The notes beneath the pieces were generated by a model that saw only the letters and a program-made list of their open reading frames with translations, was not told the DNA's origin and ran no database searches. Shown here piece by piece: positions 1 to 64,000 of a stretch of DNA of 64,000 bases; position 1 is the first letter of the stretch; every line of letters begins with the position of its first letter. The stretch spans positions 7,192,001 to 7,256,000 of the forward strand of contig NZ_CP023699.1 in assembly GCF_008704495.1 (NCBI RefSeq), given 5' to 3'. The position numbers and the translations under genes are program-made. The DNA comes from Streptomyces kanamyceticus. GTDB taxonomy: Bacteria > Actinomycetota > Actinomycetes > Streptomycetales > Streptomycetaceae.

Positions 1-52
1 CCGGTCGGCCCCGCGAGTAAAGCCGTACCGCGCCACGGGTAAATTCTTTCCA

Positions 53-71
53 ATACGAGACGGTCTCGTAT
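53..71. promoter_or_regulatory. Palindromic TetR-type operator upstream of MFS exporter
   Basis: Perfect inverted repeat with 9-bp arms and one central base (ATACGAGAC-g-GTCTCGTAT), ending 24 bp before the MFS start codon. Length and symmetry are typical of TetR-family operators, and a TetR gene lies just downstream of the exporter. Binding by that regulator is inferred. Confidence 0.75.
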
Positions 72-95
72 CGAAATGGTTCTAGGCTGAACGCC

Positions 96-1691
96 ATGTC
101 AACTCCTGCCGTACCCGCCTCGCCCCGCATACCGGAAGCCGTGCACCGGCGCCGCTGGGCGATCCTCGGGGTGCTCATGCTCAGCCTGTTGATCGTGGTG
201 CTCGACAACTCGATCCTGAACGTCGCCATCAAGACGATCTCGACCCCGGAGCCCACCGGCCTCGGCGCCACCCAGGGCGAGCTCGAGTGGGCCATCAACG
301 CCTACACGCTCGTCTTCGCGGGCCTGCTGTTCACCGCGGGCCTGCTCGGCGACCGGCTCGGCCGCAAGAAGGTCCTGCTCGGCGGCCTCGTCGTCTTCGG
401 TCTCGGCTCGGCGCTCGCCGCGGAGTCCGGCTCGCCCGTCCAGCTCATCGCGTTCCGCGCGCTGATGGGCCTCGGCGCGGCCTTCGTGATGCCCGCGACC
501 CTCGCCGTCCTGATGAACGTCTTCGAGCGCGACGAGCAGCCCAAGGCCATCGGCATCTGGGCGGGCGGCGTCGGCCTCGCCATCGCGATCGGCCCGATCA
601 CCGGCGGCGTGCTGCTGGACCACTTCTGGTGGGGCTCGGTCTTCTTCGTCAACGTGCCGATCGTGCTGATCGCGCTCGCCCTGATGGTCTGGCTGGTGCC
701 CGACTCGCGCGACCCCAATCCGGGCCGGATCGACCTGGTCGGCGTCGCGCTCTCCGTCGTCGGCCTCGTCCTGCTCGTCTACGGCATCATCAAGGGCGGC
801 CAGCTCGCCGACTTCACCGACCCGGCCGTCCTCGCCACCGTCGCCGCGGGCCTCGCCGTGCTCGTCGCCTTCGTCCTGTACGAGAAGCGCAGCGACCATC
901 CGTCCATCGACATCTCGTACTTCAAGAACCGGGTCTTCTCCGCGGCGATCAGCGCCATAGCGCTGGTCTTCTTCGCCCTGATGGGCGTGACCTTCTTCTC
1001 GGTCTTCTACACCCAGAGCGTGCGCGGCTACTCGCCGCTGCAGACCGGCCTGCTGATGCTCCCGCTGGCCGCCGCCCAGCTCATCTTCGCGCCGCGCGCC
1101 CGCCTCGTGGTCGACCGCTTCGGCGTCCGCGCCGTGTGCACCGGCGGCCTGCTCCTCGTGGTGGCGACGCTGGTGGCCTTCACGAGCCTGGAGGCCGATA
1201 CGCCGATCTGGATCCTGGAGATCATCTTCTTCCTGATGGGCACCGGCATGGCGCACATCATGACGCCGACCAGCGTCGTGATCATGCAGGCCCTGCCGCG
1301 CGAGAAGGCGGGCTCCGCGTCCGCCCTCAGCAACACCTTCCGGCAGGTCGGCGGTGCCCTCGGCATCGCGGTGCTCGGCTCGGTGCTGTCCGCGGCGTAC
1401 CGCAGCGGCGTCGAGGACAAGCTGACCCTGCTGCCCGCGGGGGCGCGGCACTCGGCGGGCGAGTCGATCGAGGCGACGCTCGGCGTCGCCGCGAAGCTCG
1501 GCCCGCGCGGTGAGCCGCTGGTGAGCGCGGCCAACGACTCCTTCCTGCACGCCATGCACGTCACGGCGCTGTGCGGCGCCGGCGTCGCGCTGATCGGCTC
1601 GGTGATCGTCTTCCTGTTCCTGCCGGGACGTACGCCGAAGCCCGACGCGGCGGAGGAGAAGTCCGAGCCGGTGGGCGCTTCGGGGCACTGA
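96..1691 (+). CDS. MFS drug exporter, DHA2 (14-TM, EmrB/QacA-like) family
   Basis: Integral membrane proton-coupled exporter of 531 aa, the usual length for 14-helix DHA2 transporters. The N-terminal helix carries [10 protein letters not shown], the typical D-x-(x)-I-V-N-V-A-L motif of this family, followed by the loop 2-3 signature GDRLGRKKV (about residues 85-93). The ATG is favoured because the palindromic operator and promoter region lie immediately upstream. It is followed after 82 bp by a TetR regulator on the same strand, the classic arrangement of a substrate-induced efflux pair. The substrate cannot be deduced from sequence. Confidence 0.93.
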
Positions 1692-1773
1692 GGGAGAGGG
1701 GGGACTCGGCCGGGCGCTCAAGGGGGCTGAGGGAGAATCGGCCCGGCCAGCCGCGCGACGAGACGGAGATGAC

Positions 1774-2415
1774 GTGGTCCACACCGCCAAGGGAACGCAC
1801 GCCGCAGGAAAGGGCGTGCCCGTCGCGCGGGGCGGCCGCGGCCGCCCCAGGAGCGAGGCCGTGGAGCAGGCGATCATCGAGGGCGTGGTGCGGCTCCTGG
1901 AGGACGGGGTGTCGCTCACGGAGCTGTCCATCGAGCGGATCGCCCGCACCGCGGGCGTCGGCAAGGCCACCATCTACCGGCGCTGGGACGGCAAGGAGGC
2001 ACTCTTCGTCGACGTACTGAGCGTCTTCGAGGAGCCGGACCCCGAGCTGCCCGGCACCTCGGTGCGCGACGATCTGGTGGTCATCCTGGAGGGCCTGCGC
2101 CGCCGCGGCCTCACGATGCGCTCCTCGGCGCTGCTGCACAACGTCTTCGCGCAGATGAAGGCCCTGCCCAAGCTGTGGGACGCCTACCACAGCACGGTCA
2201 TCGAGCCCCGCCGCCGCACCATGGTCGAGGTGCTGCGGCGGGGCATGGCCGAGGGCGTGCTCCGCACGGACGTCGACATCGAGATGGCCAACGACCTCTT
2301 CGTCGGCCCCATGCTGCTGCGCACGGTGATGCGCCCCGACGCGCCGCTCGACGACGACCTCGCGGAACGGATCGTCGACACGGTCCTCGAAGGGCTGCGA
2401 CCGCAGACGTCCTAG
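1774..2415 (+). CDS. TetR/AcrR family transcriptional regulator
   Basis: 213-aa one-component repressor. The N-terminal helix-turn-helix is clear at about residues 50-75 (LSIERIARTAGVGKATIYRRW, with the TIYRRW recognition helix), followed by an all-helical ligand-binding domain. The GTG start precedes a basic stretch (residues 12-25). Its position 82 bp behind the MFS exporter, plus the 19-bp palindrome before that exporter, suggests it represses the exporter and perhaps itself. The inducer is unknown. Confidence 0.93.
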   Translation: MVHTAKGTHAAGKGVPVARGGRGRPRSEAVEQAIIEGVVRLLEDGVSLTELSIERIARTAGVGKATIYRRWDGKEALFVDVLSVFEEPDPELPGTSVRDDLVVILEGLRRRGLTMRSSALLHNVFAQMKALPKLWDAYHSTVIEPRRRTMVEVLRRGMAEGVLRTDVDIEMANDLFVGPMLLRTVMRPDAPLDDDLAERIVDTVLEGLRPQTS

Positions 2416-2628
2416 CGCCCCGGCGCCGCCGCCTGCCGGGAGTGCGGAGTATGCGCATTTCGTCACAGAGCCGACTCCGCGGGGCCGGTCAGGAACTCGC
2501 CGCGCCGCTTCGTTCGTCCTCGTGCCAGTACGGCCGTCGCGGACGGCAGAGACGCACCCGATCATCGCCTAGGGTTTCAGGGGGCGGGACAGACGGTGTG
2601 CACGGCAGGCAGTGAGGCGACGAGAGTT

Positions 2629-3657
2629 ATGGCGCAGGCGTACAAGACGGAGACGGACAGCGAAGGCTCGGGGCCCGAGCGTCCGGGGTCCTGGTTCCGG
2701 CGCCTGGTGGACGGCTGGCGCGGCGACCCCGGCATCTGGCGGCGCGGCCTGGTCACCGCGGGTGCCGCGCTCCTGATCGCCCTGGTGATGCTGTTCCACG
2801 CCCAGATCCCCAACAACATCGGCAACCTCGGCAGCCTCACCGAGACCTTCCTGCCCTGGCTCGGCGTCTTCGTCCCGGTGATCGTCGTCATCGCGGTGGT
2901 GCGCAAGTCCGCCACCGCCCTGATCGCGGTGCTGCTGCCCACGATCATCTGGATCAACCAGTTCGGCGGCCTGATCAGCGACAAGTCGGGCGGCGAGGGC
3001 GACCTGACCGTCGCCACGCACAACGTGAACGCGGACAACACCGACCCGACGGGCACGGCCCAGGACGTCGCCGCCTCCGGCGCGGACGTGCTGGCCCTCG
3101 AAGAGCTCACCGCGGACGCCGTACCGACGTACGAGAAGGCGCTCTCGCGCATCTACAAGTACCACTCGGTCAAGGGCACGGTCGGCGTGTGGAGCAAGTA
3201 CCCGCTGGCCGACACCAAGCCCGTGGACATCAAGCTGGGCTGGGTCCGCGCGCTGCGGACCACCGTCGACACCCCCAAGGGCGAGGTCGCCGTCTACGTG
3301 GCGCACCTGCCGTCGGTGCGCGTGAAGCTCGACGCGGGCTTCACCGCCAACCAGCGCGACGAGAGCGCCGACGCGCTCGGCGACGCCATCTCCAAGGAGA
3401 AGCTCGGCAAGGTCATCCTGCTCGGCGACCTGAACGGCACGATGAACGACCGCGCCCTGAACGGCGTCACCGCGCAGATGCGCTCCACGCAGGGCGCGGC
3501 GGGCAACGGCTTCGGCTTCAGCTGGCCCGCGTCGTTCCCGATGGCCCGCATCGACCAGATCATGGTCAAGGGCGTCGAGCCGGTCTCCTCCTGGACGCTG
3601 CCGAAGACGAACAGCGATCACCTGCCGATCGCGGCGCGGGTCGAGCTCTCCGAGTAG
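2629..3657 (+). CDS. Membrane-anchored endonuclease/exonuclease/phosphatase (EEP) family protein
   Basis: About 342 aa. Three hydrophobic segments occupy roughly residues 35-120, followed by an extracytoplasmic EEP-fold domain. Its motifs are in order: THNVNADN (metal site), ALEEL (catalytic Glu), HLPS, LGDLNGT (Asp/Asn pair), RIDQIM and the final SDHLPI. This matches the DNase I / inositol-phosphatase superfamily, whose members hydrolyse phosphodiester or phosphomonoester bonds with Mg2+. A GTG 33 bp upstream is in frame, but the ATG has a better placed purine-rich ribosome site. The substrate is unknown. Confidence 0.85.
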   Translation: MAQAYKTETDSEGSGPERPGSWFRRLVDGWRGDPGIWRRGLVTAGAALLIALVMLFHAQIPNNIGNLGSLTETFLPWLGVFVPVIVVIAVVRKSATALIAVLLPTIIWINQFGGLISDKSGGEGDLTVATHNVNADNTDPTGTAQDVAASGADVLALEELTADAVPTYEKALSRIYKYHSVKGTVGVWSKYPLADTKPVDIKLGWVRALRTTVDTPKGEVAVYVAHLPSVRVKLDAGFTANQRDESADALGDAISKEKLGKVILLGDLNGTMNDRALNGVTAQMRSTQGAAGNGFGFSWPASFPMARIDQIMVKGVEPVSSWTLPKTNSDHLPIAARVELSE

Positions 3658-3670
3658 CGCTTGGATCGGG

Positions 3671-3747
3671 CCCGGTTCCGGCCCGGTTCCGGCCCGGTTC
3701 CGGCCCGGTTCCGGCCCGGTTCCGGCCCGGTTCCGGCCCGGTTCCGG
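3671..3747. repeat. Seven tandem copies of an 11-bp unit
   Basis: Seven perfect head-to-tail copies of CCCGGTTCCGG start 13 bp after the stop codon of the EEP gene. The flanking bases up to about 3780 hold decayed copies (ggcacggatca). The unit is partly self-complementary (CCGG ends), so the array can form secondary structure. It lies between two co-oriented genes. Confidence 0.95.
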
Positions 3748-3883
3748 CACGGATCAGGCACGGACCAGGTGCGGATCAGGCCCCACGGAATACTCGGCGC
3801 GCGGCTTTGCTTTGTTCCGTACGTAAACTAATGGATTCGCCCCGCTCCGGGCCGCCCCCTGCTTCCGTGGAAGGTACCTCCCC

Positions 3884-5098
3884 ATGCCCCTGGCCCTGCT
3901 CGCCCTCGCCGTGGGCGCCTTCGGCATCGGCACGACCGAGTTCGTGATGATGGGCCTGCTGCCCAACGTCGCCGACGACCTGCACATATCCATCCCGACC
4001 GCGGGCCACCTCGTCTCCGCGTACGCCCTCGGCGTCGTCATCGGCGCCCCGCTGCTCGCCGCCGTCACCGCCAAGCTGCCGCGCAGGCGCGTACTGATCG
4101 GCCTGATGGTCCTGTTCGTCGTGGGCAACGCCCTGTCGGCCGCCGCGCCCGACTACCACTGGTTGATGGCCGCCCGCTTCCTCAGCGGACTGCCGCACGG
4201 CGCCTTCTTCGGCGTCGGCGCCGTCGTCGCCACCGGCCTGGTCGCCCCCGAGCGCAAGGCCCGCTCGGTCTCCCTGATGTTCCTCGGCCTCACCGTCGCC
4301 AACATCGTCGGCGTTCCTGTCGGTACGGCGATGGGGCAGCAGCTCGGCTGGCGCGCCACGTTCCTCGGCGTGAGCGCGATCGGCATCGCCGCCGTCGCCG
4401 CGCTCGCCCTGCTCGTCCCCGCCGACCACGGCCACGGCGACGCGGTCGGCCTGCGCGGCGAGCTGCGGGCGCTGCGCAGTGTGCCGGTCTGGCTCGCGCT
4501 CGGTACGACGGTCGCGGGCTTCGGCGCGCTCTTCGCCGCGTACAGCTACATCACGCCGATGCTCACCGACTCGGCGGGCTACGCCGAATCCAGCGTCACC
4601 CTGCTGCTCGCCCTGTTCGGCGTGGGCGCCACCGCGGGCAACCTCCTCGGCGGCCGCCTCGCCGACCACTCCCTGCGGGGCACGCTCTTCGGCGGCCTGA
4701 CCGCCCTCGCCGTCGTCCTCGCGCTGTTCCCGCTCCTGATGAGCGCAGGGTGGAGCGCGGCGCTCGCGGTGGTGCTGCTCGGCATGGCGGCGTTCACCAC
4801 GGGATCGCCCCTGCAGCTGATGGTCATGGAGAAGGCGGCCGCGGCCCCCTCGCTCGCCTCGTCCGCGAACCAGGCGGCGTTCAACCTCGCCAACGCGGGC
4901 GGCGCCTGGATCGGCGGCCTCGCCCTCGCGGCGGGCTTCGGCGTCACGTCCCCCGCGGTGACGGGCGCGGTGCTCGCGGTGCTCGGACTCGCGGTGGCGG
5001 GCGCCGCCTACCTGGTGGACCTGCGTACGCCGACGGCGGGCACGGAGCGCCTGGTGGCGGCGGGGACTCCGGCCAGGGAGCCGTCCCGCCACCACTGA
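3884..5098 (+). CDS. MFS transporter, DHA1 (12-TM, AraJ/Cmx-like) family
   Basis: 404-aa inner-membrane transporter. The N-terminal helix reads GTTEFVMMGLLPNVA, which is the signature of the AraJ / chloramphenicol-efflux branch (GTtEFv-GLLP). Twelve hydrophobic segments follow. The family exports sugars, arabinose-like compounds or drugs such as chloramphenicol; the substrate here is not determinable. The ATG follows a GGAAGG ribosome site. It is separated from the upstream gene by the 11-bp tandem repeats and is convergent with nadE 10 bp further on. Confidence 0.92.
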   Translation: MPLALLALAVGAFGIGTTEFVMMGLLPNVADDLHISIPTAGHLVSAYALGVVIGAPLLAAVTAKLPRRRVLIGLMVLFVVGNALSAAAPDYHWLMAARFLSGLPHGAFFGVGAVVATGLVAPERKARSVSLMFLGLTVANIVGVPVGTAMGQQLGWRATFLGVSAIGIAAVAALALLVPADHGHGDAVGLRGELRALRSVPVWLALGTTVAGFGALFAAYSYITPMLTDSAGYAESSVTLLLALFGVGATAGNLLGGRLADHSLRGTLFGGLTALAVVLALFPLLMSAGWSAALAVVLLGMAAFTTGSPLQLMVMEKAAAAPSLASSANQAAFNLANAGGAWIGGLALAAGFGVTSPAVTGAVLAVLGLAVAGAAYLVDLRTPTAGTERLVAAGTPAREPSRHH

Positions 5099-5108
5099 GC
5101 GGCGCGGG

Positions 5109-6866
5109 TCAGCCCGTCGCCGACTCGCGCCAGCGGTTGGTGATGGGCAGCCTGCGGTCCTTGCCGAAGCCCTTGGCGGAGATCTTGGTGCCCGGCGGGT
5201 ACTGGCGGCGCTTGTACTCGGCGGTGTCGACCATCCGCAGCGTCTTGACCACGAGCTCCCGGTCGTAGCCCGCGGCCACGATCGCCTCCGCGCTCTGGTC
5301 GCGGTCTACGTAGAGCTCCAGGATGCCGTCGAGGACGGGGTAGTCGGGCAGCGAGTCCGTGTCGACCTGGTCGGGCCGCAGCTCCGCGCTCGGCGGCTTG
5401 CTGATGGAGTTCTCCGGGATCGGCGGGAGCTGCCCGCGCTCCTCGGCCGCTCGGTTGCGCCACCGCGCGAGCCGGAAGATCGAGGTCTTGTAGACGTCCT
5501 TGATCGGTCCGTACGCCCCGACGGAGTCTCCGTAGAGCGTCGAATACCCCACCGCGAGCTCGGACTTGTTGCCCGGCGCGAGCACGATGTGGCCCTCCTG
5601 GTTGGAGAGCGCCATCAGCGTCGTGCCGCGCAGCCGCGACTGGAGGTTCTCCTCGGCGAGCCCGGTCAGACCGAGCGATCCCATGTACGCGTCGAACATC
5701 GGGGCGATCGGCACGGTCCGCAGCGGGAGCCCGGTCCGCCGCGCCAGCTCCTCCGCGTCGGCGATCGAGTGGTCGGATGAGTAGCGGGACGGCATGGCCA
5801 CCCCGTGCACGTTCTGTGCGCCCAGCGCGTCGCAGGCGATGGCGGCGGTGAGCGCCGAGTCGATGCCGCCGGAGAGCCCGATCAGGACGCTGCTGAAGCC
5901 GTTCTTCGCGGCGTACGCGCGCAGGCCCACCACCAGCGCCGAGTACACCTCCTCGTCGTCGTCGAGCCGCTCCGCGTACCCGCCGGTGAGCTCCGCCTCG
6001 TACGCGGGCAGCGGCTCGGCGGAGACCGTGACGTGCTCGATGCGCAGACCGTCGTCGACGACGCCCGAAGGGACCTCGCCCGCCGCGGGCAGCTCCAGGT
6101 CGAGCACGACACAGCCCTCGGCGAACTGCGGTGCGCGCGCGATCACTTCGCCGTCCTTGTCGACGACGATCGAGTCGCCGTCGAAGACCAGCTCGTCCTG
6201 GCCGCCGATCATCGCGAGATAGGCGGTGGTGCAGCCCGCCTCCTGGGCGCGCTTGCGCACCAGCTCCAGGCGCTGGTCGTCCTTGTTCTGCTCGTACGGC
6301 GAGGCGTTGATGGAGAGCAGCAGGCCCGCGCCCGCCGTACGGGTCGCGGGCACGCGGCCGCCGTCCTGCCAGAGGTCCTCGCAGATGGCCAGGGCCACGT
6401 CGACGCCGTGCACCCGCACCACCGGCAGGGTCTCGCCCGGCACGAAGTAGCGGAACTCGTCGAAGACGCCGTAGTTGGGCAGGTGGTGCTTGGAGTAGGT
6501 CAGGACGGCCTCGCCGCGGTGCAGCACGGCGCCCGCGTTGCGCGGGGCGCCCGCGGGCTGGCCGAACCTGGGCTTCGCCTCGTCGGTGCGGTCGAGATAG
6601 CCGACGACGACCGGCAGCTCGCCGAGGCCCTCGTCGGCGAGGCGCGCGGCGAGCGCGTGCAGCGCCTGCCGCGAGGCCTGGACGAAGGACGAGCGCAGGG
6701 CGAGGTCCTCCACGGGGTACCCGGTGAGTGCCATCTCGGGGAACGCGACGAGGTGCGCCCCCTGCTCGGCCGAGTGCCGGGTCCAGCGGACGACCGCCTC
6801 GGCGTTCCCGGCGAGATCGCCGACGGTCGAGTCGATCTGATTCAGGGCGAGACGTAGTTGAGGCAC
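5109..6866 (-). CDS. nadE: Glutamine-dependent NAD+ synthetase
   Basis: 585 aa, last step of NAD biosynthesis: ATP-dependent amidation of nicotinic acid adenine dinucleotide using glutamine. The N-terminal nitrilase-type glutaminase domain has its E-K-C triad (Glu44 in FPEMALTGYP, Lys in KHHLPNYG, Cys in ICEDLWQD near residue 175). The C-terminal synthetase domain has the ATP-pyrophosphatase P-loop SGGIDSALT near residue 340. Both halves are intact, so free ammonia is not required. The start is GTG, directly before LRLALNQID. It stands alone, convergent with the MFS gene. Confidence 0.97.
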   Translation of the reverse strand: MPQLRLALNQIDSTVGDLAGNAEAVVRWTRHSAEQGAHLVAFPEMALTGYPVEDLALRSSFVQASRQALHALAARLADEGLGELPVVVGYLDRTDEAKPRFGQPAGAPRNAGAVLHRGEAVLTYSKHHLPNYGVFDEFRYFVPGETLPVVRVHGVDVALAICEDLWQDGGRVPATRTAGAGLLLSINASPYEQNKDDQRLELVRKRAQEAGCTTAYLAMIGGQDELVFDGDSIVVDKDGEVIARAPQFAEGCVVLDLELPAAGEVPSGVVDDGLRIEHVTVSAEPLPAYEAELTGGYAERLDDDEEVYSALVVGLRAYAAKNGFSSVLIGLSGGIDSALTAAIACDALGAQNVHGVAMPSRYSSDHSIADAEELARRTGLPLRTVPIAPMFDAYMGSLGLTGLAEENLQSRLRGTTLMALSNQEGHIVLAPGNKSELAVGYSTLYGDSVGAYGPIKDVYKTSIFRLARWRNRAAEERGQLPPIPENSISKPPSAELRPDQVDTDSLPDYPVLDGILELYVDRDQSAEAIVAAGYDRELVVKTLRMVDTAEYKRRQYPPGTKISAKGFGKDRRLPITNRWRESATG

Positions 6867-6966
6867 GTCTCCCAGTCTAATCGTCAGAGCGACGCGATGT
6901 CCTGCCGGACGGGTGGGTGGGGCGCGGGGGCGCGGAGCGTCTGCCTGCGGCGGCTCGCTTGCGGGT

Positions 6967-7013
6967 GCGGGCCGTTGTGGTTGCTCGCGCAGTTCCCCGC
7001 GCCCCTTACGGAG
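6967..7013. repeat. Copy of a GGGGCGCGGGGAACTGCGCG-type intergenic repeat
   Basis: The stretch before the multicopper oxidase stop contains ttgtggttgctcgcgcag followed by ttccccgcgccccttacgg. The same words, in both orientations, recur at 12346-12490. Such sequence is widespread between genes in Streptomyces; its role is unknown. Confidence 0.7.
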
Positions 7014-8684
7014 CTACTTGCGGTAGCCGAGGACCGTCATCATTCCTGCCTCCGCGTGGTAGACGTTGTGGCAGTGGATCATCCACAGGCCCGGGTTGTC
7101 CGCGTCGAAGTCCACCGTCAGCGTGCCGTTCGGCAGGACGATCGCGGTGTCCTTGCGGGGGCCGCCCGCCACGTTCGCCAAGGCGAAGGTGTGGCCGTGC
7201 AGGTGCACGGGGTGCCACATCGACGTCGAGTTGGCGAAGACCAGGCGGACCCGCTCACCCGCCCGCACCGGGTGGCGCTGATCGGGGGAGTACGGCTTCT
7301 TGTCGAAGGCCCAGTCGTACTTCGCCATGCCCCCGGTCAGCTGGAGCTTGATCGTGCGGTCCGGCTTGCGGGACTTCAGCGCGACGGATTCGTGCGACCG
7401 CAGCTTGTCGGCGGTCAGGAGACGGCCCGTCAGCTCCTTGGGGCGGACCGACGCGGCCGGTGCGGCCCCGCCGCCCGTGCGCAGCACCGCGAGCGCCGAC
7501 GCCTTCTTGCCCTCGGCCGCCGCCGTCAGCGGGAAGACGCCGTCGCCCGCGGTGACGAGCACGTCGTAACGCTCGCCCATGCCCAGGAGCAGGGCGTCCG
7601 TCTTCGCGTGCGCCACGGGGAAGCCGTCCGTGTGCGTCACCGTCATCTCGTGGCCGCCGAGCGCCACCCGGAAGGCCGTGTCACCGCCCGCGTTGATGAT
7701 GCGCAGCCGGATGCGGTCGCCGGGGCGGGCACGGAACTGCGAAGGGTCCTTCGGCGCCCGCCCGTTGATCAGGTAGTGCGGATAGGCGACGTCGCCCGCG
7801 TCGCCCCCGAGCAGGTCGCTCTTGGCGCCCATCATCATCCGCGAGGGCCCCGAAGGCTTCGGCGACGGGGCCTTGCGCGCCGAGGTGGAGGACATGGAGG
7901 TGGAGGACATGTTCGACATGTCGTGGCCGCCGCCGTGGTCCATGCCGCCCGAGCCGTCCTTCTCGCCGCCGCCCATGTCGTGGTCGGCCATGCCCTTGCT
8001 GAGCTCGGCGAGCACGCCGTCCGGAGTGGAGCCGTCCACCCCGTCGACCCAGTCGTCGAGGACGATCACCCACTCCTTGTCGTACTTCAGGGGCTCCCTG
8101 GGGTCCTCGACGATCAGCGGCGCGTACAGCCCGCGGTCCTGCTGGGTGCCGGAGTGCGGGTGGAACCAGTACGTCCCCGGGTGCGGGACCGCGAAGCGGT
8201 AGGTGAAGTCGCCGCCGGGCCTGATGTCCTTCTGGGTGAGGCCGGGGACGCCGTCCATGTCGTTGCGCAAGGAGATGCCGTGCCAGTGCAGCGATGTGGC
8301 CTCGGGGAGGTGGTTGGCGAGGGTGAGCGCCAGGGTGTCGCCCGCGGTGACGCGGACCTCCTTGCCGGGCAGCCCTTCGCCGTACGCCCACGTCCTGACC
8401 TGGGGGCCGCCCAGGTCGAGCTTGGTCTCCATGGCCATGAGCCTGACCTCGCGGACCTTGCCGCCGCGGGCGCGCTTCTTCTCGGCGGCGGCGACTTCCT
8501 TGCCCGCCGGGTCGACATAGCCTTCGGGGCCGGACGCGCCGCCCGACGCGCCGTGGCCGCCGCCGTGGCCGCCCGAGCCCGAGCCGGAGCCGGAGCAGGC
8601 CGTCAGGATTCCCGTCCCGGCGGCGGCGGCCGCGGCGCCGAGCAGGGTACGGCGTGAAGGGGTGTGCGGAACTTGTTGACGCAT
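7014..8684 (-). CDS. Three-domain multicopper oxidase with Met/His-rich insert (CueO-like)
   Basis: 556-aa exported laccase-like enzyme that couples substrate (or Cu(I)) oxidation to reduction of O2. The N-terminus carries a twin-arginine-type signal (SRRTLLGAAAAAAG) with a lipobox-like TACSGS. All copper ligands are visible: LHWHG (about 133), YWFHPHSGTQ (about 178), HPVHLHGHTF (about 493) and HCHNVYHAEAGMM (about 535), giving T1, T2 and T3 sites with a Met axial ligand. An insert around residues 235-285 is rich in His, Met and Ser (DHDMGGG, MDHGGGHDMSNMSS), like the copper-binding loop of CueO. The ATG with GAGGTG upstream fits better than upstream in-frame codons. It is unlike the two-domain small laccases common in Streptomyces. 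Confidence 0.93.
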   Translation of the reverse strand: MRQQVPHTPSRRTLLGAAAAAAGTGILTACSGSGSGSGGHGGGHGASGGASGPEGYVDPAGKEVAAAEKKRARGGKVREVRLMAMETKLDLGGPQVRTWAYGEGLPGKEVRVTAGDTLALTLANHLPEATSLHWHGISLRNDMDGVPGLTQKDIRPGGDFTYRFAVPHPGTYWFHPHSGTQQDRGLYAPLIVEDPREPLKYDKEWVIVLDDWVDGVDGSTPDGVLAELSKGMADHDMGGGEKDGSGGMDHGGGHDMSNMSSTSMSSTSARKAPSPKPSGPSRMMMGAKSDLLGGDAGDVAYPHYLINGRAPKDPSQFRARPGDRIRLRIINAGGDTAFRVALGGHEMTVTHTDGFPVAHAKTDALLLGMGERYDVLVTAGDGVFPLTAAAEGKKASALAVLRTGGGAAPAASVRPKELTGRLLTADKLRSHESVALKSRKPDRTIKLQLTGGMAKYDWAFDKKPYSPDQRHPVRAGERVRLVFANSTSMWHPVHLHGHTFALANVAGGPRKDTAIVLPNGTLTVDFDADNPGLWMIHCHNVYHAEAGMMTVLGYRK

Positions 8685-8820
8685 GACTGAGTGACACCTC
8701 GTGGTGGTGGTGCGTGCGGATGGGCGCATCCGCTGCTTCTGGTACACCGCTCGACCCCTGTTGGTTCCCACCGGAACCGCACGGATCTCGCGGGCAGCGC
8801 GAAGCAGCCGGTGCGCCGGT

Positions 8821-9276
8821 CTAAATGCGCAGCACCGAGAGGCGGGCCAGACGTATGCGAGGTGGCGGCGGATCGGGCCGTGGCGCGGGCAGGAGCCGCC
8901 CGGGCGACGGCAGCGGGGTGCGGGTCCCGCCGGGCCGCAGAAGCCCGGCCCGCACCAGCACGATGAGCGTGAAGGCGCCGAGGACCGCCAGGCACACGGA
9001 CAGCGGATCCATGCTCATGCCGTGGTGCGGCTCGGAGGCGGGCGCGACCACGCGCGCGGTGGGCGCGGTGGGCGCGGCCCCCGCCATCTCGTGCCCCATC
9101 GACGGCGACATCGGCGCCGACGCGGCGGCGGGCATGCTCGCGCCACCGTCGTGCCCATCGTGACCGTCGTGACCGCCCGAGGGATGCCCCAACGTATGCA
9201 TCGTGACGATCCCGAGAAGCAGCGCGGCGAGCAGCAGCAACTGCCCGTAGCCCGTGCGGCTCCTCGTCCTCGCCAT
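8821..9276 (-). CDS. His/Met-rich small membrane protein (DUF6153-like)
   Basis: 151 aa with an N-terminal hydrophobic helix (about 12-28), an external segment rich in His, Asp, Gly and Met (HPSGGHDGHDGHDGG, MSPSMGHEMAG, HHGMSMD), a second helix (about 90-112) and a Pro/Arg-rich tail. The composition suggests metal, probably copper, binding outside the membrane. It lies 136 bp upstream of the multicopper oxidase on the same strand, which supports a shared role in copper handling. Assignment to the DUF6153 family is from memory of its features and was not searched. Confidence 0.7.
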   Translation of the reverse strand: MARTRSRTGYGQLLLLAALLLGIVTMHTLGHPSGGHDGHDGHDGGASMPAAASAPMSPSMGHEMAGAAPTAPTARVVAPASEPHHGMSMDPLSVCLAVLGAFTLIVLVRAGLLRPGGTRTPLPSPGRLLPAPRPDPPPPRIRLARLSVLRI

Positions 9277-9346
9277 GCGGCGAACCCTACCCCCGCTGGG
9301 TATTCGGCGACATGCGGGCCCCCGGTACTCGGACGATCATGAGCGC

Positions 9347-10813
9347 ATGACGAGTACGGACGAACCGGCACAGACCGGCGACGGTGCCCTGGCGGAGCCG
9401 GACCCCGCCGCGCCGCGGCAGTTGATCTCCTGGGTGACGCTCGCCCTCATGACCACCGCGTCCGTGGCCAGCCTGCGCCCCTCGCCGTCGATGGCCATCT
9501 ACGGGCTCGCCGCGGTCTTCCTCTATCTGCTGCCCGCCATCGTCTTCCTGCTCCCCACCGCCCTGGTCGGCGCCGAACTGGCCTCCGGGTGGTCCGGCGG
9601 CATCTACCGGTGGGTGAGCGAGGCGCTCGGCAAGCCGCTCGGGTTCGTCGCCGTGTGGTGCCAGTTCGCCATGACCATCGCGTACTACCCGAGCCTGCTC
9701 GCCTACGTGGCCTCGACGTTCGCGTACGTCGTGCACCCGAGCCTCGCCGAGAACGGCCCCTACGTAGCGATCGTCATCGTCGTCATCTACTGGACGGGCG
9801 TGTGGATCACCTCGCGCGGCACCAGGACCGTCGCGGGGCTCTCCTCGCTCGGGCTCGTCATCGGCACGCTCATCCCCGGCGTCGTCCTCGTCGTGCTCGG
9901 CCTCGTCTTCCTGGGGCAGGGCAACGCGTCCGCCGCGCCCATGTCCCCGGACCACTGGCTGCCGCCGTGGACCGGGCTCGCCAGCCTGGTCCTCATCGTC
10001 AACAACTTCCTCTCCTACGCGGGCATGGAGATGAACGGCGTCCATGTGTCGTCCCTGCGCCACCCCCGCGCCGAGTACCCGCGCTCGATCTTCCTCGCCA
10101 CCGGCCTCGTCCTGCTGATCTTCATCCTTCCGGCCCTGGCCATCAGCTGGGTCATGCCGTCGGAGCAGCTCAGCCTCACCGCGGGGCTGATGCAGGCGTT
10201 CCAGGCGTTCTTCGACCACTTCCACGTCGGCTGGCTGACGAAGGTCGTCGGCATCATGCTCGTCATGGCCGCGCTCGGCGGCATGCTCACCTGGCTCGCG
10301 GGGCCTTCCAAGGGGCTGGTGACGCTCGCCAGGCAGGAGGGCTATCTGCCGCCCTTCCTGCAGAAGTTCAACAAGGCGGGCGTGCCGCGGAACATCATGG
10401 TCGCGCAGGGCGTGGTGACCACCCTGATCGGCGTCCTCTACGCCTTCAGCGACGACGTCTCCAGTGCCTACTGGATGTTCTCCGTCATCACCGTGCAGAT
10501 CTATCTGATCGCCTACTTGCTGATGTTCGTGTCCGTCGTGCGGCTGCGGAAGTCCCAGCCGCACGTGGCGCGCGGCTTCGTGGTGCCTGCCGTGACGCTC
10601 GTCGCGGGCGTCGGATTCGTCGCCTCGGTCCTCGCCCTCGCCATCGGCTTCGTGCCGCCCGACCAGTTCGGCAAGGGGCCGCTCTGGCGCTATCTGCTGA
10701 TCGTCGGCGGCGGTCTGCTCGCGCTGGGCGTCCTGGCTCCCGCCGCGTTCCTCAAGTTCCGCAAACCCGGCTGGATCCACCCCGACCACAGGGCGCTCGA
10801 TGGAACCAAATAG
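9347..10813 (+). CDS. APC superfamily amino acid permease/antiporter (GadC-like)
   Basis: 488 aa with about 12 transmembrane helices. The first helix region and the GGIYRWVSEALGKPLGF segment match the glutamate:GABA-antiporter-like subgroup of the APC superfamily. NNFLSYAGMEMNGVHV in the middle is a conserved helix of that group. The ATG at this position directly precedes a short polar N-terminus; an upstream in-frame start would run through the promoter region shared with the divergent DUF6153-like gene. It is translationally linked to the next gene by an overlap. The substrate is unknown. Confidence 0.9.
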   Translation: MTSTDEPAQTGDGALAEPDPAAPRQLISWVTLALMTTASVASLRPSPSMAIYGLAAVFLYLLPAIVFLLPTALVGAELASGWSGGIYRWVSEALGKPLGFVAVWCQFAMTIAYYPSLLAYVASTFAYVVHPSLAENGPYVAIVIVVIYWTGVWITSRGTRTVAGLSSLGLVIGTLIPGVVLVVLGLVFLGQGNASAAPMSPDHWLPPWTGLASLVLIVNNFLSYAGMEMNGVHVSSLRHPRAEYPRSIFLATGLVLLIFILPALAISWVMPSEQLSLTAGLMQAFQAFFDHFHVGWLTKVVGIMLVMAALGGMLTWLAGPSKGLVTLARQEGYLPPFLQKFNKAGVPRNIMVAQGVVTTLIGVLYAFSDDVSSAYWMFSVITVQIYLIAYLLMFVSVVRLRKSQPHVARGFVVPAVTLVAGVGFVASVLALAIGFVPPDQFGKGPLWRYLLIVGGGLLALGVLAPAAFLKFRKPGWIHPDHRALDGTK

Positions 10814-11552
10814 CATTTGTCAACCGATGTCATCATCCACGACGACCGTCACGGCAGAGGCCATGTCCCCACGGAAGCAGCCGCGCACCACCCGGACCTC
10901 CGCCGTGCTCGTCCCGCTCCTCCTGCTCATCGGCGCCCTCACGTACAGCACCTGGCTGCTGGAGGCGTTCCTGCCGACGGGCCTGTCGCCCCTGCGGTCG
11001 TACGTCAGCGAACTCGCCGGAGAGGACCAGCCGTACGGGACCTTCTTCCGCACGGCCGACCTGCTCGGGGGCCTCTTCGTCCTCCTGGGCGCGGTGGCCG
11101 CGCTGGTGTGGCTCGAACGCCGGGTCCTGACCGTGGCGGGCTGGGCCGGTCTCGTCCTGTTCGGCGCGGCCACGGTGGCCGACTCGCGGTTGCCGCTGAG
11201 CTGCGCGCCGACCGCCGACGCGGGCTGCGCGGCGCGGGAGCGTGCGGGTGACATCCCCTGGACGCACGCCGCGCACGCGTTCAGCAGCAGCCTGGCGGTC
11301 GCGGGGGCGCTGATCGGCATGGTGCTGCTCACGGTCGCCGCCCGGCGAGGCACGGCCGCCTGGCCCCTCCTCGCACGCACGGGACCCGTCCTCGTCGTCA
11401 TCGAACTGGCCGCCACCGGCTGGACGCTGGCGTCCGTCGCCGCGTTCGACGCGGGGCACGGCACCTGGGGCCTCGGGATCGCCCAGCGCTTCCAGCTCCT
11501 GTCCATCGCGGTCTGGATCGCGCTCCTCGCCTGGTCGGTGCGGCGGCGGTGA
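10800..11552 (+). CDS. DUF998 family membrane protein
   Basis: Up to 250 aa with six predicted hydrophobic helices. The conserved DUF998 features are present: an N-terminal helix followed by LSPLRSYVSELAG, then FRTADLLGGLF, and a C-terminal GIAQRFQLLSIAVWI. Three starts are possible. The first ATG overlaps the permease by 14 bp and has AGGG upstream, favouring coupled translation; ATGs at 10827 and 10863 would shorten the polar N-terminus. It overlaps the next gene by 4 bp (GTGA). Function unknown. Confidence 0.8.
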   Translation: MEPNSICQPMSSSTTTVTAEAMSPRKQPRTTRTSAVLVPLLLLIGALTYSTWLLEAFLPTGLSPLRSYVSELAGEDQPYGTFFRTADLLGGLFVLLGAVAALVWLERRVLTVAGWAGLVLFGAATVADSRLPLSCAPTADAGCAARERAGDIPWTHAAHAFSSSLAVAGALIGMVLLTVAARRGTAAWPLLARTGPVLVVIELAATGWTLASVAAFDAGHGTWGLGIAQRFQLLSIAVWIALLAWSVRRR

Positions 11553-12346
11553 CCTTCGTACGCGTCGGGGGAGTGCCGCACCACGTCGAGGTGACCGGCA
11601 GCGGGCCCGTCTGCGTGCTGAGCGCCGGGCTCGGGCTCAGCTGGTTCGACTGGGACCGCGTGGTGCCGCTGCTCGCGCCGTCCCGCACCGTCGTCCGCTT
11701 CGACCGCCCCGGGCTCGGCCTGAGCGGGCACGCGCGCGTGGCGCCCACCGCGCGCGGCGAGGCCGAGCGGATCCGTGCCGTCCTCGACGCGGTGGGGCTC
11801 GGCGGGCGGCGGGTCACGGTGGCGGGCCACTCGCTCGCCGGATTCCACGCCGAGGCGTTCGCGCGCCTGTACCCGGAGCGGACTGCGGGCCTCGTCCTGG
11901 TGGACTCCAGCGTGGAGGAACACCCGCGCGTCCGGTTGCCGCGTGCCCCACGGGTGGCCTGCACGCGCGCGTGCGCGACGGTGCTGTGCGCGGCCGGGGT
12001 GCCGAGGGCGGTGGGCCCCCTGCTGCGGCGCCTGCTGGCACCTCACCCCCAGGCCTGGGTCTACGGAACCAGCCGTGTGTGGCAGGCGGCACTCATGGAG
12101 TACGCGACGTACGGCGACGTGGCGATCGAACTCTCCGCCCTGCGCAGCGAGTTCCCCCTGGCCGACCTGCCGGTGACGGTCCTGGCCGCCCACGCGGGCG
12201 GCTCCCGTCGCTGGCTGACCCGCCAGCACCACCTGGCCACGAGCCTCGCGGCACCGTTCCATGTCGCGGAGCCGTCGGGTCACCTGGTCATGCGGGACCG
12301 CCCCGCGGACGTGGCGGAGGCGATCCTGACGACGGGCCCCCGTTAG
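11549..12346 (+). CDS. Alpha/beta-fold hydrolase
   Basis: 265 aa, likely cytoplasmic. It shows the usual order: oxyanion region near LSAGLGLSWFDW, then FDRPGLGLSG, the nucleophile elbow GHSLAGFHAEAF (Ser about residue 94), an acidic loop near VLAAHAG and a terminal His in PSGHLVMRD. The GTG start overlaps the stop of the DUF998 gene, so the three genes from 9347 onward form one coupled transcription unit. Substrate unknown (esterase, lipase or lactonase types share this layout). Confidence 0.88.
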   Translation: MTFVRVGGVPHHVEVTGSGPVCVLSAGLGLSWFDWDRVVPLLAPSRTVVRFDRPGLGLSGHARVAPTARGEAERIRAVLDAVGLGGRRVTVAGHSLAGFHAEAFARLYPERTAGLVLVDSSVEEHPRVRLPRAPRVACTRACATVLCAAGVPRAVGPLLRRLLAPHPQAWVYGTSRVWQAALMEYATYGDVAIELSALRSEFPLADLPVTVLAAHAGGSRRWLTRQHHLATSLAAPFHVAEPSGHLVMRDRPADVAEAILTTGPR

Positions 12347-12375
12347 GGGCGCGGGGAACTGCGCGCTCAGCGCGC

Positions 12376-12430
12376 GAAGAGCCGCAGACGCGTCTGCCGA
12401 GGTCCCCGCAGACGCGACTGCGGCTTCTTT
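12376..12430 (+). terminator. Long imperfect hairpin followed by T residues
   Basis: Arms GAAGAGCCGCAGACGCGTCT and its near-complement (one mismatch in the core) surround a 10-base loop and end in CTTCTTT. It sits 30 bp after the hydrolase stop and may end that operon. It is embedded in the common GGGGCGCGGGG intergenic repeat that fills 12347-12500; no gene was seen in this gap. Confidence 0.6.
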
Positions 12431-12504
12431 GTGGTTGCTCGCGCCCCGCGGCGGAGCCGCAGATGTCACAGCCCCGCGCCCCTTACGGGGCGCCCCCGAA
12501 CCGC

Positions 12505-13557
12505 TCAGCAGCCCGCAGGGCGCGGCCGCACGCTGTCGCGGATGACGATGTGCGTGCCCAGGAGATGCCGCTCCTGCCCCGCGCGGGGCGACCCGGACAG
12601 TGCCTGGCGTACGGCCGTGCGCCCCATTTCCTCGGCGGGGATGTGCACCGTGGTCAGCCCCGGCGTGATGTCGCCCGCGACGGGGTCGTCGTTGTAGCCG
12701 ACCACCGACATGTCATCGGGCACCCGGAGCCCGAACTCGCGCAGCGCGATGATCGCCGCCGCGGCGGCCCGGTCGTCGCCCGCGAAGACGGCGGTGAACT
12801 CCGGCTTCCCTCCTGCCTTTTCGAGCAGGTCCCGCATCGCCCGGTAGCCGTTGTTCTGCCCGAAGCCGACCCCGTGGAGGAGGGCGTCGTCACGCGATAC
12901 GCCGTGGTCGTCGAGCGCGCGGAGGTAGCCGACGACCCGGTCCTCGCCGGTGGTGTTCCCCGGCTGGTAGCCGAGCAGCGCGATCCGCCGGTGTCCCGCG
13001 CCCAGGAGATGGCTGGTGACGGCGTGGGCACCCGCTTCGTTGTCGTACTCCACGACGAGCGCGGGCACGTCGGGCGCGGGCGCGGGCCTGCCGCACAGCA
13101 CGAGCCGGGATCCCGCCGCCGCGAGCGCCTCGGCGTAACGCGCCATCCGCTGGCGGTACTCGTCGTCCTCGATGACGCCGCCCACAAGCACCACGGCCTC
13201 GGCGGCCTGTTCGCGCATCATCTGGACGAGGGCGAGCTCACGGGCGGGATCGCTGCCCGTGGAGGAGACGAGGGTGAGGCGGCCGCGCTGGGCGGCCTCC
13301 ATCTCCACGCCCTGCGCGACCCCCGCGTAGAACGCGCCCACCACGTCGAACATGAGCACGGCGATCGTCTTGCGGCCCGCGCCGGCCAACGCGCGCGCGT
13401 GCGCGTTGGCGACGTAGTCCAGATCCTTGACCGCCCGCAGCACCTTGGCGCGCGACGCCGTCGACGTCGGGTAGTTGCCCGCGAGCACCCGCGAGACGGT
13501 CGCTACCGAGACGCCCGCCCGCGCGGCCACTTCGCGGATGGTGACCCGCTCGCCCAT
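12505..13557 (-). CDS. LacI family repressor of the adjacent ABC sugar operon
   Basis: 350 aa. The N-terminal LacI helix-turn-helix (TIREVAARAGVSVATVSRVLAG, residues 6-27) and hinge helix (NAHARAL) precede a periplasmic-binding-protein-like sensor domain with the typical FAGDDRAAAAAI and VVGYNDDPVAGDITPGLTTVHIP segments. It is the last gene of the minus-strand run permease-permease-binding protein-LacI, 98 bp after the binding protein. Two operator-like palindromes of LacI type lie in the divergent promoter region of that operon, so it is probably the local repressor, relieved by the imported sugar or a derivative. Confidence 0.92.
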   Translation of the reverse strand: MGERVTIREVAARAGVSVATVSRVLAGNYPTSTASRAKVLRAVKDLDYVANAHARALAGAGRKTIAVLMFDVVGAFYAGVAQGVEMEAAQRGRLTLVSSTGSDPARELALVQMMREQAAEAVVLVGGVIEDDEYRQRMARYAEALAAAGSRLVLCGRPAPAPDVPALVVEYDNEAGAHAVTSHLLGAGHRRIALLGYQPGNTTGEDRVVGYLRALDDHGVSRDDALLHGVGFGQNNGYRAMRDLLEKAGGKPEFTAVFAGDDRAAAAAIIALREFGLRVPDDMSVVGYNDDPVAGDITPGLTTVHIPAEEMGRTAVRQALSGSPRAGQERHLLGTHIVIRDSVRPRPAGC

Positions 13558-13655
13558 GTCTCTCCCTCATTCGGCAACCAGCTTGATCCGGGGCGGAGTT
13601 GCTCCCACGGCGGCCCACCCGCCCCGGACCCATCATCCCGCGCCCCACCGCCGGG

Positions 13656-15308
13656 TCAGTGCGCGGCCTCGTACTCCTTGAGGAACTCCTCGGCGGACCG
13701 CTTGCCGCCCTGCGACTGCCACTTGGCGTGCACGGCGTCCCAGTCGGAGAGCTTCTTGCGCCCGGAGACGATCGCCGTGACGCCGTCCTCGATGATCTGC
13801 TGCATCGAGGCGCCCTGCCGGTTGTACGTGTCCGACATCAGGCCCCAGTGGTCGTCGGGCACCAGGAGCGGCACGACCTTCTTCTCCCAGGCGTGCAGCC
13901 GCTCGGTGAGGTCGGGGAATCCGGGGAAGTACAGGGGCTGCGGCGCGTCCATCAGGTAGGGGAAGGGGAGGTTGGTCTTGGAGTCGACCAGGCCCAGCGA
14001 CGTGGCGACCGGATCGCCGTCCTTGTTGTACGTGAAGTGGGTGCCCTCCACTCCGTAGTGCATCAGCTCGTACTCCTTCGAACCGAACGGCGAGGCAAGC
14101 CAGTTGAGGACGCGCAGCATCAGCTTGACGCGCTCCTTGGACGCCTTCTTGATGACGGTGTAGCCGAAACAGCCGCGGTTCTGCTGGTAGACGGGGGTGA
14201 CGCCGTCGACCGCGTAGGGCTCGGCGACGTCCAGGGTGAACTCGTCCTTGATGCCCTGGGCGTTGGAGATGACGGCGCCCCAGCCGTCGGTCATCGAGCG
14301 GACGGTGCCGTTGTAGAACTGGGTCTTCAGGTCCACCTGGGAGATCGAGGTGGCGTCCGGGTTGTACGAGCCGTTCTTGCGCATGGTGGCCATGTACTCC
14401 AGGGCGGCCCTGAACTCGTCGGTCCCGTACATGTCGGTGACCTTGCCGCCCTTGATCTGCCACTGGTTGGGCGCGCCGTGCCACATCGCGTGGTAGAGGT
14501 ACCCGAAGAAGCCCACCGTGGACGCGCCGAGGGTGAACTTCCTTCCCTGCGAGCCCTCTTGGGCCATGGCTTGGAAGTCCGGGGCGGACATGCCCGGCTT
14601 GTACCCGGCCTTGTCGAACGCCTCGCGGTTGATGAACATCGCGCCCTGCACCTTGGCCCGCTCGATCGGCAGTCCGTAGATGCGCCCGGCGATGTGGCCC
14701 ATGCCCTCCCAGGCGTACGTGGGGATGTTGGCCAGGTTGGGATAGTCGTTGACGGCGTCGCCCGACAAATAGTCGCTCAGGTCCGCGCACCGCGACTTCA
14801 CGAACTGCGATTCGCGCGGCAGCACGTACCCGCCACCGAAGTTGATCATGTCGGGCAGGTCGTCGCCGGACATCAGCGTGGACATCTTGGCGCGGAAGTC
14901 CGCGTCCGGCACGACGGTGAACTCGACCTCGACGCCCAGGGCTTCGTTGACGGCCTGCCAGTACTTGTTGTCGCCGACCGGCTTCGGCGGGGTGCCGTAG
15001 GTGATGGTCATGACCTTGATCTTCTGCTTGCCGTCGCCGGGCTTCTCGGCCATCGCCCGCACGAGGTCCTCCGGGTACTTCGTGTACCCGGGCTGCACGC
15101 CCTCGGCGGTCGGCGCCAGATCGGGGGTGGGGCCCTTGGCGGGCGTGTACTTCGGCCAGGGCACCACCTTCTTGCCCGCGTTGGAGACGTTGCCGCCGCC
15201 GCTGGAGTCGGTGGAGCAGGCGGTGAGGAGGGACGGGGCGGCGAGCGCGGCGCCGCCGACGGCTATGGAGCGGAGCAGCGTGCGCCGCGACATCGAGGAA
15301 CCGGACAC
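13656..15308 (-). CDS. Extracellular solute-binding lipoprotein of an Lpl-type ABC sugar importer
   Basis: 550 aa, longer than MalE-type binding proteins and typical of the LplA/AlgQ group. The N-terminus carries SRRTLLRSIAVGG and the lipobox LLTACSTD, indicating export (possibly Tat) and lipid anchoring. The GTG start was chosen because GAAGGG stands 9 bases upstream; the internal ATG five codons later has no such site. Related proteins bind oligosaccharides such as unsaturated uronate oligomers. The ligand here is not evident. No ATPase gene is present in the operon, so a shared MsiK-type ATPase encoded elsewhere is likely. Confidence 0.9.
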   Translation of the reverse strand: MSGSSMSRRTLLRSIAVGGAALAAPSLLTACSTDSSGGGNVSNAGKKVVPWPKYTPAKGPTPDLAPTAEGVQPGYTKYPEDLVRAMAEKPGDGKQKIKVMTITYGTPPKPVGDNKYWQAVNEALGVEVEFTVVPDADFRAKMSTLMSGDDLPDMINFGGGYVLPRESQFVKSRCADLSDYLSGDAVNDYPNLANIPTYAWEGMGHIAGRIYGLPIERAKVQGAMFINREAFDKAGYKPGMSAPDFQAMAQEGSQGRKFTLGASTVGFFGYLYHAMWHGAPNQWQIKGGKVTDMYGTDEFRAALEYMATMRKNGSYNPDATSISQVDLKTQFYNGTVRSMTDGWGAVISNAQGIKDEFTLDVAEPYAVDGVTPVYQQNRGCFGYTVIKKASKERVKLMLRVLNWLASPFGSKEYELMHYGVEGTHFTYNKDGDPVATSLGLVDSKTNLPFPYLMDAPQPLYFPGFPDLTERLHAWEKKVVPLLVPDDHWGLMSDTYNRQGASMQQIIEDGVTAIVSGRKKLSDWDAVHAKWQSQGGKRSAEEFLKEYEAAH

Positions 15309-15340
15309 GTGAATGAGCCCTTCTGGACGACGAGTTGGGG

Positions 15341-16237
15341 TCAGCTCTTGATGGCGCCGGTGAGCACGCCCTTGGTGAAGTACTTCTGGAGGAAGGGGTA
15401 GACGAGCAGGATCGGCACGGTGGCGATCACCAGGACGGCCATCTGCGTCGTCTGCGGGGCGGAGACCATGCCCGCCTCGCTCAGCCCGGTGTCGGCGATC
15501 TGCGAGCCGCCGATGACGTACGTGCGAAGGACCTGGGAGAGCGGCCAGTGGTCCGACTCCATGTAGATGGAGGCATGGAACCAGGCGTTCCAGTAGCTCA
15601 CCGCGTAGAACAGGGAGACCACCGCGAGGGCCGCCTTGGACAGCGGGAGCACGATCCGCCAGAGGATCTGCCAGTCCCCGGCGCCGTCGAGCCTGGCCGC
15701 CTCGTACAGCTCCTCGGGAATGCCCTGGAAGAAGCCGCGCAGCACGATCAGATTGAAGACGTTGATCAGTACGGGCGCGACGAGAGCGGCATACGTATCC
15801 ATCATCCCCATGCCCTTGACCAGCAGGAACGCGGGGATCATGCCGGGCGGGAAGAGGAAGGTGAACAGGATGAGGAGCAGCACCGGCTTGCCGCCGAAGA
15901 CGCCGGGGCGGGCCAGGGCGTACGCGAGGAACGTGGTGCACGCGAGCGAGAAGAGCGTGCCCGCGACCGTCAGGCCGACGCTCACCCCGAGCGCCTTGGT
16001 GACGATGCCGCCCTCCAGGATGTTCCGGTAGGCGCGCAGCGTCGGATCGCTCGGCCAGAGCACCCAGCCGCCGTTGTCCACGACCTCCCGGTTGGAGGCG
16101 AGCGACGTCGAGATGATCACCAGGAACGGGATCAGTACGAGGCCGAGTACGACGACGACGGCGATGCCCTTCGCGGCCTTGGTCGCGAACCGCGGCTTCT
16201 CCATCCAGGCCGGGCGCGTTGCTTGACTGGCACTCAC
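15341..16237 (-). CDS. ABC sugar transporter permease, LplC/YtcP type
   Basis: 298-aa inner-membrane permease with six helices and the cytoplasmic EAA loop (LYEAARLDGAGDWQILWRIV) that docks the ATPase. The GTG start overlaps the stop of the upstream permease by 4 bp (GTGA), showing translational coupling; longer in-frame extension runs through the neighbouring gene. It works with the following binding protein and the preceding permease. Confidence 0.93.
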   Translation of the reverse strand: MSASQATRPAWMEKPRFATKAAKGIAVVVVLGLVLIPFLVIISTSLASNREVVDNGGWVLWPSDPTLRAYRNILEGGIVTKALGVSVGLTVAGTLFSLACTTFLAYALARPGVFGGKPVLLLILFTFLFPPGMIPAFLLVKGMGMMDTYAALVAPVLINVFNLIVLRGFFQGIPEELYEAARLDGAGDWQILWRIVLPLSKAALAVVSLFYAVSYWNAWFHASIYMESDHWPLSQVLRTYVIGGSQIADTGLSEAGMVSAPQTTQMAVLVIATVPILLVYPFLQKYFTKGVLTGAIKS

Positions 16238-17229
16238 TTGTAGACCCCCTGCTCGCCGAGCCGGTGGGCGACCCGGTTGGCGGTGAAGACGAGCGCCGCG
16301 CCGACGACACCCTTGAACAGACCGGCCGCCGCCGCGTATCCGGTGTCGCCGCCGACGATGCCCTGCCAGAAGACGAAGGTGTCGAGGACCTCGCCGACCT
16401 CGGGGCCCACCGACTGCCGCTGCAGCAGCATCTGTTCGAAGCCGACCGAGAGGATGTCGCCGAGTCGCATGATCAGCAGCAGGATGACGATGGGTCGGAT
16501 GCTGGGCAACGTGACGTGCCAGAAGCGGCGCCAGGGGCCCGCCCCGTCGATGGCCGCGGCTTCGTACTGCTGCTCGTCGACCTGCATCAGCGCGGCGAGG
16601 AAAATGATCGTCCCCCACCCGGCGTCCTTCCAGATCACCTCGATGACCACGAGCGGCTTGTACGCCTCCGGGTTGCCGATGATGTCGACGGTGTGCAGCC
16701 CGGAGTCGCTGAGGAAGGTGTTCAAAAGGCCGGTGTCACTGAGCACTTGCTGGAACAAGGCCACCACGACGACCCACGAGAGGAAGTGCGGCAGATAGAT
16801 CACGGACTGCGTGAAGCGGCGCAGCAGGTCCGAGCTCAGACTGTGCAGCAGCAGCGCGAGCGCCAGCGGGGCCGGGAAGAAGAACACCAGCTGCAGTACG
16901 GCGATGAAGAGGGTGTTCCACGTCGCGTGCCAGAAGTCCGGATCGCCGAACATCCGCGAGAAGTTCTCCGTGCCCACCCAAGGGCTGGCCCACAGGCCGT
17001 CGAAGGGCACGTACTCCTTGAAGGCCACGGCGTTGGCGATGAACGCGCCGTAGTGGAAGACCAGGAAGTACACGAGCCCCGGCACCATGAGCAGCACCAG
17101 GAAGCGGGTGCGCTGAAACCGCTTCCACAGCTCACCACGCCCGGTTTTCCTACCATTTGAACCACTGTTGCTTCGCTTTGGCGGCTTCACCGCCTCGGTT
17201 TCCGCCCGGTCCTTCGTCACCGTCGGCAC
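16234..17229 (-). CDS. ABC sugar transporter permease, LplB type
   Basis: 331-aa permease, first gene of the operon. Six helices are visible, with the EAA motif YEAAAIDGAGPWRRFWHVTLP. The GTG start (PTVTKDRAETE) is preceded by GGAGGGG at ideal distance, whereas the longer in-frame ATG would cover the -10 region. The promoter (TTGACC, 17-bp spacer, TAGATT) lies just upstream and holds an operator-like site in its spacer. Confidence 0.9.
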   Translation of the reverse strand: MPTVTKDRAETEAVKPPKRSNSGSNGRKTGRGELWKRFQRTRFLVLLMVPGLVYFLVFHYGAFIANAVAFKEYVPFDGLWASPWVGTENFSRMFGDPDFWHATWNTLFIAVLQLVFFFPAPLALALLLHSLSSDLLRRFTQSVIYLPHFLSWVVVVALFQQVLSDTGLLNTFLSDSGLHTVDIIGNPEAYKPLVVIEVIWKDAGWGTIIFLAALMQVDEQQYEAAAIDGAGPWRRFWHVTLPSIRPIVILLLIMRLGDILSVGFEQMLLQRQSVGPEVGEVLDTFVFWQGIVGGDTGYAAAAGLFKGVVGAALVFTANRVAHRLGEQGVYK

Positions 17230-17263
17230 GGCAACCCCTCCGTCGTCGGAATAAGGTGCCCGG

Positions 17264-17292
17264 AATCTAAAGCGGTTACTGGCCTTGGTCAA
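17264..17292 (-). promoter_or_regulatory. Promoter of the ABC sugar operon with operator in the spacer
   Basis: On the minus strand a -35 TTGACC and a -10 TAGATT are separated by 17 bp, a near-consensus HrdB promoter. The spacer holds AGTAACCGCTTTAG (17267-17280), which shares one full half-site (AGTAACCG) with the perfect palindrome at 17358-17371. Confidence 0.7.
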
Positions 17293-17313
17293 CCCCCTCC
17301 GCCCGCCTGTCTC

Positions 17314-17371
17314 TTGACCGCTCTCCCGGATTGGTCCTAGCCTCCAGTGCGCTGGTGAGTAACCGGTTACT
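17314..17371 (+). promoter_or_regulatory. Promoter and LacI-type operator of the dehydrogenase gene
   Basis: TTGACC (17314-17319), an 18-bp spacer and TAGCCT (17338-17343) form a likely promoter. The perfect 14-bp palindrome AGTAACCGGTTACT (17358-17371) covers the expected start of transcription. Such CG-centred palindromes are typical LacI-family operators. Confidence 0.72.
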
Positions 17372-17388
17372 ACGAGGGACGGTCACGC

Positions 17389-18408
17389 GTGGCAGAACAG
17401 GCAGAGGCGAAACGGGGACCGGTCGTGGCCCTGGCCATGGGCGTCGAGGTCGCGGAGCGTGTGTTCGCGCCCGATCTACGCGAACGGCTGGCGCGCGGCG
17501 TCGAGTTGAGCCCGGACGTCCTCGCCGACGGGCTCACCACCCCGGCGGCCCGCGCGGTGCTCGCCGACACGGAGATCCTGGTCACCGGCTGGGAGTGCCC
17601 ACCGCTCACGGCGGAGGTGCTGGCCCACGCGCCCCGCCTCCGGGCGGTCGTGCACGCCGCGGGCTCGGTCAAACCGATGGTGACGGAGGCGGTGTGGGAC
17701 CGCGGAATCATCGTCTCCTCCGCGGCGGACGCCAACGCGGATCCGGTGGTGGCGTTCACGCTGGCGGCGATCACGTTCGCGGCGAAGGGGGCGCTGCCGA
17801 CGGCCGCGAACTACGCCCGGGGCTGGCCGTCGTTCACCGACCGCACCGGTGCGGACGCGCGCACGATCGGGGTGATCGGGGCGTCGCGGATCGGCCGCAG
17901 GGTCATCGCGGCGCTGCGGGCGTCGGATGCGGGTTTCCGGATCCTCCTCACGGATCCCTACGTGACGGCTGCGGAGGCGGCGTCGCTGGGGACGGAGCTC
18001 GCGGACCTCCCCGAACTCTGCCGCCGCAGCAGCGTGGTCACCGTCCACGCTCCTCAACTCCCTGAGACGCGGGGCCTCTTGAGCGCTGCGATGCTCCAAC
18101 TGATCCCGGACGGCGGGGTCGTCATCAACACGGCTCGCGGTTCCCTCGTCGATACGGAGGCGTTGGCGCGGGAGTGTGCGTTGGGGCGCCTGGACGCGTT
18201 CCTGGACGTGACGGATCCCGAGCCGCTGCCTCCCGGGCATGCGCTGCTCCACCTTCGGAACGTGCTGGTGACTCCGCATGTCGCGGGGGCTCAGGGGAGC
18301 GAGGTTCGGCGCCTCGGCGAGTACGCGGTCTCAGAGGTGGAACGTCTTACCCGTGGGGAGCCGCTCAGGGGCCGCCTGCACCGCGACGACCTGCCCCGCC
18401 TGGCATAA
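17389..18408 (+). CDS. D-isomer-specific 2-hydroxyacid dehydrogenase
   Basis: 339 aa, NAD(P)-dependent. The nucleotide-binding domain is visible at about residues 155-180 (TIGVIGASRIGRRVIAALRA). Catalytic residues follow the family pattern: Arg in NTARGSLVDTEAL, Glu in DVTDPEPLPPGHALL and His in VTPHVAGAQ. The family reduces 2-keto acids or oxidises 2-hydroxy acids. It is divergent from the ABC sugar operon and shares its operator sequence, so it probably acts in catabolism of the imported sugar or sugar acid. GTG start with GAGGGA upstream. Confidence 0.9.
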   Translation: MAEQAEAKRGPVVALAMGVEVAERVFAPDLRERLARGVELSPDVLADGLTTPAARAVLADTEILVTGWECPPLTAEVLAHAPRLRAVVHAAGSVKPMVTEAVWDRGIIVSSAADANADPVVAFTLAAITFAAKGALPTAANYARGWPSFTDRTGADARTIGVIGASRIGRRVIAALRASDAGFRILLTDPYVTAAEAASLGTELADLPELCRRSSVVTVHAPQLPETRGLLSAAMLQLIPDGGVVINTARGSLVDTEALARECALGRLDAFLDVTDPEPLPPGHALLHLRNVLVTPHVAGAQGSEVRRLGEYAVSEVERLTRGEPLRGRLHRDDLPRLA

Positions 18409-18438
18409 CCCCTCGGCACCGCCCCCTGCCGACCCGCC

Positions 18439-18539
18439 CCGTGGCTTGAGCCCCCGCTCCCGCGCTTCTGCACCGGGGGACTGCCTCTACCCGCACCGTG
18501 GCTTGAGCCCCCGTTCCGCCCCTCGGCACCGGGGGCTGT
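18439..18539. repeat. Two direct copies of a 43-45 bp GC-rich unit
   Basis: Copies at 18439-18483 and 18497-18539 both begin CCGTGGCTTGAGCCCCCG and end CACCGGGGG(A)CTG. The same words in inverted order flank the hairpin repeat copy at the end of the MMPL gene (61351-61380, gggctcaag). Non-coding region downstream of the dehydrogenase. Confidence 0.8.
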
Positions 18540-18576
18540 GCCCACCCGTTCCGCCGTGCGGAACAATTGCCCACAG
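18522..18576 (+). repeat. Dispersed hairpin repeat, family 1, copy I
   Basis: Core: CTGTGCCCACCC, then GTTCCGC-cgt-GCGGAAC (7-bp stem, 18548-18564), then TTGCCCACAG. Two further copies occur in this window in the opposite orientation (51563-51617 and 61298-61351). The stem bases vary in a pairing-preserving way between copies. Confidence 0.85.
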
Positions 18577-18763
18577 CGGGAGCGGCTCTGCCCACCGTCC
18601 CACCGGCGCGCGGTCGCGTACAGCGCTAGCGGGAGCGGCTCTGCCCACCGTCCCACCGGGCACGCGGTCGCGCACAGCGGTGGCGGGAGCGGCCCCATCA
18701 CCGGCCTCCGTCGCGCGGCAACTCCCACCGTTCCGCAGTCGCGAGCGCGCCCGAGGGGCCGGG

Positions 18764-18915
18764 AGGGAGCCCCGCCGGTCCGCAGTCGCGAGCGCTCCTG
18801 AGGGGACGTGGCGGTATGTTCGCCCGGAGCACTGGGGGCCTCGTTCCGAGGTGCCCAAGCCGTGGCGGTGCGCCTGGGACGGCGAGGACGGACATACCGC
18901 CGCGGCCCCGCCCCA
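18764..18915 (+). repeat. Dispersed inverted-repeat element, family 2, copy A
   Basis: The 118 bp from 18798 to 18915 are nearly identical (two differences by eye) to the reverse complement of 51407-51524. The element has arms GGCGGTATGTTCG and CGGACATACCGCC around about 70 bp. Weaker similarity to the other copies extends left to about 18764 (ccggtccgcagtcgcgagcgc). Confidence 0.88.
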
Positions 18916-18920
18916 AGTCC

Positions 18921-19156
18921 GAGCCCTAGGCGAACCCGCCCGACACCCGAGCCCGAGGCGAATCCCGCTCCACCCTCGAGCCCGAGGCGAATCCCGCTCC
19001 ACGACCGAGCCCGAGGCGGAGCCTTGCCTGACACCGGAGCCCGAGGCGGACCCCCGCCCGACACCGGAGCCCGAGGCAGACCCCCGCCCGACACCGGAGC
19101 CCGAGGCAGACCCCCGCCCGACACCGGAGCCCGAGGCAGACCCCCGCCCCACACCC
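18921..19156. repeat. Tandem array of eight 28-30 bp units
   Basis: GAGCCCGAGGC (first copy GAGCCCTAGGC) recurs at 18921, 18949, 18978, 19007, 19037, 19067, 19097 and 19127. The last three full units of 30 bp are identical (CCCCCGCCCGACACCGGAGC plus CCGAGGCAGA); the left ones are degenerate and 28-29 bp long. The array runs from the edge of repeat copy A to the stop of the DUF305 gene. Changing periods break any reading frame, so it is not coding. Confidence 0.92.
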
Positions 19157-19161
19157 ACCCG

Positions 19162-19803
19162 TTACGCCTTGGCGCCCCGCGCCTTGAGCAGCGTCGCCAT
19201 CAGCGAGATCTCCGACTCCTGCGACTCCACCATCCCCCGCGCCAACCTCCGCTCCACCTCAACCCCGCACCGCTCCACACACCCCTGAGCCATATGCACC
19301 CCACCCCGGTGATGCCGAGTCATCAACTGCAGATACAGCACCTCCGCCTTCTTCCCGCTCAGCCCCCGCAGCCGCGCAAGCTCCGAGTTCGTCGCCATCC
19401 CCGGCATCAACGCCCCGTCCTCACCCGCCGGCGCGTCCCCCATCCCCATCCACTCCATCGGCGCCCCCTCCGGCACCTTCGGCAGCTCCCACAGGTCCAG
19501 CCACCCCAGCAGCATCCCGCGCTGATTCGCCTGCGTCTGCGCGATGTCGTACGCGAGCCGCCGAATCTCCACGTCGTCGGTGCGGTCGCGCACGATGTAC
19601 GACATCTCCACGGCCTGCTGGTGATGGACGGCCATGTCCCGCGCGAAGCCCGCGTCCGCCGACGAACTCGCGGGCGCCCCACCGGAGTCGGATCCGGAGC
19701 CGTCCGTCGCGGCGACGGCGGCGGTGATGCCACCCGCCACGAGGACCGCCGCGGCGGCGGAGCCGACGATCCAGTTCGTCCGGGTGGTCGTGCGACGCCT
19801 CAC
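19162..19803 (-). CDS. DUF305 family exported protein
   Basis: 213 aa with a basic N-terminus and one hydrophobic helix (about 12-32) that anchors or exports it. The DUF305 core shows its characteristic His-rich helices: FARDMAVHHQQAVEM (about 75-90) and YLQLMTRHHRGGVHMAQGC (about 165-183). The fold is ferritin-like; the paired His/Met suggest metal binding, and relatives are often found with copper genes. Its start overlaps the stop of the DUF3105 gene by 4 bp (ATGA), so both are co-translated. Confidence 0.9.
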   Translation of the reverse strand: MRRRTTTRTNWIVGSAAAAVLVAGGITAAVAATDGSGSDSGGAPASSSADAGFARDMAVHHQQAVEMSYIVRDRTDDVEIRRLAYDIAQTQANQRGMLLGWLDLWELPKVPEGAPMEWMGMGDAPAGEDGALMPGMATNSELARLRGLSGKKAEVLYLQLMTRHHRGGVHMAQGCVERCGVEVERRLARGMVESQESEISLMATLLKARGAKA

Positions 19804-20459
19804 TGCGCCATGCCGTTGGTGCAGGCCGCACCCGGCTCAGGCGTCTGCTTGCCCTGGACGTACGTGGAGAAGAACTCCTTGACCTTGGGGTCGTCCGCCC
19901 CGGTCACGCTCCGCTGGTGCGCCCACGCGGTCAGCATGACGGGGTCCTTCTGGTCCTTGACGGGACTCATCAGCGAGTACGGAGTGGACTTGACCTTGGC
20001 CGCCAGCTTCTTCAGGTCGGCCGGCTTCGCCTTGTCGTTGTAGGTGACCCAGACGGCGCCGTGCTCCAGCGAGTGCACGGCGTTCACCTCGGGGAGTTCC
20101 TTCTTGTAGACGTCGCCGTTGCAGTTCATCCACACCTGGTTGTGGTCACCGCCGACGGGGGGCGTCATCGGATAGTCGACCTTCTTCGACACGTGCGTAC
20201 GCCCGAGCTTGCCCCAGACCTTCTCGCCGTCGGCGTTGACCTTGGCCGCGGGCCACGCCTTCGAGTCCGTCGTCGAGCCGTCGTCGTCGGACGCCTTGGA
20301 GAAGAGGACGAAGCCGCCCACGCCGAGCGCCGCGACGACGACCGCGCTGACGGTCACCGTGAGGGCGCGCCCCCGGCGTTCGCGTGCGCGGTCCGCCCGG
20401 CGCATCTCCTCTATCCGGGCCTTGCGGGAGGCGTTGCTCGTGTTCTTGGCGGAGCCCAT
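19800..20459 (-). CDS. DUF3105 family membrane-anchored protein
   Basis: 219 aa: a charged cytoplasmic N-terminus (KARIEEMRRADRARERR), one transmembrane helix (about 33-53) and an external DUF3105 domain with HVSKKVDYPMTPPVGGDHNQVWMNC, SLEHGAVWVTY and MLTAWAHQRSV. Conserved His and Cys suggest a metal or redox role, but the family is uncharacterised. First gene of a two-gene unit with the DUF305 protein. Divergent from nsrR across 161 bp. Confidence 0.88.
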   Translation of the reverse strand: MGSAKNTSNASRKARIEEMRRADRARERRGRALTVTVSAVVVAALGVGGFVLFSKASDDDGSTTDSKAWPAAKVNADGEKVWGKLGRTHVSKKVDYPMTPPVGGDHNQVWMNCNGDVYKKELPEVNAVHSLEHGAVWVTYNDKAKPADLKKLAAKVKSTPYSLMSPVKDQKDPVMLTAWAHQRSVTGADDPKVKEFFSTYVQGKQTPEPGAACTNGMAQ

Positions 20460-20620
20460 GGTGTGTCCTTCTGCGAAAGAAGCGAACGGGACGTAGAACA
20501 GACGTAGAACAGATCAGTAGAGCAGATCAGCTGATCGTAAGGGTGATGGGCGCCAGGGCTGTAGGGCCTCCGAAATTTGAACCGGGGATGCGCATTACCT
20601 ACGCTCGAGGGATGCGCCTC

Positions 20621-21052
20621 ATGCGATCCACCGACCTGGCCCTGCGCGCCCTGATGCGCCTGGCCGTGGCGGGCGACGTGGCGCCCACGACGCGCGAGGT
20701 GGCCGCCGACATGGCGGTGCCGTACACGCATGCGGCGAAGGTCGTCGCCGAGCTGCAGAAGCTGGGCCTGCTGGAAGCGCGTAGGGGCAGGGGCGGCGGC
20801 CTGACGCTGACGGAGGCGGGCCGTACGGCGTCGGTGGGCGCGCTGGTGAGGTCGTTCGAGGGCGAGGGCGACGTGGTGGAGTGCGAGGGCCCCACACCCT
20901 GCCCGCTGAATTCCGCGTGCCGCCTGCGCGGGGCGCTGCGCAGGGCCCAGGAGGCGTTCTACGCCTCGCTGGACCCGGTCACGGTGGAGGACATCGCGGC
21001 ATCCCCGACGGGCCCGCTGCTCCTGAACATCGCGTCCCGCGACGAAACCTGA
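20621..21052 (+). CDS. nsrR: Rrf2 family nitric-oxide-sensing repressor NsrR
   Basis: 143 aa. An N-terminal winged helix (MRSTDLALRALMRLA, then REVAADMAVPYTHAAKVVAELQKLGLL) is followed by the wing with RGRGGGLTL. Three cysteines in CEGPTPCPLNSAC (about 87-99) match the Fe-S ligands of NsrR, which loses DNA binding when NO reacts with the cluster. The ATG with GAGGGA 9 bases upstream is preferred; ATGs at 20588 and 20612 are alternatives. It is convergent with hmp, which has a perfect NsrR-type operator, giving a complete sensor-effector pair. Confidence 0.93.
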   Translation: MRSTDLALRALMRLAVAGDVAPTTREVAADMAVPYTHAAKVVAELQKLGLLEARRGRGGGLTLTEAGRTASVGALVRSFEGEGDVVECEGPTPCPLNSACRLRGALRRAQEAFYASLDPVTVEDIAASPTGPLLLNIASRDET

Positions 21053-21084
21053 TCCCGCGGACCTGATCCCGCCGACCTGCTGCC

Positions 21085-22371
21085 TCAGGCCTGCTGCCCC
21101 AGCCACAGATCGGGCCCGAACACCTCGTAGTGGATGTCGGCCGGAGCCACCCCTCGCCCGATGAGCTGGGCCCGCACCTCCCGCATGAAGGGCAGCGGCC
21201 CGCACAGGTACGCGCGCGTGCCCGCGGCGATCGGCGGCAGGGCGGTGAGATCGACGCGCCCGGTGAGCGCGGCGGGGTGCTCCTGATCCGGGCCGGGCCG
21301 CTCGTAGAAGAAGTGCGCGGCGGCGTCCGGGAGTTTGCCCGTGTACGCCGCGTGGTCGGCGCGCAGCGCGTGCTCGGCGGGGGAGCGGTCGGCGTGCACG
21401 ACGGTGACGGGAGCCCGGTGTCCGGTGGCGGCCAGCTGCTCCAGCATGGCGATCATTGGGGTGACGCCGATGCCCGCGGACGCCAGCAGAAGCGGGGTGT
21501 CGGCGTCGCTCTCGTCGAGGACGAGATCCCCGTAGGGGGCGGAGAGCCGCAGCACCGCACCTTCCCGCACGTGCGCGTGGAGATACCGCGAGACCTCCCC
21601 GTCCGGCGTTCGCGAGCCGTCAGGCGTTCCCGAGTCGTCCGGCCTTCCCGAGCCGTCCGGCGCCCCCGCGCCACCCCGCACCCGCTTGACGCTGATCTGC
21701 CGCACGTCCGAGCCGGGCGCCGCGGAGAGGCTGTACTGCCGTATCTGCCGTGCCCCGTCGGGCAGTTGGACCTGCACCGAGACGTACTGCCCCGGCCGGA
21801 AGCCCGGTACGGGGACCGCCGCCGCGGGGGGCGACGCCACGGGCCGCAGCTGGAACGTGGCGACGTCCGCCGTCTCCTCGACGCGCCCCACGACCTCCCA
21901 CTCGCGCCAGGTGTCGTCCGCGGTGACGCCCTGCTCGGCGTAGAGCCGGGCCTCGATGGCGATGAGGGCGTTGGCCATCAGCCAGTAGACCTCGTCCCAG
22001 GCGGCGGCGACCTCGGGGGTCACCGCGTCGCCGAGCACCTCGGCGATGGCCGCGAAGAGGTGCTCGTGCACCACGGCGTACTGGCCGGGGGCGACGCCGA
22101 GCGAGGCGTGCTTGTGCGCGATGCGCCGGAGCATCACGTCGGGCCGCTCGTCGGGGTGCTCCACCAGGTACGTGGCGAACGCGGCGATGGACCCGGCCAG
22201 GGCCTGCCGCTGGGTGCCCGCGGCCTGGTTGCCGCGGTTGAAGAGGTCCCGCAGGAGCTCGGGGTGGGCCGTGAAGAGCCGGTCGTAGAAGCGCCCGGTG
22301 ATGTCGCCGATGGCCCCGCCGACGACGGGGAGGGTGGCGCGGACGGTCGCGGCGGACGGTTCTGACAGCAA
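21085..22371 (-). CDS. hmp: Flavohemoglobin, nitric oxide dioxygenase
   Basis: 428 aa; converts NO and O2 to nitrate using NAD(P)H. The N-terminal globin domain has the proximal His in AHKHASLG (about residue 85) and distal residues near FNRGNQAAGTQ. The FAD domain shows GQYVSVQV and RQIRQYSLS, and the C-terminal NAD domain ends in YLCGPLPFM and the terminal EVFGPDLW. Start is TTG with AGAGGAG upstream. An insert of about 24 residues (GAPDGSGRPDDSGTPDG) encoded by four 18-bp repeats sits in the FAD domain where orthologues have a short loop. A perfect NsrR-type site lies 63 bp upstream. Confidence 0.96.
   Translation of the reverse strand: MLSEPSAATVRATLPVVGGAIGDITGRFYDRLFTAHPELLRDLFNRGNQAAGTQRQALAGSIAAFATYLVEHPDERPDVMLRRIAHKHASLGVAPGQYAVVHEHLFAAIAEVLGDAVTPEVAAAWDEVYWLMANALIAIEARLYAEQGVTADDTWREWEVVGRVEETADVATFQLRPVASPPAAAVPVPGFRPGQYVSVQVQLPDGARQIRQYSLSAAPGSDVRQISVKRVRGGAGAPDGSGRPDDSGTPDGSRTPDGEVSRYLHAHVREGAVLRLSAPYGDLVLDESDADTPLLLASAGIGVTPMIAMLEQLAATGHRAPVTVVHADRSPAEHALRADHAAYTGKLPDAAAHFFYERPGPDQEHPAALTGRVDLTALPPIAAGTRAYLCGPLPFMREVRAQLIGRGVAPADIHYEVFGPDLWLGQQA
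21601..21672. repeat. Four in-frame 18-bp tandem repeats inside hmp
   Basis: Units start at 21601, 21619, 21637 and 21655, all variants of GTCCGGCGTTCGCGAGCC, encoding a Pro-Asp-Gly/Ser-rich loop on the minus strand. The reading frame is kept because the unit is a multiple of three. Confidence 0.9.
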
Positions 22372-22433
22372 CGGGACTCCTCTGGCCGGTCGAGAGGGGC
22401 GGATAACCGTCCCCTTGTCGGTTTCTGACCGTA

Positions 22434-22462
22434 TATAAGTTGCATCTGAGATGCAACTTATA
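22434..22462. promoter_or_regulatory. NsrR-type operator upstream of hmp
   Basis: Perfect inverted repeat with 14-bp arms and a single central base. Its core is AAGTTGCATCT-g-AGATGCAACTT, exactly the 11-1-11 architecture of NsrR sites that regulate NO-detoxification genes. It stands 63 bp upstream of the hmp start codon, in the promoter region. No comparable site was seen in front of nsrR itself. Confidence 0.88.
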
Positions 22463-22674
22463 GGGGGGCGGTCCTGGAGGGCCGGAGGAGCGGGGGCGGC
22501 CCGCTGTTACAGAGGCGCGGTTCAGCAGGCACTATGGGCACAGGGCGGCACGGCACGGGCGGGTACGCGGTCTGCAACGCGCTCGAAACGGTGTAGTGGG
22601 ATGCTCATGTGCCCCGATGTGTCCGTGGCGCGGGCGCAGGCGGCCTGACCAGCAAGGATGGGTGGAATCGGAAG

Positions 22675-24036
22675 ATGGACAAGCAGCAGGAATTCGTGCT
22701 CAGGACTCTTGAGGAGCGCGACATCCGGTTCGTACGCCTATGGTTCACGGACGTCCTCGGCTTCCTGAAGTCGGTGGCCGTGGCCCCGGCCGAGCTCGAG
22801 CAGGCCTTCGACGAGGGCATCGGCTTCGACGGCTCGGCGATCGAGGGTTTCGCCCGGGTGTACGAGTCCGACATGATCGCCAAGCCGGACCCCTCGACCT
22901 TCCAGGTGCTGCCCTGGCGCGCCGAGGCCCCCGGCACCGCCCGGATGTTCTGCGACATCCTGATGCCGGACGGCTCCCCGTCCTTCGCGGACCCGCGCTA
23001 CGTGCTCAAGCGCGCCCTCGCCAAGACCTCCGACCTCGGTTTCACCTTCTACACCCACCCCGAGATCGAGTTCTTCCTGCTCAAGGACAAGCCGCTGGAC
23101 GGCTCGCGGCCCACCCCCGCCGACAACTCCGGCTACTTCGACCACACCCCGCAGAACGTGGGCATGGACTTCCGCCGCCAGGCCATCACGATGCTCGAAT
23201 CCATGGGCATCTCGGTCGAGTTCAGCCACCACGAGGGCGCCCCGGGCCAGCAGGAGATCGACCTGCGCTACGCCGACGCGCTCTCCACCGCGGACAACAT
23301 CATGACGTTCCGCCTGGTCATGAAGCAGGTCGCCCTGGAGCAGGGGGTCAACGCGACCTTCATGCCGAAGCCGTTCTCCGAGCACCCCGGCTCGGGCATG
23401 CACACGCACCTCTCCCTCTTCGAGGGCGATCGCAACGCGTTCTACGAATCGGGCGCCGAGTACCAGCTCTCCAAGGTCGGCCGCTCCTTCATCGCGGGCC
23501 TGCTGCAGCACGCCGCGGAGATCTCCGCCGTCACCAACCAGTGGGTGAACTCCTACAAGCGCATCTGGGGCGGCTCCGAGCGCACGGCGGGCGCGGGCGG
23601 CGAGGCCCCCTCGTACATCTGCTGGGGCCACAACAACCGCTCGGCCCTGATCCGCGTCCCCATGTACAAGCCCGGCAAGACGGGCTCGGCGCGCGTCGAG
23701 GTCCGCTCGATCGACTCGGGCGCGAACCCCTACCTGACGTACGCGGTGCTCCTCGCCGCTGGCCTCAAGGGGATCGAGGAGGGCTACGAGCTGCCGCCGG
23801 GCGCCGACGACGACGTGTGGGCCCTCTCCGACGCCGAGCGCCGCGCGATGGGCATCGAGCCGCTCCCGCAGAACCTCGGCGAGGCGATCGCGCTGATGGA
23901 GCGCAGCGAACTGGTGGCCGAGACGCTCGGTGAGCACGTGTACGACTTCTTCCTGCGCAACAAGAAGCAGGAATGGGAGGAGTACCGCTCCGAGGTCACG
24001 GCCTTCGAACTCCGCAAGAACCTGCCGGTGCTGTAA
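22675..24036 (+). CDS. glnA2: Glutamine synthetase-like gamma-glutamylpolyamine synthetase GlnA2
   Basis: 453 aa, GSI fold. Metal- and substrate-binding segments are clear: the beta-grasp N-terminus with GFDGSAIEGF, EIEFFLL (about 142), GAPGQQEIDLRYADAL, HTHLSLF and the Arg-rich RVEVRSIDSGANPYLTYA. The C-terminal segment that in adenylylated GSI carries the modified Tyr (NLYDLP) is replaced by EEGYELPPGADDDVW, so GlnE control is not expected. S. coelicolor GlnA2, of the same length and also in this gene neighbourhood with glnE, is reported to gamma-glutamylate polyamines in polyamine catabolism. That activity is inferred here by similarity. The ATG before DKQQEFVLRTLEE is the consistent start. 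Confidence 0.9.
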   Translation: MDKQQEFVLRTLEERDIRFVRLWFTDVLGFLKSVAVAPAELEQAFDEGIGFDGSAIEGFARVYESDMIAKPDPSTFQVLPWRAEAPGTARMFCDILMPDGSPSFADPRYVLKRALAKTSDLGFTFYTHPEIEFFLLKDKPLDGSRPTPADNSGYFDHTPQNVGMDFRRQAITMLESMGISVEFSHHEGAPGQQEIDLRYADALSTADNIMTFRLVMKQVALEQGVNATFMPKPFSEHPGSGMHTHLSLFEGDRNAFYESGAEYQLSKVGRSFIAGLLQHAAEISAVTNQWVNSYKRIWGGSERTAGAGGEAPSYICWGHNNRSALIRVPMYKPGKTGSARVEVRSIDSGANPYLTYAVLLAAGLKGIEEGYELPPGADDDVWALSDAERRAMGIEPLPQNLGEAIALMERSELVAETLGEHVYDFFLRNKKQEWEEYRSEVTAFELRKNLPVL

Positions 24037-24065
24037 TGCGGCGCGATTAACTCAAGCAACCACAG

Positions 24066-24118
24066 AAAAGCCGCGGGCGCGGCCGCCGGGAAATTCGGCG
24101 GCCGCGCCCGCGGCTTTT
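24066..24118 (+). terminator. Strong rho-independent terminator after glnA2
   Basis: Perfect 23-bp inverted repeat (arms begin AAAAGCCGCGGGCGCG) around a 7-base loop ggaaatt, ending in CTTTTCC, 29 bp after the glnA2 stop. The A and T tracts make it work in both directions. Confidence 0.92.
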
Positions 24119-24258
24119 CCTATTGCCTGAAAAATGTGGTCACGCACGGTAAACCGAACGTCTGGGCGCGTCCACTGAGGGGAAAGCTCCGGAAACCGAC
24201 ACTCTTGGTTCCGGTTATCGACTCTCGATGACCGAATCCCACCAGGGAAGGTGTCACC

Positions 24259-24711
24259 ATGCGTTCAGCCGTGAAGCGGCTACCGGTCGTCGCTCTGATG
24301 ACGACCATGCTCGGCGCCGTACAAGTCATCGGCTACGCGTCGTCCGCGCAGGCGGCCGAGGGAATCCAGTTCCAGCAGCTCCTCAACGGAGAGAAGCTTC
24401 CTGACGGCGACGTCGTCCAGGCGACCGTCCTGCCCGGCGGCGCGGCCCCCGACACGATCTCCATCCAGCTGAAGCTGTCCGGGGTCACCTGGTGGAAGGG
24501 CATCCAGACGGGGTCCATCGTGCTCTGTCAGGCCCAGGACAACCAGCAGTCCTCCAGCGCCCAGGTCTCCGTCTCCGACTTCAACGCCCACGGACTGCAG
24601 CTGTGGAAGGCCAAGACGTTCGGCGTGCACACGGAGATGTACAACATCGTCGACGCCACGCAGAAGATGTCCGGCGGGAACTCCTACATTTTCATCTGGA
24701 CGAAGGACTAG
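24259..24711 (+). CDS. Small secreted protein of unknown function
   Basis: 150 aa. A Sec signal peptide is evident (MRSAVKRLPVVALMTTMLG, cleavage likely after AQAA near residue 33). The mature part is about 117 aa, mostly beta-type, with a single Cys and the segment LSGVTWWKGIQTGSIVLCQAQ. No family was recognised. The start ATG follows GGAAGG. A second secreted protein begins 5 bp after its stop with a very similar signal-peptide beginning (SVAKRL versus SAVKRL), so the pair was probably made by one operon. Confidence 0.82.
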   Translation: MRSAVKRLPVVALMTTMLGAVQVIGYASSAQAAEGIQFQQLLNGEKLPDGDVVQATVLPGGAAPDTISIQLKLSGVTWWKGIQTGSIVLCQAQDNQQSSSAQVSVSDFNAHGLQLWKAKTFGVHTEMYNIVDATQKMSGGNSYIFIWTKD

Positions 24712-24716
24712 TCATC

Positions 24717-25010
24717 ATGAATTCAGTCGCCAAGCGACTTTCGACCGCCACTCTGATGGCCGTTCTGCTGACGTCCGCGGCCGGCGTGCACACCGCGGCG
24801 GCGAGCGCGCCCGAGGCCGCCCGTCCCCAAGCCGCTGCCACGGTGGCGCAGGACCCCGGCACGGGGTGGACCTTCTACGCCGCGTTCGCGACCGCGGGCG
24901 CCTGCTGGGCCAAGGCCGCGGCGTACAAGAACGAATACTGGTGGGTCGACGCGACCACCTGCGTCTTCAACTCCGCGCAGAACAGCTGGTTCATGTTCTA
25001 CGAGTCGTAG
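24717..25010 (+). CDS. Very small secreted protein, partner of the preceding gene
   Basis: 97 aa with a Sec signal peptide (MNSVAKRLSTATLMAVLLTS, cleavage likely after AAASA). The mature part of about 65 aa is aromatic-rich (GTGWTFYAAF, NEYWWVDATT, QNSWFMFYES) with two Cys that could form one disulfide. Unknown family. Its start lies 5 bp after the stop of the previous gene and a hairpin follows its own stop, so the two form a closed two-gene unit. Confidence 0.8.
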   Translation: MNSVAKRLSTATLMAVLLTSAAGVHTAAASAPEAARPQAAATVAQDPGTGWTFYAAFATAGACWAKAAAYKNEYWWVDATTCVFNSAQNSWFMFYES

Positions 25011-25019
25011 GCCGGTACC

Positions 25020-25048
25020 GCCGAGTCGCCGCGTTCCGGCGACTCGGC
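25020..25048 (+). terminator. Hairpin after the small secreted protein pair
   Basis: GCCGAGTCGCC-gcgttcc-GGCGACTCGGC, an 11-bp perfect stem, 9 bp after the stop codon, followed by gccctttcc. The short T run makes it a modest terminator; it may serve the convergent VOC gene too. Confidence 0.75.
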
Positions 25049-25063
25049 GCCCTTTCCCGGTTC

Positions 25064-25495
25064 CTAGCCGGGGACGATCGCTTCGCGGAGCGACGTCGTC
25101 GCCCTGACCCGGTACTCCTGGATCGCCCATCCGTTGCCGTCCGGGTCCTTGAAGTACATGAACGTCCCCCCGTCCTGCGGGGCGTGCGCCACCGGCTCGG
25201 AGACGTCGAGCCCCCGCGCGGTCAGCTCCGCGTGCGCGGCCTTCGCGTCGGCGACGCAGAGCTGGAGGCCCTGGTACGAGCCCGCGGCCGGTGTCGGTCC
25301 GTCCATCGTGTCCCAGAGTGTGTCGGCCAGGGCGATGGAACAGCCCGATCCGGGCGGGGTCAGCTGGACGATGCGCATGCCCGGCATGACCTCCGTGTCG
25401 ATGTCGACGTGGAAGCCGAGCTTGTCGCGGTAGAACGCCATGGACGCGTCGATGTCGCTCACGGGCAGCGGAATCACTTCGAGTGTGTACTCCAT
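25064..25495 (-). CDS. VOC superfamily (glyoxalase/bleomycin-resistance-like) protein
   Basis: 143 aa, one complete pair of beta-alpha-beta-beta-beta modules. The first module begins TLEVIPLPVSDIDASMAFYRDKLGF and the second has GTFMYFKDPDGNGWAIQEY, whose Asp-Pro-Asp-Gly-Asn turn and terminal Glu are the usual metal-binding end. Members include dioxygenases, isomerases and antibiotic-binding proteins; the specific activity cannot be told. ATG start at the only consistent position. Confidence 0.9.
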   Translation of the reverse strand: MEYTLEVIPLPVSDIDASMAFYRDKLGFHVDIDTEVMPGMRIVQLTPPGSGCSIALADTLWDTMDGPTPAAGSYQGLQLCVADAKAAHAELTARGLDVSEPVAHAPQDGGTFMYFKDPDGNGWAIQEYRVRATTSLREAIVPG

Positions 25496-25527
25496 GAGCC
25501 GCAGTACACCAGGGAGTCGGCCCCCTG

Positions 25528-25986
25528 TCAGCGCCCGAACCGCCACCGCGTCTGGCTGAACGGCTCGCCCTTGCCGAAACCGAACACGGTGCGCGGCCGC
25601 ACCGCGAAGACGTACGCGTGTCCCGCGCCGTGGTGGAAGCAGCCGTCCCTGACCTCGTAGTGCCAGAAGCTGCCGTACTTCTCCTCCCACGCGGCGGCGA
25701 GCCCCCGCAGCTCCGCGTCGTCGGCGACCCGCACCGCCGTGCCCTCCACGACCAGGTCGTAGCCCTTGTCCCAGAGGTTCACGCCGGTGGTCAGGACGGT
25801 CTCGGGGTTGGCGGCGAGATTGCGGGCCTTGCGCTCCTCGGGTCCTGTGGCGAAGTGCAGCGCGCCGTCCCGCCAGACCGCGGGGAGCGGCGTGACGTGC
25901 GGGCGCCCTTCCGGGCGTACGGTCGAGATCCGGAACTGTCTGCATGGTCCGTACGGGGTCGGACTCCGCGCGCGGGCGGAACTCAT
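25528..25986 (-). CDS. Pyridoxamine-5-phosphate-oxidase-like (PPOX, split beta-barrel) flavin protein
   Basis: About 152 aa. The flavin/F420-binding split barrel is seen in FRISTVRPEGRPHVTPLPAVW, LHFATGPEERKARNLAANPETVL, YDLVVEGTAVRV and the C-terminal VFAVRPRTVFGFGKGEPFSQTRWRF. Actinobacterial members often use F420 or FMN to reduce small molecules or simply bind flavin. The upstream limit of the start is uncertain; the ATG at 25986 is taken. It is divergent from glnE across 51 bp. Confidence 0.85.
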   Translation of the reverse strand: MSSARARSPTPYGPCRQFRISTVRPEGRPHVTPLPAVWRDGALHFATGPEERKARNLAANPETVLTTGVNLWDKGYDLVVEGTAVRVADDAELRGLAAAWEEKYGSFWHYEVRDGCFHHGAGHAYVFAVRPRTVFGFGKGEPFSQTRWRFGR

Positions 25987-26037
25987 CGGCGAGGCCGTAG
26001 GCTCTGGCCAGGAGTGAGGGAACGGAGGCGCGGGACC

Positions 26038-29000
26038 ATGACGCTGCCGCACGAGGGGGAGAGCGCGAAGCGCCCGCTGAAAGGGGGGTGGCGGGAGACC
26101 GGGGGACGCAGGAGCAGTACGTTCACGCGGCTGCTGCGGCACGGCTTCACCGATCCCTCGGCGGCCGAGCGGCTGCTCGACGCCCCGGACCTGGACACGG
26201 TCCGTGACGACCCGCTGCTCCTCGACGCACTCGGCGCCACCGCGGACCCCGACCTCGCGCTGCTCGGCCTTGTCCGGCTCGTCGAGGGCCAGGAGGACGA
26301 GGTGGGCCGCCGCGAGCTGCTCGACACCCTGGTCACCGCCAAGCCGCTGCGCGACCGCCTGCTCGGCGTGCTCGGCGCCTCCGAGGCGCTCGCCGACCAC
26401 CTGGCGCGGCACCCCCGCGACTGGCGGGCCCTCGTCACCTACGAGGCGGTCGACCTGCACCCCGGTGTCGAGGAGTTCGAGCGGGGCCTGGCCGAGGCCA
26501 CGGACCCGGTGTCGCTGCGCGTCTCCTACCGCCGCTGTCTGCTCGCCATAGCGGCCCGCGACGTGTGCGGCACCACCGACGTCGCCGAGGCCGCGGCCGA
26601 GCTCGCCGACCTCGCGACGGCGACGCTGCGCGCGGCGCTCGCCATGGCCCGCGCGGCCGCGCCCGCCGACGCCGCGCAGTGCAGGCTCGCGGTCATCGCG
26701 ATGGGCAAGTGCGGTGGCCACGAGCTCAATTACGTCTCGGACGTCGACGTCATCTTCGTCGGCGAGGCCGTCGAAGGGGCCGACGAGGGCAAGGCGCTGC
26801 GGGCCGCGACCCGGCTCGCCTCGCACATGATGCGGATCTGCTCGGAGACCAACGTCGAGGGCACCATCTGGCCGGTCGACGCGAACCTGCGCCCGGAGGG
26901 CCGCAACGGCCCGCTGGTGCGCACCCTGAGCAGCCATCTCGCCTACTACCAGCGGTGGGCGAAGACCTGGGAGTTCCAGGCGCTGCTCAAGGCCCGCCCG
27001 GTCGCGGGCGACCTGGAGCTCGGCGAGGAGTACGTCGCCACGCTCGCGCCGCTCGTCTGGCACGCCGCCGAGCGCGAGAACTTCGTGGCCGACGTGCAGA
27101 AGATGCGCCGCCGCGTCATCGAGAACATCCCCGCGGGCGAGGTCGACCGGGAGCTGAAGCTCGGACCCGGCGGGCTGCGGGACGTCGAATTCGCCGTACA
27201 GATGCTGCAGTTGGTGCACGGCCGCAGCGACACGTCCATCCGCAGCGGCTCCACGCTCGAAGCGCTCGCGGCGCTCGGCGCGGGCGGGTACGTGGGGCGG
27301 GTCGACGCCGCCCAGCTCGACGACGCGTACCGCTTCCTGCGCGCCCTGGAACACCGCATCCAGCTCTACAAGCTGCGGCGCACCCACCTGGTGCCCGAGG
27401 ACGACGCGGACCTGCGCCGCATCGGCCGCTCGCTCGGCATGCGCACCGAGCCGATCACCGAGCTGAACCGCGCCTGGAAGCGGCACACCTCCGTGGTGCG
27501 CAGGCTGCACGAGAAGCTCTTCTACCGTCCGCTGCTCGACGCCGTCGCCCAACTCGCCCCCGGCGAGACCCGGTTGAGTACGACCGCGGCGCGCGAGCGG
27601 CTCGTCGCGCTCGGCTACGCGGACCCGAGCGCCGCGCTCAGGCACCTGGAGGCGCTGGCGTCCGGGGTGTCCCGCAAGGCGGCCATCCAGCGCACGCTGC
27701 TTCCCGTCCTGCTCGGCTGGTTCGCGGACTCGGCCGACCCGGACGCGGGCCTGCTCGGCTTCCGCAAGGTGTCCGACGCGCTCGGCAAAACCCCTTGGTA
27801 CCTCAGGCTGTTGAGGGACGAGGGCGCAGCGGCCGAGAACCTGGCGCGGGTCCTCTCCGCCGGACGGCTCGCCCCCGACCTGCTGCTGCGCGCCCCCGAG
27901 GCGGTCGCCCTGCTCGGCGATCAGCGGGGCCTCGAACCGCGCGGCCGCGCGGCCCTCGAACAGGAGATCCTGGCCGCGGTGCGCCGCGCGGACGGCGCGG
28001 AGCAGGCGGTGACGGCGGCCCGCGGAGTGCGCAGGCGCGAGCTGTTCCGTACGGCCGCGGGCGACATCATCGGTTCCTACGGCACGGAGGAGAGCCCCGC
28101 GGAGGCCGACCCCGGCGCGCTGGTGGACCGGGTCGGCGACGCCATCTCCGACCTGACGTCGGCCACCCTCGCGGGCACGCTCCGCGCGGTCGTCCGCGAC
28201 GGCTGGGGCGACACGCTGCCGACCCGCTTCGCCGTGATCGGCATGGGCCGCTTCGGCGGCCACGAGCTGGGCTACGGCTCGGACGCCGACGTCCTGTTCG
28301 TGCACGAGCCGCGCGAGGGCGCCGACGAGCAGGAGGCGGCGAAGGCGGCCGCCAAGGTGGTCGCCGAGATGCGCAGGCTCCTCCAACTCCCCTCCGCCGA
28401 CCCGCCGTTGCTCATCGACGCGGATCTGCGCCCGGAGGGCAGGAGCGGCCCCCTGGTGCGCACGCTCAAGTCGTACGCGGCCTACTACCGCCGCTGGTCC
28501 CTGGTCTGGGAGTCCCAGGCGCTCCTGCGGGCCGAACCGGTCGCGGGCGACGAGGAACTCGGCCGCGCCTTCATCGACCTCGTCGCCCCGCTGCGCTACC
28601 CGCCCGAGGGCCTCGGCGAGGACGCGATCCGCGAGGTCCGCCGCCTCAAGGCCCGCATGGAGGCGGAGCGGATGCCGCGCGGCGCCGACCCGACCCTGCA
28701 CGCCAAGCTGGGCCGCGGCGGCCTCTCCGACGTCGAATGGACCGTCCAGCTCCTGCAGTTGGAGCACGCCTGGGCCGAGCCGGGCCTGCGCACGACCCGC
28801 ACCCGCGAGGCGCTCGCCGCGGCCTGCGCGGCGGAGCTGATCCCGGCCGAGGAGGCGGCGACCCTCGACGAGGCCTGGGTGCTCGCGACGCGCGTACGGA
28901 ACGCGGTGATGCTGGTGCGCGGCCGCGCGGGCGACACCTTCCCCTCCGATGGACGGGAACTGGCCGCGGTGGCGCGCTACTTGGGCTACGACCCCGGACA

Positions 29001-29082
29001 CGTCGGCGACATGCTCGACGACTACCGGCGGATCACCCGCAGGGCGCGGGCGGTCATGGAGGAGCGATTTTACGGGGCGTAG
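26038..29082 (+). CDS. glnE: Bifunctional glutamine synthetase adenylyltransferase/adenylyl-removing enzyme
   Basis: 1014 aa, matching the usual length of about 1000. Two nucleotidyltransferase modules are present: GGHELNYVSDVDVIFV (about residues 222-240, adenylyl-removing half) and GGHELGYGSDADVLFV (about 740-757, adenylyl-transferring half), both with the Asp-x-Asp metal pair intact. Each is followed by DANLRPEGRNGPL or DADLRPEGRSGPL and a helical KLGxGGLxDVE segment. The enzyme modifies the conserved Tyr of class-I glutamine synthetase; the adjacent GlnA2 lacks that segment, so the target is the GlnA encoded elsewhere. ATG with GGAGG upstream. Confidence 0.97.
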   Translation: MTLPHEGESAKRPLKGGWRETGGRRSSTFTRLLRHGFTDPSAAERLLDAPDLDTVRDDPLLLDALGATADPDLALLGLVRLVEGQEDEVGRRELLDTLVTAKPLRDRLLGVLGASEALADHLARHPRDWRALVTYEAVDLHPGVEEFERGLAEATDPVSLRVSYRRCLLAIAARDVCGTTDVAEAAAELADLATATLRAALAMARAAAPADAAQCRLAVIAMGKCGGHELNYVSDVDVIFVGEAVEGADEGKALRAATRLASHMMRICSETNVEGTIWPVDANLRPEGRNGPLVRTLSSHLAYYQRWAKTWEFQALLKARPVAGDLELGEEYVATLAPLVWHAAERENFVADVQKMRRRVIENIPAGEVDRELKLGPGGLRDVEFAVQMLQLVHGRSDTSIRSGSTLEALAALGAGGYVGRVDAAQLDDAYRFLRALEHRIQLYKLRRTHLVPEDDADLRRIGRSLGMRTEPITELNRAWKRHTSVVRRLHEKLFYRPLLDAVAQLAPGETRLSTTAARERLVALGYADPSAALRHLEALASGVSRKAAIQRTLLPVLLGWFADSADPDAGLLGFRKVSDALGKTPWYLRLLRDEGAAAENLARVLSAGRLAPDLLLRAPEAVALLGDQRGLEPRGRAALEQEILAAVRRADGAEQAVTAARGVRRRELFRTAAGDIIGSYGTEESPAEADPGALVDRVGDAISDLTSATLAGTLRAVVRDGWGDTLPTRFAVIGMGRFGGHELGYGSDADVLFVHEPREGADEQEAAKAAAKVVAEMRRLLQLPSADPPLLIDADLRPEGRSGPLVRTLKSYAAYYRRWSLVWESQALLRAEPVAGDEELGRAFIDLVAPLRYPPEGLGEDAIREVRRLKARMEAERMPRGADPTLHAKLGRGGLSDVEWTVQLLQLEHAWAEPGLRTTRTREALAAACAAELIPAEEAATLDEAWVLATRVRNAVMLVRGRAGDTFPSDGRELAAVARYLGYDPGHVGDMLDDYRRITRRARAVMEERFYGA

Positions 29083-29447
29083 GGCGCGCTTGAGCAGTTT
29101 CGGCGCATTACCTCAACCCGCTTCGCGGGCGGGGCCAGGCTGGTCCTGACGGGCAGGGACGCGGCGGCCGGGGCAGGAGTGGCGCCGACGGTCCCGCGCG
29201 TGGGTCGCGTGGCGAGAACGCCGTGCATCGAGGCGCGTCTTGAGCGCCCTCCGCAAGAGCCGTAGCGACCTCCGGTGAGAGGTGCGCGCACGTCTAGCGC
29301 CCCTGGACGCGCCTTTGCAAGCCCGGCGGCGCCGATCAGGATTCTCAGGGTGAGCGGCGGTCGGCAGCTCCCGTTTCCGCGCTCGTTGAGCCCGCTCGAC
29401 GCGTATCGACCTGCACACCCCGGTCCCAGGCGATAAGGAAGTGCCCG
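29083..29447. other. Intergenic gap between glnE and the terpenoid operon
   Basis: 365 bp without a credible gene on either strand. Only a small hairpin (CCCGC-ttc-GCGGG near 29120) was seen and no convincing promoter or operator. Being at the boundary of a probably acquired operon, it is a place to look for junction sequence. Confidence 0.6.
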
Positions 29448-30173
29448 ATGAGTACTCCGCGCGACCACCCCAACCCCACGGCCCTCGCCCCGGGCGGCGG
29501 GCCACGGCACGTCGCCTTCATCGTGGACGGCAACCGCCGTTGGGCGCAGGCGCACGGCCACCCCGTAGAGCACGGTCACCAGGTGGGCGCGGACAACGTC
29601 TGCCGGGCCGTTCACTGGTGCGAGTCCGTGGGCATAGAGACCACCACGTGGTGGCTGCTCTCGACGGACAACCTCAACCGCACCGAGGCCGAGCTCCACA
29701 AACTCCTCGACATCATCTCCGAACTGACCGACCGTCTCGCGGCAGCCGGGCACTGGCGCATGCGTCACCTCGGGAACCCCCGGCTGCTCCCCGACTCGCT
29801 GGCGACCGCGCTGTGCCGGGCGGAGGCCACCACCTCTCGCAATCAGGGCCCGCAGATCAACTTCGCGGTCGGCTACAGCGGTCGGCAGGACATCCTCGCC
29901 GCGGCGCGCCTCATCGCCCACCAGGCGGTCACGTCCGCCGGATTCTCCGTCTCCGAGAGGTCGTTCGCCCAGGCCCTGTCCACCAGCGGGCTGCCCGATC
30001 CGGACCTGGTGATCCGCACCTCGGGCGAACAGCGCCTCTCCGGCTTCATGCTCTGGCAGGCGGCTCTCTCCGAACTCTATTTCTGCCCCGTTCTGTGGCC
30101 CGACTTCACGCAGTCCGACCTCCACCGCGCCCTGGCCTTCTACGGCGACCGTCAGCGGCGATTCGGAAAGTAG
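29448..30173 (+). CDS. cis-Prenyltransferase, short-chain (Z,E-FPP synthase-like) isoprenyl diphosphate synthase
   Basis: 241 aa of the UppS fold. Catalytic Asp and diphosphate loop FIVDGNRRWAQ (about residues 26-36), the His of GHQVG, the LSTDNLNRTEAELHKLL segment typical of the actinobacterial short-chain group, the VGYSGRQDI loop and the IPP-binding RTSGEQRLSGFMLWQ (about 188-202) are all intact. By family it condenses allylic diphosphates with IPP in cis, giving Z,E-farnesyl diphosphate or a somewhat longer product; lavandulyl-type head-to-middle coupling also occurs in this fold. First gene of a three-gene operon with a terpene synthase homologue and a P450, so it probably supplies the cyclase rather than cell-wall synthesis. 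Confidence 0.92.
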   Translation: MSTPRDHPNPTALAPGGGPRHVAFIVDGNRRWAQAHGHPVEHGHQVGADNVCRAVHWCESVGIETTTWWLLSTDNLNRTEAELHKLLDIISELTDRLAAAGHWRMRHLGNPRLLPDSLATALCRAEATTSRNQGPQINFAVGYSGRQDILAAARLIAHQAVTSAGFSVSERSFAQALSTSGLPDPDLVIRTSGEQRLSGFMLWQAALSELYFCPVLWPDFTQSDLHRALAFYGDRQRRFGK

Positions 30174-30192
30174 AGCAGGAAGGAACCGCAGC

Positions 30193-31230
30193 ATGCTCCA
30201 GAGGCCTCTTCTGTCTCCCGGCCCCGAGACCACGGACGACATCCCCGGTGCGTTCCACCCCCTGAAACCCTGGCTGCTCTCCCATCTGGGAAAGGGGCGT
30301 GAGACGTATCCCGCGCACCCGTGGACCGACGAGCTGGAGTCCGCCATTCTCGCCTGGGCGGCAGATCTCGGGTTGAGCAAGGAGCACATCAAGATAACGG
30401 CCGAGGCGACGCCCGGGCACCTGGTGGGGCTCTTCGCCCCGCAGGCCCCGTGGAACGTGCTGCTCCCGCTGGCCAAGCTGCAAATGATCCTGTTCTGGCT
30501 GAACACCGTGGACCTCGGTGCCGATCAACCGGTCGGTCATCTCATGGAGCCGGTGAGGGAGACCCTGGAAAGGGGGCATTCGCCGTCCGGCGGGCCGGAC
30601 ATCCTCAGGCCGATCGCCAGTCTCCGCGACGACATCATCGCCGCGGGAGGGGCCGGCCTGATTCCCGGGTTCACCGAGCTGCTGTTGGGATTCCTGCACG
30701 AGTACACGTTTCGGCAGGCGTGGGAGAGCGGGGAACCCCTCCCGAGCCTGGACCGGTACCTGCAGCACAGGACGCGCACGGCGGGAATCGTCCTCGGCAT
30801 GTGGGTGCAGCGGCTTCAGCCCGGCCTCACCGGTCCTGGGGAGCAGCTGCCCGCGCCGCTGCTCCAGCTCATGAAACAGGGCAGCCTTCTCGTCGGCCTC
30901 GACAATGACCTGCACAGCTGCCATGTGGCGGCCGAATCGGGAGAAAGGCTCAGCCTCATCGGCGTCATCTGCCAGGAGTACGGAATTCCGGTGGACATGG
31001 CCTTCTCCTGCGCGCTCACCCTCAACGCGGCGATGCGTTACGAGAACGCCAACACCGTCGCCTCGATCTGCGCGGACACCTCCCTGCCCGATACGGCCAG
31101 GAGGCATGCCAGGACCATCTTCCACTGGGTCGACTCCGTCTACACGTGGTCCTTGGAGACGCCCCGCTACGGCTTGCGGAGCACCGATGCCCACGAACTC
31201 GTGACGCGCTCCTGCCCGGCCGGAGAGTGA
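30193..31230 (+). CDS. Class I terpene synthase homologue with non-canonical metal-binding motifs
   Basis: 345 aa, the usual size for a bacterial single-domain terpene cyclase. The position of the Asp-rich motif holds FWLNTVDLGADQ (Asn104, Asp107, Asp111) instead of DDxxD. The NSE triad is NDLHSCHVAAE: Asn238 and Ser242 are in register, but the acidic residue is at +10 (Glu248) rather than +8 and the Lys is absent. The diphosphate-sensor Arg (RYLQHRTRTAG, Arg193, about 45 residues before Asn238) and the C-terminal RY pair (ETPRYGL, 325-326) are kept. It starts 19 bp after the cis-prenyltransferase and ends 5 bp before the P450. The product is unknown; loss of function is less likely because the frame, sensor Arg and RY pair are intact. 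Confidence 0.83.
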   Translation: MLQRPLLSPGPETTDDIPGAFHPLKPWLLSHLGKGRETYPAHPWTDELESAILAWAADLGLSKEHIKITAEATPGHLVGLFAPQAPWNVLLPLAKLQMILFWLNTVDLGADQPVGHLMEPVRETLERGHSPSGGPDILRPIASLRDDIIAAGGAGLIPGFTELLLGFLHEYTFRQAWESGEPLPSLDRYLQHRTRTAGIVLGMWVQRLQPGLTGPGEQLPAPLLQLMKQGSLLVGLDNDLHSCHVAAESGERLSLIGVICQEYGIPVDMAFSCALTLNAAMRYENANTVASICADTSLPDTARRHARTIFHWVDSVYTWSLETPRYGLRSTDAHELVTRSCPAGE

Positions 31231-31235
31231 GGGAC

Positions 31236-32579
31236 ATGGCGAGCTTGAGTTCGGTCCCCGTCGCGCCCAAGGCGCTCCCCGTCGTCGGTCATCTGATCCC
31301 GCTGCTGCGGAACCCGCTGGGATTCATCAACTCCCTCTCCGTGCACGGGGAACTCGTCCGCATCCAGCTGGGCCCCTTCACGCTGGTGATGATCTGCGAC
31401 CCGGAACTGACCCGGCAGGCCCTGGTCGACGACCGCGTCTTCGACAAAGGCGGCCCGATCTTCGACCGGGTGCGGGAAGTCGTCGGCGATGACGGCCTCG
31501 CCAGCTGTCCCTACAGCGCGCATCGGCGGCTGCGCAGGCTGGCCCAGCCCGCCTTCCATCCGGCACGGTTCCCCGGCTACGCGAAGGCCATGAGCGCCTG
31601 CGTCGAGGACGTGACCGGGTCCTGGCATGCCGGACAGGTCCTGGACGTGCCCACCGAGATGATGACCATCACGTGCAAGATCACGGCCACCACCCTGTTC
31701 TCCGGCGCGTTGCCGCCGGGCGAGCTCGGCCCGGTCCTCGACGACGTGAAGACCTTCTTCGACGGCTTCTACCAGCGCATGTTCATGGTCCCCCCGCTGG
31801 ACCGGATCCCCACCCAGGGCAACCGCTCCCACGTGCGCGCGCGCACCCGCCTACGCGCCGCCTTCGACCAGATCATCACCGAGCGCCGCGCCGAGGGCGT
31901 CGACCACGACGACCTGCTCTCGGCCCTGATCGCGGCCCACGACACCGAGGACGGCAGTCCCGGCATGACCGACGCGGAAGTCAGCGACACGGTCGTCACC
32001 CTCTTCCTCGCCGGTACGGAGACCGCCGCCTCCCTCCTGGCCTGGGCGCTGGACCTGCTGGCCGGGAACCCCCGGATGGAGCAGCGGCTGCACGCCGAGG
32101 TCGATGCCGTCCTGGGCGGGGCCACGGCCACCCACGCCGACCTGCCGCGGCTGGAACTGACGCGCCGCGTCATCACCGAAACCCTCCGGCTCCGCCCGCC
32201 GGGCTGGATCTTCACGCGCACCGTCACCGCCGACACCCGCCTGGGCGGGCACCTGCTGCCCGCCGGGAGCTACGTCGCCTACAGCCCCTACCTCGTCCAC
32301 CACCGGCCGGACCTCTACGACAACCCCGAAGCCTTCGACCCCGACCGCTGGGATCCGGCGCGCCCCCAGCCACCCCGCCACGCTTTCCTCCCCTTCGCCT
32401 CCGGCGCCCGCAAATGCATCGGCGACGCGTTCGGCATGACCGAGGCGGTCCTCGCCCTCGCGACCATCACCGCCCGCTGGCGCCTGGCACACCTGCCGGG
32501 CCACCAGCAGGTCCGCGCCGCTCTGGGGCTCGCGTTGCGGCCCCAGCGGCTGCGCCTGCGGGCAACGCCGCGCCCTTGA
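31236..32579 (+). CDS. Cytochrome P450 monooxygenase of the terpenoid operon
   Basis: 447 aa. The I-helix oxygen-binding motif is AGTETAAS (about 258), the K-helix ETLRLRP (Glu313/Arg316), PERF-like region FDPDRWDP, and the heme loop FLPFASGARKCIGDAFGMTEA with the Cys ligand at about 392. Length and motifs resemble the group of P450s that oxidise terpene hydrocarbons (pentalenene-oxygenase-like). Its ATG follows the cyclase stop by 5 bp with GAGTGAGGG as ribosome site. It needs a ferredoxin and reductase from elsewhere. The last 113 bp overlap, convergently, the 3' end of the PAP2 gene. Confidence 0.93.
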   Translation: MASLSSVPVAPKALPVVGHLIPLLRNPLGFINSLSVHGELVRIQLGPFTLVMICDPELTRQALVDDRVFDKGGPIFDRVREVVGDDGLASCPYSAHRRLRRLAQPAFHPARFPGYAKAMSACVEDVTGSWHAGQVLDVPTEMMTITCKITATTLFSGALPPGELGPVLDDVKTFFDGFYQRMFMVPPLDRIPTQGNRSHVRARTRLRAAFDQIITERRAEGVDHDDLLSALIAAHDTEDGSPGMTDAEVSDTVVTLFLAGTETAASLLAWALDLLAGNPRMEQRLHAEVDAVLGGATATHADLPRLELTRRVITETLRLRPPGWIFTRTVTADTRLGGHLLPAGSYVAYSPYLVHHRPDLYDNPEAFDPDRWDPARPQPPRHAFLPFASGARKCIGDAFGMTEAVLALATITARWRLAHLPGHQQVRAALGLALRPQRLRLRATPRP

Positions 32580-33423
32580 CCGCCACCTCGCGCGCCAGCG
32601 CGTACGGCATGGCCCCGTACCAGAGCCGCGCCACCGCGAACCCGAAGGCCAGGCAGATCATGCCGCCCACCGCGTCCAGCCAGAAGTGGTTGGCGGTCGC
32701 CACGATCACGACGAGGGTCGCGGTGGGGTAGAGCAGGCCGAGCACCTTCACCCACGGCACCGAGGCCAGGGCGAAGATCGTCAGGCCGCACCAGAGGGAC
32801 CAGCCGATGTGCATCGACGGCATCGCCGCGTACTGGTTCGACATGTTCTTCAGGTCGCCCGACGCCATCGAGCCCCAGGTGTTGTGGACCACGACGGTGT
32901 CGATGAACCGGGTGTCGTTCATCAGGCGGGGCGGTGCCAGCGGATACAGGTAGTAGCCGACCAGGGCCACCGCCGTCGTCGCGAAGAGGACCAGGCGGGC
33001 GGCCGCGTACCGCCCGGGGTGCTTGCGGAACAGCCAGACCAGGACGCCGAGCGTCACCACGAAGTGCAGCGTCGCGTAGTAGTAGTTCATGCCGACGATG
33101 AGCCATGTCACCGAGTCCACGGCGTGGTTGACGCTTCGCTCGACGGCGATCCCCAGGTCGTGCTCGACCCGCCAGATCCAGTCGGCGTTGCGCAGGGCCT
33201 GTGACTTCTGTTCCGGCACCGCGTTGCGGATCAGTGAGTACGTCCAGTAGCTCACCGCGATCAGCAGGACCTCGAACCACAGCCGGGGGCGGCGGGGAGT
33301 GCGGAGCCGCTGAAATGCCCGCACGAATTTCCGCCCATTGCGGTCGTCGCTCTGCGTGTCCGCGATGGGTGATGTGGTGGGGCCCTGCCGGCCCTCGATC
33401 GTCGTCACAGTCGTCTCACCCAT
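32467..33423 (-). CDS. PAP2 superfamily membrane phosphatase (inositolphosphotransferase-like)
   Basis: 318 aa with about six helices. PAP2 motifs appear as YPLAPPRLMND, AAMPSMHIGWSLWCGL (catalytic His) and VATANHFWLDAVGG (second His and Asp), the variant seen in the PAP2_3/Aur1-like group that acts on lipid phosphates. An alternative GTG start five codons later has a better ribosome site. The final 30 residues (AGAAAGAATRAPERRG) are low-complexity and lie entirely within the overlap with the P450 gene, suggesting the original 3' end was altered when the terpenoid genes were placed next to it. Confidence 0.85.
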   Translation of the reverse strand: MGETTVTTIEGRQGPTTSPIADTQSDDRNGRKFVRAFQRLRTPRRPRLWFEVLLIAVSYWTYSLIRNAVPEQKSQALRNADWIWRVEHDLGIAVERSVNHAVDSVTWLIVGMNYYYATLHFVVTLGVLVWLFRKHPGRYAAARLVLFATTAVALVGYYLYPLAPPRLMNDTRFIDTVVVHNTWGSMASGDLKNMSNQYAAMPSMHIGWSLWCGLTIFALASVPWVKVLGLLYPTATLVVIVATANHFWLDAVGGMICLAFGFAVARLWYGAMPYALAREVAVKGAALPAGAAAGAATRAPERRGPAGGPAGVPGASGR

Positions 33424-33528
33424 AGGGACAGAGTCTGCCAGATCCGCATGCTTCGACCGATCATCCCCTGGTCGGGTTCGGAGCGCATTCTCTCCGCCCG
33501 TGGGACGAGCAGGGGCCCCGAAGGGCCC

Positions 33529-34578
33529 CTAGGGGCGCCTGGGCGCCGAAGCGGTTGAACCGCGAACGACCAGCTCCGGCATGAAGACGAATTCGCTGTG
33601 CGGCGCGGGGGTGCCGCCGATCTCCTCCAGGAGCGTACGCACGGCCGCCTGACCCATCGCGGGCACCGGCTTGCGCACCGTGGTCAGCGGCGGATCGGTG
33701 AAAGCGATCAGCGGGGAGTCGTCGAAGCCGACCACCGAGACGTCGTCCGGCACCTCCAGGCCGCGCTGGCGCGCCGCCCGTATCGCGCCGAGCGCCATCA
33801 TGTCGCTGGCGCACGCGATCGCCGTGCAGCCGCGGTCCATCAGCGCCGCGGCCGCCGCCTGGCCGCCCTCCAGGGTGTACAAGGAGTGCTGCACCAGATC
33901 GGTCTCGATCTCGTCCGGGGAGAGGGTGAGCTGGTCCTGCATCGTGCGTACGAAACCCTCGATCTTTCGCTGTACGGGCACGAACCGCTTCGGGCCCAGG
34001 GCGAGCCCGATGCGCGTATGACCCAGGGAGACGAGATGGGTGACCGCGAGGCGCATCGCCGCGCGGTCGTCGGGCGAGATGAAGGGCGCCTGCACCTTGG
34101 GCGAGAAGCCGTCCACCAGGACGAAGGGCACGCCCTGGGCCCGCAGCTGTTCGTAGCGCTGCATGTCGGCCGAGGTGTCCGCGTGCAGCCCCGAGACGAA
34201 GATGATCCCGGCGACCCCCCGGTCCACCAGCATCTCGGTCAGCTCGTCCTCGGTGGAGCCGCCCGGGGTCTGCGTCGCGAGTACCGGCGTATACCCCTGG
34301 CGGGTAAGGGCCTGCCCGATGACCTGCGCGAGCGCGGGGAATATCGGGTTCTCCAGCTCCGGCGTGATCAGCCCGACCAGGCCCGCGCTGCGCTGGCGAA
34401 GCCGCACCGGCCGTTCGTAGCCGAGCACGTCGAGTGCGGCGAGCACGGACTGGCGGGTGGCCGCGGCGACGCCCGGCTTGCCGTTGAGCACGCGGCTGAC
34501 CGTCGCTTCGCTGACCCCCGCCTGGGCTGCGATGTCGGCTAGCCGTGCGGTCACAGGATTGGACTGTACCGGTCGCAT
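33529..34578 (-). CDS. malR: LacI/GalR family maltose regulon repressor MalR
   Basis: 349 aa. Helix-turn-helix RLADIAAQAGVSEATVSRVLNG followed by the hinge RPVRLRQRSAGLVGLI and the effector domain (ACASDMMALGAIRAA, VVGFDDSPLIAFTDPPLTTV). It closely matches my memory of Streptomyces MalR/Reg1, repressor of maltose uptake and amylase genes. It lies 1 bp after the alpha-glucosidase stop at the end of the mal run. The ATG gives nine extra residues; the GTG before TARLADIAA is an equally good start. Inducers in related species are maltose or maltodextrins. Confidence 0.93.
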   Translation of the reverse strand: MRPVQSNPVTARLADIAAQAGVSEATVSRVLNGKPGVAAATRQSVLAALDVLGYERPVRLRQRSAGLVGLITPELENPIFPALAQVIGQALTRQGYTPVLATQTPGGSTEDELTEMLVDRGVAGIIFVSGLHADTSADMQRYEQLRAQGVPFVLVDGFSPKVQAPFISPDDRAAMRLAVTHLVSLGHTRIGLALGPKRFVPVQRKIEGFVRTMQDQLTLSPDEIETDLVQHSLYTLEGGQAAAAALMDRGCTAIACASDMMALGAIRAARQRGLEVPDDVSVVGFDDSPLIAFTDPPLTTVRKPVPAMGQAAVRTLLEEIGGTPAPHSEFVFMPELVVRGSTASAPRRP

Positions 34579-34579
34579 C

Positions 34580-36220
34580 TCAGGCTGCCCACCAGACCGT
34601 TGAATCGGCGGGGAGCACGGTCTCGGCGGCGCCAGGGGCGAGGTCCGCGCTCGCCAGGAGCAGGGTGCCGGGGGTGGGCAGCGCGACGTCGGAGCCGGTG
34701 AGGTTCACCGTGCAGACGAACGAACCGGCCGGGGTGGCGCGGCGGAACGCGAGCACGCCGTCGGGGGCCGCGAGCCACTCGATGTCACGGCCCGCGCCGA
34801 GCGCCGGGTGTTCGCGACGCACGGCGAGCGCGCCGCGGTAGAACTCAAGGGTCGACGCCGGGTCGCCCGTCTGCGCCGCCACCGACAGGTCCTTCCAGTT
34901 CGCGGGCTGCGGCAGCCAGCTCGGACCGTCCTCGGCGGGCCCGAAGCCGAACGGCGCGCGCTGCCCGGACCACGGCAGCGGCACCCGGCACCCGTCGCGC
35001 GTGCCGTCCTGCCCCGCGCTGCGGAAGAACGCCGGGTCCTGGCGCACCTCGTCCGGCAGCTCGGTGACCTCGGGCAGGCCGAGCTCCTCGCCCTGGTAGA
35101 GGTACGCCGATCCTGGCAGCGCCAGCATCAGGAGCGAGGCCGCCCGGGCCCTGCGCAGGCCGCGCGCCTCGTCGCCGTCGGCGAAGCGCGTGGAGTGGCG
35201 TACGACGTCGTGGTTGGAGAGCACCCAGGTGGCGGGCGCGTCGACGGCGTTCATCGCGACCAGGGAGCGGTCGATGACGGCGCGCAGTGCCGCGGCGTCC
35301 CAGTCCGTCGTCAGGTACTCGAAGTTGAACGCCTGGTGCAGCTCGTCGGGGCGCAGGTACAGGGCGCTGCGCTCGACCGTGGGGGTCCACGCCTCGGCGA
35401 CGGCGATGCGCTCGGGGCCGTACTCCTCGAGGATCTTGCGCCAGTCGCGGTAGATCTCGTGCACGCCGTCCTGGTCGAAGTACGGCACGGCCTGGTTGCC
35501 GAGCAGCCTGACCTGCTCGTCGTGGCCGATGTCCGGCAGGCCCGCGGCCTTGACCAGGCCGTGCGCCACGTCGATGCGGAAGCCGTCGATGCCGAGGTCG
35601 AGCCAGAAGCGCAGGACGGAGCGGAACTCGTCGTGTACGGCGGGGTGTTCCCAGTTGAAGTCGGGCTGCTCGGGGGCGAAGAGGTGCAGGTACCACTGGC
35701 CGTCCTCGACGCGCGTCCAGGCGGGGCCGCCGAAGATGGACTCCCAGTCGTTCGGCGGCAGTTCGCCGTCCGCGCCCTTGCCCGCGCGGAAGTGGAAGCG
35801 GTCGCGCAGCGGTGAGCCGGGGCCCTCGCGCAGGGCCTGCTTGAACCACTCGTGCTGGTCCGAGCAGTGGTTGGGCACGACGTCGACGATGACGCGCAGG
35901 CCGAGCGAGTGCGCCGCGCGGACCAGGTCGTCGGCGTCGGTGAGGGTGCCGAACATCGGGTCGACGGCGCGGTAGTCCGCCACGTCGTATCCGGCGTCGG
36001 CCTGCGGCGAGGCGTAGAAGGGGGAGAGCCAGACGGCGTCGACGCCCAGGTCGCGCAGGTGGGGGAGGCGGGCGGTGATGCCGGGCAGGTCGCCCATGCC
36101 GTCGCCGTTCCCGTCGGCGAAGCTGCGCGGGTAGACCTGGTAGATGACCGCGTCGCGCCACCACTCGCGGACGGGCGCGGAGTCGGCGGTGGCGGGCGCG
36201 GCGGTGACGTGCTGGGTCAT
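34580..36220 (-). CDS. aglA: GH13 alpha-glucosidase (cytoplasmic maltodextrin hydrolase)
   Basis: 546 aa, no signal peptide, so it acts on imported sugar. Catalytic (beta/alpha)8 motifs in order: VDVVPNHCSDQHEWF, GFRIDVAHG (nucleophile Asp about 213), VAEAW (acid Glu about 275) and LSNHDVVRHSTRF (transition-state Asp about 336). WWRDAVIYQVYPRSFADGNGDGMGDLPGI is the hallmark N-terminus of the oligo-1,6-/alpha-glucosidase group. It follows malG by 44 bp and abuts malR, fitting intracellular conversion of maltose or maltodextrins to glucose. Confidence 0.94.
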   Translation of the reverse strand: MTQHVTAAPATADSAPVREWWRDAVIYQVYPRSFADGNGDGMGDLPGITARLPHLRDLGVDAVWLSPFYASPQADAGYDVADYRAVDPMFGTLTDADDLVRAAHSLGLRVIVDVVPNHCSDQHEWFKQALREGPGSPLRDRFHFRAGKGADGELPPNDWESIFGGPAWTRVEDGQWYLHLFAPEQPDFNWEHPAVHDEFRSVLRFWLDLGIDGFRIDVAHGLVKAAGLPDIGHDEQVRLLGNQAVPYFDQDGVHEIYRDWRKILEEYGPERIAVAEAWTPTVERSALYLRPDELHQAFNFEYLTTDWDAAALRAVIDRSLVAMNAVDAPATWVLSNHDVVRHSTRFADGDEARGLRRARAASLLMLALPGSAYLYQGEELGLPEVTELPDEVRQDPAFFRSAGQDGTRDGCRVPLPWSGQRAPFGFGPAEDGPSWLPQPANWKDLSVAAQTGDPASTLEFYRGALAVRREHPALGAGRDIEWLAAPDGVLAFRRATPAGSFVCTVNLTGSDVALPTPGTLLLASADLAPGAAETVLPADSTVWWAA

Positions 36221-36264
36221 GAAGTCCCTTAGGAGTGCGGGGAGTTAACGGGGCTGATGAGGTG

Positions 36265-37173
36265 TCAGGATTTGGTGCCGCCGGCCGTGAGGCCCGACAC
36301 CAGATTGCGCTGGACCAGGAGGAAGACGAGCGTCGCGGGGATCAGGATGAGCACCGATGCGGCGGTCATCATGGCCCAGTCCGCGCGGGACTCGGTGGCG
36401 AAGGTGCGGATGCCGACGGCCAGGGTGTAGTGGTCGGCGCCCATGAACTGCGAGGCGTAGGCGACCTCGCCCCACGCGGTGAGGAAGCTGTAGAACGCGG
36501 TGACCGCGAGTCCTGGCTTGGCCAGCGGCACGATGAGCCGCCAGAACGTGCCGAACGGGGTGAGGCCGTCCACCCGGCCCGCCTCGTCGATCTCGTGCGG
36601 GATGGTGTCGAAGTACCCCTTCATCATCCAGGCGCAGAAGGGCACCGCGGTCGTCGCGTACGTGAGGATGAGCCCCAGGTAGTTGTCGATGAGGTCGAAG
36701 CGCGCCAGGAGTTCGTACAGCGGCACGATCAGGACGGCCATCGGGAACATCTGGGTGACCAGGAAGGACCACATCAGCTGCCTGTGGCCGGGGAACCGCA
36801 TCCGCGACACCGCGTAGCCCGCGCTCGCCGCGAGGAACACGCCGAGCACCGTGGTGCCGCCCGCGACGATCACCGAGGCGCCGAACCACTGCGGGAAGTC
36901 GGTGTCGGTGAGGACCTTGGCGTAGTTGTCGAGGCTGAGGTTGCCGAGCACCTCGCCGGGGCTCTGCCAGGCGGTCTTGGGGCCCAGCGAGATGAAGACG
37001 ATCCACACGACGGGGAACGCGGCGACCAGGCTCGCCAGGATCAGTGTGCCGTGCAGCGCCACGGAGGCGAGCGTGGAGCGCTCCTCGCGGCCGCGGACCT
37101 TCTTGGCGCGCGGCGCGGCGGCCTCGGCGCGAGCCGTGACGGAGGCCGGGGAGTGGGTGGTTGCTGAGGTCAT
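36265..37173 (-). CDS. malG: Maltose/maltodextrin ABC transporter permease MalG
   Basis: 302 aa with six helices and the EAA loop (PHEIDEAGRVDGLTPFGTFWRLIVPLAKPG) that contacts the ATPase. The polar N-terminus of about 35 residues is typical of actinobacterial MalG. It starts 14 bp after malF. No ATPase is encoded here; in Streptomyces the shared MsiK ATPase serves such systems (family knowledge). Confidence 0.95.
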   Translation of the reverse strand: MTSATTHSPASVTARAEAAAPRAKKVRGREERSTLASVALHGTLILASLVAAFPVVWIVFISLGPKTAWQSPGEVLGNLSLDNYAKVLTDTDFPQWFGASVIVAGGTTVLGVFLAASAGYAVSRMRFPGHRQLMWSFLVTQMFPMAVLIVPLYELLARFDLIDNYLGLILTYATTAVPFCAWMMKGYFDTIPHEIDEAGRVDGLTPFGTFWRLIVPLAKPGLAVTAFYSFLTAWGEVAYASQFMGADHYTLAVGIRTFATESRADWAMMTAASVLILIPATLVFLLVQRNLVSGLTAGGTKS

Positions 37174-37187
37174 GGTGAGGAGCCCCC

Positions 37188-38117
37188 TCAGGCCTGCTCG
37201 GTCTTGAGCTGGCGGCGGCGGTAGAAGGTCGAGAAGGCGAGGAGGAGGGCGAGGATCACGATTCCGTAGGTGGCCGCGCCGGAGTAGTCGGACACTCCGG
37301 TGAACGCCTTGCGGAAGGCGAAGGTCACGAGGATGTCCGCCTCACCGGTGGTGTTCTGGCCGAGCAGGAGGTAGATCACCGCGAACATGTTGAACGTCCA
37401 GATGCAGCCGAGAAGGACCACGGTGTTGGTCACCGGACGCAGTCCGGGCAGCGTGATGTGCACGAACCGCTGCCAGGGGGACGCGCCGTCCATCTCGGCG
37501 GCCTCGTACAGCTCCTTGGGGATGGACTGGAGCCCGCCGAGCAGCGCCACCATGTTGAAGGGGACGCCGATCCAGACGTTCACCATGATCACGGCGGTCT
37601 TCTGGGCGAACGGGGTCGCCAGCCAGTTCTGGGCGGGCAGGCCGACCGCGGTGATCATGTCGTTGAAGACGCCGTACTGCGAGTTGAGCATCAGGCGCCA
37701 GGCGAAGACGCCGACGAACGCGGGGACCGCCCACGGCAGGATGAGCAGGGCGCGGTAGAGCAGCTTGGCGCGCATCTGCCGGTTGAGCAGGAGCGCGAGG
37801 CCCATGCCGATGGCGATGTGCAGGACGACGCAGGACAGGGTCCAGATGACCGTCCAGATCAGGCGCGGGTAGAAGTCGCCGTCCGCGCCGGACAGGACCG
37901 ACCAGTAGTTGTCGAACCAGACCATCTTGTACGTCGCGGGGGCGTGGAAGGCCCCGATGTCCCGCGCCACGTTCGCCTCGTTGGCGTCGGTGAGCGAGAG
38001 GTAGAAGCCGTAGCCCAGCGGATAGAGGACCAGTACGGCCAGGACGATGACGACCGGCGCCACCATCGCCCAGGCGTACCAGTACTTCTGCCAGGAGTGG
38101 CGAAGTGCGGTGATCAC
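37188..38117 (-). CDS. malF: Maltose/maltodextrin ABC transporter permease MalF
   Basis: 309 aa, shorter than the enteric MalF (which has a large extra periplasmic loop) as usual for actinobacteria. Six or seven helices; EAA loop IPKELYEAAEMDGASPWQRFVHITLPGLRP. It begins 11 bp after malE ends, same operon. Confidence 0.95.
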   Translation of the reverse strand: MITALRHSWQKYWYAWAMVAPVVIVLAVLVLYPLGYGFYLSLTDANEANVARDIGAFHAPATYKMVWFDNYWSVLSGADGDFYPRLIWTVIWTLSCVVLHIAIGMGLALLLNRQMRAKLLYRALLILPWAVPAFVGVFAWRLMLNSQYGVFNDMITAVGLPAQNWLATPFAQKTAVIMVNVWIGVPFNMVALLGGLQSIPKELYEAAEMDGASPWQRFVHITLPGLRPVTNTVVLLGCIWTFNMFAVIYLLLGQNTTGEADILVTFAFRKAFTGVSDYSGAATYGIVILALLLAFSTFYRRRQLKTEQA

Positions 38118-38128
38118 GTGAGTCTGCC

Positions 38129-39424
38129 TCAGCTGCCGATGGTGTAGCCGGGCAGCAGCTTCTTGAAGTCCTTGGCGGCCGCGTCCAGGCCGGACTTCAC
38201 GGAGACGTCACCCTGAAGGATCTTCGTGTACTGCTGCACGAGCGGCGTGAAGAGGCTGCCGACCTGGGGGAGCGCGACGCGCGGCCGGGCGGTCTTCATG
38301 ATCGGGTGGAAGCCCTTGATGCGCGGGTCCTCAAGGACCTTGGGGGTGTACGCCGACTCGCGGGTCGGCAGCGTCGCGGTCCCCTCGGCGACCTTCTGCT
38401 GGCTCTGCGACGAGGTCATGAACTGGGTGAAGAGGTAGGCGGCGTCCAGGTTCTCCGAGCCCTGGTAGACGGTGAGGTCGTGGCCGCCGGTGGGGGCCTG
38501 CGGCTTGCCCGTGGAGCCCGCGGGGACCGGGGCGAAGCCGAGGTTGCCCTCGTCGCCCTTGAACGCCTTGCCGGAGAGGTCGTCGGTGACCGACCAGGGG
38601 CCCTGGACCAGCATGGCGACCTCGCCGTTCTTGAACGAGGTCTGCATGTTGTCGTAGGAGTTGGCGAAGTCGACCTTCGCGGACGCCTGGTCGTAGACCT
38701 TCTTCGCCGTGGTGACGGCCTTGACGGCCTCCGGCGAATTGATCGTGATCTTCTTCGACTTCGTGTCGGCGAGGTCGGTGCCCTCGCCGTAGAGGAAGGG
38801 GAGCAGGAAGTAGGAGTCGGGGTTGAGGTAGGTGCCCTCGACGCCGGTCTTCTTCTTGATGGTCTTCGCCGTCTCGATGAACTCGTCCCAGGTGGTGGGC
38901 GCCTTGTCGATGCCCGCCTTCTTGAAGAGCTTCTTGTTGTAGAGGATCCCGAGGGTGTCGGTGACCGAAGGGACGCCGTACGTCTTGCCCTGGTACTTCG
39001 TGGTGTTCAGCGGGCCCTCGGTGAAGTCGTCCGTGCCGCCCTTGAGGGCGAGGGTGCCGTCAAGGGGGGCGATGTAGTGCAGCGAGGCGTACTCGGGGAT
39101 CAGGCCGACGTCGGCGCGCATCACGTCGGGGGCGCCCTTGCCGGTCTTGGCCGCGGACTTGAACTTCTGCTCGATCGACGCGAACTCGACGTTCTCGTAG
39201 TCGACCTTGATCTTCGGGTACTTCTTCTCGAAGTCGTCGATCAGCTTCTTGTAGACCGGCGCCTCGGTCGTGGCGTCCGAGGTGTCCCAGTAGGTGAGGG
39301 AGCCGGAGATGTCCTTGGCGTCCTTCGCCTTGCCGGTCGAGCCGTCGTCACCGTCGTCGCCGCAGGCGGTGGCGGTGAGCGCAAGGGCGCAGACCGCGGC
39401 GGCGATCGATATGCCACGTCGCAT
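38129..39424 (-). CDS. malE: Maltose/maltodextrin-binding lipoprotein MalE
   Basis: 431 aa. Signal peptide with lipobox LTATACGDD (Cys about residue 21) anchors it on the outer face of the membrane. The body is a type-1 sugar-binding protein with LTYWDTSDATTEAPVYKKLIDDFEKKYP at the start and PTGGHDLTVYQGSENLDAAYLF near the end. The ATG has AGGAG seven bases upstream. First gene of malEFG-aglA-malR; the region 75-108 bp upstream holds a perfect inverted repeat carrying MalR-like CTTTCGCAAG. Confidence 0.95.
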   Translation of the reverse strand: MRRGISIAAAVCALALTATACGDDGDDGSTGKAKDAKDISGSLTYWDTSDATTEAPVYKKLIDDFEKKYPKIKVDYENVEFASIEQKFKSAAKTGKGAPDVMRADVGLIPEYASLHYIAPLDGTLALKGGTDDFTEGPLNTTKYQGKTYGVPSVTDTLGILYNKKLFKKAGIDKAPTTWDEFIETAKTIKKKTGVEGTYLNPDSYFLLPFLYGEGTDLADTKSKKITINSPEAVKAVTTAKKVYDQASAKVDFANSYDNMQTSFKNGEVAMLVQGPWSVTDDLSGKAFKGDEGNLGFAPVPAGSTGKPQAPTGGHDLTVYQGSENLDAAYLFTQFMTSSQSQQKVAEGTATLPTRESAYTPKVLEDPRIKGFHPIMKTARPRVALPQVGSLFTPLVQQYTKILQGDVSVKSGLDAAAKDFKKLLPGYTIGS

Positions 39425-39498
39425 AGTGAACTCCTGAGGGATGGACCCGCTGTGCCGTCCGTCCCTTCGACGGCCGCCGGGCTGGAGGGAAGTTAACA

Positions 39499-39532
39499 GC
39501 CCTGCAAGGTCTTGCGAAAGACCTTGCAGGGC
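39499..39532. promoter_or_regulatory. Inverted repeat with MalR-type motif between alpha-amylase and malE
   Basis: 15-bp perfect arms (GCCCTGCAAGGTCTT and complement) around gcga; the centre reads CTTTCGCAAG on the minus strand, and GCAAGGTCTTGC occurs as in the pullulanase promoter. It lies 18 bp after the amylase stop and 75 bp before malE. It could be the MalR operator of malE, a terminator for the amylase, or both. Confidence 0.72.
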
Positions 39533-39549
39533 ATTTTCTGTCGGGCCGC

Positions 39550-40989
39550 CTAGCGGTGGAAGGCCACCGCTCCCATCGCGGGCACGGTGATCTCGGCCGA
39601 TCCACCGGAGACCGTCACGCTGCTCGCACCGCCGTCGATGACGTTCTCGTACGTCCCGTCCGCGAGGTTCGTCGCGAAGGTGTACGTGGCGTCGGCGGAC
39701 GTGTTGTTGAGCGCCATGAAGCCCTTGTCGCCCCTGCTGAAGCCGATGACGTCGGACGACTTGGCCTGGAAGTTCGTGTAGCTCGCGCCGTCGGTGGCGT
39801 TGTGGAAGGCCACCGCGCCCTTGACCGCGGTGTCCCGGTCGAGGCAGGTCCAGCCGCCCGCGCAGTCCGTGTCGGTGACGAAGCCGTCCGCGTTCGGCGG
39901 CGCGCCGTCGGAGTCCGACCAGGTGAAGCTGGCGTAGACGGACGGGGTGCCGTAGCCGCGACCCAGCTGGAAGATGTTCGCGAGCCGGGTGACGGCGCCG
40001 TCCTTCAGGCCCAGGGTGTAGCCGTTGCGGTCGGTGTCGTGGTTGGTCACGAACGTCGCCGACTTGTCGGCGGGCACGAAGCCCCACGTCTCGCCGAACG
40101 TCTCCAGGTTGGAGATGTCGCCCCTGAACTGGTCCTTCAGCTTGCTCGCGTACGTGAAGTCCAGGACGTCACCCGTGCCGTAGTAGTCGCCGGGGGTGGG
40201 GGTCGCGCCCGGGTAGACCTCCTGGAAGACGTACGGCTTCGCGCCCGAGGCGGTGGGCTCCAAGTAGCCCTCGATCGCGGCGAGATCGGCGGCGGGGATG
40301 TGCTTGGCGGCGTCGATGCGGTAGCCGTCGACGCCGATGCCGGTGAGCTTGTTGAGGTAGCCCGCGATGCCCTTGCGGACGTTGTCCTCCTCGGTCTCCA
40401 GGTCGGGCAGGCCGAGCAGTTCGCAGTTCTGGACCTCGCTCAGGTTCGACCAGTCGTCGATCGTGAGGTCCTCGTCCTTGCAGTCGTCGCCTTGGTGGAA
40501 GTCGCCGGGATCCCAGTCGGGGGTGTCGTACTTGTTGGAGATCTTCGTGCCGCCGTAGCCGGTCCCCGGCTGCGCGGACGTGTGGTTGACGACCGCGTCG
40601 ACGTACACCTTGACGCCCGCGCCGTGACAGGTGGCGACCATGTCCTTGAACTGCTGCTCCGTACCGAAGCGGCTGTTCAGGCCGTACGAGTAGGGCTGGT
40701 AGACGTCCCACCAGTTGAGGCCGGTGGCCTTCAGGGACTCGGCGGGCGGGGCGACCTGGACGGCGCCGTAGCCCGCCGGGTCCAGGACGTCGGTGCACTC
40801 GGCGGCGACCGACTTCCAGTTCCACTCCCAGAGGTTGGCGATGGTGTCGCCGTTGGGCACGCCGGTGTCGGCGGCCCGCGCCGTCGCGGGCGTGGCGGGC
40901 AGGGCGGAGAGGCCGCCCAGGGCCAGGGCGCCCGCCGCGAGCAGTCTCGCGGCGCGCCGTCGTGGCCGCGGTCGTGGGGGTATGGGCAT
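39550..40989 (-). CDS. Secreted GH13 alpha-amylase
   Basis: 479 aa. A twin-arginine-like or Sec signal (RRRAARLLAAGALALGGLSA, cleavage near ATARA, residue 38) precedes the catalytic barrel. Motifs: YVDAVVNHTSAQP, GYRIDAAKHIP (nucleophile Asp about 223), FQEVYPG (acid Glu about 254) and VTNHDTDRNG (about 314); the C-terminal all-beta domain ends in ITVPAMGAVAFHR. No starch-binding domain follows. It is divergent from the pullulanase gene and precedes malE, so all three can be controlled by MalR-like sites in the two gaps. Confidence 0.95.
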   Translation of the reverse strand: MPIPPRPRPRRRAARLLAAGALALGGLSALPATPATARAADTGVPNGDTIANLWEWNWKSVAAECTDVLDPAGYGAVQVAPPAESLKATGLNWWDVYQPYSYGLNSRFGTEQQFKDMVATCHGAGVKVYVDAVVNHTSAQPGTGYGGTKISNKYDTPDWDPGDFHQGDDCKDEDLTIDDWSNLSEVQNCELLGLPDLETEEDNVRKGIAGYLNKLTGIGVDGYRIDAAKHIPAADLAAIEGYLEPTASGAKPYVFQEVYPGATPTPGDYYGTGDVLDFTYASKLKDQFRGDISNLETFGETWGFVPADKSATFVTNHDTDRNGYTLGLKDGAVTRLANIFQLGRGYGTPSVYASFTWSDSDGAPPNADGFVTDTDCAGGWTCLDRDTAVKGAVAFHNATDGASYTNFQAKSSDVIGFSRGDKGFMALNNTSADATYTFATNLADGTYENVIDGGASSVTVSGGSAEITVPAMGAVAFHR

Positions 40990-41106
40990 GCTGCGGCTCC
41001 TTCACGTTCACGGTGGGGGGCAACGTCGTTCCATGCGGACCAAGTTGCGTGTCGTGGTGAGCGTGGAGGGGTGGGAGGGGCCCAGTCAATGCGTCGACTG
41101 GAAATT

Positions 41107-41127
41107 CTTGCAAGGTCTTGCTGCAAG
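41107..41127. promoter_or_regulatory. MalR/Reg1-type operator in the amylase-pullulanase gap
   Basis: CTTGCAAG immediately followed by GT and CTTGCTGCAAG, i.e. repeated CTTGC/GCAAG half-sites, 28 bp before the pullulanase ATG. This direct/inverted repeat pattern is known from Streptomyces alpha-amylase promoters controlled by MalR/Reg1. GCAAGGTCTTGC is shared with the site before malE. Confidence 0.78.
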
Positions 41128-41154
41128 GGGAACTTGGCGGTACGTTCCCCGGTC

Positions 41155-43860
<2,706 letters not shown>

Positions 43861-43922
43861 GGCGCTAACTTGGTCGGGCAGGCCCGCGGGGGGTCTGCCC
43901 ACCACTCCCGAAGAGGCCCCGC

Positions 43923-45557
43923 GTGAGCGTCAACGACAAGGCAGAGACCATGATCCTGGTGGTCGACGACGTCGCCGCCAACAGATACGCCATCGGCGCC
44001 GTGCTGCGCAGGGACGGCCACCGCGTCGTGCTCGCCGCGAGCGCGGGCGAGGCCCTCGTCGAACTCGACGTGCGCCAGCGCGCGGGCGAACTGCCCGACG
44101 TGGCCCTCGTCGACGTCGGGCTCCCCGACATGAACGGCTTCGAGCTGTGCCGCCGCATGAAACAGTCACCGCTGATGGCGGCGCTGCCCGTCGTGCACTT
44201 CTCGGCCGCCCGGATAGCCCCCGCCGACCGGTGCCGCGGCCTCGACGCGGGCGGCGAGGCCTATCTGACGGTCCCCGCGGAACCGGAGGAGATCCAGGCC
44301 GTCGTGCGGGCCGTGGCCCGCGGTGCCCGGCACCGCAGCGACGCCGAGGCGCACGCAGGGCATCTCGCCCAGCTCGCCGAGACCGTCCTCCACGTGCAGT
44401 CGGCCCGCTGCCCGACCGAACTCGCCGAGGCCGCCGCCGTCGGCGCGGCCAGCATCACCCGGGGACCCGCCGCCGCCTTCGTCCTCGGCGAGGACGGCAC
44501 GCTGTACCGCGGCCTGTCCCGGCGCAGGTCCACCGCCTCGCTGCCCGACGACGGCGCGCACGACGCGGTGGCCCGCCTGACCCGGCGCGTCATGGCGGGC
44601 CGAACAGGCGTGCACACCACGGTCGTGGCCGCCCCGCTCTGGCCGCCCGGCTTCTTCCACGCCGAAGGGCCCGGCGGCACCGGACCCCAGGACGGCGCCC
44701 GGCTCTCGCTGGCCCGCGCTCGCGAGGGCTGCGAGCCCGTCTGCCTCGCCGTCCCCGCGTACGCCCAAGGAATCCACCCCGACACCGGGCGTCTCGTGGG
44801 CAGGCTCGCCGGAGCCACCGCGCTCGCCGCGGAGCGACTGCTCATGTACGAGATGGAACGCCACATCGCCCTGACCCTGCAGCGCAGCTTCCTGCCGACG
44901 CACGTCCCGCAGCTGCCGGGCACCGAGGTCGTCGTCCGCTACGAACCCGCCTCCCGCGACACGGAGATCGGCGGTGACTTCTACGCCGCGCTGCACACCT
45001 CGCAGGGCCTGCTCACCGCCATCGGCGACGTCGTGGGGCACTCCCTGGACGCCGCCACCGTGATGGTCGAGATCCGGCACGCGCTGCGTGCCTACTGCCT
45101 GGAGGACCCCGACCCCGCCGCGCTCGCCCACCGGCTCGACACCATGCTGCAGCGCTACCACCCCGAGCGGACGGCCACCCTGTGCCTCGCGCTCATCGAC
45201 CCGGAGACGGGACGCACCCGCGTCGCCAACGCGGGACACATCCCGCCGCTCGTCGTCGGCGACGACGGCACCGCCGACTACCTCGACGCCAAGGGCCCGC
45301 TGCTCGGCCTCGGCCTCGGCCGCCCCGAACCCACCGAGACGGTCCTGCGCCCCACCGACCGGCTCCTCATGGTCACCGACGGCCTCATCGAGACCCGCGG
45401 CACGGACCTCGCGGTCTCCATGGAACACCTGCGCGCCGCCGCGGCCGACGCGCCCCCGGGCGTCGCGGCCCTCTGCGACACCCTGCTCACCTGCTTCGGC
45501 CACGGCAGGGACGACGACATCGCCCTCCTCGCCGTATGCCTGGCGGGCGCCCCTTAG
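43923..45557 (+). CDS. Receiver domain-PP2C (SpoIIE/RsbU-type) serine phosphatase
   Basis: 544 aa. An N-terminal response-regulator receiver domain (residues 8-130; phospho-acceptor Asp in VALVDVGLPDMNG, about 61, acidic pair in VVDDVAA) is joined through a roughly 150-residue GAF-like middle region to a C-terminal SpoIIE phosphatase (about 315-540: LQRSFLPTHVPQLPG, EIGGDFYAA, IGDVVGHSLDAA, MVTDGLIETRG, DDDIALLAV). Such proteins dephosphorylate anti-anti-sigma factors in stress or developmental cascades, gated by phosphorylation. The usual Lys of the receiver (SA-R-I region) is not obvious, so activation may be atypical. GTG start. Convergent with the GNAT gene, overlapping by 4 bp. Confidence 0.92.
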   Translation: MSVNDKAETMILVVDDVAANRYAIGAVLRRDGHRVVLAASAGEALVELDVRQRAGELPDVALVDVGLPDMNGFELCRRMKQSPLMAALPVVHFSAARIAPADRCRGLDAGGEAYLTVPAEPEEIQAVVRAVARGARHRSDAEAHAGHLAQLAETVLHVQSARCPTELAEAAAVGAASITRGPAAAFVLGEDGTLYRGLSRRRSTASLPDDGAHDAVARLTRRVMAGRTGVHTTVVAAPLWPPGFFHAEGPGGTGPQDGARLSLARAREGCEPVCLAVPAYAQGIHPDTGRLVGRLAGATALAAERLLMYEMERHIALTLQRSFLPTHVPQLPGTEVVVRYEPASRDTEIGGDFYAALHTSQGLLTAIGDVVGHSLDAATVMVEIRHALRAYCLEDPDPAALAHRLDTMLQRYHPERTATLCLALIDPETGRTRVANAGHIPPLVVGDDGTADYLDAKGPLLGLGLGRPEPTETVLRPTDRLLMVTDGLIETRGTDLAVSMEHLRAAAADAPPGVAALCDTLLTCFGHGRDDDIALLAVCLAGAP

Positions 45558-46069
45558 CGCAGCCGCTTCTCCAGGAGCGTCACGCCGTAGGTGCTCCCGT
45601 CGGGCGCCACCTTGCCCGCGAGGTCGCCGACGGCCGTGTACCCGGCCTGCTCGTAGTAGGCGCACAGCCGGGGCACCGTCGTCATGCAGTCCAGGCGGCA
45701 CAGGTCGCGGCCCGCCGCGGCGATCCGCCGTTCGGCGGCGGCGAGCATCGCGCGGCCCGTGCCGGGGCGGGCCCCGCGCCGCGTCATCAGCCGGTGCACG
45801 TAGCCCGCGTCGGGCGGCCGCACCCCCCAGGCCGCCTCGTCGTCCCACCACACCTCGTACGCCCCCACGACCTCGTCGCCGTCCTGGGCGAGCCACACCT
45901 CGTGGGTGTCCGACCCGATAAGGCGCCGGAAGTGCTGTGCGTCCTTGCCGCCGGGCTTCCACTGCTCGATGCCGTGCTCCAGCATCCAGCGGGCCGCGTC
46001 GTCGTAGAGGCCGACCAGGGTCGATGTGTCGTCGTCCGCCGCGCCGCGGAAGGTCAGTTGCGCCGTCAT
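45554..46069 (-). CDS. GNAT family N-acetyltransferase
   Basis: 171 aa. The acetyl-CoA loop is RRGARPGTGRAMLAAAERRIAAAGRDLCRLD (R-x-x-G-x-G/A pattern, about 98-125) and the C-terminal YYEQAGYTAVGDL is the usual tail of the fold. The ATG at 46069 is favoured over a longer in-frame start eight codons upstream that lies in the divergent promoter region. Substrate unknown. Confidence 0.88.
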   Translation of the reverse strand: MTAQLTFRGAADDDTSTLVGLYDDAARWMLEHGIEQWKPGGKDAQHFRRLIGSDTHEVWLAQDGDEVVGAYEVWWDDEAAWGVRPPDAGYVHRLMTRRGARPGTGRAMLAAAERRIAAAGRDLCRLDCMTTVPRLCAYYEQAGYTAVGDLAGKVAPDGSTYGVTLLEKRLR

Positions 46070-46119
46070 GGCGATCACCGTAAAGGTGGGCACGACACCG
46101 GACGCACGAGGGGTGGCCC

Positions 46120-46479
46120 ATGCCGCAGATCACCGTCGACTACTCCGAGGAGCTCGCGGGCGCCTTCGACCGCAAGGGGTTCGCGCTCGCCCTGCACCCG
46201 CTGCTCGTCGACGTCGCGGGCGCCACCTCGGACGCCTGCAAGACCCGCTTCGTACCGACCGAGGGGAGCCTGGTCGGGGACGGCGCGGGCGACGACGGCA
46301 TCGTGCACGTCATGATCGGTCTGCTGCCCGGGCGTTCGCCCGAGGTCAAGGCGCGGGTGACCGAGGGCGCGCTGGAACTCCTGCGGCAGTACGTGCGGAC
46401 CGAGGGCGGCCCGCGCCTGCACGCGTCGGCCGAGATCCGGGACCTGGACGACTCCTACCGCAAGTCGGCCGACGCCTGA
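46120..46479 (+). CDS. 5-carboxymethyl-2-hydroxymuconate isomerase (CHMI)-like tautomerase
   Basis: 119 aa, begins MPQITVDYSEEL with the catalytic N-terminal Pro1 of the tautomerase superfamily. FVPTEGSLVGDG and VHVMIGLLPGRSPEVKARVTEGALELL match the CHMI family, which acts in homoprotocatechuate breakdown. No other genes of that pathway are nearby, so the true substrate may differ. The 3' end overlaps the convergent TetR gene by 25 bp. Confidence 0.85.
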   Translation: MPQITVDYSEELAGAFDRKGFALALHPLLVDVAGATSDACKTRFVPTEGSLVGDGAGDDGIVHVMIGLLPGRSPEVKARVTEGALELLRQYVRTEGGPRLHASAEIRDLDDSYRKSADA

Positions 46480-47201
46480 GGCACCAGGGCGACGAGGCGG
46501 CTGATCAGTTCGCCGAACGGCCCGTCGGCCGGTTCCGCGGCGAGGATGCCGCGCAGCACCTCCGCCATCTCCTCGTCGTACGCGGCGCTCACCGCGGCGA
46601 GCGCCGCGAAGTCGTGCACCAGCTGCAGTTCGAGCTCGGCGCGCGGGATGCGCCGTCCGTCCAGCCAGATCAGCGCCGTCGACTCGGCGAGCGACACCCA
46701 GGTACGCACGACGAGTTCGAGGCGGGCGGGCGGGTCCGTGATCCCCAGGTGCTTGAGGATCTCGTCGTACGCCGCCTGCCGCACCGAGTCGATCAGCGCG
46801 TTCGTCGTCGACGCCGTGTCGATCGAGCAGGCGCCGCCCGTGGAGACCGAGGAGACCGCGGGACCGCCGCGCATCAGCGCGGAGAAGCCGGGCCCGTGCT
46901 CGTCGACGAAGGCGAGGAAACGTCCCATCACGCGCAGCAGGCGCGCCCCGAGCGGCCCTTCGTGCGGCTCCACGAACCGCTCGGCCAGATCATCGGCCGC
47001 CCGGCGCAACGCCGCCTCGTACAGGCTGAGTTTGCCGGGGAAGTAGTGGTAGACCAGCGGGCGCGAGATGCCCGCGGCCGCTGCTATCTCGTCGATGGAG
47101 ACGTCGTCGGGAGAGCGGTGGCTGAACAGTTCGAGCGCGACCCCGATCAACTGCTGCCGCCGCTCCTCGACACCCATCCTGCGGCGCACCCCGGTAGTCA
47201 T
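46455..47201 (-). CDS. TetR family transcriptional regulator
   Basis: 248 aa. HTH at about residues 35-60 (VSIDEIAAAAGISRPLVYHYFPGKLSLYEAAL), then a helical domain of the larger TetR type with LRVMGRFLAFVDEHGPGFSALMRGG. It is the last gene of the minus-strand run diiron hydrolase-ferredoxin reductase-TetR, 74 bp after the reductase, and is a candidate regulator of it; relatives of this type often respond to fatty acids or acyl-CoA (family tendency, not seen in sequence). Confidence 0.9.
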   Translation of the reverse strand: MTTGVRRRMGVEERRQQLIGVALELFSHRSPDDVSIDEIAAAAGISRPLVYHYFPGKLSLYEAALRRAADDLAERFVEPHEGPLGARLLRVMGRFLAFVDEHGPGFSALMRGGPAVSSVSTGGACSIDTASTTNALIDSVRQAAYDEILKHLGITDPPARLELVVRTWVSLAESTALIWLDGRRIPRAELELQLVHDFAALAAVSAAYDEEMAEVLRGILAAEPADGPFGELISRLVALVPQASADLR

Positions 47202-47275
47202 GCGAACACCTTACCGAGCGGAACAGAACCGCCGACGAACCGGCCCCGTACGGCAGTTCACGCATCCGGCATGTC

Positions 47276-48346
47276 TCACATGTCCAGGACGATCCGCTCG
47301 CCGCGCGCCCGCGAGACGCAGATCAGCATCGAACCGTCCCGCTCCGCGTCCGTGAGCAGCTCGTCCCGGTGGTCGATCTCCCCTTCCAGGACCCGCTGTT
47401 GACACGTCCCGCAGAATCCCTGCGCGCACGAGTACGCGGTGTCGGGCAGCTCGGCGCGGACGGCGGCCAGCACCGTGGAGTCGGCGGGCACCGCCACCGT
47501 GCGTCCGCTGCGCCGCAGTTCGACCTCGAAGGCGGTGTCGCCGTCCGTGACGGCGCGCGGCGCGAACCGCTCCAGGTGCAGCGTGCAGTCCGCGGGCAGC
47601 GCCGCGGCGACGGCGTCCATGAGCGGCTCGGGGCCGCACACGTGCACCGCGGTGCCCGGCGCGCTGTCGGCCAGGAAGGCGGCCGGATCGGGCAGCCCGT
47701 CCTCGTCCTGCGCGACGACGGTGACCCGCTCGCCCGCGGGCCCGCCGAGCTTCTCGACCTCTTCGAGGAACGGCATCGAGGCCCGCGAACGCCCCCCGTA
47801 CAGCAGCCGCCAGTCCGCCCCCGCCGCCTCGACGGCCCGCAGCATCGGCAGGATCGGGGTGATCCCGATGCCGCCCGCCACGAAGACGTACGACGGCGCG
47901 TCGGCGAGCGGGAAGCGGTTGCGCGGCCCGCGCACCTCCACCTCGACGCCCTCCCGCAGCTCCTCGTGCACCTCGCGCGAGCCGCCCCTGCCGCCCTGCT
48001 CGGCGGGGATCAGCCGGGTCGCCACGGTGTACGAGGAGGAGTCCTCGGGGTCGCCGCAGAGCGAGTACTGCCGCACGAGCCCGGACGGCAGGACGAGGTC
48101 CAGATGGGCGCCCGGCTGCCACGCGGGCAGGCGCTCGCCCGTGAGGCGCAGCTGGACGACGCCGTCGGCGACGCTCTCGTGCCGGGCCACGCGCAGCCGC
48201 AGCGCACGCGAGCGCGGCTGCCCGGAGACCGGCTCCGCGAGGGCGGGCAGCGGCCACAGCGGGGAGGCGTCGATGCGGCGGCGCATGGCCCGCCGGGTGA
48301 GCAGGGCGACGCCCGCGACGAGGACGACGGTGCGGATGCGGGGCAT
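47276..48346 (-). CDS. Ferredoxin-NAD(P)H oxidoreductase, PDR/VanB type
   Basis: 356 aa, three domains in order: flavin domain (about 50-150, LVRQYSLCGDPED), NAD(P) domain (about 155-255, VFAGGIGITPILPML, HVCGPEPLMDAV) and a C-terminal plant-type [2Fe-2S] ferredoxin (CAQGFCGTCQ with a final Cys in LICVSRARG). It passes electrons from NAD(P)H to an oxygenase. Its start lies 1 bp after the stop of the upstream diiron-type gene, so that protein is the probable partner. A hydrophobic N-terminus (TVVLVAGVALLTRRAMRRR) may tether it to the membrane. Confidence 0.92.
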   Translation of the reverse strand: MPRIRTVVLVAGVALLTRRAMRRRIDASPLWPLPALAEPVSGQPRSRALRLRVARHESVADGVVQLRLTGERLPAWQPGAHLDLVLPSGLVRQYSLCGDPEDSSSYTVATRLIPAEQGGRGGSREVHEELREGVEVEVRGPRNRFPLADAPSYVFVAGGIGITPILPMLRAVEAAGADWRLLYGGRSRASMPFLEEVEKLGGPAGERVTVVAQDEDGLPDPAAFLADSAPGTAVHVCGPEPLMDAVAAALPADCTLHLERFAPRAVTDGDTAFEVELRRSGRTVAVPADSTVLAAVRAELPDTAYSCAQGFCGTCQQRVLEGEIDHRDELLTDAERDGSMLICVSRARGERIVLDM

Positions 48347-48347
48347 G

Positions 48348-49253
48348 TCAGACGGCGCCCTTCTCGGCGGCGGTGGCGGCGGGCGAGGAGGCGAGGTAGG
48401 CGACGGCCTGCGCCGTGCTGCCCTCCTGGGAGGGGTGGTAACTCCGGCTCAGATAGCGGGGGATGGACCGGATCATGGCGCCGGTGGAGGGCAGGGTCCC
48501 CGCGCGCCCACTGCGGTAGAAGGCTTTGAAGCTCGCGTGGCCGTCGACGAGCGTCGGGTCGTTCTCCATGAAGAACCGCGCCCCGCGCTGCCACAGGAAG
48601 ACCAGCGCGCTGAAGGCGGTGGCCCAGGTCCTCGCCCGGCGCCGGTAGCCCCCGTCGACGTGCATGAACAGCTCGAAGGCGACGGAGCGGTGCTCGACCT
48701 CCTCCGCGCCGTGCCAGCGCAGCAGGTCCAGCATGGTCGGGTCGGCGCCCCTGCGGTCCAGCTCGTCGGCGTTGAGCACCCAGTCGCCGAGGAAGGCGGT
48801 GTAGTGCTCGATGGCCGCGATGATCGCGACCCGCTCCATCAGCCACCACTCGCGCGCCTTGCCGGGCGGCAGCGTCCGGTCGCCGAGCAGCTTCTCGAAG
48901 AGCCAGTCGACCTGCGCGGTGTACGGCGTCGGGTCGAGCCCCTGCTCCTTGAGGTGCGGCAGGACCTCGTCGTGGGCCTGCGAGTGCATGGCCTCCTGGC
49001 CGATGAACCCGATCACGTCCTCGCGCAGCCGCTCGTCGCGGATGAGCGGGAGCACCTGCTTGTAGACGTGCACGAACCAGCGCTCGCCCGCGGGCAGGAG
49101 CAGGTGCAGCACATTGATGGTGTGCGTGGTGAACGGGTCGTTCGGGAGCCAGTGGAGCGGTGTCTTCTCCCAGGAGAAGGAGACGTTGCGTGCCTTGAGC
49201 GGTATGTGCTCGGACGCGAGGGGCTTGGGCGCCCGGCCCTGCGTATTAGACAT
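48348..49253 (-). CDS. Metal-dependent hydrolase (PF10118-like), probable diiron enzyme
   Basis: 301 aa, mostly helical. Three acidic/His motifs resemble a ferritin-like diiron site: FIGQEAMHSQAHDE (about 95), ERVAIIAAIEHYTA (about 155) and WHGAEEVEHRSVAFE (about 195). Proteins of this family are annotated as predicted metal-dependent hydrolases without proven function. Tight coupling to a ferredoxin reductase argues for an oxygenase or hydroxylase rather than a hydrolase. The ATG (MSNTQGRAPKP) is used; the longer in-frame start runs back into the neighbouring gene. Confidence 0.85.
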   Translation of the reverse strand: MSNTQGRAPKPLASEHIPLKARNVSFSWEKTPLHWLPNDPFTTHTINVLHLLLPAGERWFVHVYKQVLPLIRDERLREDVIGFIGQEAMHSQAHDEVLPHLKEQGLDPTPYTAQVDWLFEKLLGDRTLPPGKAREWWLMERVAIIAAIEHYTAFLGDWVLNADELDRRGADPTMLDLLRWHGAEEVEHRSVAFELFMHVDGGYRRRARTWATAFSALVFLWQRGARFFMENDPTLVDGHASFKAFYRSGRAGTLPSTGAMIRSIPRYLSRSYHPSQEGSTAQAVAYLASSPAATAAEKGAV

Positions 49254-49314
49254 GGTGTCAATGTACTGATGGGTAGTCGTGGGGGTACAGGGGTCTGCGG
49301 CGGGAACTTTGCGC

Positions 49315-51243
49315 CTACCGCAAGGTGGCCACCTTCCGGCCGTCCGCCAGCTCGCCACTGAGCCGGGCCCGGGTGGCCCGCTCCGTCCGCACGGCGAGCA
49401 CGTGGCCGCTCACGCGCTCGCCGCCGGACGCGGTGATGGACGTGACCTCCTTGCTGCCCGCGCCGAGCAGGTACCAGTTCCCGGCCCGCGACTTCCACAG
49501 GACGCCCGCGAGGACCAGCGGATCCCTGCCGCCGCACGCCGGCGAGTCCTCGGCCTTCGCCGCGACCGCCCCGGCGGGGCCCGACGTCTGGAACTGCGCG
49601 AGGATCCGGCTGCCGCCGCCCTGCCAGGTGTCGGCGCGCGTGCAGACCCACTCGGCGGCGCCGTTGGCCTCGGGCAGCGCCTGACGGGCGTACGCCCAGG
49701 AGTTCACGGACCGTACGCCGTGCGAGCGCACCGAGGCGAGGGAGCACGCGGACTTGGCCCACTGCGCGGGCGACGCCTCGCGCGGGGCTCCCGGCCGTCC
49801 CGATGTGAGGTGCGCCGGGACGAGTTCCCCGAGGTCGGTCGACATCCGGACCGTGCCGGAGTTGTCGCGCAGCCGCAAGGCGTTCCACGAGGTGCAGTCG
49901 CGGGCGGTCGCCGGACTGGCGAAGGGGTCGGTGACGCCGTCCGCCGAACGGTGCAGGGACAGCCCCTTCGCGGCGGGCTTCAGCAGATCGCTCACCGATG
50001 CCGAGCCGATCCAAGGAGCGGTGAGATAGCGGACGTTGCCGTCCGCGCGGCTGACCACCACGGCGTTCGCCTCCGCGCCGGTCGCGCCGTCCACCCGCGC
50101 GAAGTCCAGGGCGGCGCCGCTCGTGCCCTCCTTCGGCTCCGCGTACCGGGCGATGCGCTGCCCGTCGTAGAGCAGGACGACGCGGGTCTCGTCCACCACA
50201 CCGGCGAAGAGCAACTGCGGGGGCCCCGGCGGCGCCCCCGCCGCGGTGCCCGGCGTGGCGGAGACCTGAACGGACTCGCCGGGCCGCGCCCACACGGCGA
50301 GCGCGCGCCGCAACAGCGCTCGATCGCCGACGAGATCGCCCCGCGCGGGCCACACGGAGAAGTCCGTCCGCGCCGAACGCTTCCACGAACTCGCGGTGGC
50401 GGTCGTCAACTTGCCCGGATCCAGGGCGGCCTGGCCCGCCGGATTGCGGGCGTACGGCGGGGCGGCGGCGCCGTCCGGACTCCATCCCTCACCGGGCAGC
50501 CCGAGCAGCGCGCCGCACACCAGCGCGGCCGCGGCCGCCACGCCCGCGGCCTTCATGTGCTGCCTGCGCCGCATCAGATCGGTCGGCCGCGCGTGCAGCG
50601 AACAGGGGTCGAACTCCGGCGACTCCAAGAGCCCGTACCCGGCCTCGACGCCGTCCGCCTCCGCCAGCGCGTCACCGGGGTCCGCGCAGCCCGCCGCGCA
50701 GAGCACGTCGAACACGGCGGAGTCGTCGAGCCGCTCCAGGCCGCGCAGCACGTACGCGGCGCGTGCGGAGCCGGACAGCGCGGAGAGCCGCTGGTCCAGG
50801 TCGAGTTCATCGGCGCCGCCGGACCGCGGGAAGAGCCGCAGCCCCCACACCTGCGGAAGCAGCGGCGGCAACTGGGACCGCTTGGGCCACGCCTTCCGCT
50901 TCAGCGGCAGTCCGGCCTCCAGCGCGGTACGCACCACCCGCAGCCGTACGTAGGCGTAGCCCGGGTCGCCGTTGCGCCGCTCACGGGCACCGTGCTGCGC
51001 GGGGAGGACGACCTCGTCCCCCGACTTCCTGCCGCGCGGCAGGGCGCGCTGCGCGAGGGCGTGAGCGGTCAGCACCCGGCGATTGCGCCCGAGGCTCGGC
51101 GGCAGCACCAGGTAGGCGATCCTGACGAGCCGTGGGTAGTGCTCGACGAGGGCGGCTTCGGCCTGTTCCACGTCTACAGGGGCGCTGGCGCTGTTCCGGG
51201 GCTGGGGATGGGGCTTGGGGTGGGTCTGCGCTTTCGACGACAC
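49315..51243 (-). CDS. Sigma-factor-like N-terminus joined to a membrane-anchored domain, unknown function
   Basis: 642 aa. Residues about 25-75 (VEQAEAALVEHYPRLVRIAYLVLP) and 145-205 (LDQRLSALSGSARAAYVLRGLERLDDSAVFDVLCAAG) resemble sigma-70 regions 2 and 4, but no clear DNA-contact helix is seen. A single transmembrane helix follows at about 232-250 (GVAAAAALVCGALLGL). The remaining 390 residues would be extracytoplasmic, rich in beta structure, with several Cys (ACSLASV, EWVCTRAD, DSPACGGRD). The architecture looks like a degenerate sigma factor turned into a membrane sensor. I know similar hypothetical proteins in Streptomyces but no function. Confidence 0.8.
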   Translation of the reverse strand: MSSKAQTHPKPHPQPRNSASAPVDVEQAEAALVEHYPRLVRIAYLVLPPSLGRNRRVLTAHALAQRALPRGRKSGDEVVLPAQHGARERRNGDPGYAYVRLRVVRTALEAGLPLKRKAWPKRSQLPPLLPQVWGLRLFPRSGGADELDLDQRLSALSGSARAAYVLRGLERLDDSAVFDVLCAAGCADPGDALAEADGVEAGYGLLESPEFDPCSLHARPTDLMRRRQHMKAAGVAAAAALVCGALLGLPGEGWSPDGAAAPPYARNPAGQAALDPGKLTTATASSWKRSARTDFSVWPARGDLVGDRALLRRALAVWARPGESVQVSATPGTAAGAPPGPPQLLFAGVVDETRVVLLYDGQRIARYAEPKEGTSGAALDFARVDGATGAEANAVVVSRADGNVRYLTAPWIGSASVSDLLKPAAKGLSLHRSADGVTDPFASPATARDCTSWNALRLRDNSGTVRMSTDLGELVPAHLTSGRPGAPREASPAQWAKSACSLASVRSHGVRSVNSWAYARQALPEANGAAEWVCTRADTWQGGGSRILAQFQTSGPAGAVAAKAEDSPACGGRDPLVLAGVLWKSRAGNWYLLGAGSKEVTSITASGGERVSGHVLAVRTERATRARLSGELADGRKVATLR

Positions 51244-51314
51244 GTTCAGCTAAACGAGGGAATGGTGAGATGGTCACCTTGCCGGGCCCCTGGGCCTTGG
51301 GGGGAGCGACTACC

Positions 51315-51331
51315 CCGCCGCTTCGCGGCGG
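51315..51331. other. Short hairpin in the gap upstream of the sigma-like gene
   Basis: CCGCCGC-ttc-GCGGCGG, 7-bp perfect stem, within the 51244-51406 gap, which holds no gene. It may belong to the leader of the sigma-like gene or to the neighbouring repeat field. Confidence 0.5.
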
Positions 51332-51406
51332 ATGCGTGCCCACCCGCCCACCCGTATCTCCGCGACGGACCGTTCCTGTAGGAGCAACCCGCCTTGGGTT
51401 CGGCTG

Positions 51407-51524
51407 TGGGGCGGGGCCGCGGCGGTATGTCCGTCCTCGCCGTCCCAGGCGTACCGCCACGGCTTGGGCACCTCGGAACGAGGCCCCCAGTGCTCCGGGC
51501 GGACATACCGCCACGTCCCCTCAG
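51407..51524 (-). repeat. Dispersed inverted-repeat element, family 2, copy B
   Basis: Reverse complement of copy A (18798-18915) with about two differences in 118 bp. Arms GGCGGTATGTCCG and CGGACATACCGCC pair perfectly. It faces copy C, with a family-1 hairpin between them. Confidence 0.92.
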
Positions 51525-51562
51525 GCCGGGATGGCGGCTGCGGGCCGGTGGGGGTCCCGCCG

Positions 51563-51617
51563 CTGTGGGCAGGCGTGCCGCTGGGCGGCACGGGTGGGCA
51601 CAGCCCCCGGCGCCGAG
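51563..51617 (-). repeat. Dispersed hairpin repeat, family 1, copy II
   Basis: CTGTGGGCAGGC, then GTGCCGC-tgg-GCGGCAC (stem 51575-51591), then GGGTGGGCACAGCCCCCGG. Compared with copies I and III the stem has T-A replaced by G-C on both sides, so pairing is kept. Confidence 0.85.
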
Positions 51618-51693
51618 GGACGGGAACGGGAGCACAAAACACGGCGCGGGCGGGGGTGGGGACACCCCCACCGGCCCGCAGCCGCCCGCGCTC

Positions 51694-51812
51694 CCGAGGG
51701 GACGTGGGGGTATGTGCGAACGGAGCACAGTGGAGACCGGGGCAAGGAAGCAAGGCCAGTGGCCTCCGCCCCGGGATGGCGAGTACGCACATACCCCCGC
51801 GGCCCCGCCCCC
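51694..51812 (+). repeat. Dispersed inverted-repeat element, family 2, copy C (diverged)
   Basis: Same outer plan as copies A and B (GAGGGGACGTGG at the left, CGCGGCCCCGCCCC at the right) but the arms read GGGGGTATGTGCG and CGCACATACCCCC and the interior is different. Both arm changes relative to A/B are compensated on the opposite arm. The left flank (ccaccggcccgcagcc) is complementary to the flank of copy B. Confidence 0.88.
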
Positions 51813-51858
51813 AAGACGAAGACAAGGCGCAGACCCCAGCCCAAGGGAAACCCGCCAG

Positions 51859-54800
51859 CTACTCCACACGCCACCCGCTGAACTCCACCAGGCCCTTTCC
51901 CCCGTCACCCCCATTCGTCGCACTCATGAACAGCCCCACATCGACCCCGCCACCCCCAGCCCCCGGCACCGTCACCGACGCCACCGTCCGCCACGTCTCC
52001 CCGTCGTCCGTCGAGCAGGAACCCGTGAACACGCCCCCCGACCCCCGCGTCAACCGCAGCAGCACCGGGGCCTTGAGACCCGTGATCCGCTTGTACGTGT
52101 CCAGAGTGCCGTCGCCGTTCGTGTCGTACGAGAGCACTACGCCGTTGGCGGGCGTGACCGCGAGGTCGAGGAAGCCGGGGGAGCCGGGGGTCGCGAGGGA
52201 GTTGCGGGCGATCAGGCCTGCTCGGGCCCAGGGGCCCGTTGTCTCCTGGGAGTCGACGCGGATCGTCGCGGAGACGCCGGGGGCCAGAGCTCCCGTTCGG
52301 TACAGCGTTCCGAACTCCGTCGTTCCCTTCCACAGGTCCGCCCCGCCCCCGTGAATCGCGAACCGGCCCTCCAACTCCCCGAATACGGAGCCGTTGTTGG
52401 AGTAGGTCCGCCAGCCGTCGCTGAGAGGACCGGCTTCGTACAAGGAACCTTCCGCCACCGTACGTATCCGCGACTCTCCCTGCGGCCCGTACCGCACCGC
52501 GAGTTCGTACGGCAGCGGTCGCAGCGGACGGTCCAGTGGCGTCCCCGGCGTACGGACCCGCCAGGCGACCCGCCCGGTGCCGCCGGGCGCGACCCGGTCC
52601 AGGGAGACAGGGCCGGAGGGCTCCGCGTCGACGCCGGTCAGGTCGAAGTCGACGCGCCCCGTGGCGCGCAGGCCGTTGACGTTGCGGAAGAGCGCGGTGA
52701 CGCGCCCGTGTCCGCCGGGCGGCAGGGCGGGAGGGTCGGCCGTGACCTCCAGCGTGCCCTGGTAGGGCGCGCGGGCGAGTACGTCGCGGACCCGTGAAGC
52801 CGTCCGGTAGGCGTCGCCGACCGGCCGCAGCGGGTAGTTCTTGCGCTCGCGCGTCCACGGTTCCTCGGCCGCGAACCAGTCGACGGCCTTCGGCTCGCGC
52901 CCCGCGGCCATCGCGTCGGAGAGTTCGTCGAGCCACCGCTGCCACCGGGGGAGGTAGAAGTCGCCCGTGAGCCCGTGCCATTCGCGGTTGCCGTAGTCGT
53001 GGAGCTTGCCGCCCTCGGAGGTGTCGCGGCCGCCCCAGACGGTGACGAGGACCTTCGCGGTCCGCTCGAACTCGGCCCGTTCCGCGTCCGTCGTGCCCAT
53101 CCGTCTGGCCGCCTCGATCCAGGGCCCGACCAGGAAGGCGGGGACGGTCCCCGTCAGTTCCTCGCCGAGCCGCATCAACCGCAGCCACAGGGTGGACAGC
53201 GCGGCGAAGGAGGCCCGGTCCCCGCGGGCGTAGGCGCGCCGCAGCTGCGGCAGGAGCTGGCGGCTGCGGTGGGCGAGGGCCTGGCGGGCCACGTCCACCA
53301 GGTCGTACCGGTAGGCGGCGCTGCCCCGCAGCGGCCCGCGCACCCCGAGCAGCCCGGCGAACGCGGCGTCGAAGCGCCCGGGGTCGTAGGTGAGGGCGCG
53401 CGGCGCGTACTCGGCGGCGCGGTTGGCCGCGAGGTCGGGGCGGGCGGCGAACAGGGAGTCGTGGGCGTCGCTGCGCTCGACGGCGGTGTGCTGGTAGGCG
53501 GTGTCGTTGAGCGCGCGCCAGGCGGCCCGCGCGTCGTGGTCGGCTCCGCCGTAGCGGAAGTCGGCGTACGAGGAGAACCAGTCGGCGCGGTCCACCACGG
53601 TCTTCGTCCAGGCCAGTTCGGAGAAGAGCTCGAAGGCGGCGGGGTCGCGGTCGGTGGCCTCGGGCATGAACGCGGTGCCCACCAGGGCGCTGTTCGCCTT
53701 GTCGCGCCAGGCGAAGAACCGCTCGTTCCAGAGGTGGGTGCGGGCGCCGATCGTGGTGCGTCCGCCGAAGTTGGGGATGGTGCCGAAGGCGTACGGGGTG
53801 CCGCCCCAGTCCTTCTCCCGGTCGGTGACGCTCGCGTACCGGTCGGACACCCCGTCGACGATGAGCATCCGCTTCTTGTCGACGGCGTCCAGGAGCGCGG
53901 GCAGGGGGTTGGCCTCCCAGCCGAGGATGACCCAGGTGGCGCCGGGCCGCGCGGTGCGCAGGGCCTTCTCCACGCCGCGCGCGGCGTCGGGCACGGGTAC
54001 GTCACCCGCGGTGCCGCCCTCGTGGAGCAGGTCCATCTTGAAGTGCGAGGCGGGGCCGAAGAGCTGTTCCTGGTGACGGTAGAAGGAGGCGGCGACCTTG
54101 GCGAAGGCCGAGGTGCGCGGGTCGAGCCAGTCGGGCCGCTTGAAGCCGTGCCAGACGCCCTGCGGCACGACGCGGGCGTCACCGCCGTTGCGCTGGACGA
54201 ATCCGTCGGGCACGTTCCCGTAGTAGCCGGGGAGCACCGGCGCGATGCCCAGCGAGCGCAGTCGTCGCACGATGCGTTGCCCCAACTCGACGCGGTTGGC
54301 GATGAGTTGGGCGGAGAGCGGCCCGCCGTATCCGGAGAGGTTCTGCAGCAGCCACCACGGCTGGTGCGAGGGCGCGGGCAGCCAGGCCCTGGCCTCGGCG
54401 TCGGTGTAGCCGAAGTCCTTGAGCACGCGGTGGTAGACGGCTTCGGCGCCCGCGATCACCAGGACTTCGTTGCAGCCGTGCAGGGCGAGTACGTCGATCA
54501 TCCGCTCCCAGTACGCCCAGTCGGCGTACGGCGCGGTGTACCCGTCGTTGGTGTCGTTGAGGGCGAAGCGGTGGGGGAGCGAGGTGGAGCGTGCGAGTGG
54601 CCTGGCGGGTGCTGGCAGTCGGGTCGGCAGGTTCAACTGGCTGCCGTTCCAGGTGATGTGGGCGCCGCACACGTACTTCAGGTACCAGTGGACGCCGGTG
54701 AGCAGCACCGCGGGCGTGGTGCCCGACACCTCGATCCGTCCGGTGGTCCCGGTGACCCGGAAGCGGTCCTCGTGGTCGCGCGCCGCGACGAGTCTGAGAC

Positions 54801-54990
54801 GGATCTGGTCCGCGTGGTGCGGCAGGAGTCTGTTGAGTGCTGAGCGCGCGGAATCCGTATCGAAGGCAGGGCCCCCGGCGGGTTCACCGGGCCCGGCGGC
54901 GTGGGCCGGCGGCGACATCGCGCCGACGGCGGCGCCGAGGCCGAGCGCTCCTGCGGTGCCGAGCACGGTACGGCGGGACGGATCGGACAT
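51859..54990 (-). CDS. Secreted alpha-N-acetylglucosaminidase (GH89, NAGLU-like)
   Basis: 1043 aa. A twin-arginine signal (SRRTVLGTAGALGLGAAVGA, cleavage near AHAAG) leads into the GH89 fold: an N-terminal small domain (about 40-130), a catalytic barrel with WAYWERMIDVLALHGCNEVLV, PALLDAVDKKRMLIVDG and the acidic LHEGGTAGDVP and FMPEATDRDP segments, then a helical domain with LYLPRWQRWLDELS. The last 250 residues add beta domains, including a concanavalin-like module (GRFAIHGGGADLWKG to VEFSGWRVE) probably binding glycans. GH89 enzymes remove terminal alpha-GlcNAc from host glycans such as mucins or heparan sulfate. The ATG has AGGAGGT at ideal distance. Confidence 0.92.
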   Translation of the reverse strand: MSDPSRRTVLGTAGALGLGAAVGAMSPPAHAAGPGEPAGGPAFDTDSARSALNRLLPHHADQIRLRLVAARDHEDRFRVTGTTGRIEVSGTTPAVLLTGVHWYLKYVCGAHITWNGSQLNLPTRLPAPARPLARSTSLPHRFALNDTNDGYTAPYADWAYWERMIDVLALHGCNEVLVIAGAEAVYHRVLKDFGYTDAEARAWLPAPSHQPWWLLQNLSGYGGPLSAQLIANRVELGQRIVRRLRSLGIAPVLPGYYGNVPDGFVQRNGGDARVVPQGVWHGFKRPDWLDPRTSAFAKVAASFYRHQEQLFGPASHFKMDLLHEGGTAGDVPVPDAARGVEKALRTARPGATWVILGWEANPLPALLDAVDKKRMLIVDGVSDRYASVTDREKDWGGTPYAFGTIPNFGGRTTIGARTHLWNERFFAWRDKANSALVGTAFMPEATDRDPAAFELFSELAWTKTVVDRADWFSSYADFRYGGADHDARAAWRALNDTAYQHTAVERSDAHDSLFAARPDLAANRAAEYAPRALTYDPGRFDAAFAGLLGVRGPLRGSAAYRYDLVDVARQALAHRSRQLLPQLRRAYARGDRASFAALSTLWLRLMRLGEELTGTVPAFLVGPWIEAARRMGTTDAERAEFERTAKVLVTVWGGRDTSEGGKLHDYGNREWHGLTGDFYLPRWQRWLDELSDAMAAGREPKAVDWFAAEEPWTRERKNYPLRPVGDAYRTASRVRDVLARAPYQGTLEVTADPPALPPGGHGRVTALFRNVNGLRATGRVDFDLTGVDAEPSGPVSLDRVAPGGTGRVAWRVRTPGTPLDRPLRPLPYELAVRYGPQGESRIRTVAEGSLYEAGPLSDGWRTYSNNGSVFGELEGRFAIHGGGADLWKGTTEFGTLYRTGALAPGVSATIRVDSQETTGPWARAGLIARNSLATPGSPGFLDLAVTPANGVVLSYDTNGDGTLDTYKRITGLKAPVLLRLTRGSGGVFTGSCSTDDGETWRTVASVTVPGAGGGGVDVGLFMSATNGGDGGKGLVEFSGWRVE

Positions 54991-55101
54991 GTGTACCTCC
55001 TGTGTTGAAGGACCCGGCGCACGGTATCCGCGTGGCCCGAGGTGCTCAACGGTGCGGAAGAAGATGGCGAGTTCGGCTCGCCGGAAGGGTCTGGTGGGAC
55101 G

Positions 55102-55551
55102 ATGAGGGCAGCGCGAAGCGCGCTTTTGGGCATGGCGATGGGAGTGCTGCTTGCGGTGGCGGGGTGCGGCTCGGACGGTGACGACACACCGGATACGGCG
55201 AGCGGCAGCCTGGAGCAGCTGGCGGCCAGGGCGCGGTGCAGGCCCGAGGTCCAGACGGACGCGGCCGAACTGCGGCAGGCCACCTGTGACAACGGTGCCC
55301 GGCACTACGTGTTCGTAACCTTTACAAACGCCCGTGGCCAGGCCGAATGGCTCGACGAGGCGAACGATTACGGGGGCACGTACCTCGTCGGCACCAGCTG
55401 GGTCGCGGTCGGCGGTGCCCAGGACATCTCGGCGCTGCGCAAGCGGCTCGGCGGAACCGTGGTGGCCGCCGCCGGAATGCACGGGCACGGCGGCGGCCAC
55501 CAGGGTGGGGGAGCGGGGATGGAGATGGGGGTGGGGATGGGGAGGGGTTGA
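55102..55551 (+). CDS. Small putative lipoprotein
   Basis: 149 aa. Signal peptide with lipobox LLAVAGCGSD (Cys about residue 22). The mature part holds two further Cys (ARARCRPEV, RQATCDNGA) and a conserved-looking beta segment HYVFVTFTNARGQAEWLDEA; the C-terminus is Gly/Met/His-rich (GMHGHGGGHQGG). Function unknown. Divergent from the GH89 gene across 111 bp and convergent with the DUF1996 gene. Confidence 0.8.
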   Translation: MRAARSALLGMAMGVLLAVAGCGSDGDDTPDTASGSLEQLAARARCRPEVQTDAAELRQATCDNGARHYVFVTFTNARGQAEWLDEANDYGGTYLVGTSWVAVGGAQDISALRKRLGGTVVAAAGMHGHGGGHQGGGAGMEMGVGMGRG

Positions 55552-55561
55552 GGGTGGGTGG

Positions 55562-56953
55562 TCAGGTGCAGCGCTGACCGGAGTTGACGCAGTTCGCGAC
55601 GCGCCGCATCAGCTTCTGGTCGAAGACGTTGATGAAGTCACCGTGGTCGGTGACGGGTTTGTGCAGCTGCTCGGGGAACGAGTCGACGGCGAAGCCGGGC
55701 CCCGGCGGCACGTCGTACACGATGCGCTGCACCAGCTGGGGAACGGCCCGGAAGCCCTGGGGGCAGGCGCCTGTGCGGGGGTCGGCGAAGGCGACGTGCG
55801 TACGGTGGTTGGCGCTGTCGGTGTTGCGGCCGTCCCAGCAGCTCTGGAACCTGAAGGTCCGCACGACGTCGCTGCCCCGGGGGCAGATCGGGTACTTGTC
55901 CTTCAGCTGCCGGTTCTCGAATCCGGTGCAGCTCCAGGAGGCGTTGGCGTTGGCGTCGCCGTTCGTGAACGCCTTGGCGTCACCGGTGATGATCCGCAGG
56001 AAGCGCGGCATCGCGACCACCTTTCCCGTCGGATTTCCGGTGAACTTCAGCGTGACGGAAGCCGGGGTCTGGATCTCCCCGACATTCTGGTCCTTGCCGC
56101 CGCCGTCCGCTCCCGCGTCGTTCTCGTCCTTTCCGTTCTGGAGTCGCAGGACGGGCCAGTAATAGGTCGACTTGTCACCCTGATTGCGGCAGCTCGTCCT
56201 GCCGTTCGCGAGATCCTGATCGCTGGAAAAGGCATCCGTCGCCTGATTTCCGACGTAATCGTGCATGTGGTGAGCGCCATTGCTCACACCGGGCGCGACG
56301 ATGACATTGTCGGGATTGAACTTGCCGTTCGCGTTCCGTCCGCATTGTGTGGTGAAGGTGCCGAGGGACGCGCCGCGGCGTTCCCGGGGGCGGTCGACAT
56401 TGGGTCGGACGGACTTGATGTCCACGAAGTCACCGGCCTCGGGTCCGTTGCCCTTCTGCCCTTGCGCCTGCCCTTGGCCCTGGCTCTGGCCTTGGGTCTG
56501 CCCCTGCTCCTGGTCAGCCGCGCGCAGCGTGCAAGGCGCCATGCTGTCGAGGTTGTCGGGCCGTTCACCGGCCTGTTCCATGGACCGCGCGATCTCGCCC
56601 AGCGTGTCCCTGCGCTCCGCTTCCAGCGGCGGGAGCACGGACTCCTTGTCCTGCGCCTGTGCCTTGCCGAACGCGTCGTACGCCCGTGTGATCTGGCTGT
56701 CCAGGGCGGCGAGTTGCCGATCGACATCGCCGCGCGCCGCGTCCGGCACTTCGGGAAGCTGATTGGCCACGTCCGGGCAGCTGATGGTGGACACCTGCTG
56801 CCCGGCACTCTGTGGGGGAGGCTGATCCGCGCTTTCTTCGGCGTTGGCGTAGACATTCACGGCGATCAGTCCGCCGCCGCCCAGGAGTAACGCCGCGGAC
56901 GCGGCGACCATGCGTCGCGCCAGCCTCGATCGTTTACGTGAGGTACGTCCCAT
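55562..56953 (-). CDS. DUF1996 family secreted protein
   Basis: 463 aa. Long signal peptide or N-terminal anchor ([24 protein letters not shown]), a helical spacer (about 55-145), a Gln/Gly-rich linker ([17 protein letters not shown], about 150-168) and the C-terminal DUF1996 domain with [43 protein letters not shown] and GDFINVF. The His/Asp motifs suggest a metal-binding carbohydrate-active fold; the family is also found in fungal wood-degrading secretomes but its activity is unknown. Independent single gene. Confidence 0.9.
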
Positions 56954-56985
56954 GGGGGTACATACGCATCAGGAATCCGAGGCGT

Positions 56986-57636
56986 TCAGCGTCCCTGGTC
57001 CAAATACGCGAGCACCGCGAGGACGCGCCGATTGTCGTCATCGGAAACGGGAAGATCGAGTTTTCCGAAGATGTTGGACGTGTGTTTGGCGATGGCCCGC
57101 TCCGTGACCACGAGTTGCCCCGCGATCGCCGCGTTCGACCGGCCCTGCGCCATGAGTTCGAGGACCTCGCGCTCGCGCGGGGTGAGCGCGCCGAGCGGCT
57201 GGTCGGCGGAGCGCCGCGAGAGGAGCTGCTGGATCACCTGCGGGTCCATCGCGGTGCCGCCCGCCGCCACCCTGCGTACGGCGTCGATGAACTGCCCGGC
57301 GTCGAAGACCCGGTCCTTGAGGAGGTAGCCGACGCCGCCGGTGCCGTCGGCGAGCAGCTCGCGGGCGTACAGCTGCTCCACGTGCTGCGAGAGGACGAGG
57401 ACCGGCAGGCCCGGCTTGGCCCGGCGCGCGGCGAGCGCGCACTGGAGCCCCTCGTCGGTGTGGGACGGCGGAAGCCGGACGTCGACGACGGCGACGTCCG
57501 GCTGCAACTCCGCTAGGGCCTTGGTGAGTTCGGGCCCGCTCTCCACCGCCGCCGCGATCTCGAAGTCGAATGCCTCCAGCATCCGCACCAGGCCGTCGCG
57601 CAGCAGGAAGAGGTCTTCGGCTAGGACAACTCGCAA
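56986..57636 (-). CDS. NarL/LuxR-type response regulator
   Basis: 216 aa. Receiver domain with acidic pair (LAEDL), phospho-acceptor Asp in VAVVDVRLPP (about 52), conserved Ser and Lys (LVLSQH, YLLKDRV, Lys about 105). C-terminal LuxR HTH LTPREREVLELMAQGRSNAAIAGQLVVTERAIAKHTSNIFGKL. It overlaps the histidine kinase gene by 16 bp and is its cognate regulator. The nearby divergent MMPL gene is a likely target. Confidence 0.95.
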   Translation of the reverse strand: MRVVLAEDLFLLRDGLVRMLEAFDFEIAAAVESGPELTKALAELQPDVAVVDVRLPPSHTDEGLQCALAARRAKPGLPVLVLSQHVEQLYARELLADGTGGVGYLLKDRVFDAGQFIDAVRRVAAGGTAMDPQVIQQLLSRRSADQPLGALTPREREVLELMAQGRSNAAIAGQLVVTERAIAKHTSNIFGKLDLPVSDDDNRRVLAVLAYLDQGR

Positions 57637-58898
57637 GGGATCTCCATGGTCACCATGGTCGGGCCGCCAACCGGGCTGCTGACGGCCAGTACGCCGTCGA
57701 ATGTACCGAGTCGGCGTTCGATACCGCTCAGCCCGGATCCGGTGCCCACGGCGGCGCCGCCCTTGCCGTTGTCGGTGACCGCGATGCGCAGCATGCCGTC
57801 GGTGTGGTGCAGGTCGACCCAGATGCGTTCGGCGCCCGCGTGCTTGATGGCGTTCGTCAGGGTCTCGCTGACCGCGAAGTACGCCGCCGACTCGACCGGC
57901 GCCTCGGCCCTGCCCCGCAGTTCCACGTCGACCTCGGTGGTGACGGGGAGCCGCAGCGCGAGGGCCTTGACCGCGTCGCCGAGGCCGCGTTCGGCGAGGA
58001 CCGGCGGGTGGATGCCGCGGACCAGGTCGCGCAGTTCGGTGAGCGCCTCGCCGGAGTTCTGCCGGGCCTTGGCGAGCAGTTCCTTGGCCTTGGCGGGGTT
58101 CGACTCGACGAGGGCCTCGATGGTGCCGAGGTCCATGCCCATGGCGACCAGACGGGCCTGCGCCCCGTCGTGCAGATCGCGTTCGATGCGGCGCAGCTCG
58201 GCGGCCGACGTGTCCACGGCGTCGTGCCGGGTCTCCGTCAAGTGGTCGACGCGCAGGGCGAGTTCACGCTCGCGCATGCTCGTGGTGGGGGCGATGAGCC
58301 CACGCGCCATACGGAAGTGGGTGCGGATGAGGACGGGGTTCAGGAAGAGCCCGACGACGAACAGGCCCGTGCCGAGCGCGGCCGCGTAGTTCGCGGTGGT
58401 CTGCGAGGTGACGTGGATGAAGGCGTACCACTCGCCGCCGCCCGCGTTGTAGATGGGCTCCCACACGCCGAGGGCGAGCACCCAGCCGTACAGCATGTAG
58501 AGGAGCAGCGAGGGTGCGAGGATCGCGACGATGAAGCCCGCGGTCATGTCGACGAGCAGCCACTGCAGATCGCGCCAGGTCGCCGGGTCCTTCAGCATCA
58601 GGTGGCAGCGGTCGACCTGCCCCATGAGTCCCCGTCGCATGTTCGGCGGGAAGGGCCGGTACGGGATCGGGATGTGGACGTCCGACCACTCACCGGCCTG
58701 GACGCGGCGCAGGTTGGCGTGCTTGCGCAGGCCGGTCAGCACCACCGGGGTGGTGAGCACGCCGATGCCGAGGGGGATGAAGGCGATCGCGAGGACCGCG
58801 TTGACGAAGAAGATGATCCCGCCCGCCAGCGAGACGACCGATAGATACAGGCCGCGTGCACCCGCTATCACGGCCCTGCCCACCCGTGATGTCCCCAT
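57621..58898 (-). CDS. Sensor histidine kinase (HisKA_3, DesK/NarX-like)
   Basis: 425 aa. N-terminal putative sensor region with about four helices (residues 10-200), then the dimerisation helix with phospho-acceptor His in RIERDLHDGAQARLVAMGMDLG (about 227), and the HATPase domain (SETLTNAIKHAGAERIWV N-box, DNGKGG and GSGLSGIERR G-boxes). First gene of the two-component pair. The signal is unknown; membrane location of the sensor suggests envelope or lipid cues. Confidence 0.95.
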   Translation of the reverse strand: MGTSRVGRAVIAGARGLYLSVVSLAGGIIFFVNAVLAIAFIPLGIGVLTTPVVLTGLRKHANLRRVQAGEWSDVHIPIPYRPFPPNMRRGLMGQVDRCHLMLKDPATWRDLQWLLVDMTAGFIVAILAPSLLLYMLYGWVLALGVWEPIYNAGGGEWYAFIHVTSQTTANYAAALGTGLFVVGLFLNPVLIRTHFRMARGLIAPTTSMRERELALRVDHLTETRHDAVDTSAAELRRIERDLHDGAQARLVAMGMDLGTIEALVESNPAKAKELLAKARQNSGEALTELRDLVRGIHPPVLAERGLGDAVKALALRLPVTTEVDVELRGRAEAPVESAAYFAVSETLTNAIKHAGAERIWVDLHHTDGMLRIAVTDNGKGGAAVGTGSGLSGIERRLGTFDGVLAVSSPVGGPTMVTMEIPCELS

Positions 58899-58981
58899 GA
58901 TGTCCCTCTCCTCAAGCTGCCTGTCAGAAGGACAGTCTCCCTGGTCACGGGGGTGCGGGTCACTGGGCCCCTCACCCGGGC

Positions 58982-59005
58982 GGGGGTGTACCTGACGACA
59001 CCCCC
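58982..59005. promoter_or_regulatory. Inverted repeat in the kinase-MMPL divergent region
   Basis: GGGGGTGT-acctgacg-ACACCCCC, 8-bp arms and an 8-bp spacer, located 84 bp upstream of the kinase gene and 126 bp upstream of the MMPL start. It could bind the local response regulator; there is no direct proof. Confidence 0.4.
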
Positions 59006-59130
59006 CGGGGCTCGCCCTGTGCTTCGGACAGAGGGGGTCTCGGCGGCTGGGGCGGGAAGCCCCCGATTTCTAGCGTGAGTGACGTCTTATCCGACGCTTA
59101 CCGACGCAGACTTATGGGGGCGAAAACGCC

Positions 59131-61362
59131 ATGCGGCGCAACCTCGCGGCACGACTCGGTGTGTGGAGCGCACACCACAGGAAGACGGCCATCCTCGGCT
59201 GGCTGCTCTTCGTGGTCCTGGCCACGGTCATCGGCGGGGCCTCCGGCATGGTCACCGCCTCCGAGGACGAGATGGGCGTCGGCGAATCGGGCCGGGCCGA
59301 GAAGATCCTCAAGGACGCGGACATCGACGAACCCGCGGGCGAACTCGTCATGGTCAGCGCGCGGACGGCCGACGGCTGGCGGGACGCGGCGGCCGATCTG
59401 TCGAAGGCGCTGACCGCCACCGGCGAGGTGCGCGGCGTCCAGGCGCCGCTGCCCTCGAAGGACGGCAAGGACGCGTTGCTCCGCTTCGAGATCAAGGGCG
59501 CGTCCGACAAGGCCGTCGACCGCGTACAGCCCGTGCTCGACGCGGTGGAGCGGGCCAAGGAGGACGGGGCGGGGCACGGCGTCTCCGTCTACCAGTTCGG
59601 TGACGCGAGCTCCCAGAAGCACCTGTCGGACCTGCTCGCCGACGACCTGAAGAAGGCCGAGTTCACCGCGGTGCCGCTGGCCCTCGGCATTCTCCTGGTC
59701 GCCTTCGGGGCCGTGGTCGCCGCGCTGCTCCCGGTGGGCCTCGCGCTCACCGCGTGCGTGGGCGCCTTCGGCCTGCTGTCCCTCGCCAGCCACCAGCTGC
59801 ACCTGTTCGAGACGACCTACTCCGTGATGTTCCTGATGGGTCTCGCGGTCGGCGTCGACTACTGCCTCTTCTACCTGCGCCGCGAACGCGACGAGCGCGC
59901 GGCGGGACGGGACGCGGAGACGGCCCTGCGGATCGCGGCGGCCACCAGCGGCCGGGCCGTCCTGGTCTCGGGCCTGACGGTGATGGTCGCGATGGCGGGC
60001 ATGTTCCTTTCCGGCCTGCTCCTCTTCAAGGGCTTCGCGCTCGCCACCATCCTCGTGGTGTGCGTGGCGATGCTCGGCTCCGTCACGGTCCTGCCCGCGC
60101 TGCTCGCCGGGCTCGGTGACCGCATCGACGCGGGCCGCATCCCCTTCCTGAACCGGCGCTCCAAGCGCGGCGCCCACGCCGGTGGCGCCGTGGCGGGACG
60201 CGTCCTGCGGCCCGTCCTGAACCACCCGAAGTTCTTCGCCGTCGCCGCCGCCGTCGTGCTGCTCGCGCTCGCCGCGCCCGCGCTCGGCATGAAGACCGAA
60301 CAGCTGGGCCTGGAGAAGCAGTTCGGCTCCGACGCGCCGCTCTCCGTCTCGTACAAGAAGATCACCGAGAAGTTCCCCGGCGGTCCCGCGCCCGCCAGGG
60401 TGGTCGTCAAGGCCGACGACATCCAGGCGCAGCCGGTGCGCGCCGCGCTCGGCTCGCTGACGAAGAAGGCGGGGGACGGCGCCGAACTCACCGTCCACAA
60501 GGCGGCGAACGTCGCCGAGATCGCGGTGCCGCTGCCGGGCGACGGCACCGACGCCGAGGCGAAGAAGGCCCTGCGCGCCCTGCGCGACGACACCGTGCCC
60601 GCGGCGTTCGACGGGGTGGACGCCCACGCCTACGTCGGCGGTGACCTGGCCTCGTCCGAGGACTTCAGCGACCAGCTCAGCAAGGGCATCGTCCCGGTCT
60701 TCGCCTTCATCGCGGCGGTGACGTTCCTCCTGATGCTGTTCAGCTTCCGCTCGCTGGTGATCGCGGTGACGTCGATCGCGCTCAACCTGCTGTCGGTGGG
60801 CGCCGCCTACGGAGTGATGACCGCCGTCTTCCAGCACGGCTGGGGCGCGGAGCTGATCGGCTCGGAGAAGGTCGGCGCGATCGAGAACTGGATGCCGCTG
60901 TTCGTCCTGGTCGTCCTCTTCGGACTCTCCATGGACTACCACGTCTTCGTGGTCTCCCGGATCCGCGAGTCCCGCGACCGGGGCATGGACAACCGCTCGG
61001 CGATCCGCGAGGGCATCACCCGCACGGCGGGCGCGGTGACAGGGGCGGCCGTGATCATGGTGGCGGTCTTCGCGGTCTTCGGCACGCTGTCCATGCAGGA
61101 CATGCAGCAGATGGGCGTGGGCCTGGGAGTGGCGGTCCTGCTGGACGCGACGCTGGTCCGCATGATCCTGCTCCCGTCCCTGATGACCCTCCTGGGCGAC
61201 CGCAACTGGCACACCCCGCGCTGGCTCTCATGGCTGCCGAAGGTCTCACACGGCGAGGAGGAGGCTGCCTCGTCGCGGGCAGACGAGCCGTCCGCGTTGT
61301 GGGCAGGCGTTCCGCACGGCGGAACGGGTGGGCACAACGCCCCGGTACCGACGGGCCGTTAA
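59131..61362 (+). CDS. MMPL family RND-type transporter
   Basis: 743 aa in two repeated halves, each with one helix, an extracytoplasmic domain and five or six clustered helices (about 165-330 and 520-680). The proton-relay signatures are VGVDYCLFYLRRERDE in the first half and FGLSMDYHVFVVSRIRES in the second. Such proteins export lipids, glycolipids or siderophores across the actinobacterial membrane. The last 22 residues (ALWAGVPHGGTGGHNAPVP) are encoded by a copy of the family-1 hairpin repeat, so the original C-terminus was probably shorter. Divergent from the two-component system. Confidence 0.93.
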   Translation: MRRNLAARLGVWSAHHRKTAILGWLLFVVLATVIGGASGMVTASEDEMGVGESGRAEKILKDADIDEPAGELVMVSARTADGWRDAAADLSKALTATGEVRGVQAPLPSKDGKDALLRFEIKGASDKAVDRVQPVLDAVERAKEDGAGHGVSVYQFGDASSQKHLSDLLADDLKKAEFTAVPLALGILLVAFGAVVAALLPVGLALTACVGAFGLLSLASHQLHLFETTYSVMFLMGLAVGVDYCLFYLRRERDERAAGRDAETALRIAAATSGRAVLVSGLTVMVAMAGMFLSGLLLFKGFALATILVVCVAMLGSVTVLPALLAGLGDRIDAGRIPFLNRRSKRGAHAGGAVAGRVLRPVLNHPKFFAVAAAVVLLALAAPALGMKTEQLGLEKQFGSDAPLSVSYKKITEKFPGGPAPARVVVKADDIQAQPVRAALGSLTKKAGDGAELTVHKAANVAEIAVPLPGDGTDAEAKKALRALRDDTVPAAFDGVDAHAYVGGDLASSEDFSDQLSKGIVPVFAFIAAVTFLLMLFSFRSLVIAVTSIALNLLSVGAAYGVMTAVFQHGWGAELIGSEKVGAIENWMPLFVLVVLFGLSMDYHVFVVSRIRESRDRGMDNRSAIREGITRTAGAVTGAAVIMVAVFAVFGTLSMQDMQQMGVGLGVAVLLDATLVRMILLPSLMTLLGDRNWHTPRWLSWLPKVSHGEEEAASSRADEPSALWAGVPHGGTGGHNAPVPTGR
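61298..61351 (-). repeat. Dispersed hairpin repeat, family 1, copy III, within the MMPL gene
   Basis: TGTGGGCAGGC, then GTTCCGC-acg-GCGGAAC (61309-61325), then GGGTGGGCACAACGCCCCGG. It provides the final codons of the MMPL gene; the related GGGCTCAAG block follows the stop codon. Confidence 0.88.
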
Positions 61363-61427
61363 GGAGGCATAGGGCTCAAGTGACGTACCCCCGGCGCAGA
61401 AGAACAAGGCGCCGGGGGTACACCACG

Positions 61428-62420
61428 TCAAAGCCCGAGGGCCTTCGCCTCCTTGTCGGGGTCAAGCCCCACGACGGGCCGATCCCCCCGCTGGGGAGCG
61501 ACCCCGCCAAGGCTCCGGAGCCAGCCCCACGTGTCGGCGACGGTCTCGGCGACGGGCCGGGCCCGCAGCCCCGCGGCCACCGCCTTCTCCGACGACGTGA
61601 TGTGCAACGTGTCGTACAGCTCACCGACCGGCGGCACCCACACCGGCAGCTCCATCCACGGCTCGATGCCCGCGGCGGCGATCACCTCGGACGACGTCCA
61701 CCGCAGCTCCGCGTCCGCCGCCCCCGCCACGGCGACACACGCATCGAGGAGCTCTCCCATCGTGGTGTGCGCGACGGGCGAGACGAGGTTGTAGGGCCCG
61801 TGCAGCCCGGCCGCCGCCGCGTCGACGATCCACTCCGCGAGATCGCGTACGTCGATGAACTGGATGCCCATGTCCCGGGGTCCTGGGGCGAGCACGGGAC
61901 CGCCCCGCGCGACCCGGTTCAGCCACCAGGGCAGCCGCCCGATGTTCTCGTACGGGCCGAGGATCAGCCCCGCCCGCGCGAGCAGCGTCCGCTCGGCCCC
62001 GAACTCGGCGAGGGCGGCGAGCTCGCCGCCCCGCTTGTCCACCTCGTAGCTCACGGCCTCCGCGTCCGGATCGCCGTCCACCAGGCGGAAGTTCTCGTCG
62101 GACCCGGCCTCGCCCGGGTAGCTGTACACGGATCCGCTCGACACGTAGACGTACCGCCCGACGCGCCCCGCGAGCAGCCGGGCCGACTCGCGCACCACCC
62201 GCGGCGCCGCCGACCAAGTGTCGACCACCACGTCCCACTCGCCGTCGGCGAGCGAGGCGAGGCCGCCGTCGGCGAGACGGTCGCCGTGCAGGGCCCTGGT
62301 GCCCTCGGGCGCAGCGTGGTGACCGCGGTGGAAGACGGTCACCTCCCAGCCCCGGGCGAGGGCCGCCTCGGTGACCGCGCGTCCCACGAATTCCGTACCA
62401 CCCAGCATCAGAAGTCTCAT
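61428..62420 (-). CDS. NAD-dependent epimerase/dehydratase (SDR, extended type)
   Basis: 330 aa. N-terminal Rossmann motif LMLGGTEFVGRAV (G-x-x-F-V-G), Ser of the SSGSVYSY strand and the FIDVRDLAEWIVDA segment typical of the extended SDR group. The Lys of the YxxxK pair is not obvious near SYEVDKRGGELAAL, where YEVDK provides Tyr and Lys in the right spacing. Substrate is probably a nucleotide sugar or similar. It is followed, on the same strand, by nothing before the MMPL gene end; the winged-helix gene lies 61 bp upstream. Confidence 0.88.
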   Translation of the reverse strand: MRLLMLGGTEFVGRAVTEAALARGWEVTVFHRGHHAAPEGTRALHGDRLADGGLASLADGEWDVVVDTWSAAPRVVRESARLLAGRVGRYVYVSSGSVYSYPGEAGSDENFRLVDGDPDAEAVSYEVDKRGGELAALAEFGAERTLLARAGLILGPYENIGRLPWWLNRVARGGPVLAPGPRDMGIQFIDVRDLAEWIVDAAAAGLHGPYNLVSPVAHTTMGELLDACVAVAGAADAELRWTSSEVIAAAGIEPWMELPVWVPPVGELYDTLHITSSEKAVAAGLRARPVAETVADTWGWLRSLGGVAPQRGDRPVVGLDPDKEAKALGL

Positions 62421-62481
62421 GCCGTCGACTCTGCCGCCGGACCCCCGCCCAGGGGAACAGGTTTCTGCTCGCAGCAGATGA

Positions 62482-63072
62482 TCAGCGCTGCGTCGGGGCG
62501 GCGACGGAGGGCGGCGCGTACTTGTACCCGACGCGCCGCACCGTCTGGATCGTCCTGCGGTGGTCGGCGCCGAGCTTGCGGCGCAGCCGGGCGATGTGCA
62601 CGTCGACGGTGCGGCCGTCGCCCACGTGGCCGTAGCCCCACACCGTGGTCACCAACTGGTCGCGGGTGTGCACCCGGTGGGGGTGCGCGACGAGGTGGGC
62701 GAGCAGCTCGAACTCCAGGTACGTGAGGTCGAGCGCGCGCCCGTCCACCTCGGCGGCGCGCTGCACCGTGTCGATCCTGACGGGCCCGGTGGCGGCGGGC
62801 CTGACGTCGGGCAGGACGGGCTCCGCGGCGACGGGTTCCTGTCCGGCGGGCACGAGCACGAGGTAGCCGACCATCGGCGGCTGGCCCGGCAGGCTCGGCA
62901 GGGTGTGCTGCGGCGCGGGCAGCCAAGTGGCGCCCGGCGGCAGGAAGTCGGTGATCTGCACGACCTCGTCGGGGTCCACGGCCCGCAGTCGTCCCCGGGC
63001 GGGGGAGACGGGAGGGGTGAGGGCCGGGGAGGTGAGGGCGGGGGAGGCGGAGAAGGAACGAGAGTTCGCCAT
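62482..63072 (-). CDS. Winged-helix (OmpR/Trans_reg_C-type) transcriptional regulator
   Basis: 196 aa. The C-terminal 100 residues form an OmpR-type winged helix (RALDLTYLEFELLAHLVAHPHRVHTRDQLVTTVWGYGHVGDGRTVDVHIARLRRKLG, about 112-170, ending RRVGYKY). The N-terminal 85 residues are Pro-rich and lack a receiver domain. In S. coelicolor an OmpR-like gene, glnRII, lies near glnII; this gene sits one short ORF away from glnII and is a candidate relative, but I cannot show orthology. ATG start before ANSRSFSAS. Confidence 0.85.
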   Translation of the reverse strand: MANSRSFSASPALTSPALTPPVSPARGRLRAVDPDEVVQITDFLPPGATWLPAPQHTLPSLPGQPPMVGYLVLVPAGQEPVAAEPVLPDVRPAATGPVRIDTVQRAAEVDGRALDLTYLEFELLAHLVAHPHRVHTRDQLVTTVWGYGHVGDGRTVDVHIARLRRKLGADHRRTIQTVRRVGYKYAPPSVAAPTQR

Positions 63073-63159
63073 GGTGAAGTCAGCTCTTTCGCGCGAAGAA
63101 GGAGTCGTCGAGAACGAGACGTACGTCGTGCGCGTCAGGCGAAGGCCGGGTGAACGGCT

Positions 63160-63279
63160 TTAGAAGGCCCGCGCGTTCATCGCGCGGCAACACACCCGGT
63201 CGAAGTCGTGGTGCTGACGGGAGGGCCAGAACGGCTCGAGGTCGTGACGACCTGTCGCGGTGATCCGGTGGCTTCCCAT
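63160..63279 (-). CDS. Short ORF, putative leader peptide upstream of the winged-helix gene
   Basis: 39 codons, ATG at 63279: begins MGSHRITATGRHDLEPFW and ends with HHDFDRVCCRAMNARAF. It lies 87 bp upstream of the winged-helix gene on the same strand and after the glnII terminator. The HxDFxRVCC pattern recalls the short actinobacterial leader peptides (H-x-DL-x-R-x-x-x-x-C) found upstream of regulated genes. The Shine-Dalgarno match is weak (TGGGG very close). Function as an attenuating uORF is inferred. Confidence 0.55.
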   Translation of the reverse strand: MGSHRITATGRHDLEPFWPSRQHHDFDRVCCRAMNARAF

Positions 63280-63397
63280 GACCCCATTGAAGCAGATGGG
63301 ACGGTTACCGGCAGTTCCCTCTCGCCCAGTGATACGGCCTCTTGACGGCTCTTGGCCGGAAATGCACCCCACCTCGGGTGGGCCAGCTCACGCCGCT

Positions 63398-63449
63398 CGT
63401 ACGACGAGGGGGCGCCCACCGGAATCGGTGGGCGCCCCCTCGTCGTACG
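63398..63449 (-). terminator. Strong terminator downstream of glnII
   Basis: Perfect 24-bp inverted repeat (arms begin CGTACGACGAGGGGGCGC) with the loop gaat, 8 bp after the glnII stop. No long U run follows, as is common in Streptomyces. Confidence 0.88.
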
Positions 63450-63457
63450 CGTCGGGA

Positions 63458-64000
63458 TCAGACCTGTCCGGCCTTCTCCAGGGCGGCGCAGCAGGTGTCG
63501 ACGAGGAGCCGCGTCACGACGTACGGGTCGACGTTGGCGTTCGGGCGGCGGTCCTCGATGTAGCCCTTCTGCTCCACCTCGACCTGCCACGGGATGCGCA
63601 CCGAGGCGCCGCGGTCGGAGACGCCGTACTTGTACTCGTCCCAGGGCGCGGTCTCGTGCAGTCCTGTGAGGCGGTCGTCGATGCCCGCGCCGTAGTTCTT
63701 GACGTGGTCCAGCGGCTTTGAGCCCTCGCCGAGCGCCTCGCAGGCGGTGATGATCGGCGCGTAGCCCTCGCGCATCGCCTTGGTGGAGAAGTTGGTGTGC
63801 GCGCCCGCGCCGTTCCAGTCGCCCTTGACCGGCTTGGGGTCCAGGGTCGCGGAGACCTTGAAGTCCTCGGCGGTGCGGTAGAGCAGCCAGCGGGCGATCC
63901 ACAGCTGGTCGGAGACCTCCAGGGGAGCCAGCGGGCCGACCTGGAACTCCCACTGCCCGGGCATCACTTCGGCGTTGATGCCGGAGATGCCGAGACCGGC
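63458..64000 (-). CDS. glnII: Glutamine synthetase II (eukaryotic type), 3' part
   Basis: 180 codons of a protein normally about 340 aa; the 5' part lies beyond the right edge. Visible are GISGINAEVMPGQWEFQVGP, the metal and glutamate site segment GAGAHTNFSTKAMREGY, the Asp/Glu-rich VKNYGAGIDDRLTGLHET and the RGASVRIPWQVEVEQKGYIEDRRPNANVDPY region with the final Arg/Asp residues. It makes glutamine from glutamate and ammonia; unlike GSI it is not controlled by adenylylation. Its promoter with possible GlnR sites is outside the window. Confidence 0.96.
   Translation of the reverse strand, partial: AGLGISGINAEVMPGQWEFQVGPLAPLEVSDQLWIARWLLYRTAEDFKVSATLDPKPVKGDWNGAGAHTNFSTKAMREGYAPIITACEALGEGSKPLDHVKNYGAGIDDRLTGLHETAPWDEYKYGVSDRGASVRIPWQVEVEQKGYIEDRRPNANVDPYVVTRLLVDTCCAALEKAGQV

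Follow-up and report, generated by a model that had tools for sequence, protein, structure and literature searches.

A putative Z-prenyl terpenoid operon in Streptomyces kanamyceticus with a terpene synthase-fold protein whose metal motifs deviate from those of class I

A cis-prenyltransferase (cPT), a terpene synthase (TS) and a cytochrome P450 encoded side by side have been described in a plant. A study of tomato (PMC4364678) describes a cluster on chromosome 8 in which CPT2, TPS21 and CYP71BN1, associated with lycosantalonol, are located together with NDPS1 and TPS19/20, and reports that lycosantalonol is formed in Escherichia coli co-expressing CPT2, TPS21 and CYP71BN1. The tomato cPT makes the substrate of the TS and the P450 oxidizes the product; the genes of the locus analyzed here are likewise encoded together, whereas the tomato cluster consists of plant genes and involves C20 nerylneryl diphosphate, so that the parallel is one of logic and no homology of the units is claimed. 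In bacteria, Sato et al. 2008 (cited in PMC10301674) reportedly described how a nonpathogenic Mycobacterium cyclizes a Z-type C35 polyprenyl diphosphate; this would likewise be bacterial Z-polyprenyl cyclization but differs in the C35 substrate. For S. clavuligerus, cis-geranylfarnesyl synthesis has reportedly been studied; a search of open-licence PMC papers found nothing on cis-geranylfarnesyl. The solved chains 2vg1 and 2vfw presumably represent Rv1086 of M. tuberculosis. A short-chain Z-isoprenyl diphosphate synthase of this type makes Z,E-FPP, according to PMC7839719. Among open-licence PMC papers, judged by title and abstract, none was found that describes a bacterial cPT-TS cluster or operon; in the parts examined, neither PMC11070974 nor PMC11574762 deals with cPT-TS pairing.

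The window (the entire 64-kb stretch of S. kanamyceticus DNA that was analyzed) contains three co-directional genes that together fill positions 29448-32579 according to the ORF list and encode, in this order, a cPT, a TS-fold protein and a P450 (Table 1). A reading made from the sequence alone had described a three-gene unit with spacers of 19 bp (cPT-TS) and 5 bp (TS-P450), and the ORFs confirm its coordinates, strand and spacers; an alternative GTG start of the P450 gene at 31227, 9 bp earlier, creates a 4-bp overlap with the TS stop. About 260 bp 5' of the cPT gene are common to the window and three other trios, one of which has insertions, and a consensus scan of this upstream region found no sigma-70-type promoter. 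The 5' neighbor of the trio is an ORF read as glnE, and the 3' neighbor is a convergent PAP2-family gene. Among 11 relatives, the end of glnE is found inside the 1.5-kb flank of the PAP2 gene in six (L074, L075, L077, L078, L082 and L084) and is absent from this flank in five (L076, L079, L080, L081 and L083), and the trio P450 is present at the PAP2 locus in the window only, among 12 PAP2 loci. The trio therefore appears to have been inserted where glnE and the PAP2 gene formed an older junction.

Table 1. Features of the trio locus (positions in the window)
Feature	Position	Strand	Evidence
Short-chain cis-prenyltransferase (cPT), 241 aa	29448..30173	+	PF01255, 230.6 bits; solved-chain matches; tree
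Terpene synthase-fold protein (TS), 345 aa	30193..31230	+	
Cytochrome P450, 447 aa	31236..32579	+	PF00067, 243.3 bits; NCBIfam; solved chain 3dbg
Upstream region common to trios	29190..29447	+	Aligned in 4 loci (window, L004, L005, L038)
Block in upstream region, CTTGAGCGCCC...CGCGCCTTTGCAA	29239-29322	+	Same 4-locus alignment
Block in upstream region	29379-29409	+	Same 4-locus alignment
Block GTCCCAGGCGATAAGGAAGTGCCCGATG, running up to the cPT start codon		+	Same 4-locus alignment
Asp-rich site of TS, N104-T105-V106-D107-L108-G-A-D111 replacing DDxxD/E	30502..30525	+	
NSE triad of TS, N238-D-L-H-S242-C-H-V-A246, with Ala in place of Glu as third ligand	30904..30930	+	

We consider it probable that the three genes form a terpenoid operon complete in itself, with the cPT making a short Z-diphosphate, a remodelled TS of the class I fold cyclizing it and the P450 oxidizing the product. 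The cPT would extend an allylic primer by head-to-tail condensation with IPP. The resulting short Z-prenyl diphosphate would most likely be C15 (2Z,6E)-FPP, formed from GPP, and otherwise C10 neryl diphosphate. The TS would then take this Z-diphosphate and would ionize and cyclize it at a remodelled diphosphate site that retains R193, N238, S242 and R325-Y326 and has D107 and D111 instead of DDxxD; the hydrocarbon product would be oxidized by the P450. We infer that the TS is active, that it uses the cPT product and that it acts before the P450.

The cPT matches the PF01255 profile (gathering threshold 27 bits) over positions 1-219 of 219. Its motifs are complete, namely DGNRRWA at residues 27-33 and RTSGEQR at residues 190-196 (30015-30035), the latter within RTSGEQRLSG in the alignment; we take these to be the catalytic and IPP-binding motifs, and the earlier description of a short-chain cis-type enzyme with intact motifs is retained. 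The best solved chain is 8wu7 (188.8 bits). The score against 2vg1, a short-chain Z-isoprenyl diphosphate synthetase, is 177.4 bits, compared with 59-63 bits against the chains of cyclolavandulyl diphosphate synthases and 56 bits against 5xk3 (presumably Mcl22), low values that speak for closeness only, since some regular, distant enzymes, e.g., MM_0014 with 69 bits, score as low. Given this difference, regular head-to-tail chemistry is favored. It is very improbable that the cPT is instead an irregular, head-to-middle enzyme that yields a branched, lavandulyl-type diphosphate: irregular enzymes of the cPT fold do occur in Streptomyces (CLPPS/CLDS and Mcl22; PMC7839719), but the window enzyme, with its complete motifs, has its closest matches outside the cyclolavandulyl subfamily. 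The cyclase had been suggested to take a Z-configured or branched diphosphate; the branched part of this suggestion is disfavored by the scores, and the Z part gains comparative support, as described below.

The chain length of the cPT product can be approached through the sequence WWLLS at residues 68-72 (29649-29663). Leu70 aligns with Ala of the UPP synthase (UPPS) of the same genome; we assume that this position sets the chain length and that Leu marks C15-or-shorter enzymes, and this bulky residue would accordingly place the window cPT with the short-chain type. Trp68, which is specific to the clade discussed below, may narrow the pocket further, so that a C10 product is possible. The family and this one pocket residue thus suggest both the Z geometry and the length of the product.

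A profile search identifies three PF01255 genes in the genome, the trio cPT included. One of the others (L001) is of the UPPS type (YAFSTENW) and adjoins an ORF that is recO-like by eye, and the other one (L002) is of the generic short-chain type (LWLLSTDN). The possibility that the trio cPT is the sole housekeeping UPP synthase, which had been named at the outset as fatal to the proposal, is therefore excluded. The genome also contains four PF00348 trans-prenyl synthase matches, all of which lie outside the window. One of them, at 10080826, is separated by about 1.8 kb from a TS match other than the trio TS (10078424), whereas the trio TS adjoins a cPT.

In a tree of 33 rows, including 14 generic rows hand-picked from 120 listed, the window cPT belongs to a clade (WW, PRENYLTRANSFERASE) together with five close relatives, the enzyme of Streptomyces sp. 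YIM 121038 and seven others, with support of 99/98; relations within this clade are open, and P0140, P0145, P0147 and UPPS form long branches. All 14 rows of the WW clade read [TS]-W-W-L-L-S, the corresponding motif of the generic clade being V-T-x-W-[LM]-L-S in its 15 rows. Generic actinobacterial short-chain cPTs have Leu at the chain-length position, as the window enzyme does, but differ from it in this motif, in their placement in a separate clade and in that no TS is found beside them. Specifically, none of the 45 generic cPT loci (27 from the Streptomyces search and 18 from the Actinomycetes search, best-scoring rather than random, representing 43 distinct places because G107 and G013 occur twice) contains a TS gene within 1.5-kb flanks, which are shorter at some contig ends, and none contains WWLLS. 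Similarly, no TS is encoded beside the two other cPTs of this genome, at the Nonomuraea locus or beside the S. anulatus plasmid cPT, which falls outside the WW clade and whose neighbor encodes a small protein that matches PAP2 only weakly.

Actinomycetes genomes contain a cPT match in 337 of 394 cases, with a gap in the scores between G769 (417 bits; 97% identical to P0025) and G000 (415 bits), on the one hand, and the rest (about 306 bits or less), on the other. A TS gene is located directly downstream in all four WW loci found through the cPT (the window, G280, G351 and G769). Among these, G769 is the fully independent find, the other three being known also through their TS. Within the clade of the tree, the gene neighbors covered are those of the rows other than P0017, P0018, P0021 and P0023-P0029. 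In G769, the TS gene lies 111 bp downstream of the cPT gene and belongs to a different TS lineage, with the motifs DDVMD and NDLVSVDKD; this locus lacks the trio-type P450, and a convergent ORF was read by eye as another P450. Among 30 TS loci from the Streptomyces search, a cPT is present within 1.5 kb in the top four only, the remaining 26 having none; six of the eight paired loci tested, the window included, were first found through the TS. G228 and the S. clavuligerus plasmid pSCL4 each encode a cPT of a second type, with VWALS, which is likewise paired with a TS. The pSCL4 enzyme, which is the 8wu7 sequence over the aligned stretch and shows 44-45% identity to the window cPT, is similarly encoded next to a class I TS, whose gene begins 30 bp downstream and is faced by a convergent gene for a related P450, but has Ala at the chain-length site, and its TS carries intact motifs (DDLIG and NDVASLHKE). 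Given that the paired synthases belong to at least two lineages, with at least three label changes forced on a TS tree that contains several long branches, the prenyltransferase appears to have changed synthase partners.

A search for homologs of the TS in a set of 5.8 billion proteins identifies 12 close sequences (79-88%), all from Streptomyces or other actinobacterial sources, and one at 32%, and a profile search adds two distant homologs; these searches are not exhaustive and more relatives may exist, given that the YIM 121038 synthase was missed although it is a row of the profile query. Some TS match is present in 91 of 392 Streptomyces genomes, but the level of this family is reached in three only, namely the window (100%), G280 (82%) and G351 (43%), the next value being 30%. 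The same three of the 392 genomes are the only ones that encode a cPT with at least 60% identity (next, 53%). Conserved copies of the trio are present in Streptomyces sp. MZ04, S. flavofungini and G280, and in these and the window the cPT-TS gap is invariably 19 bp (4 of 4). G351 is a plasmid of Streptomyces sp. YIM 121038 with the gene order P450-cPT-TS, where the identities to the window proteins are 44% for the P450, 58.5% for the cPT and 43% for the TS. In all five loci of the TS family that were examined (L003, L004, L005, L038 and L036), the TS is accompanied by a cPT and a P450. Thus, the trio, which the sequence-only reading had proposed to look for elsewhere, recurs in other Streptomyces and, reordered and at 43-58% identity, on a plasmid, and the retention of the gene set through a change of order is strong evidence of one pathway.

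These comparisons bear on the possibility that the TS is an ordinary cyclase of E,E-FPP (or GPP) and the cPT is independent of it, for example because it supplements lipid-carrier synthesis or provides a prenyl donor. The four trans-prenyl synthases of the genome could supply E-substrates, 361 of 392 Streptomyces genomes contain cPT matches at E-values of 1e-60 or better, and no TS is found near the generic loci examined, all of which is compatible with independence. The constant spacing, the persistence of the gene set through reordering and the pairings with other TS lineages would be difficult to account for if the enzymes did not share a pathway, and we regard independent functions as quite improbable. 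That a short-chain cPT feeds the TS is partly supported by the distinct cPT clade, the pairing that is maintained through the change of order, the pairings in other lineages and the lack of a trans-prenyl synthase in the window.

The TS has the alpha-domain fold of class I terpene synthases; in the fold comparison, the absence of a fold family from the results does not amount to its exclusion. The match to PF19086 (40.2 bits) spans residues 130-272 only, so that the Asp-rich part lies outside it. In this part, DDxxD/E is missing: N at position 104 and D at position 107 are present in 13 of 13 close members and in the YIM 121038 synthase, and the motif N-[T/S]-x-D-L is found in 14 of 14 family members, whereas DD is present in all 27 control synthases, which represent four lineages (four clusters at 50-70% identity). 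The NSE/DTE motif is altered as well, with N238 and S242 present and the Glu replaced in 13 of 13 close members (Ala in 12, Gly in one) but kept in the YIM 121038 homolog and in 27 of 27 controls. The term "motif-deviant" previously applied to this TS therefore understates the case, both metal motifs being altered. The 13 close members and YIM 121038 all have R193, N238, S242, R325 and Y326; at position 193, the controls have R in 18 of 27 and W in 9 of 27. We take R193 (the Arg sensor) and R325-Y326 (the C-terminal RY pair) to be diphosphate contacts.

According to a review (PMC10563020), class I metal motifs are strongly conserved and resistant to mutation. Decay of the TS to a pseudogene is rejected given the dN/dS values of 0.17-0.29 (six pairwise comparisons of four loci), which indicate purifying selection, as found for the cPT and P450 genes in the 4-locus comparison, and given that the YIM 121038 synthase shows the same alteration of the Asp-rich motif. 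The TAG flagged inside the G280 synthase ORF (336 aa) is its own stop. With carboxylates lost from both metal motifs, the TS may not ionize a diphosphate in the usual way, or may be inactive on diphosphates. The cPT could still make the Z-diphosphate while the TS-fold protein cyclizes (by acid-base catalysis) or isomerizes a dephosphorylated or P450-oxidized prenyl substrate, or binds the cPT as a partner. Such a role would be compatible with the replacement of the Asp-rich carboxylates in 14 of 14 members and of the NSE Glu in 13 of 14 despite purifying selection, and with the cPT and P450 found beside the TS in the five loci; it seems unlikely in view of the invariant R193, R325, Y326, N238 and S242 and of the NSE Glu that is kept in the YIM 121038 enzyme.

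Cyclization of the Z-diphosphate by the remodelled TS is thus the preferred reading. We tentatively extend it to a cPT lineage devoted to terpene synthases, with Z-diphosphates as committed precursors and partners that change over time. In one branch, the TS would be active without the DDxxD carboxylates or the NSE Glu, its metal site having been rebuilt or reduced; a cisoid substrate, for which no trans-to-cis isomerization is needed, may allow this.

The nearest named families of the P450 are terpene oxidases. It scores 427.7 bits against pentalenene oxygenase (NF045812, cut-off 800) and 379.1 bits, also below the cut-off, against albaflavenone monooxygenase (NCBIfam), and the best solved chain, 3dbg, is presumably CYP170A1 (albaflavenone); with both scores under the curated cut-offs, the substrates of these enzymes are not transferable. 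P450s of the same type adjoin ordinary TSs without a cPT in L087, L089 (this genome) and L031, and a related one is also encoded beside the cPT-TS pair of S. clavuligerus. Thus, the P450 fits terpene oxidation but, given its relatives beside ordinary synthases, says nothing about a Z-substrate.

All-trans substrates are the starting point of bacterial terpenoid mining. Screens for bacterial terpenoids may select by DDxxD and NSE motifs, an example being the screen in PMC7192455. On our best reading of these sequences, what would be new is a bacterial Z-prenyl terpenoid operon with a TS in which the class I metal motifs are altered, and what is known is the logic of the tomato cluster. If the operon works as proposed, filters based on DDxxD and NSE hide a type of pathway, and assays limited to E-substrates would score such synthases as dead; it would also open to testing the question of how many of the textbook metal ligands, and which ones, are needed by a class I synthase when its substrate is already cis.

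The trio of cis-prenyltransferase (cPT), terpene synthase (TS)-fold protein and P450 genes adjoins a convergent PAP2 gene that shares its 3' end with the P450 gene (see the table). The top PAP2 matches in 12 relatives from the same genus end at residues 282-307 of 318, which suggests that the insertion of the trio may have altered the tail of the PAP2 gene. The conserved DNA that accompanies the trio on its upstream side contains a GC-rich block with repeated GCGCCC and is possibly an operator or an unusual promoter. Further upstream, two ORFs on opposite strands overlap at glnE; that on the minus strand is probably a shadow ORF of the kind found in high-GC DNA.

Features at the edges of the trio and prenyl genes at other loci
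Feature	Location	Coordinates	Remarks
3'-end overlap of PAP2 and P450 genes	window	32467-32579	convergent; 113 bp shared
Conserved DNA upstream of trio	window	29190-29447	~260 bp
Overlapping ORFs at glnE	window	25528-29001 (-); 25618-29082 (+)	each >1150 aa
cPT and TS	L037, genome G228	7645-9674	
TS adjoining 8wu7-type cPT	L040, S. clavuligerus pSCL4	7800-9833	PF19086, 117 bits
cPT, then small protein	L041, S. anulatus plasmid	7962-9397	small protein: weak PAP2 match
trans-prenyl synthase and UbiA prenyltransferase	L036, YIM 121038 plasmid	25843-27839	
WW-type cPT, then TS of another lineage	L111, genome G769	9858-11819	reverse complement

The TS of the G228 pair contains the motif DDQLVE and a variant of the metal-binding NSE triad (NDMLCYIRD), motifs in which a protein named from S. 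bottropensis resembles it; a P450 of the trio type was not found in the 19-kb stretch around this pair. On pSCL4, the TS next to a cPT of the type of PDB chain 8wu7 is annotated as “hypothetical protein” despite its PF19086 match. The cPT locus of the S. anulatus plasmid includes no TS, and the cPT and the small protein encoded there could represent a different kind of cPT partnership. On the YIM 121038 plasmid, about 10 kb separates the trio from the trans-prenyl synthase and UbiA prenyltransferase genes. In G769, the TS paired with the WW-type cPT (the clade reading [TS]WWLLS) possesses canonical motifs, and these two proteins are a candidate for another Z-terpene pair.
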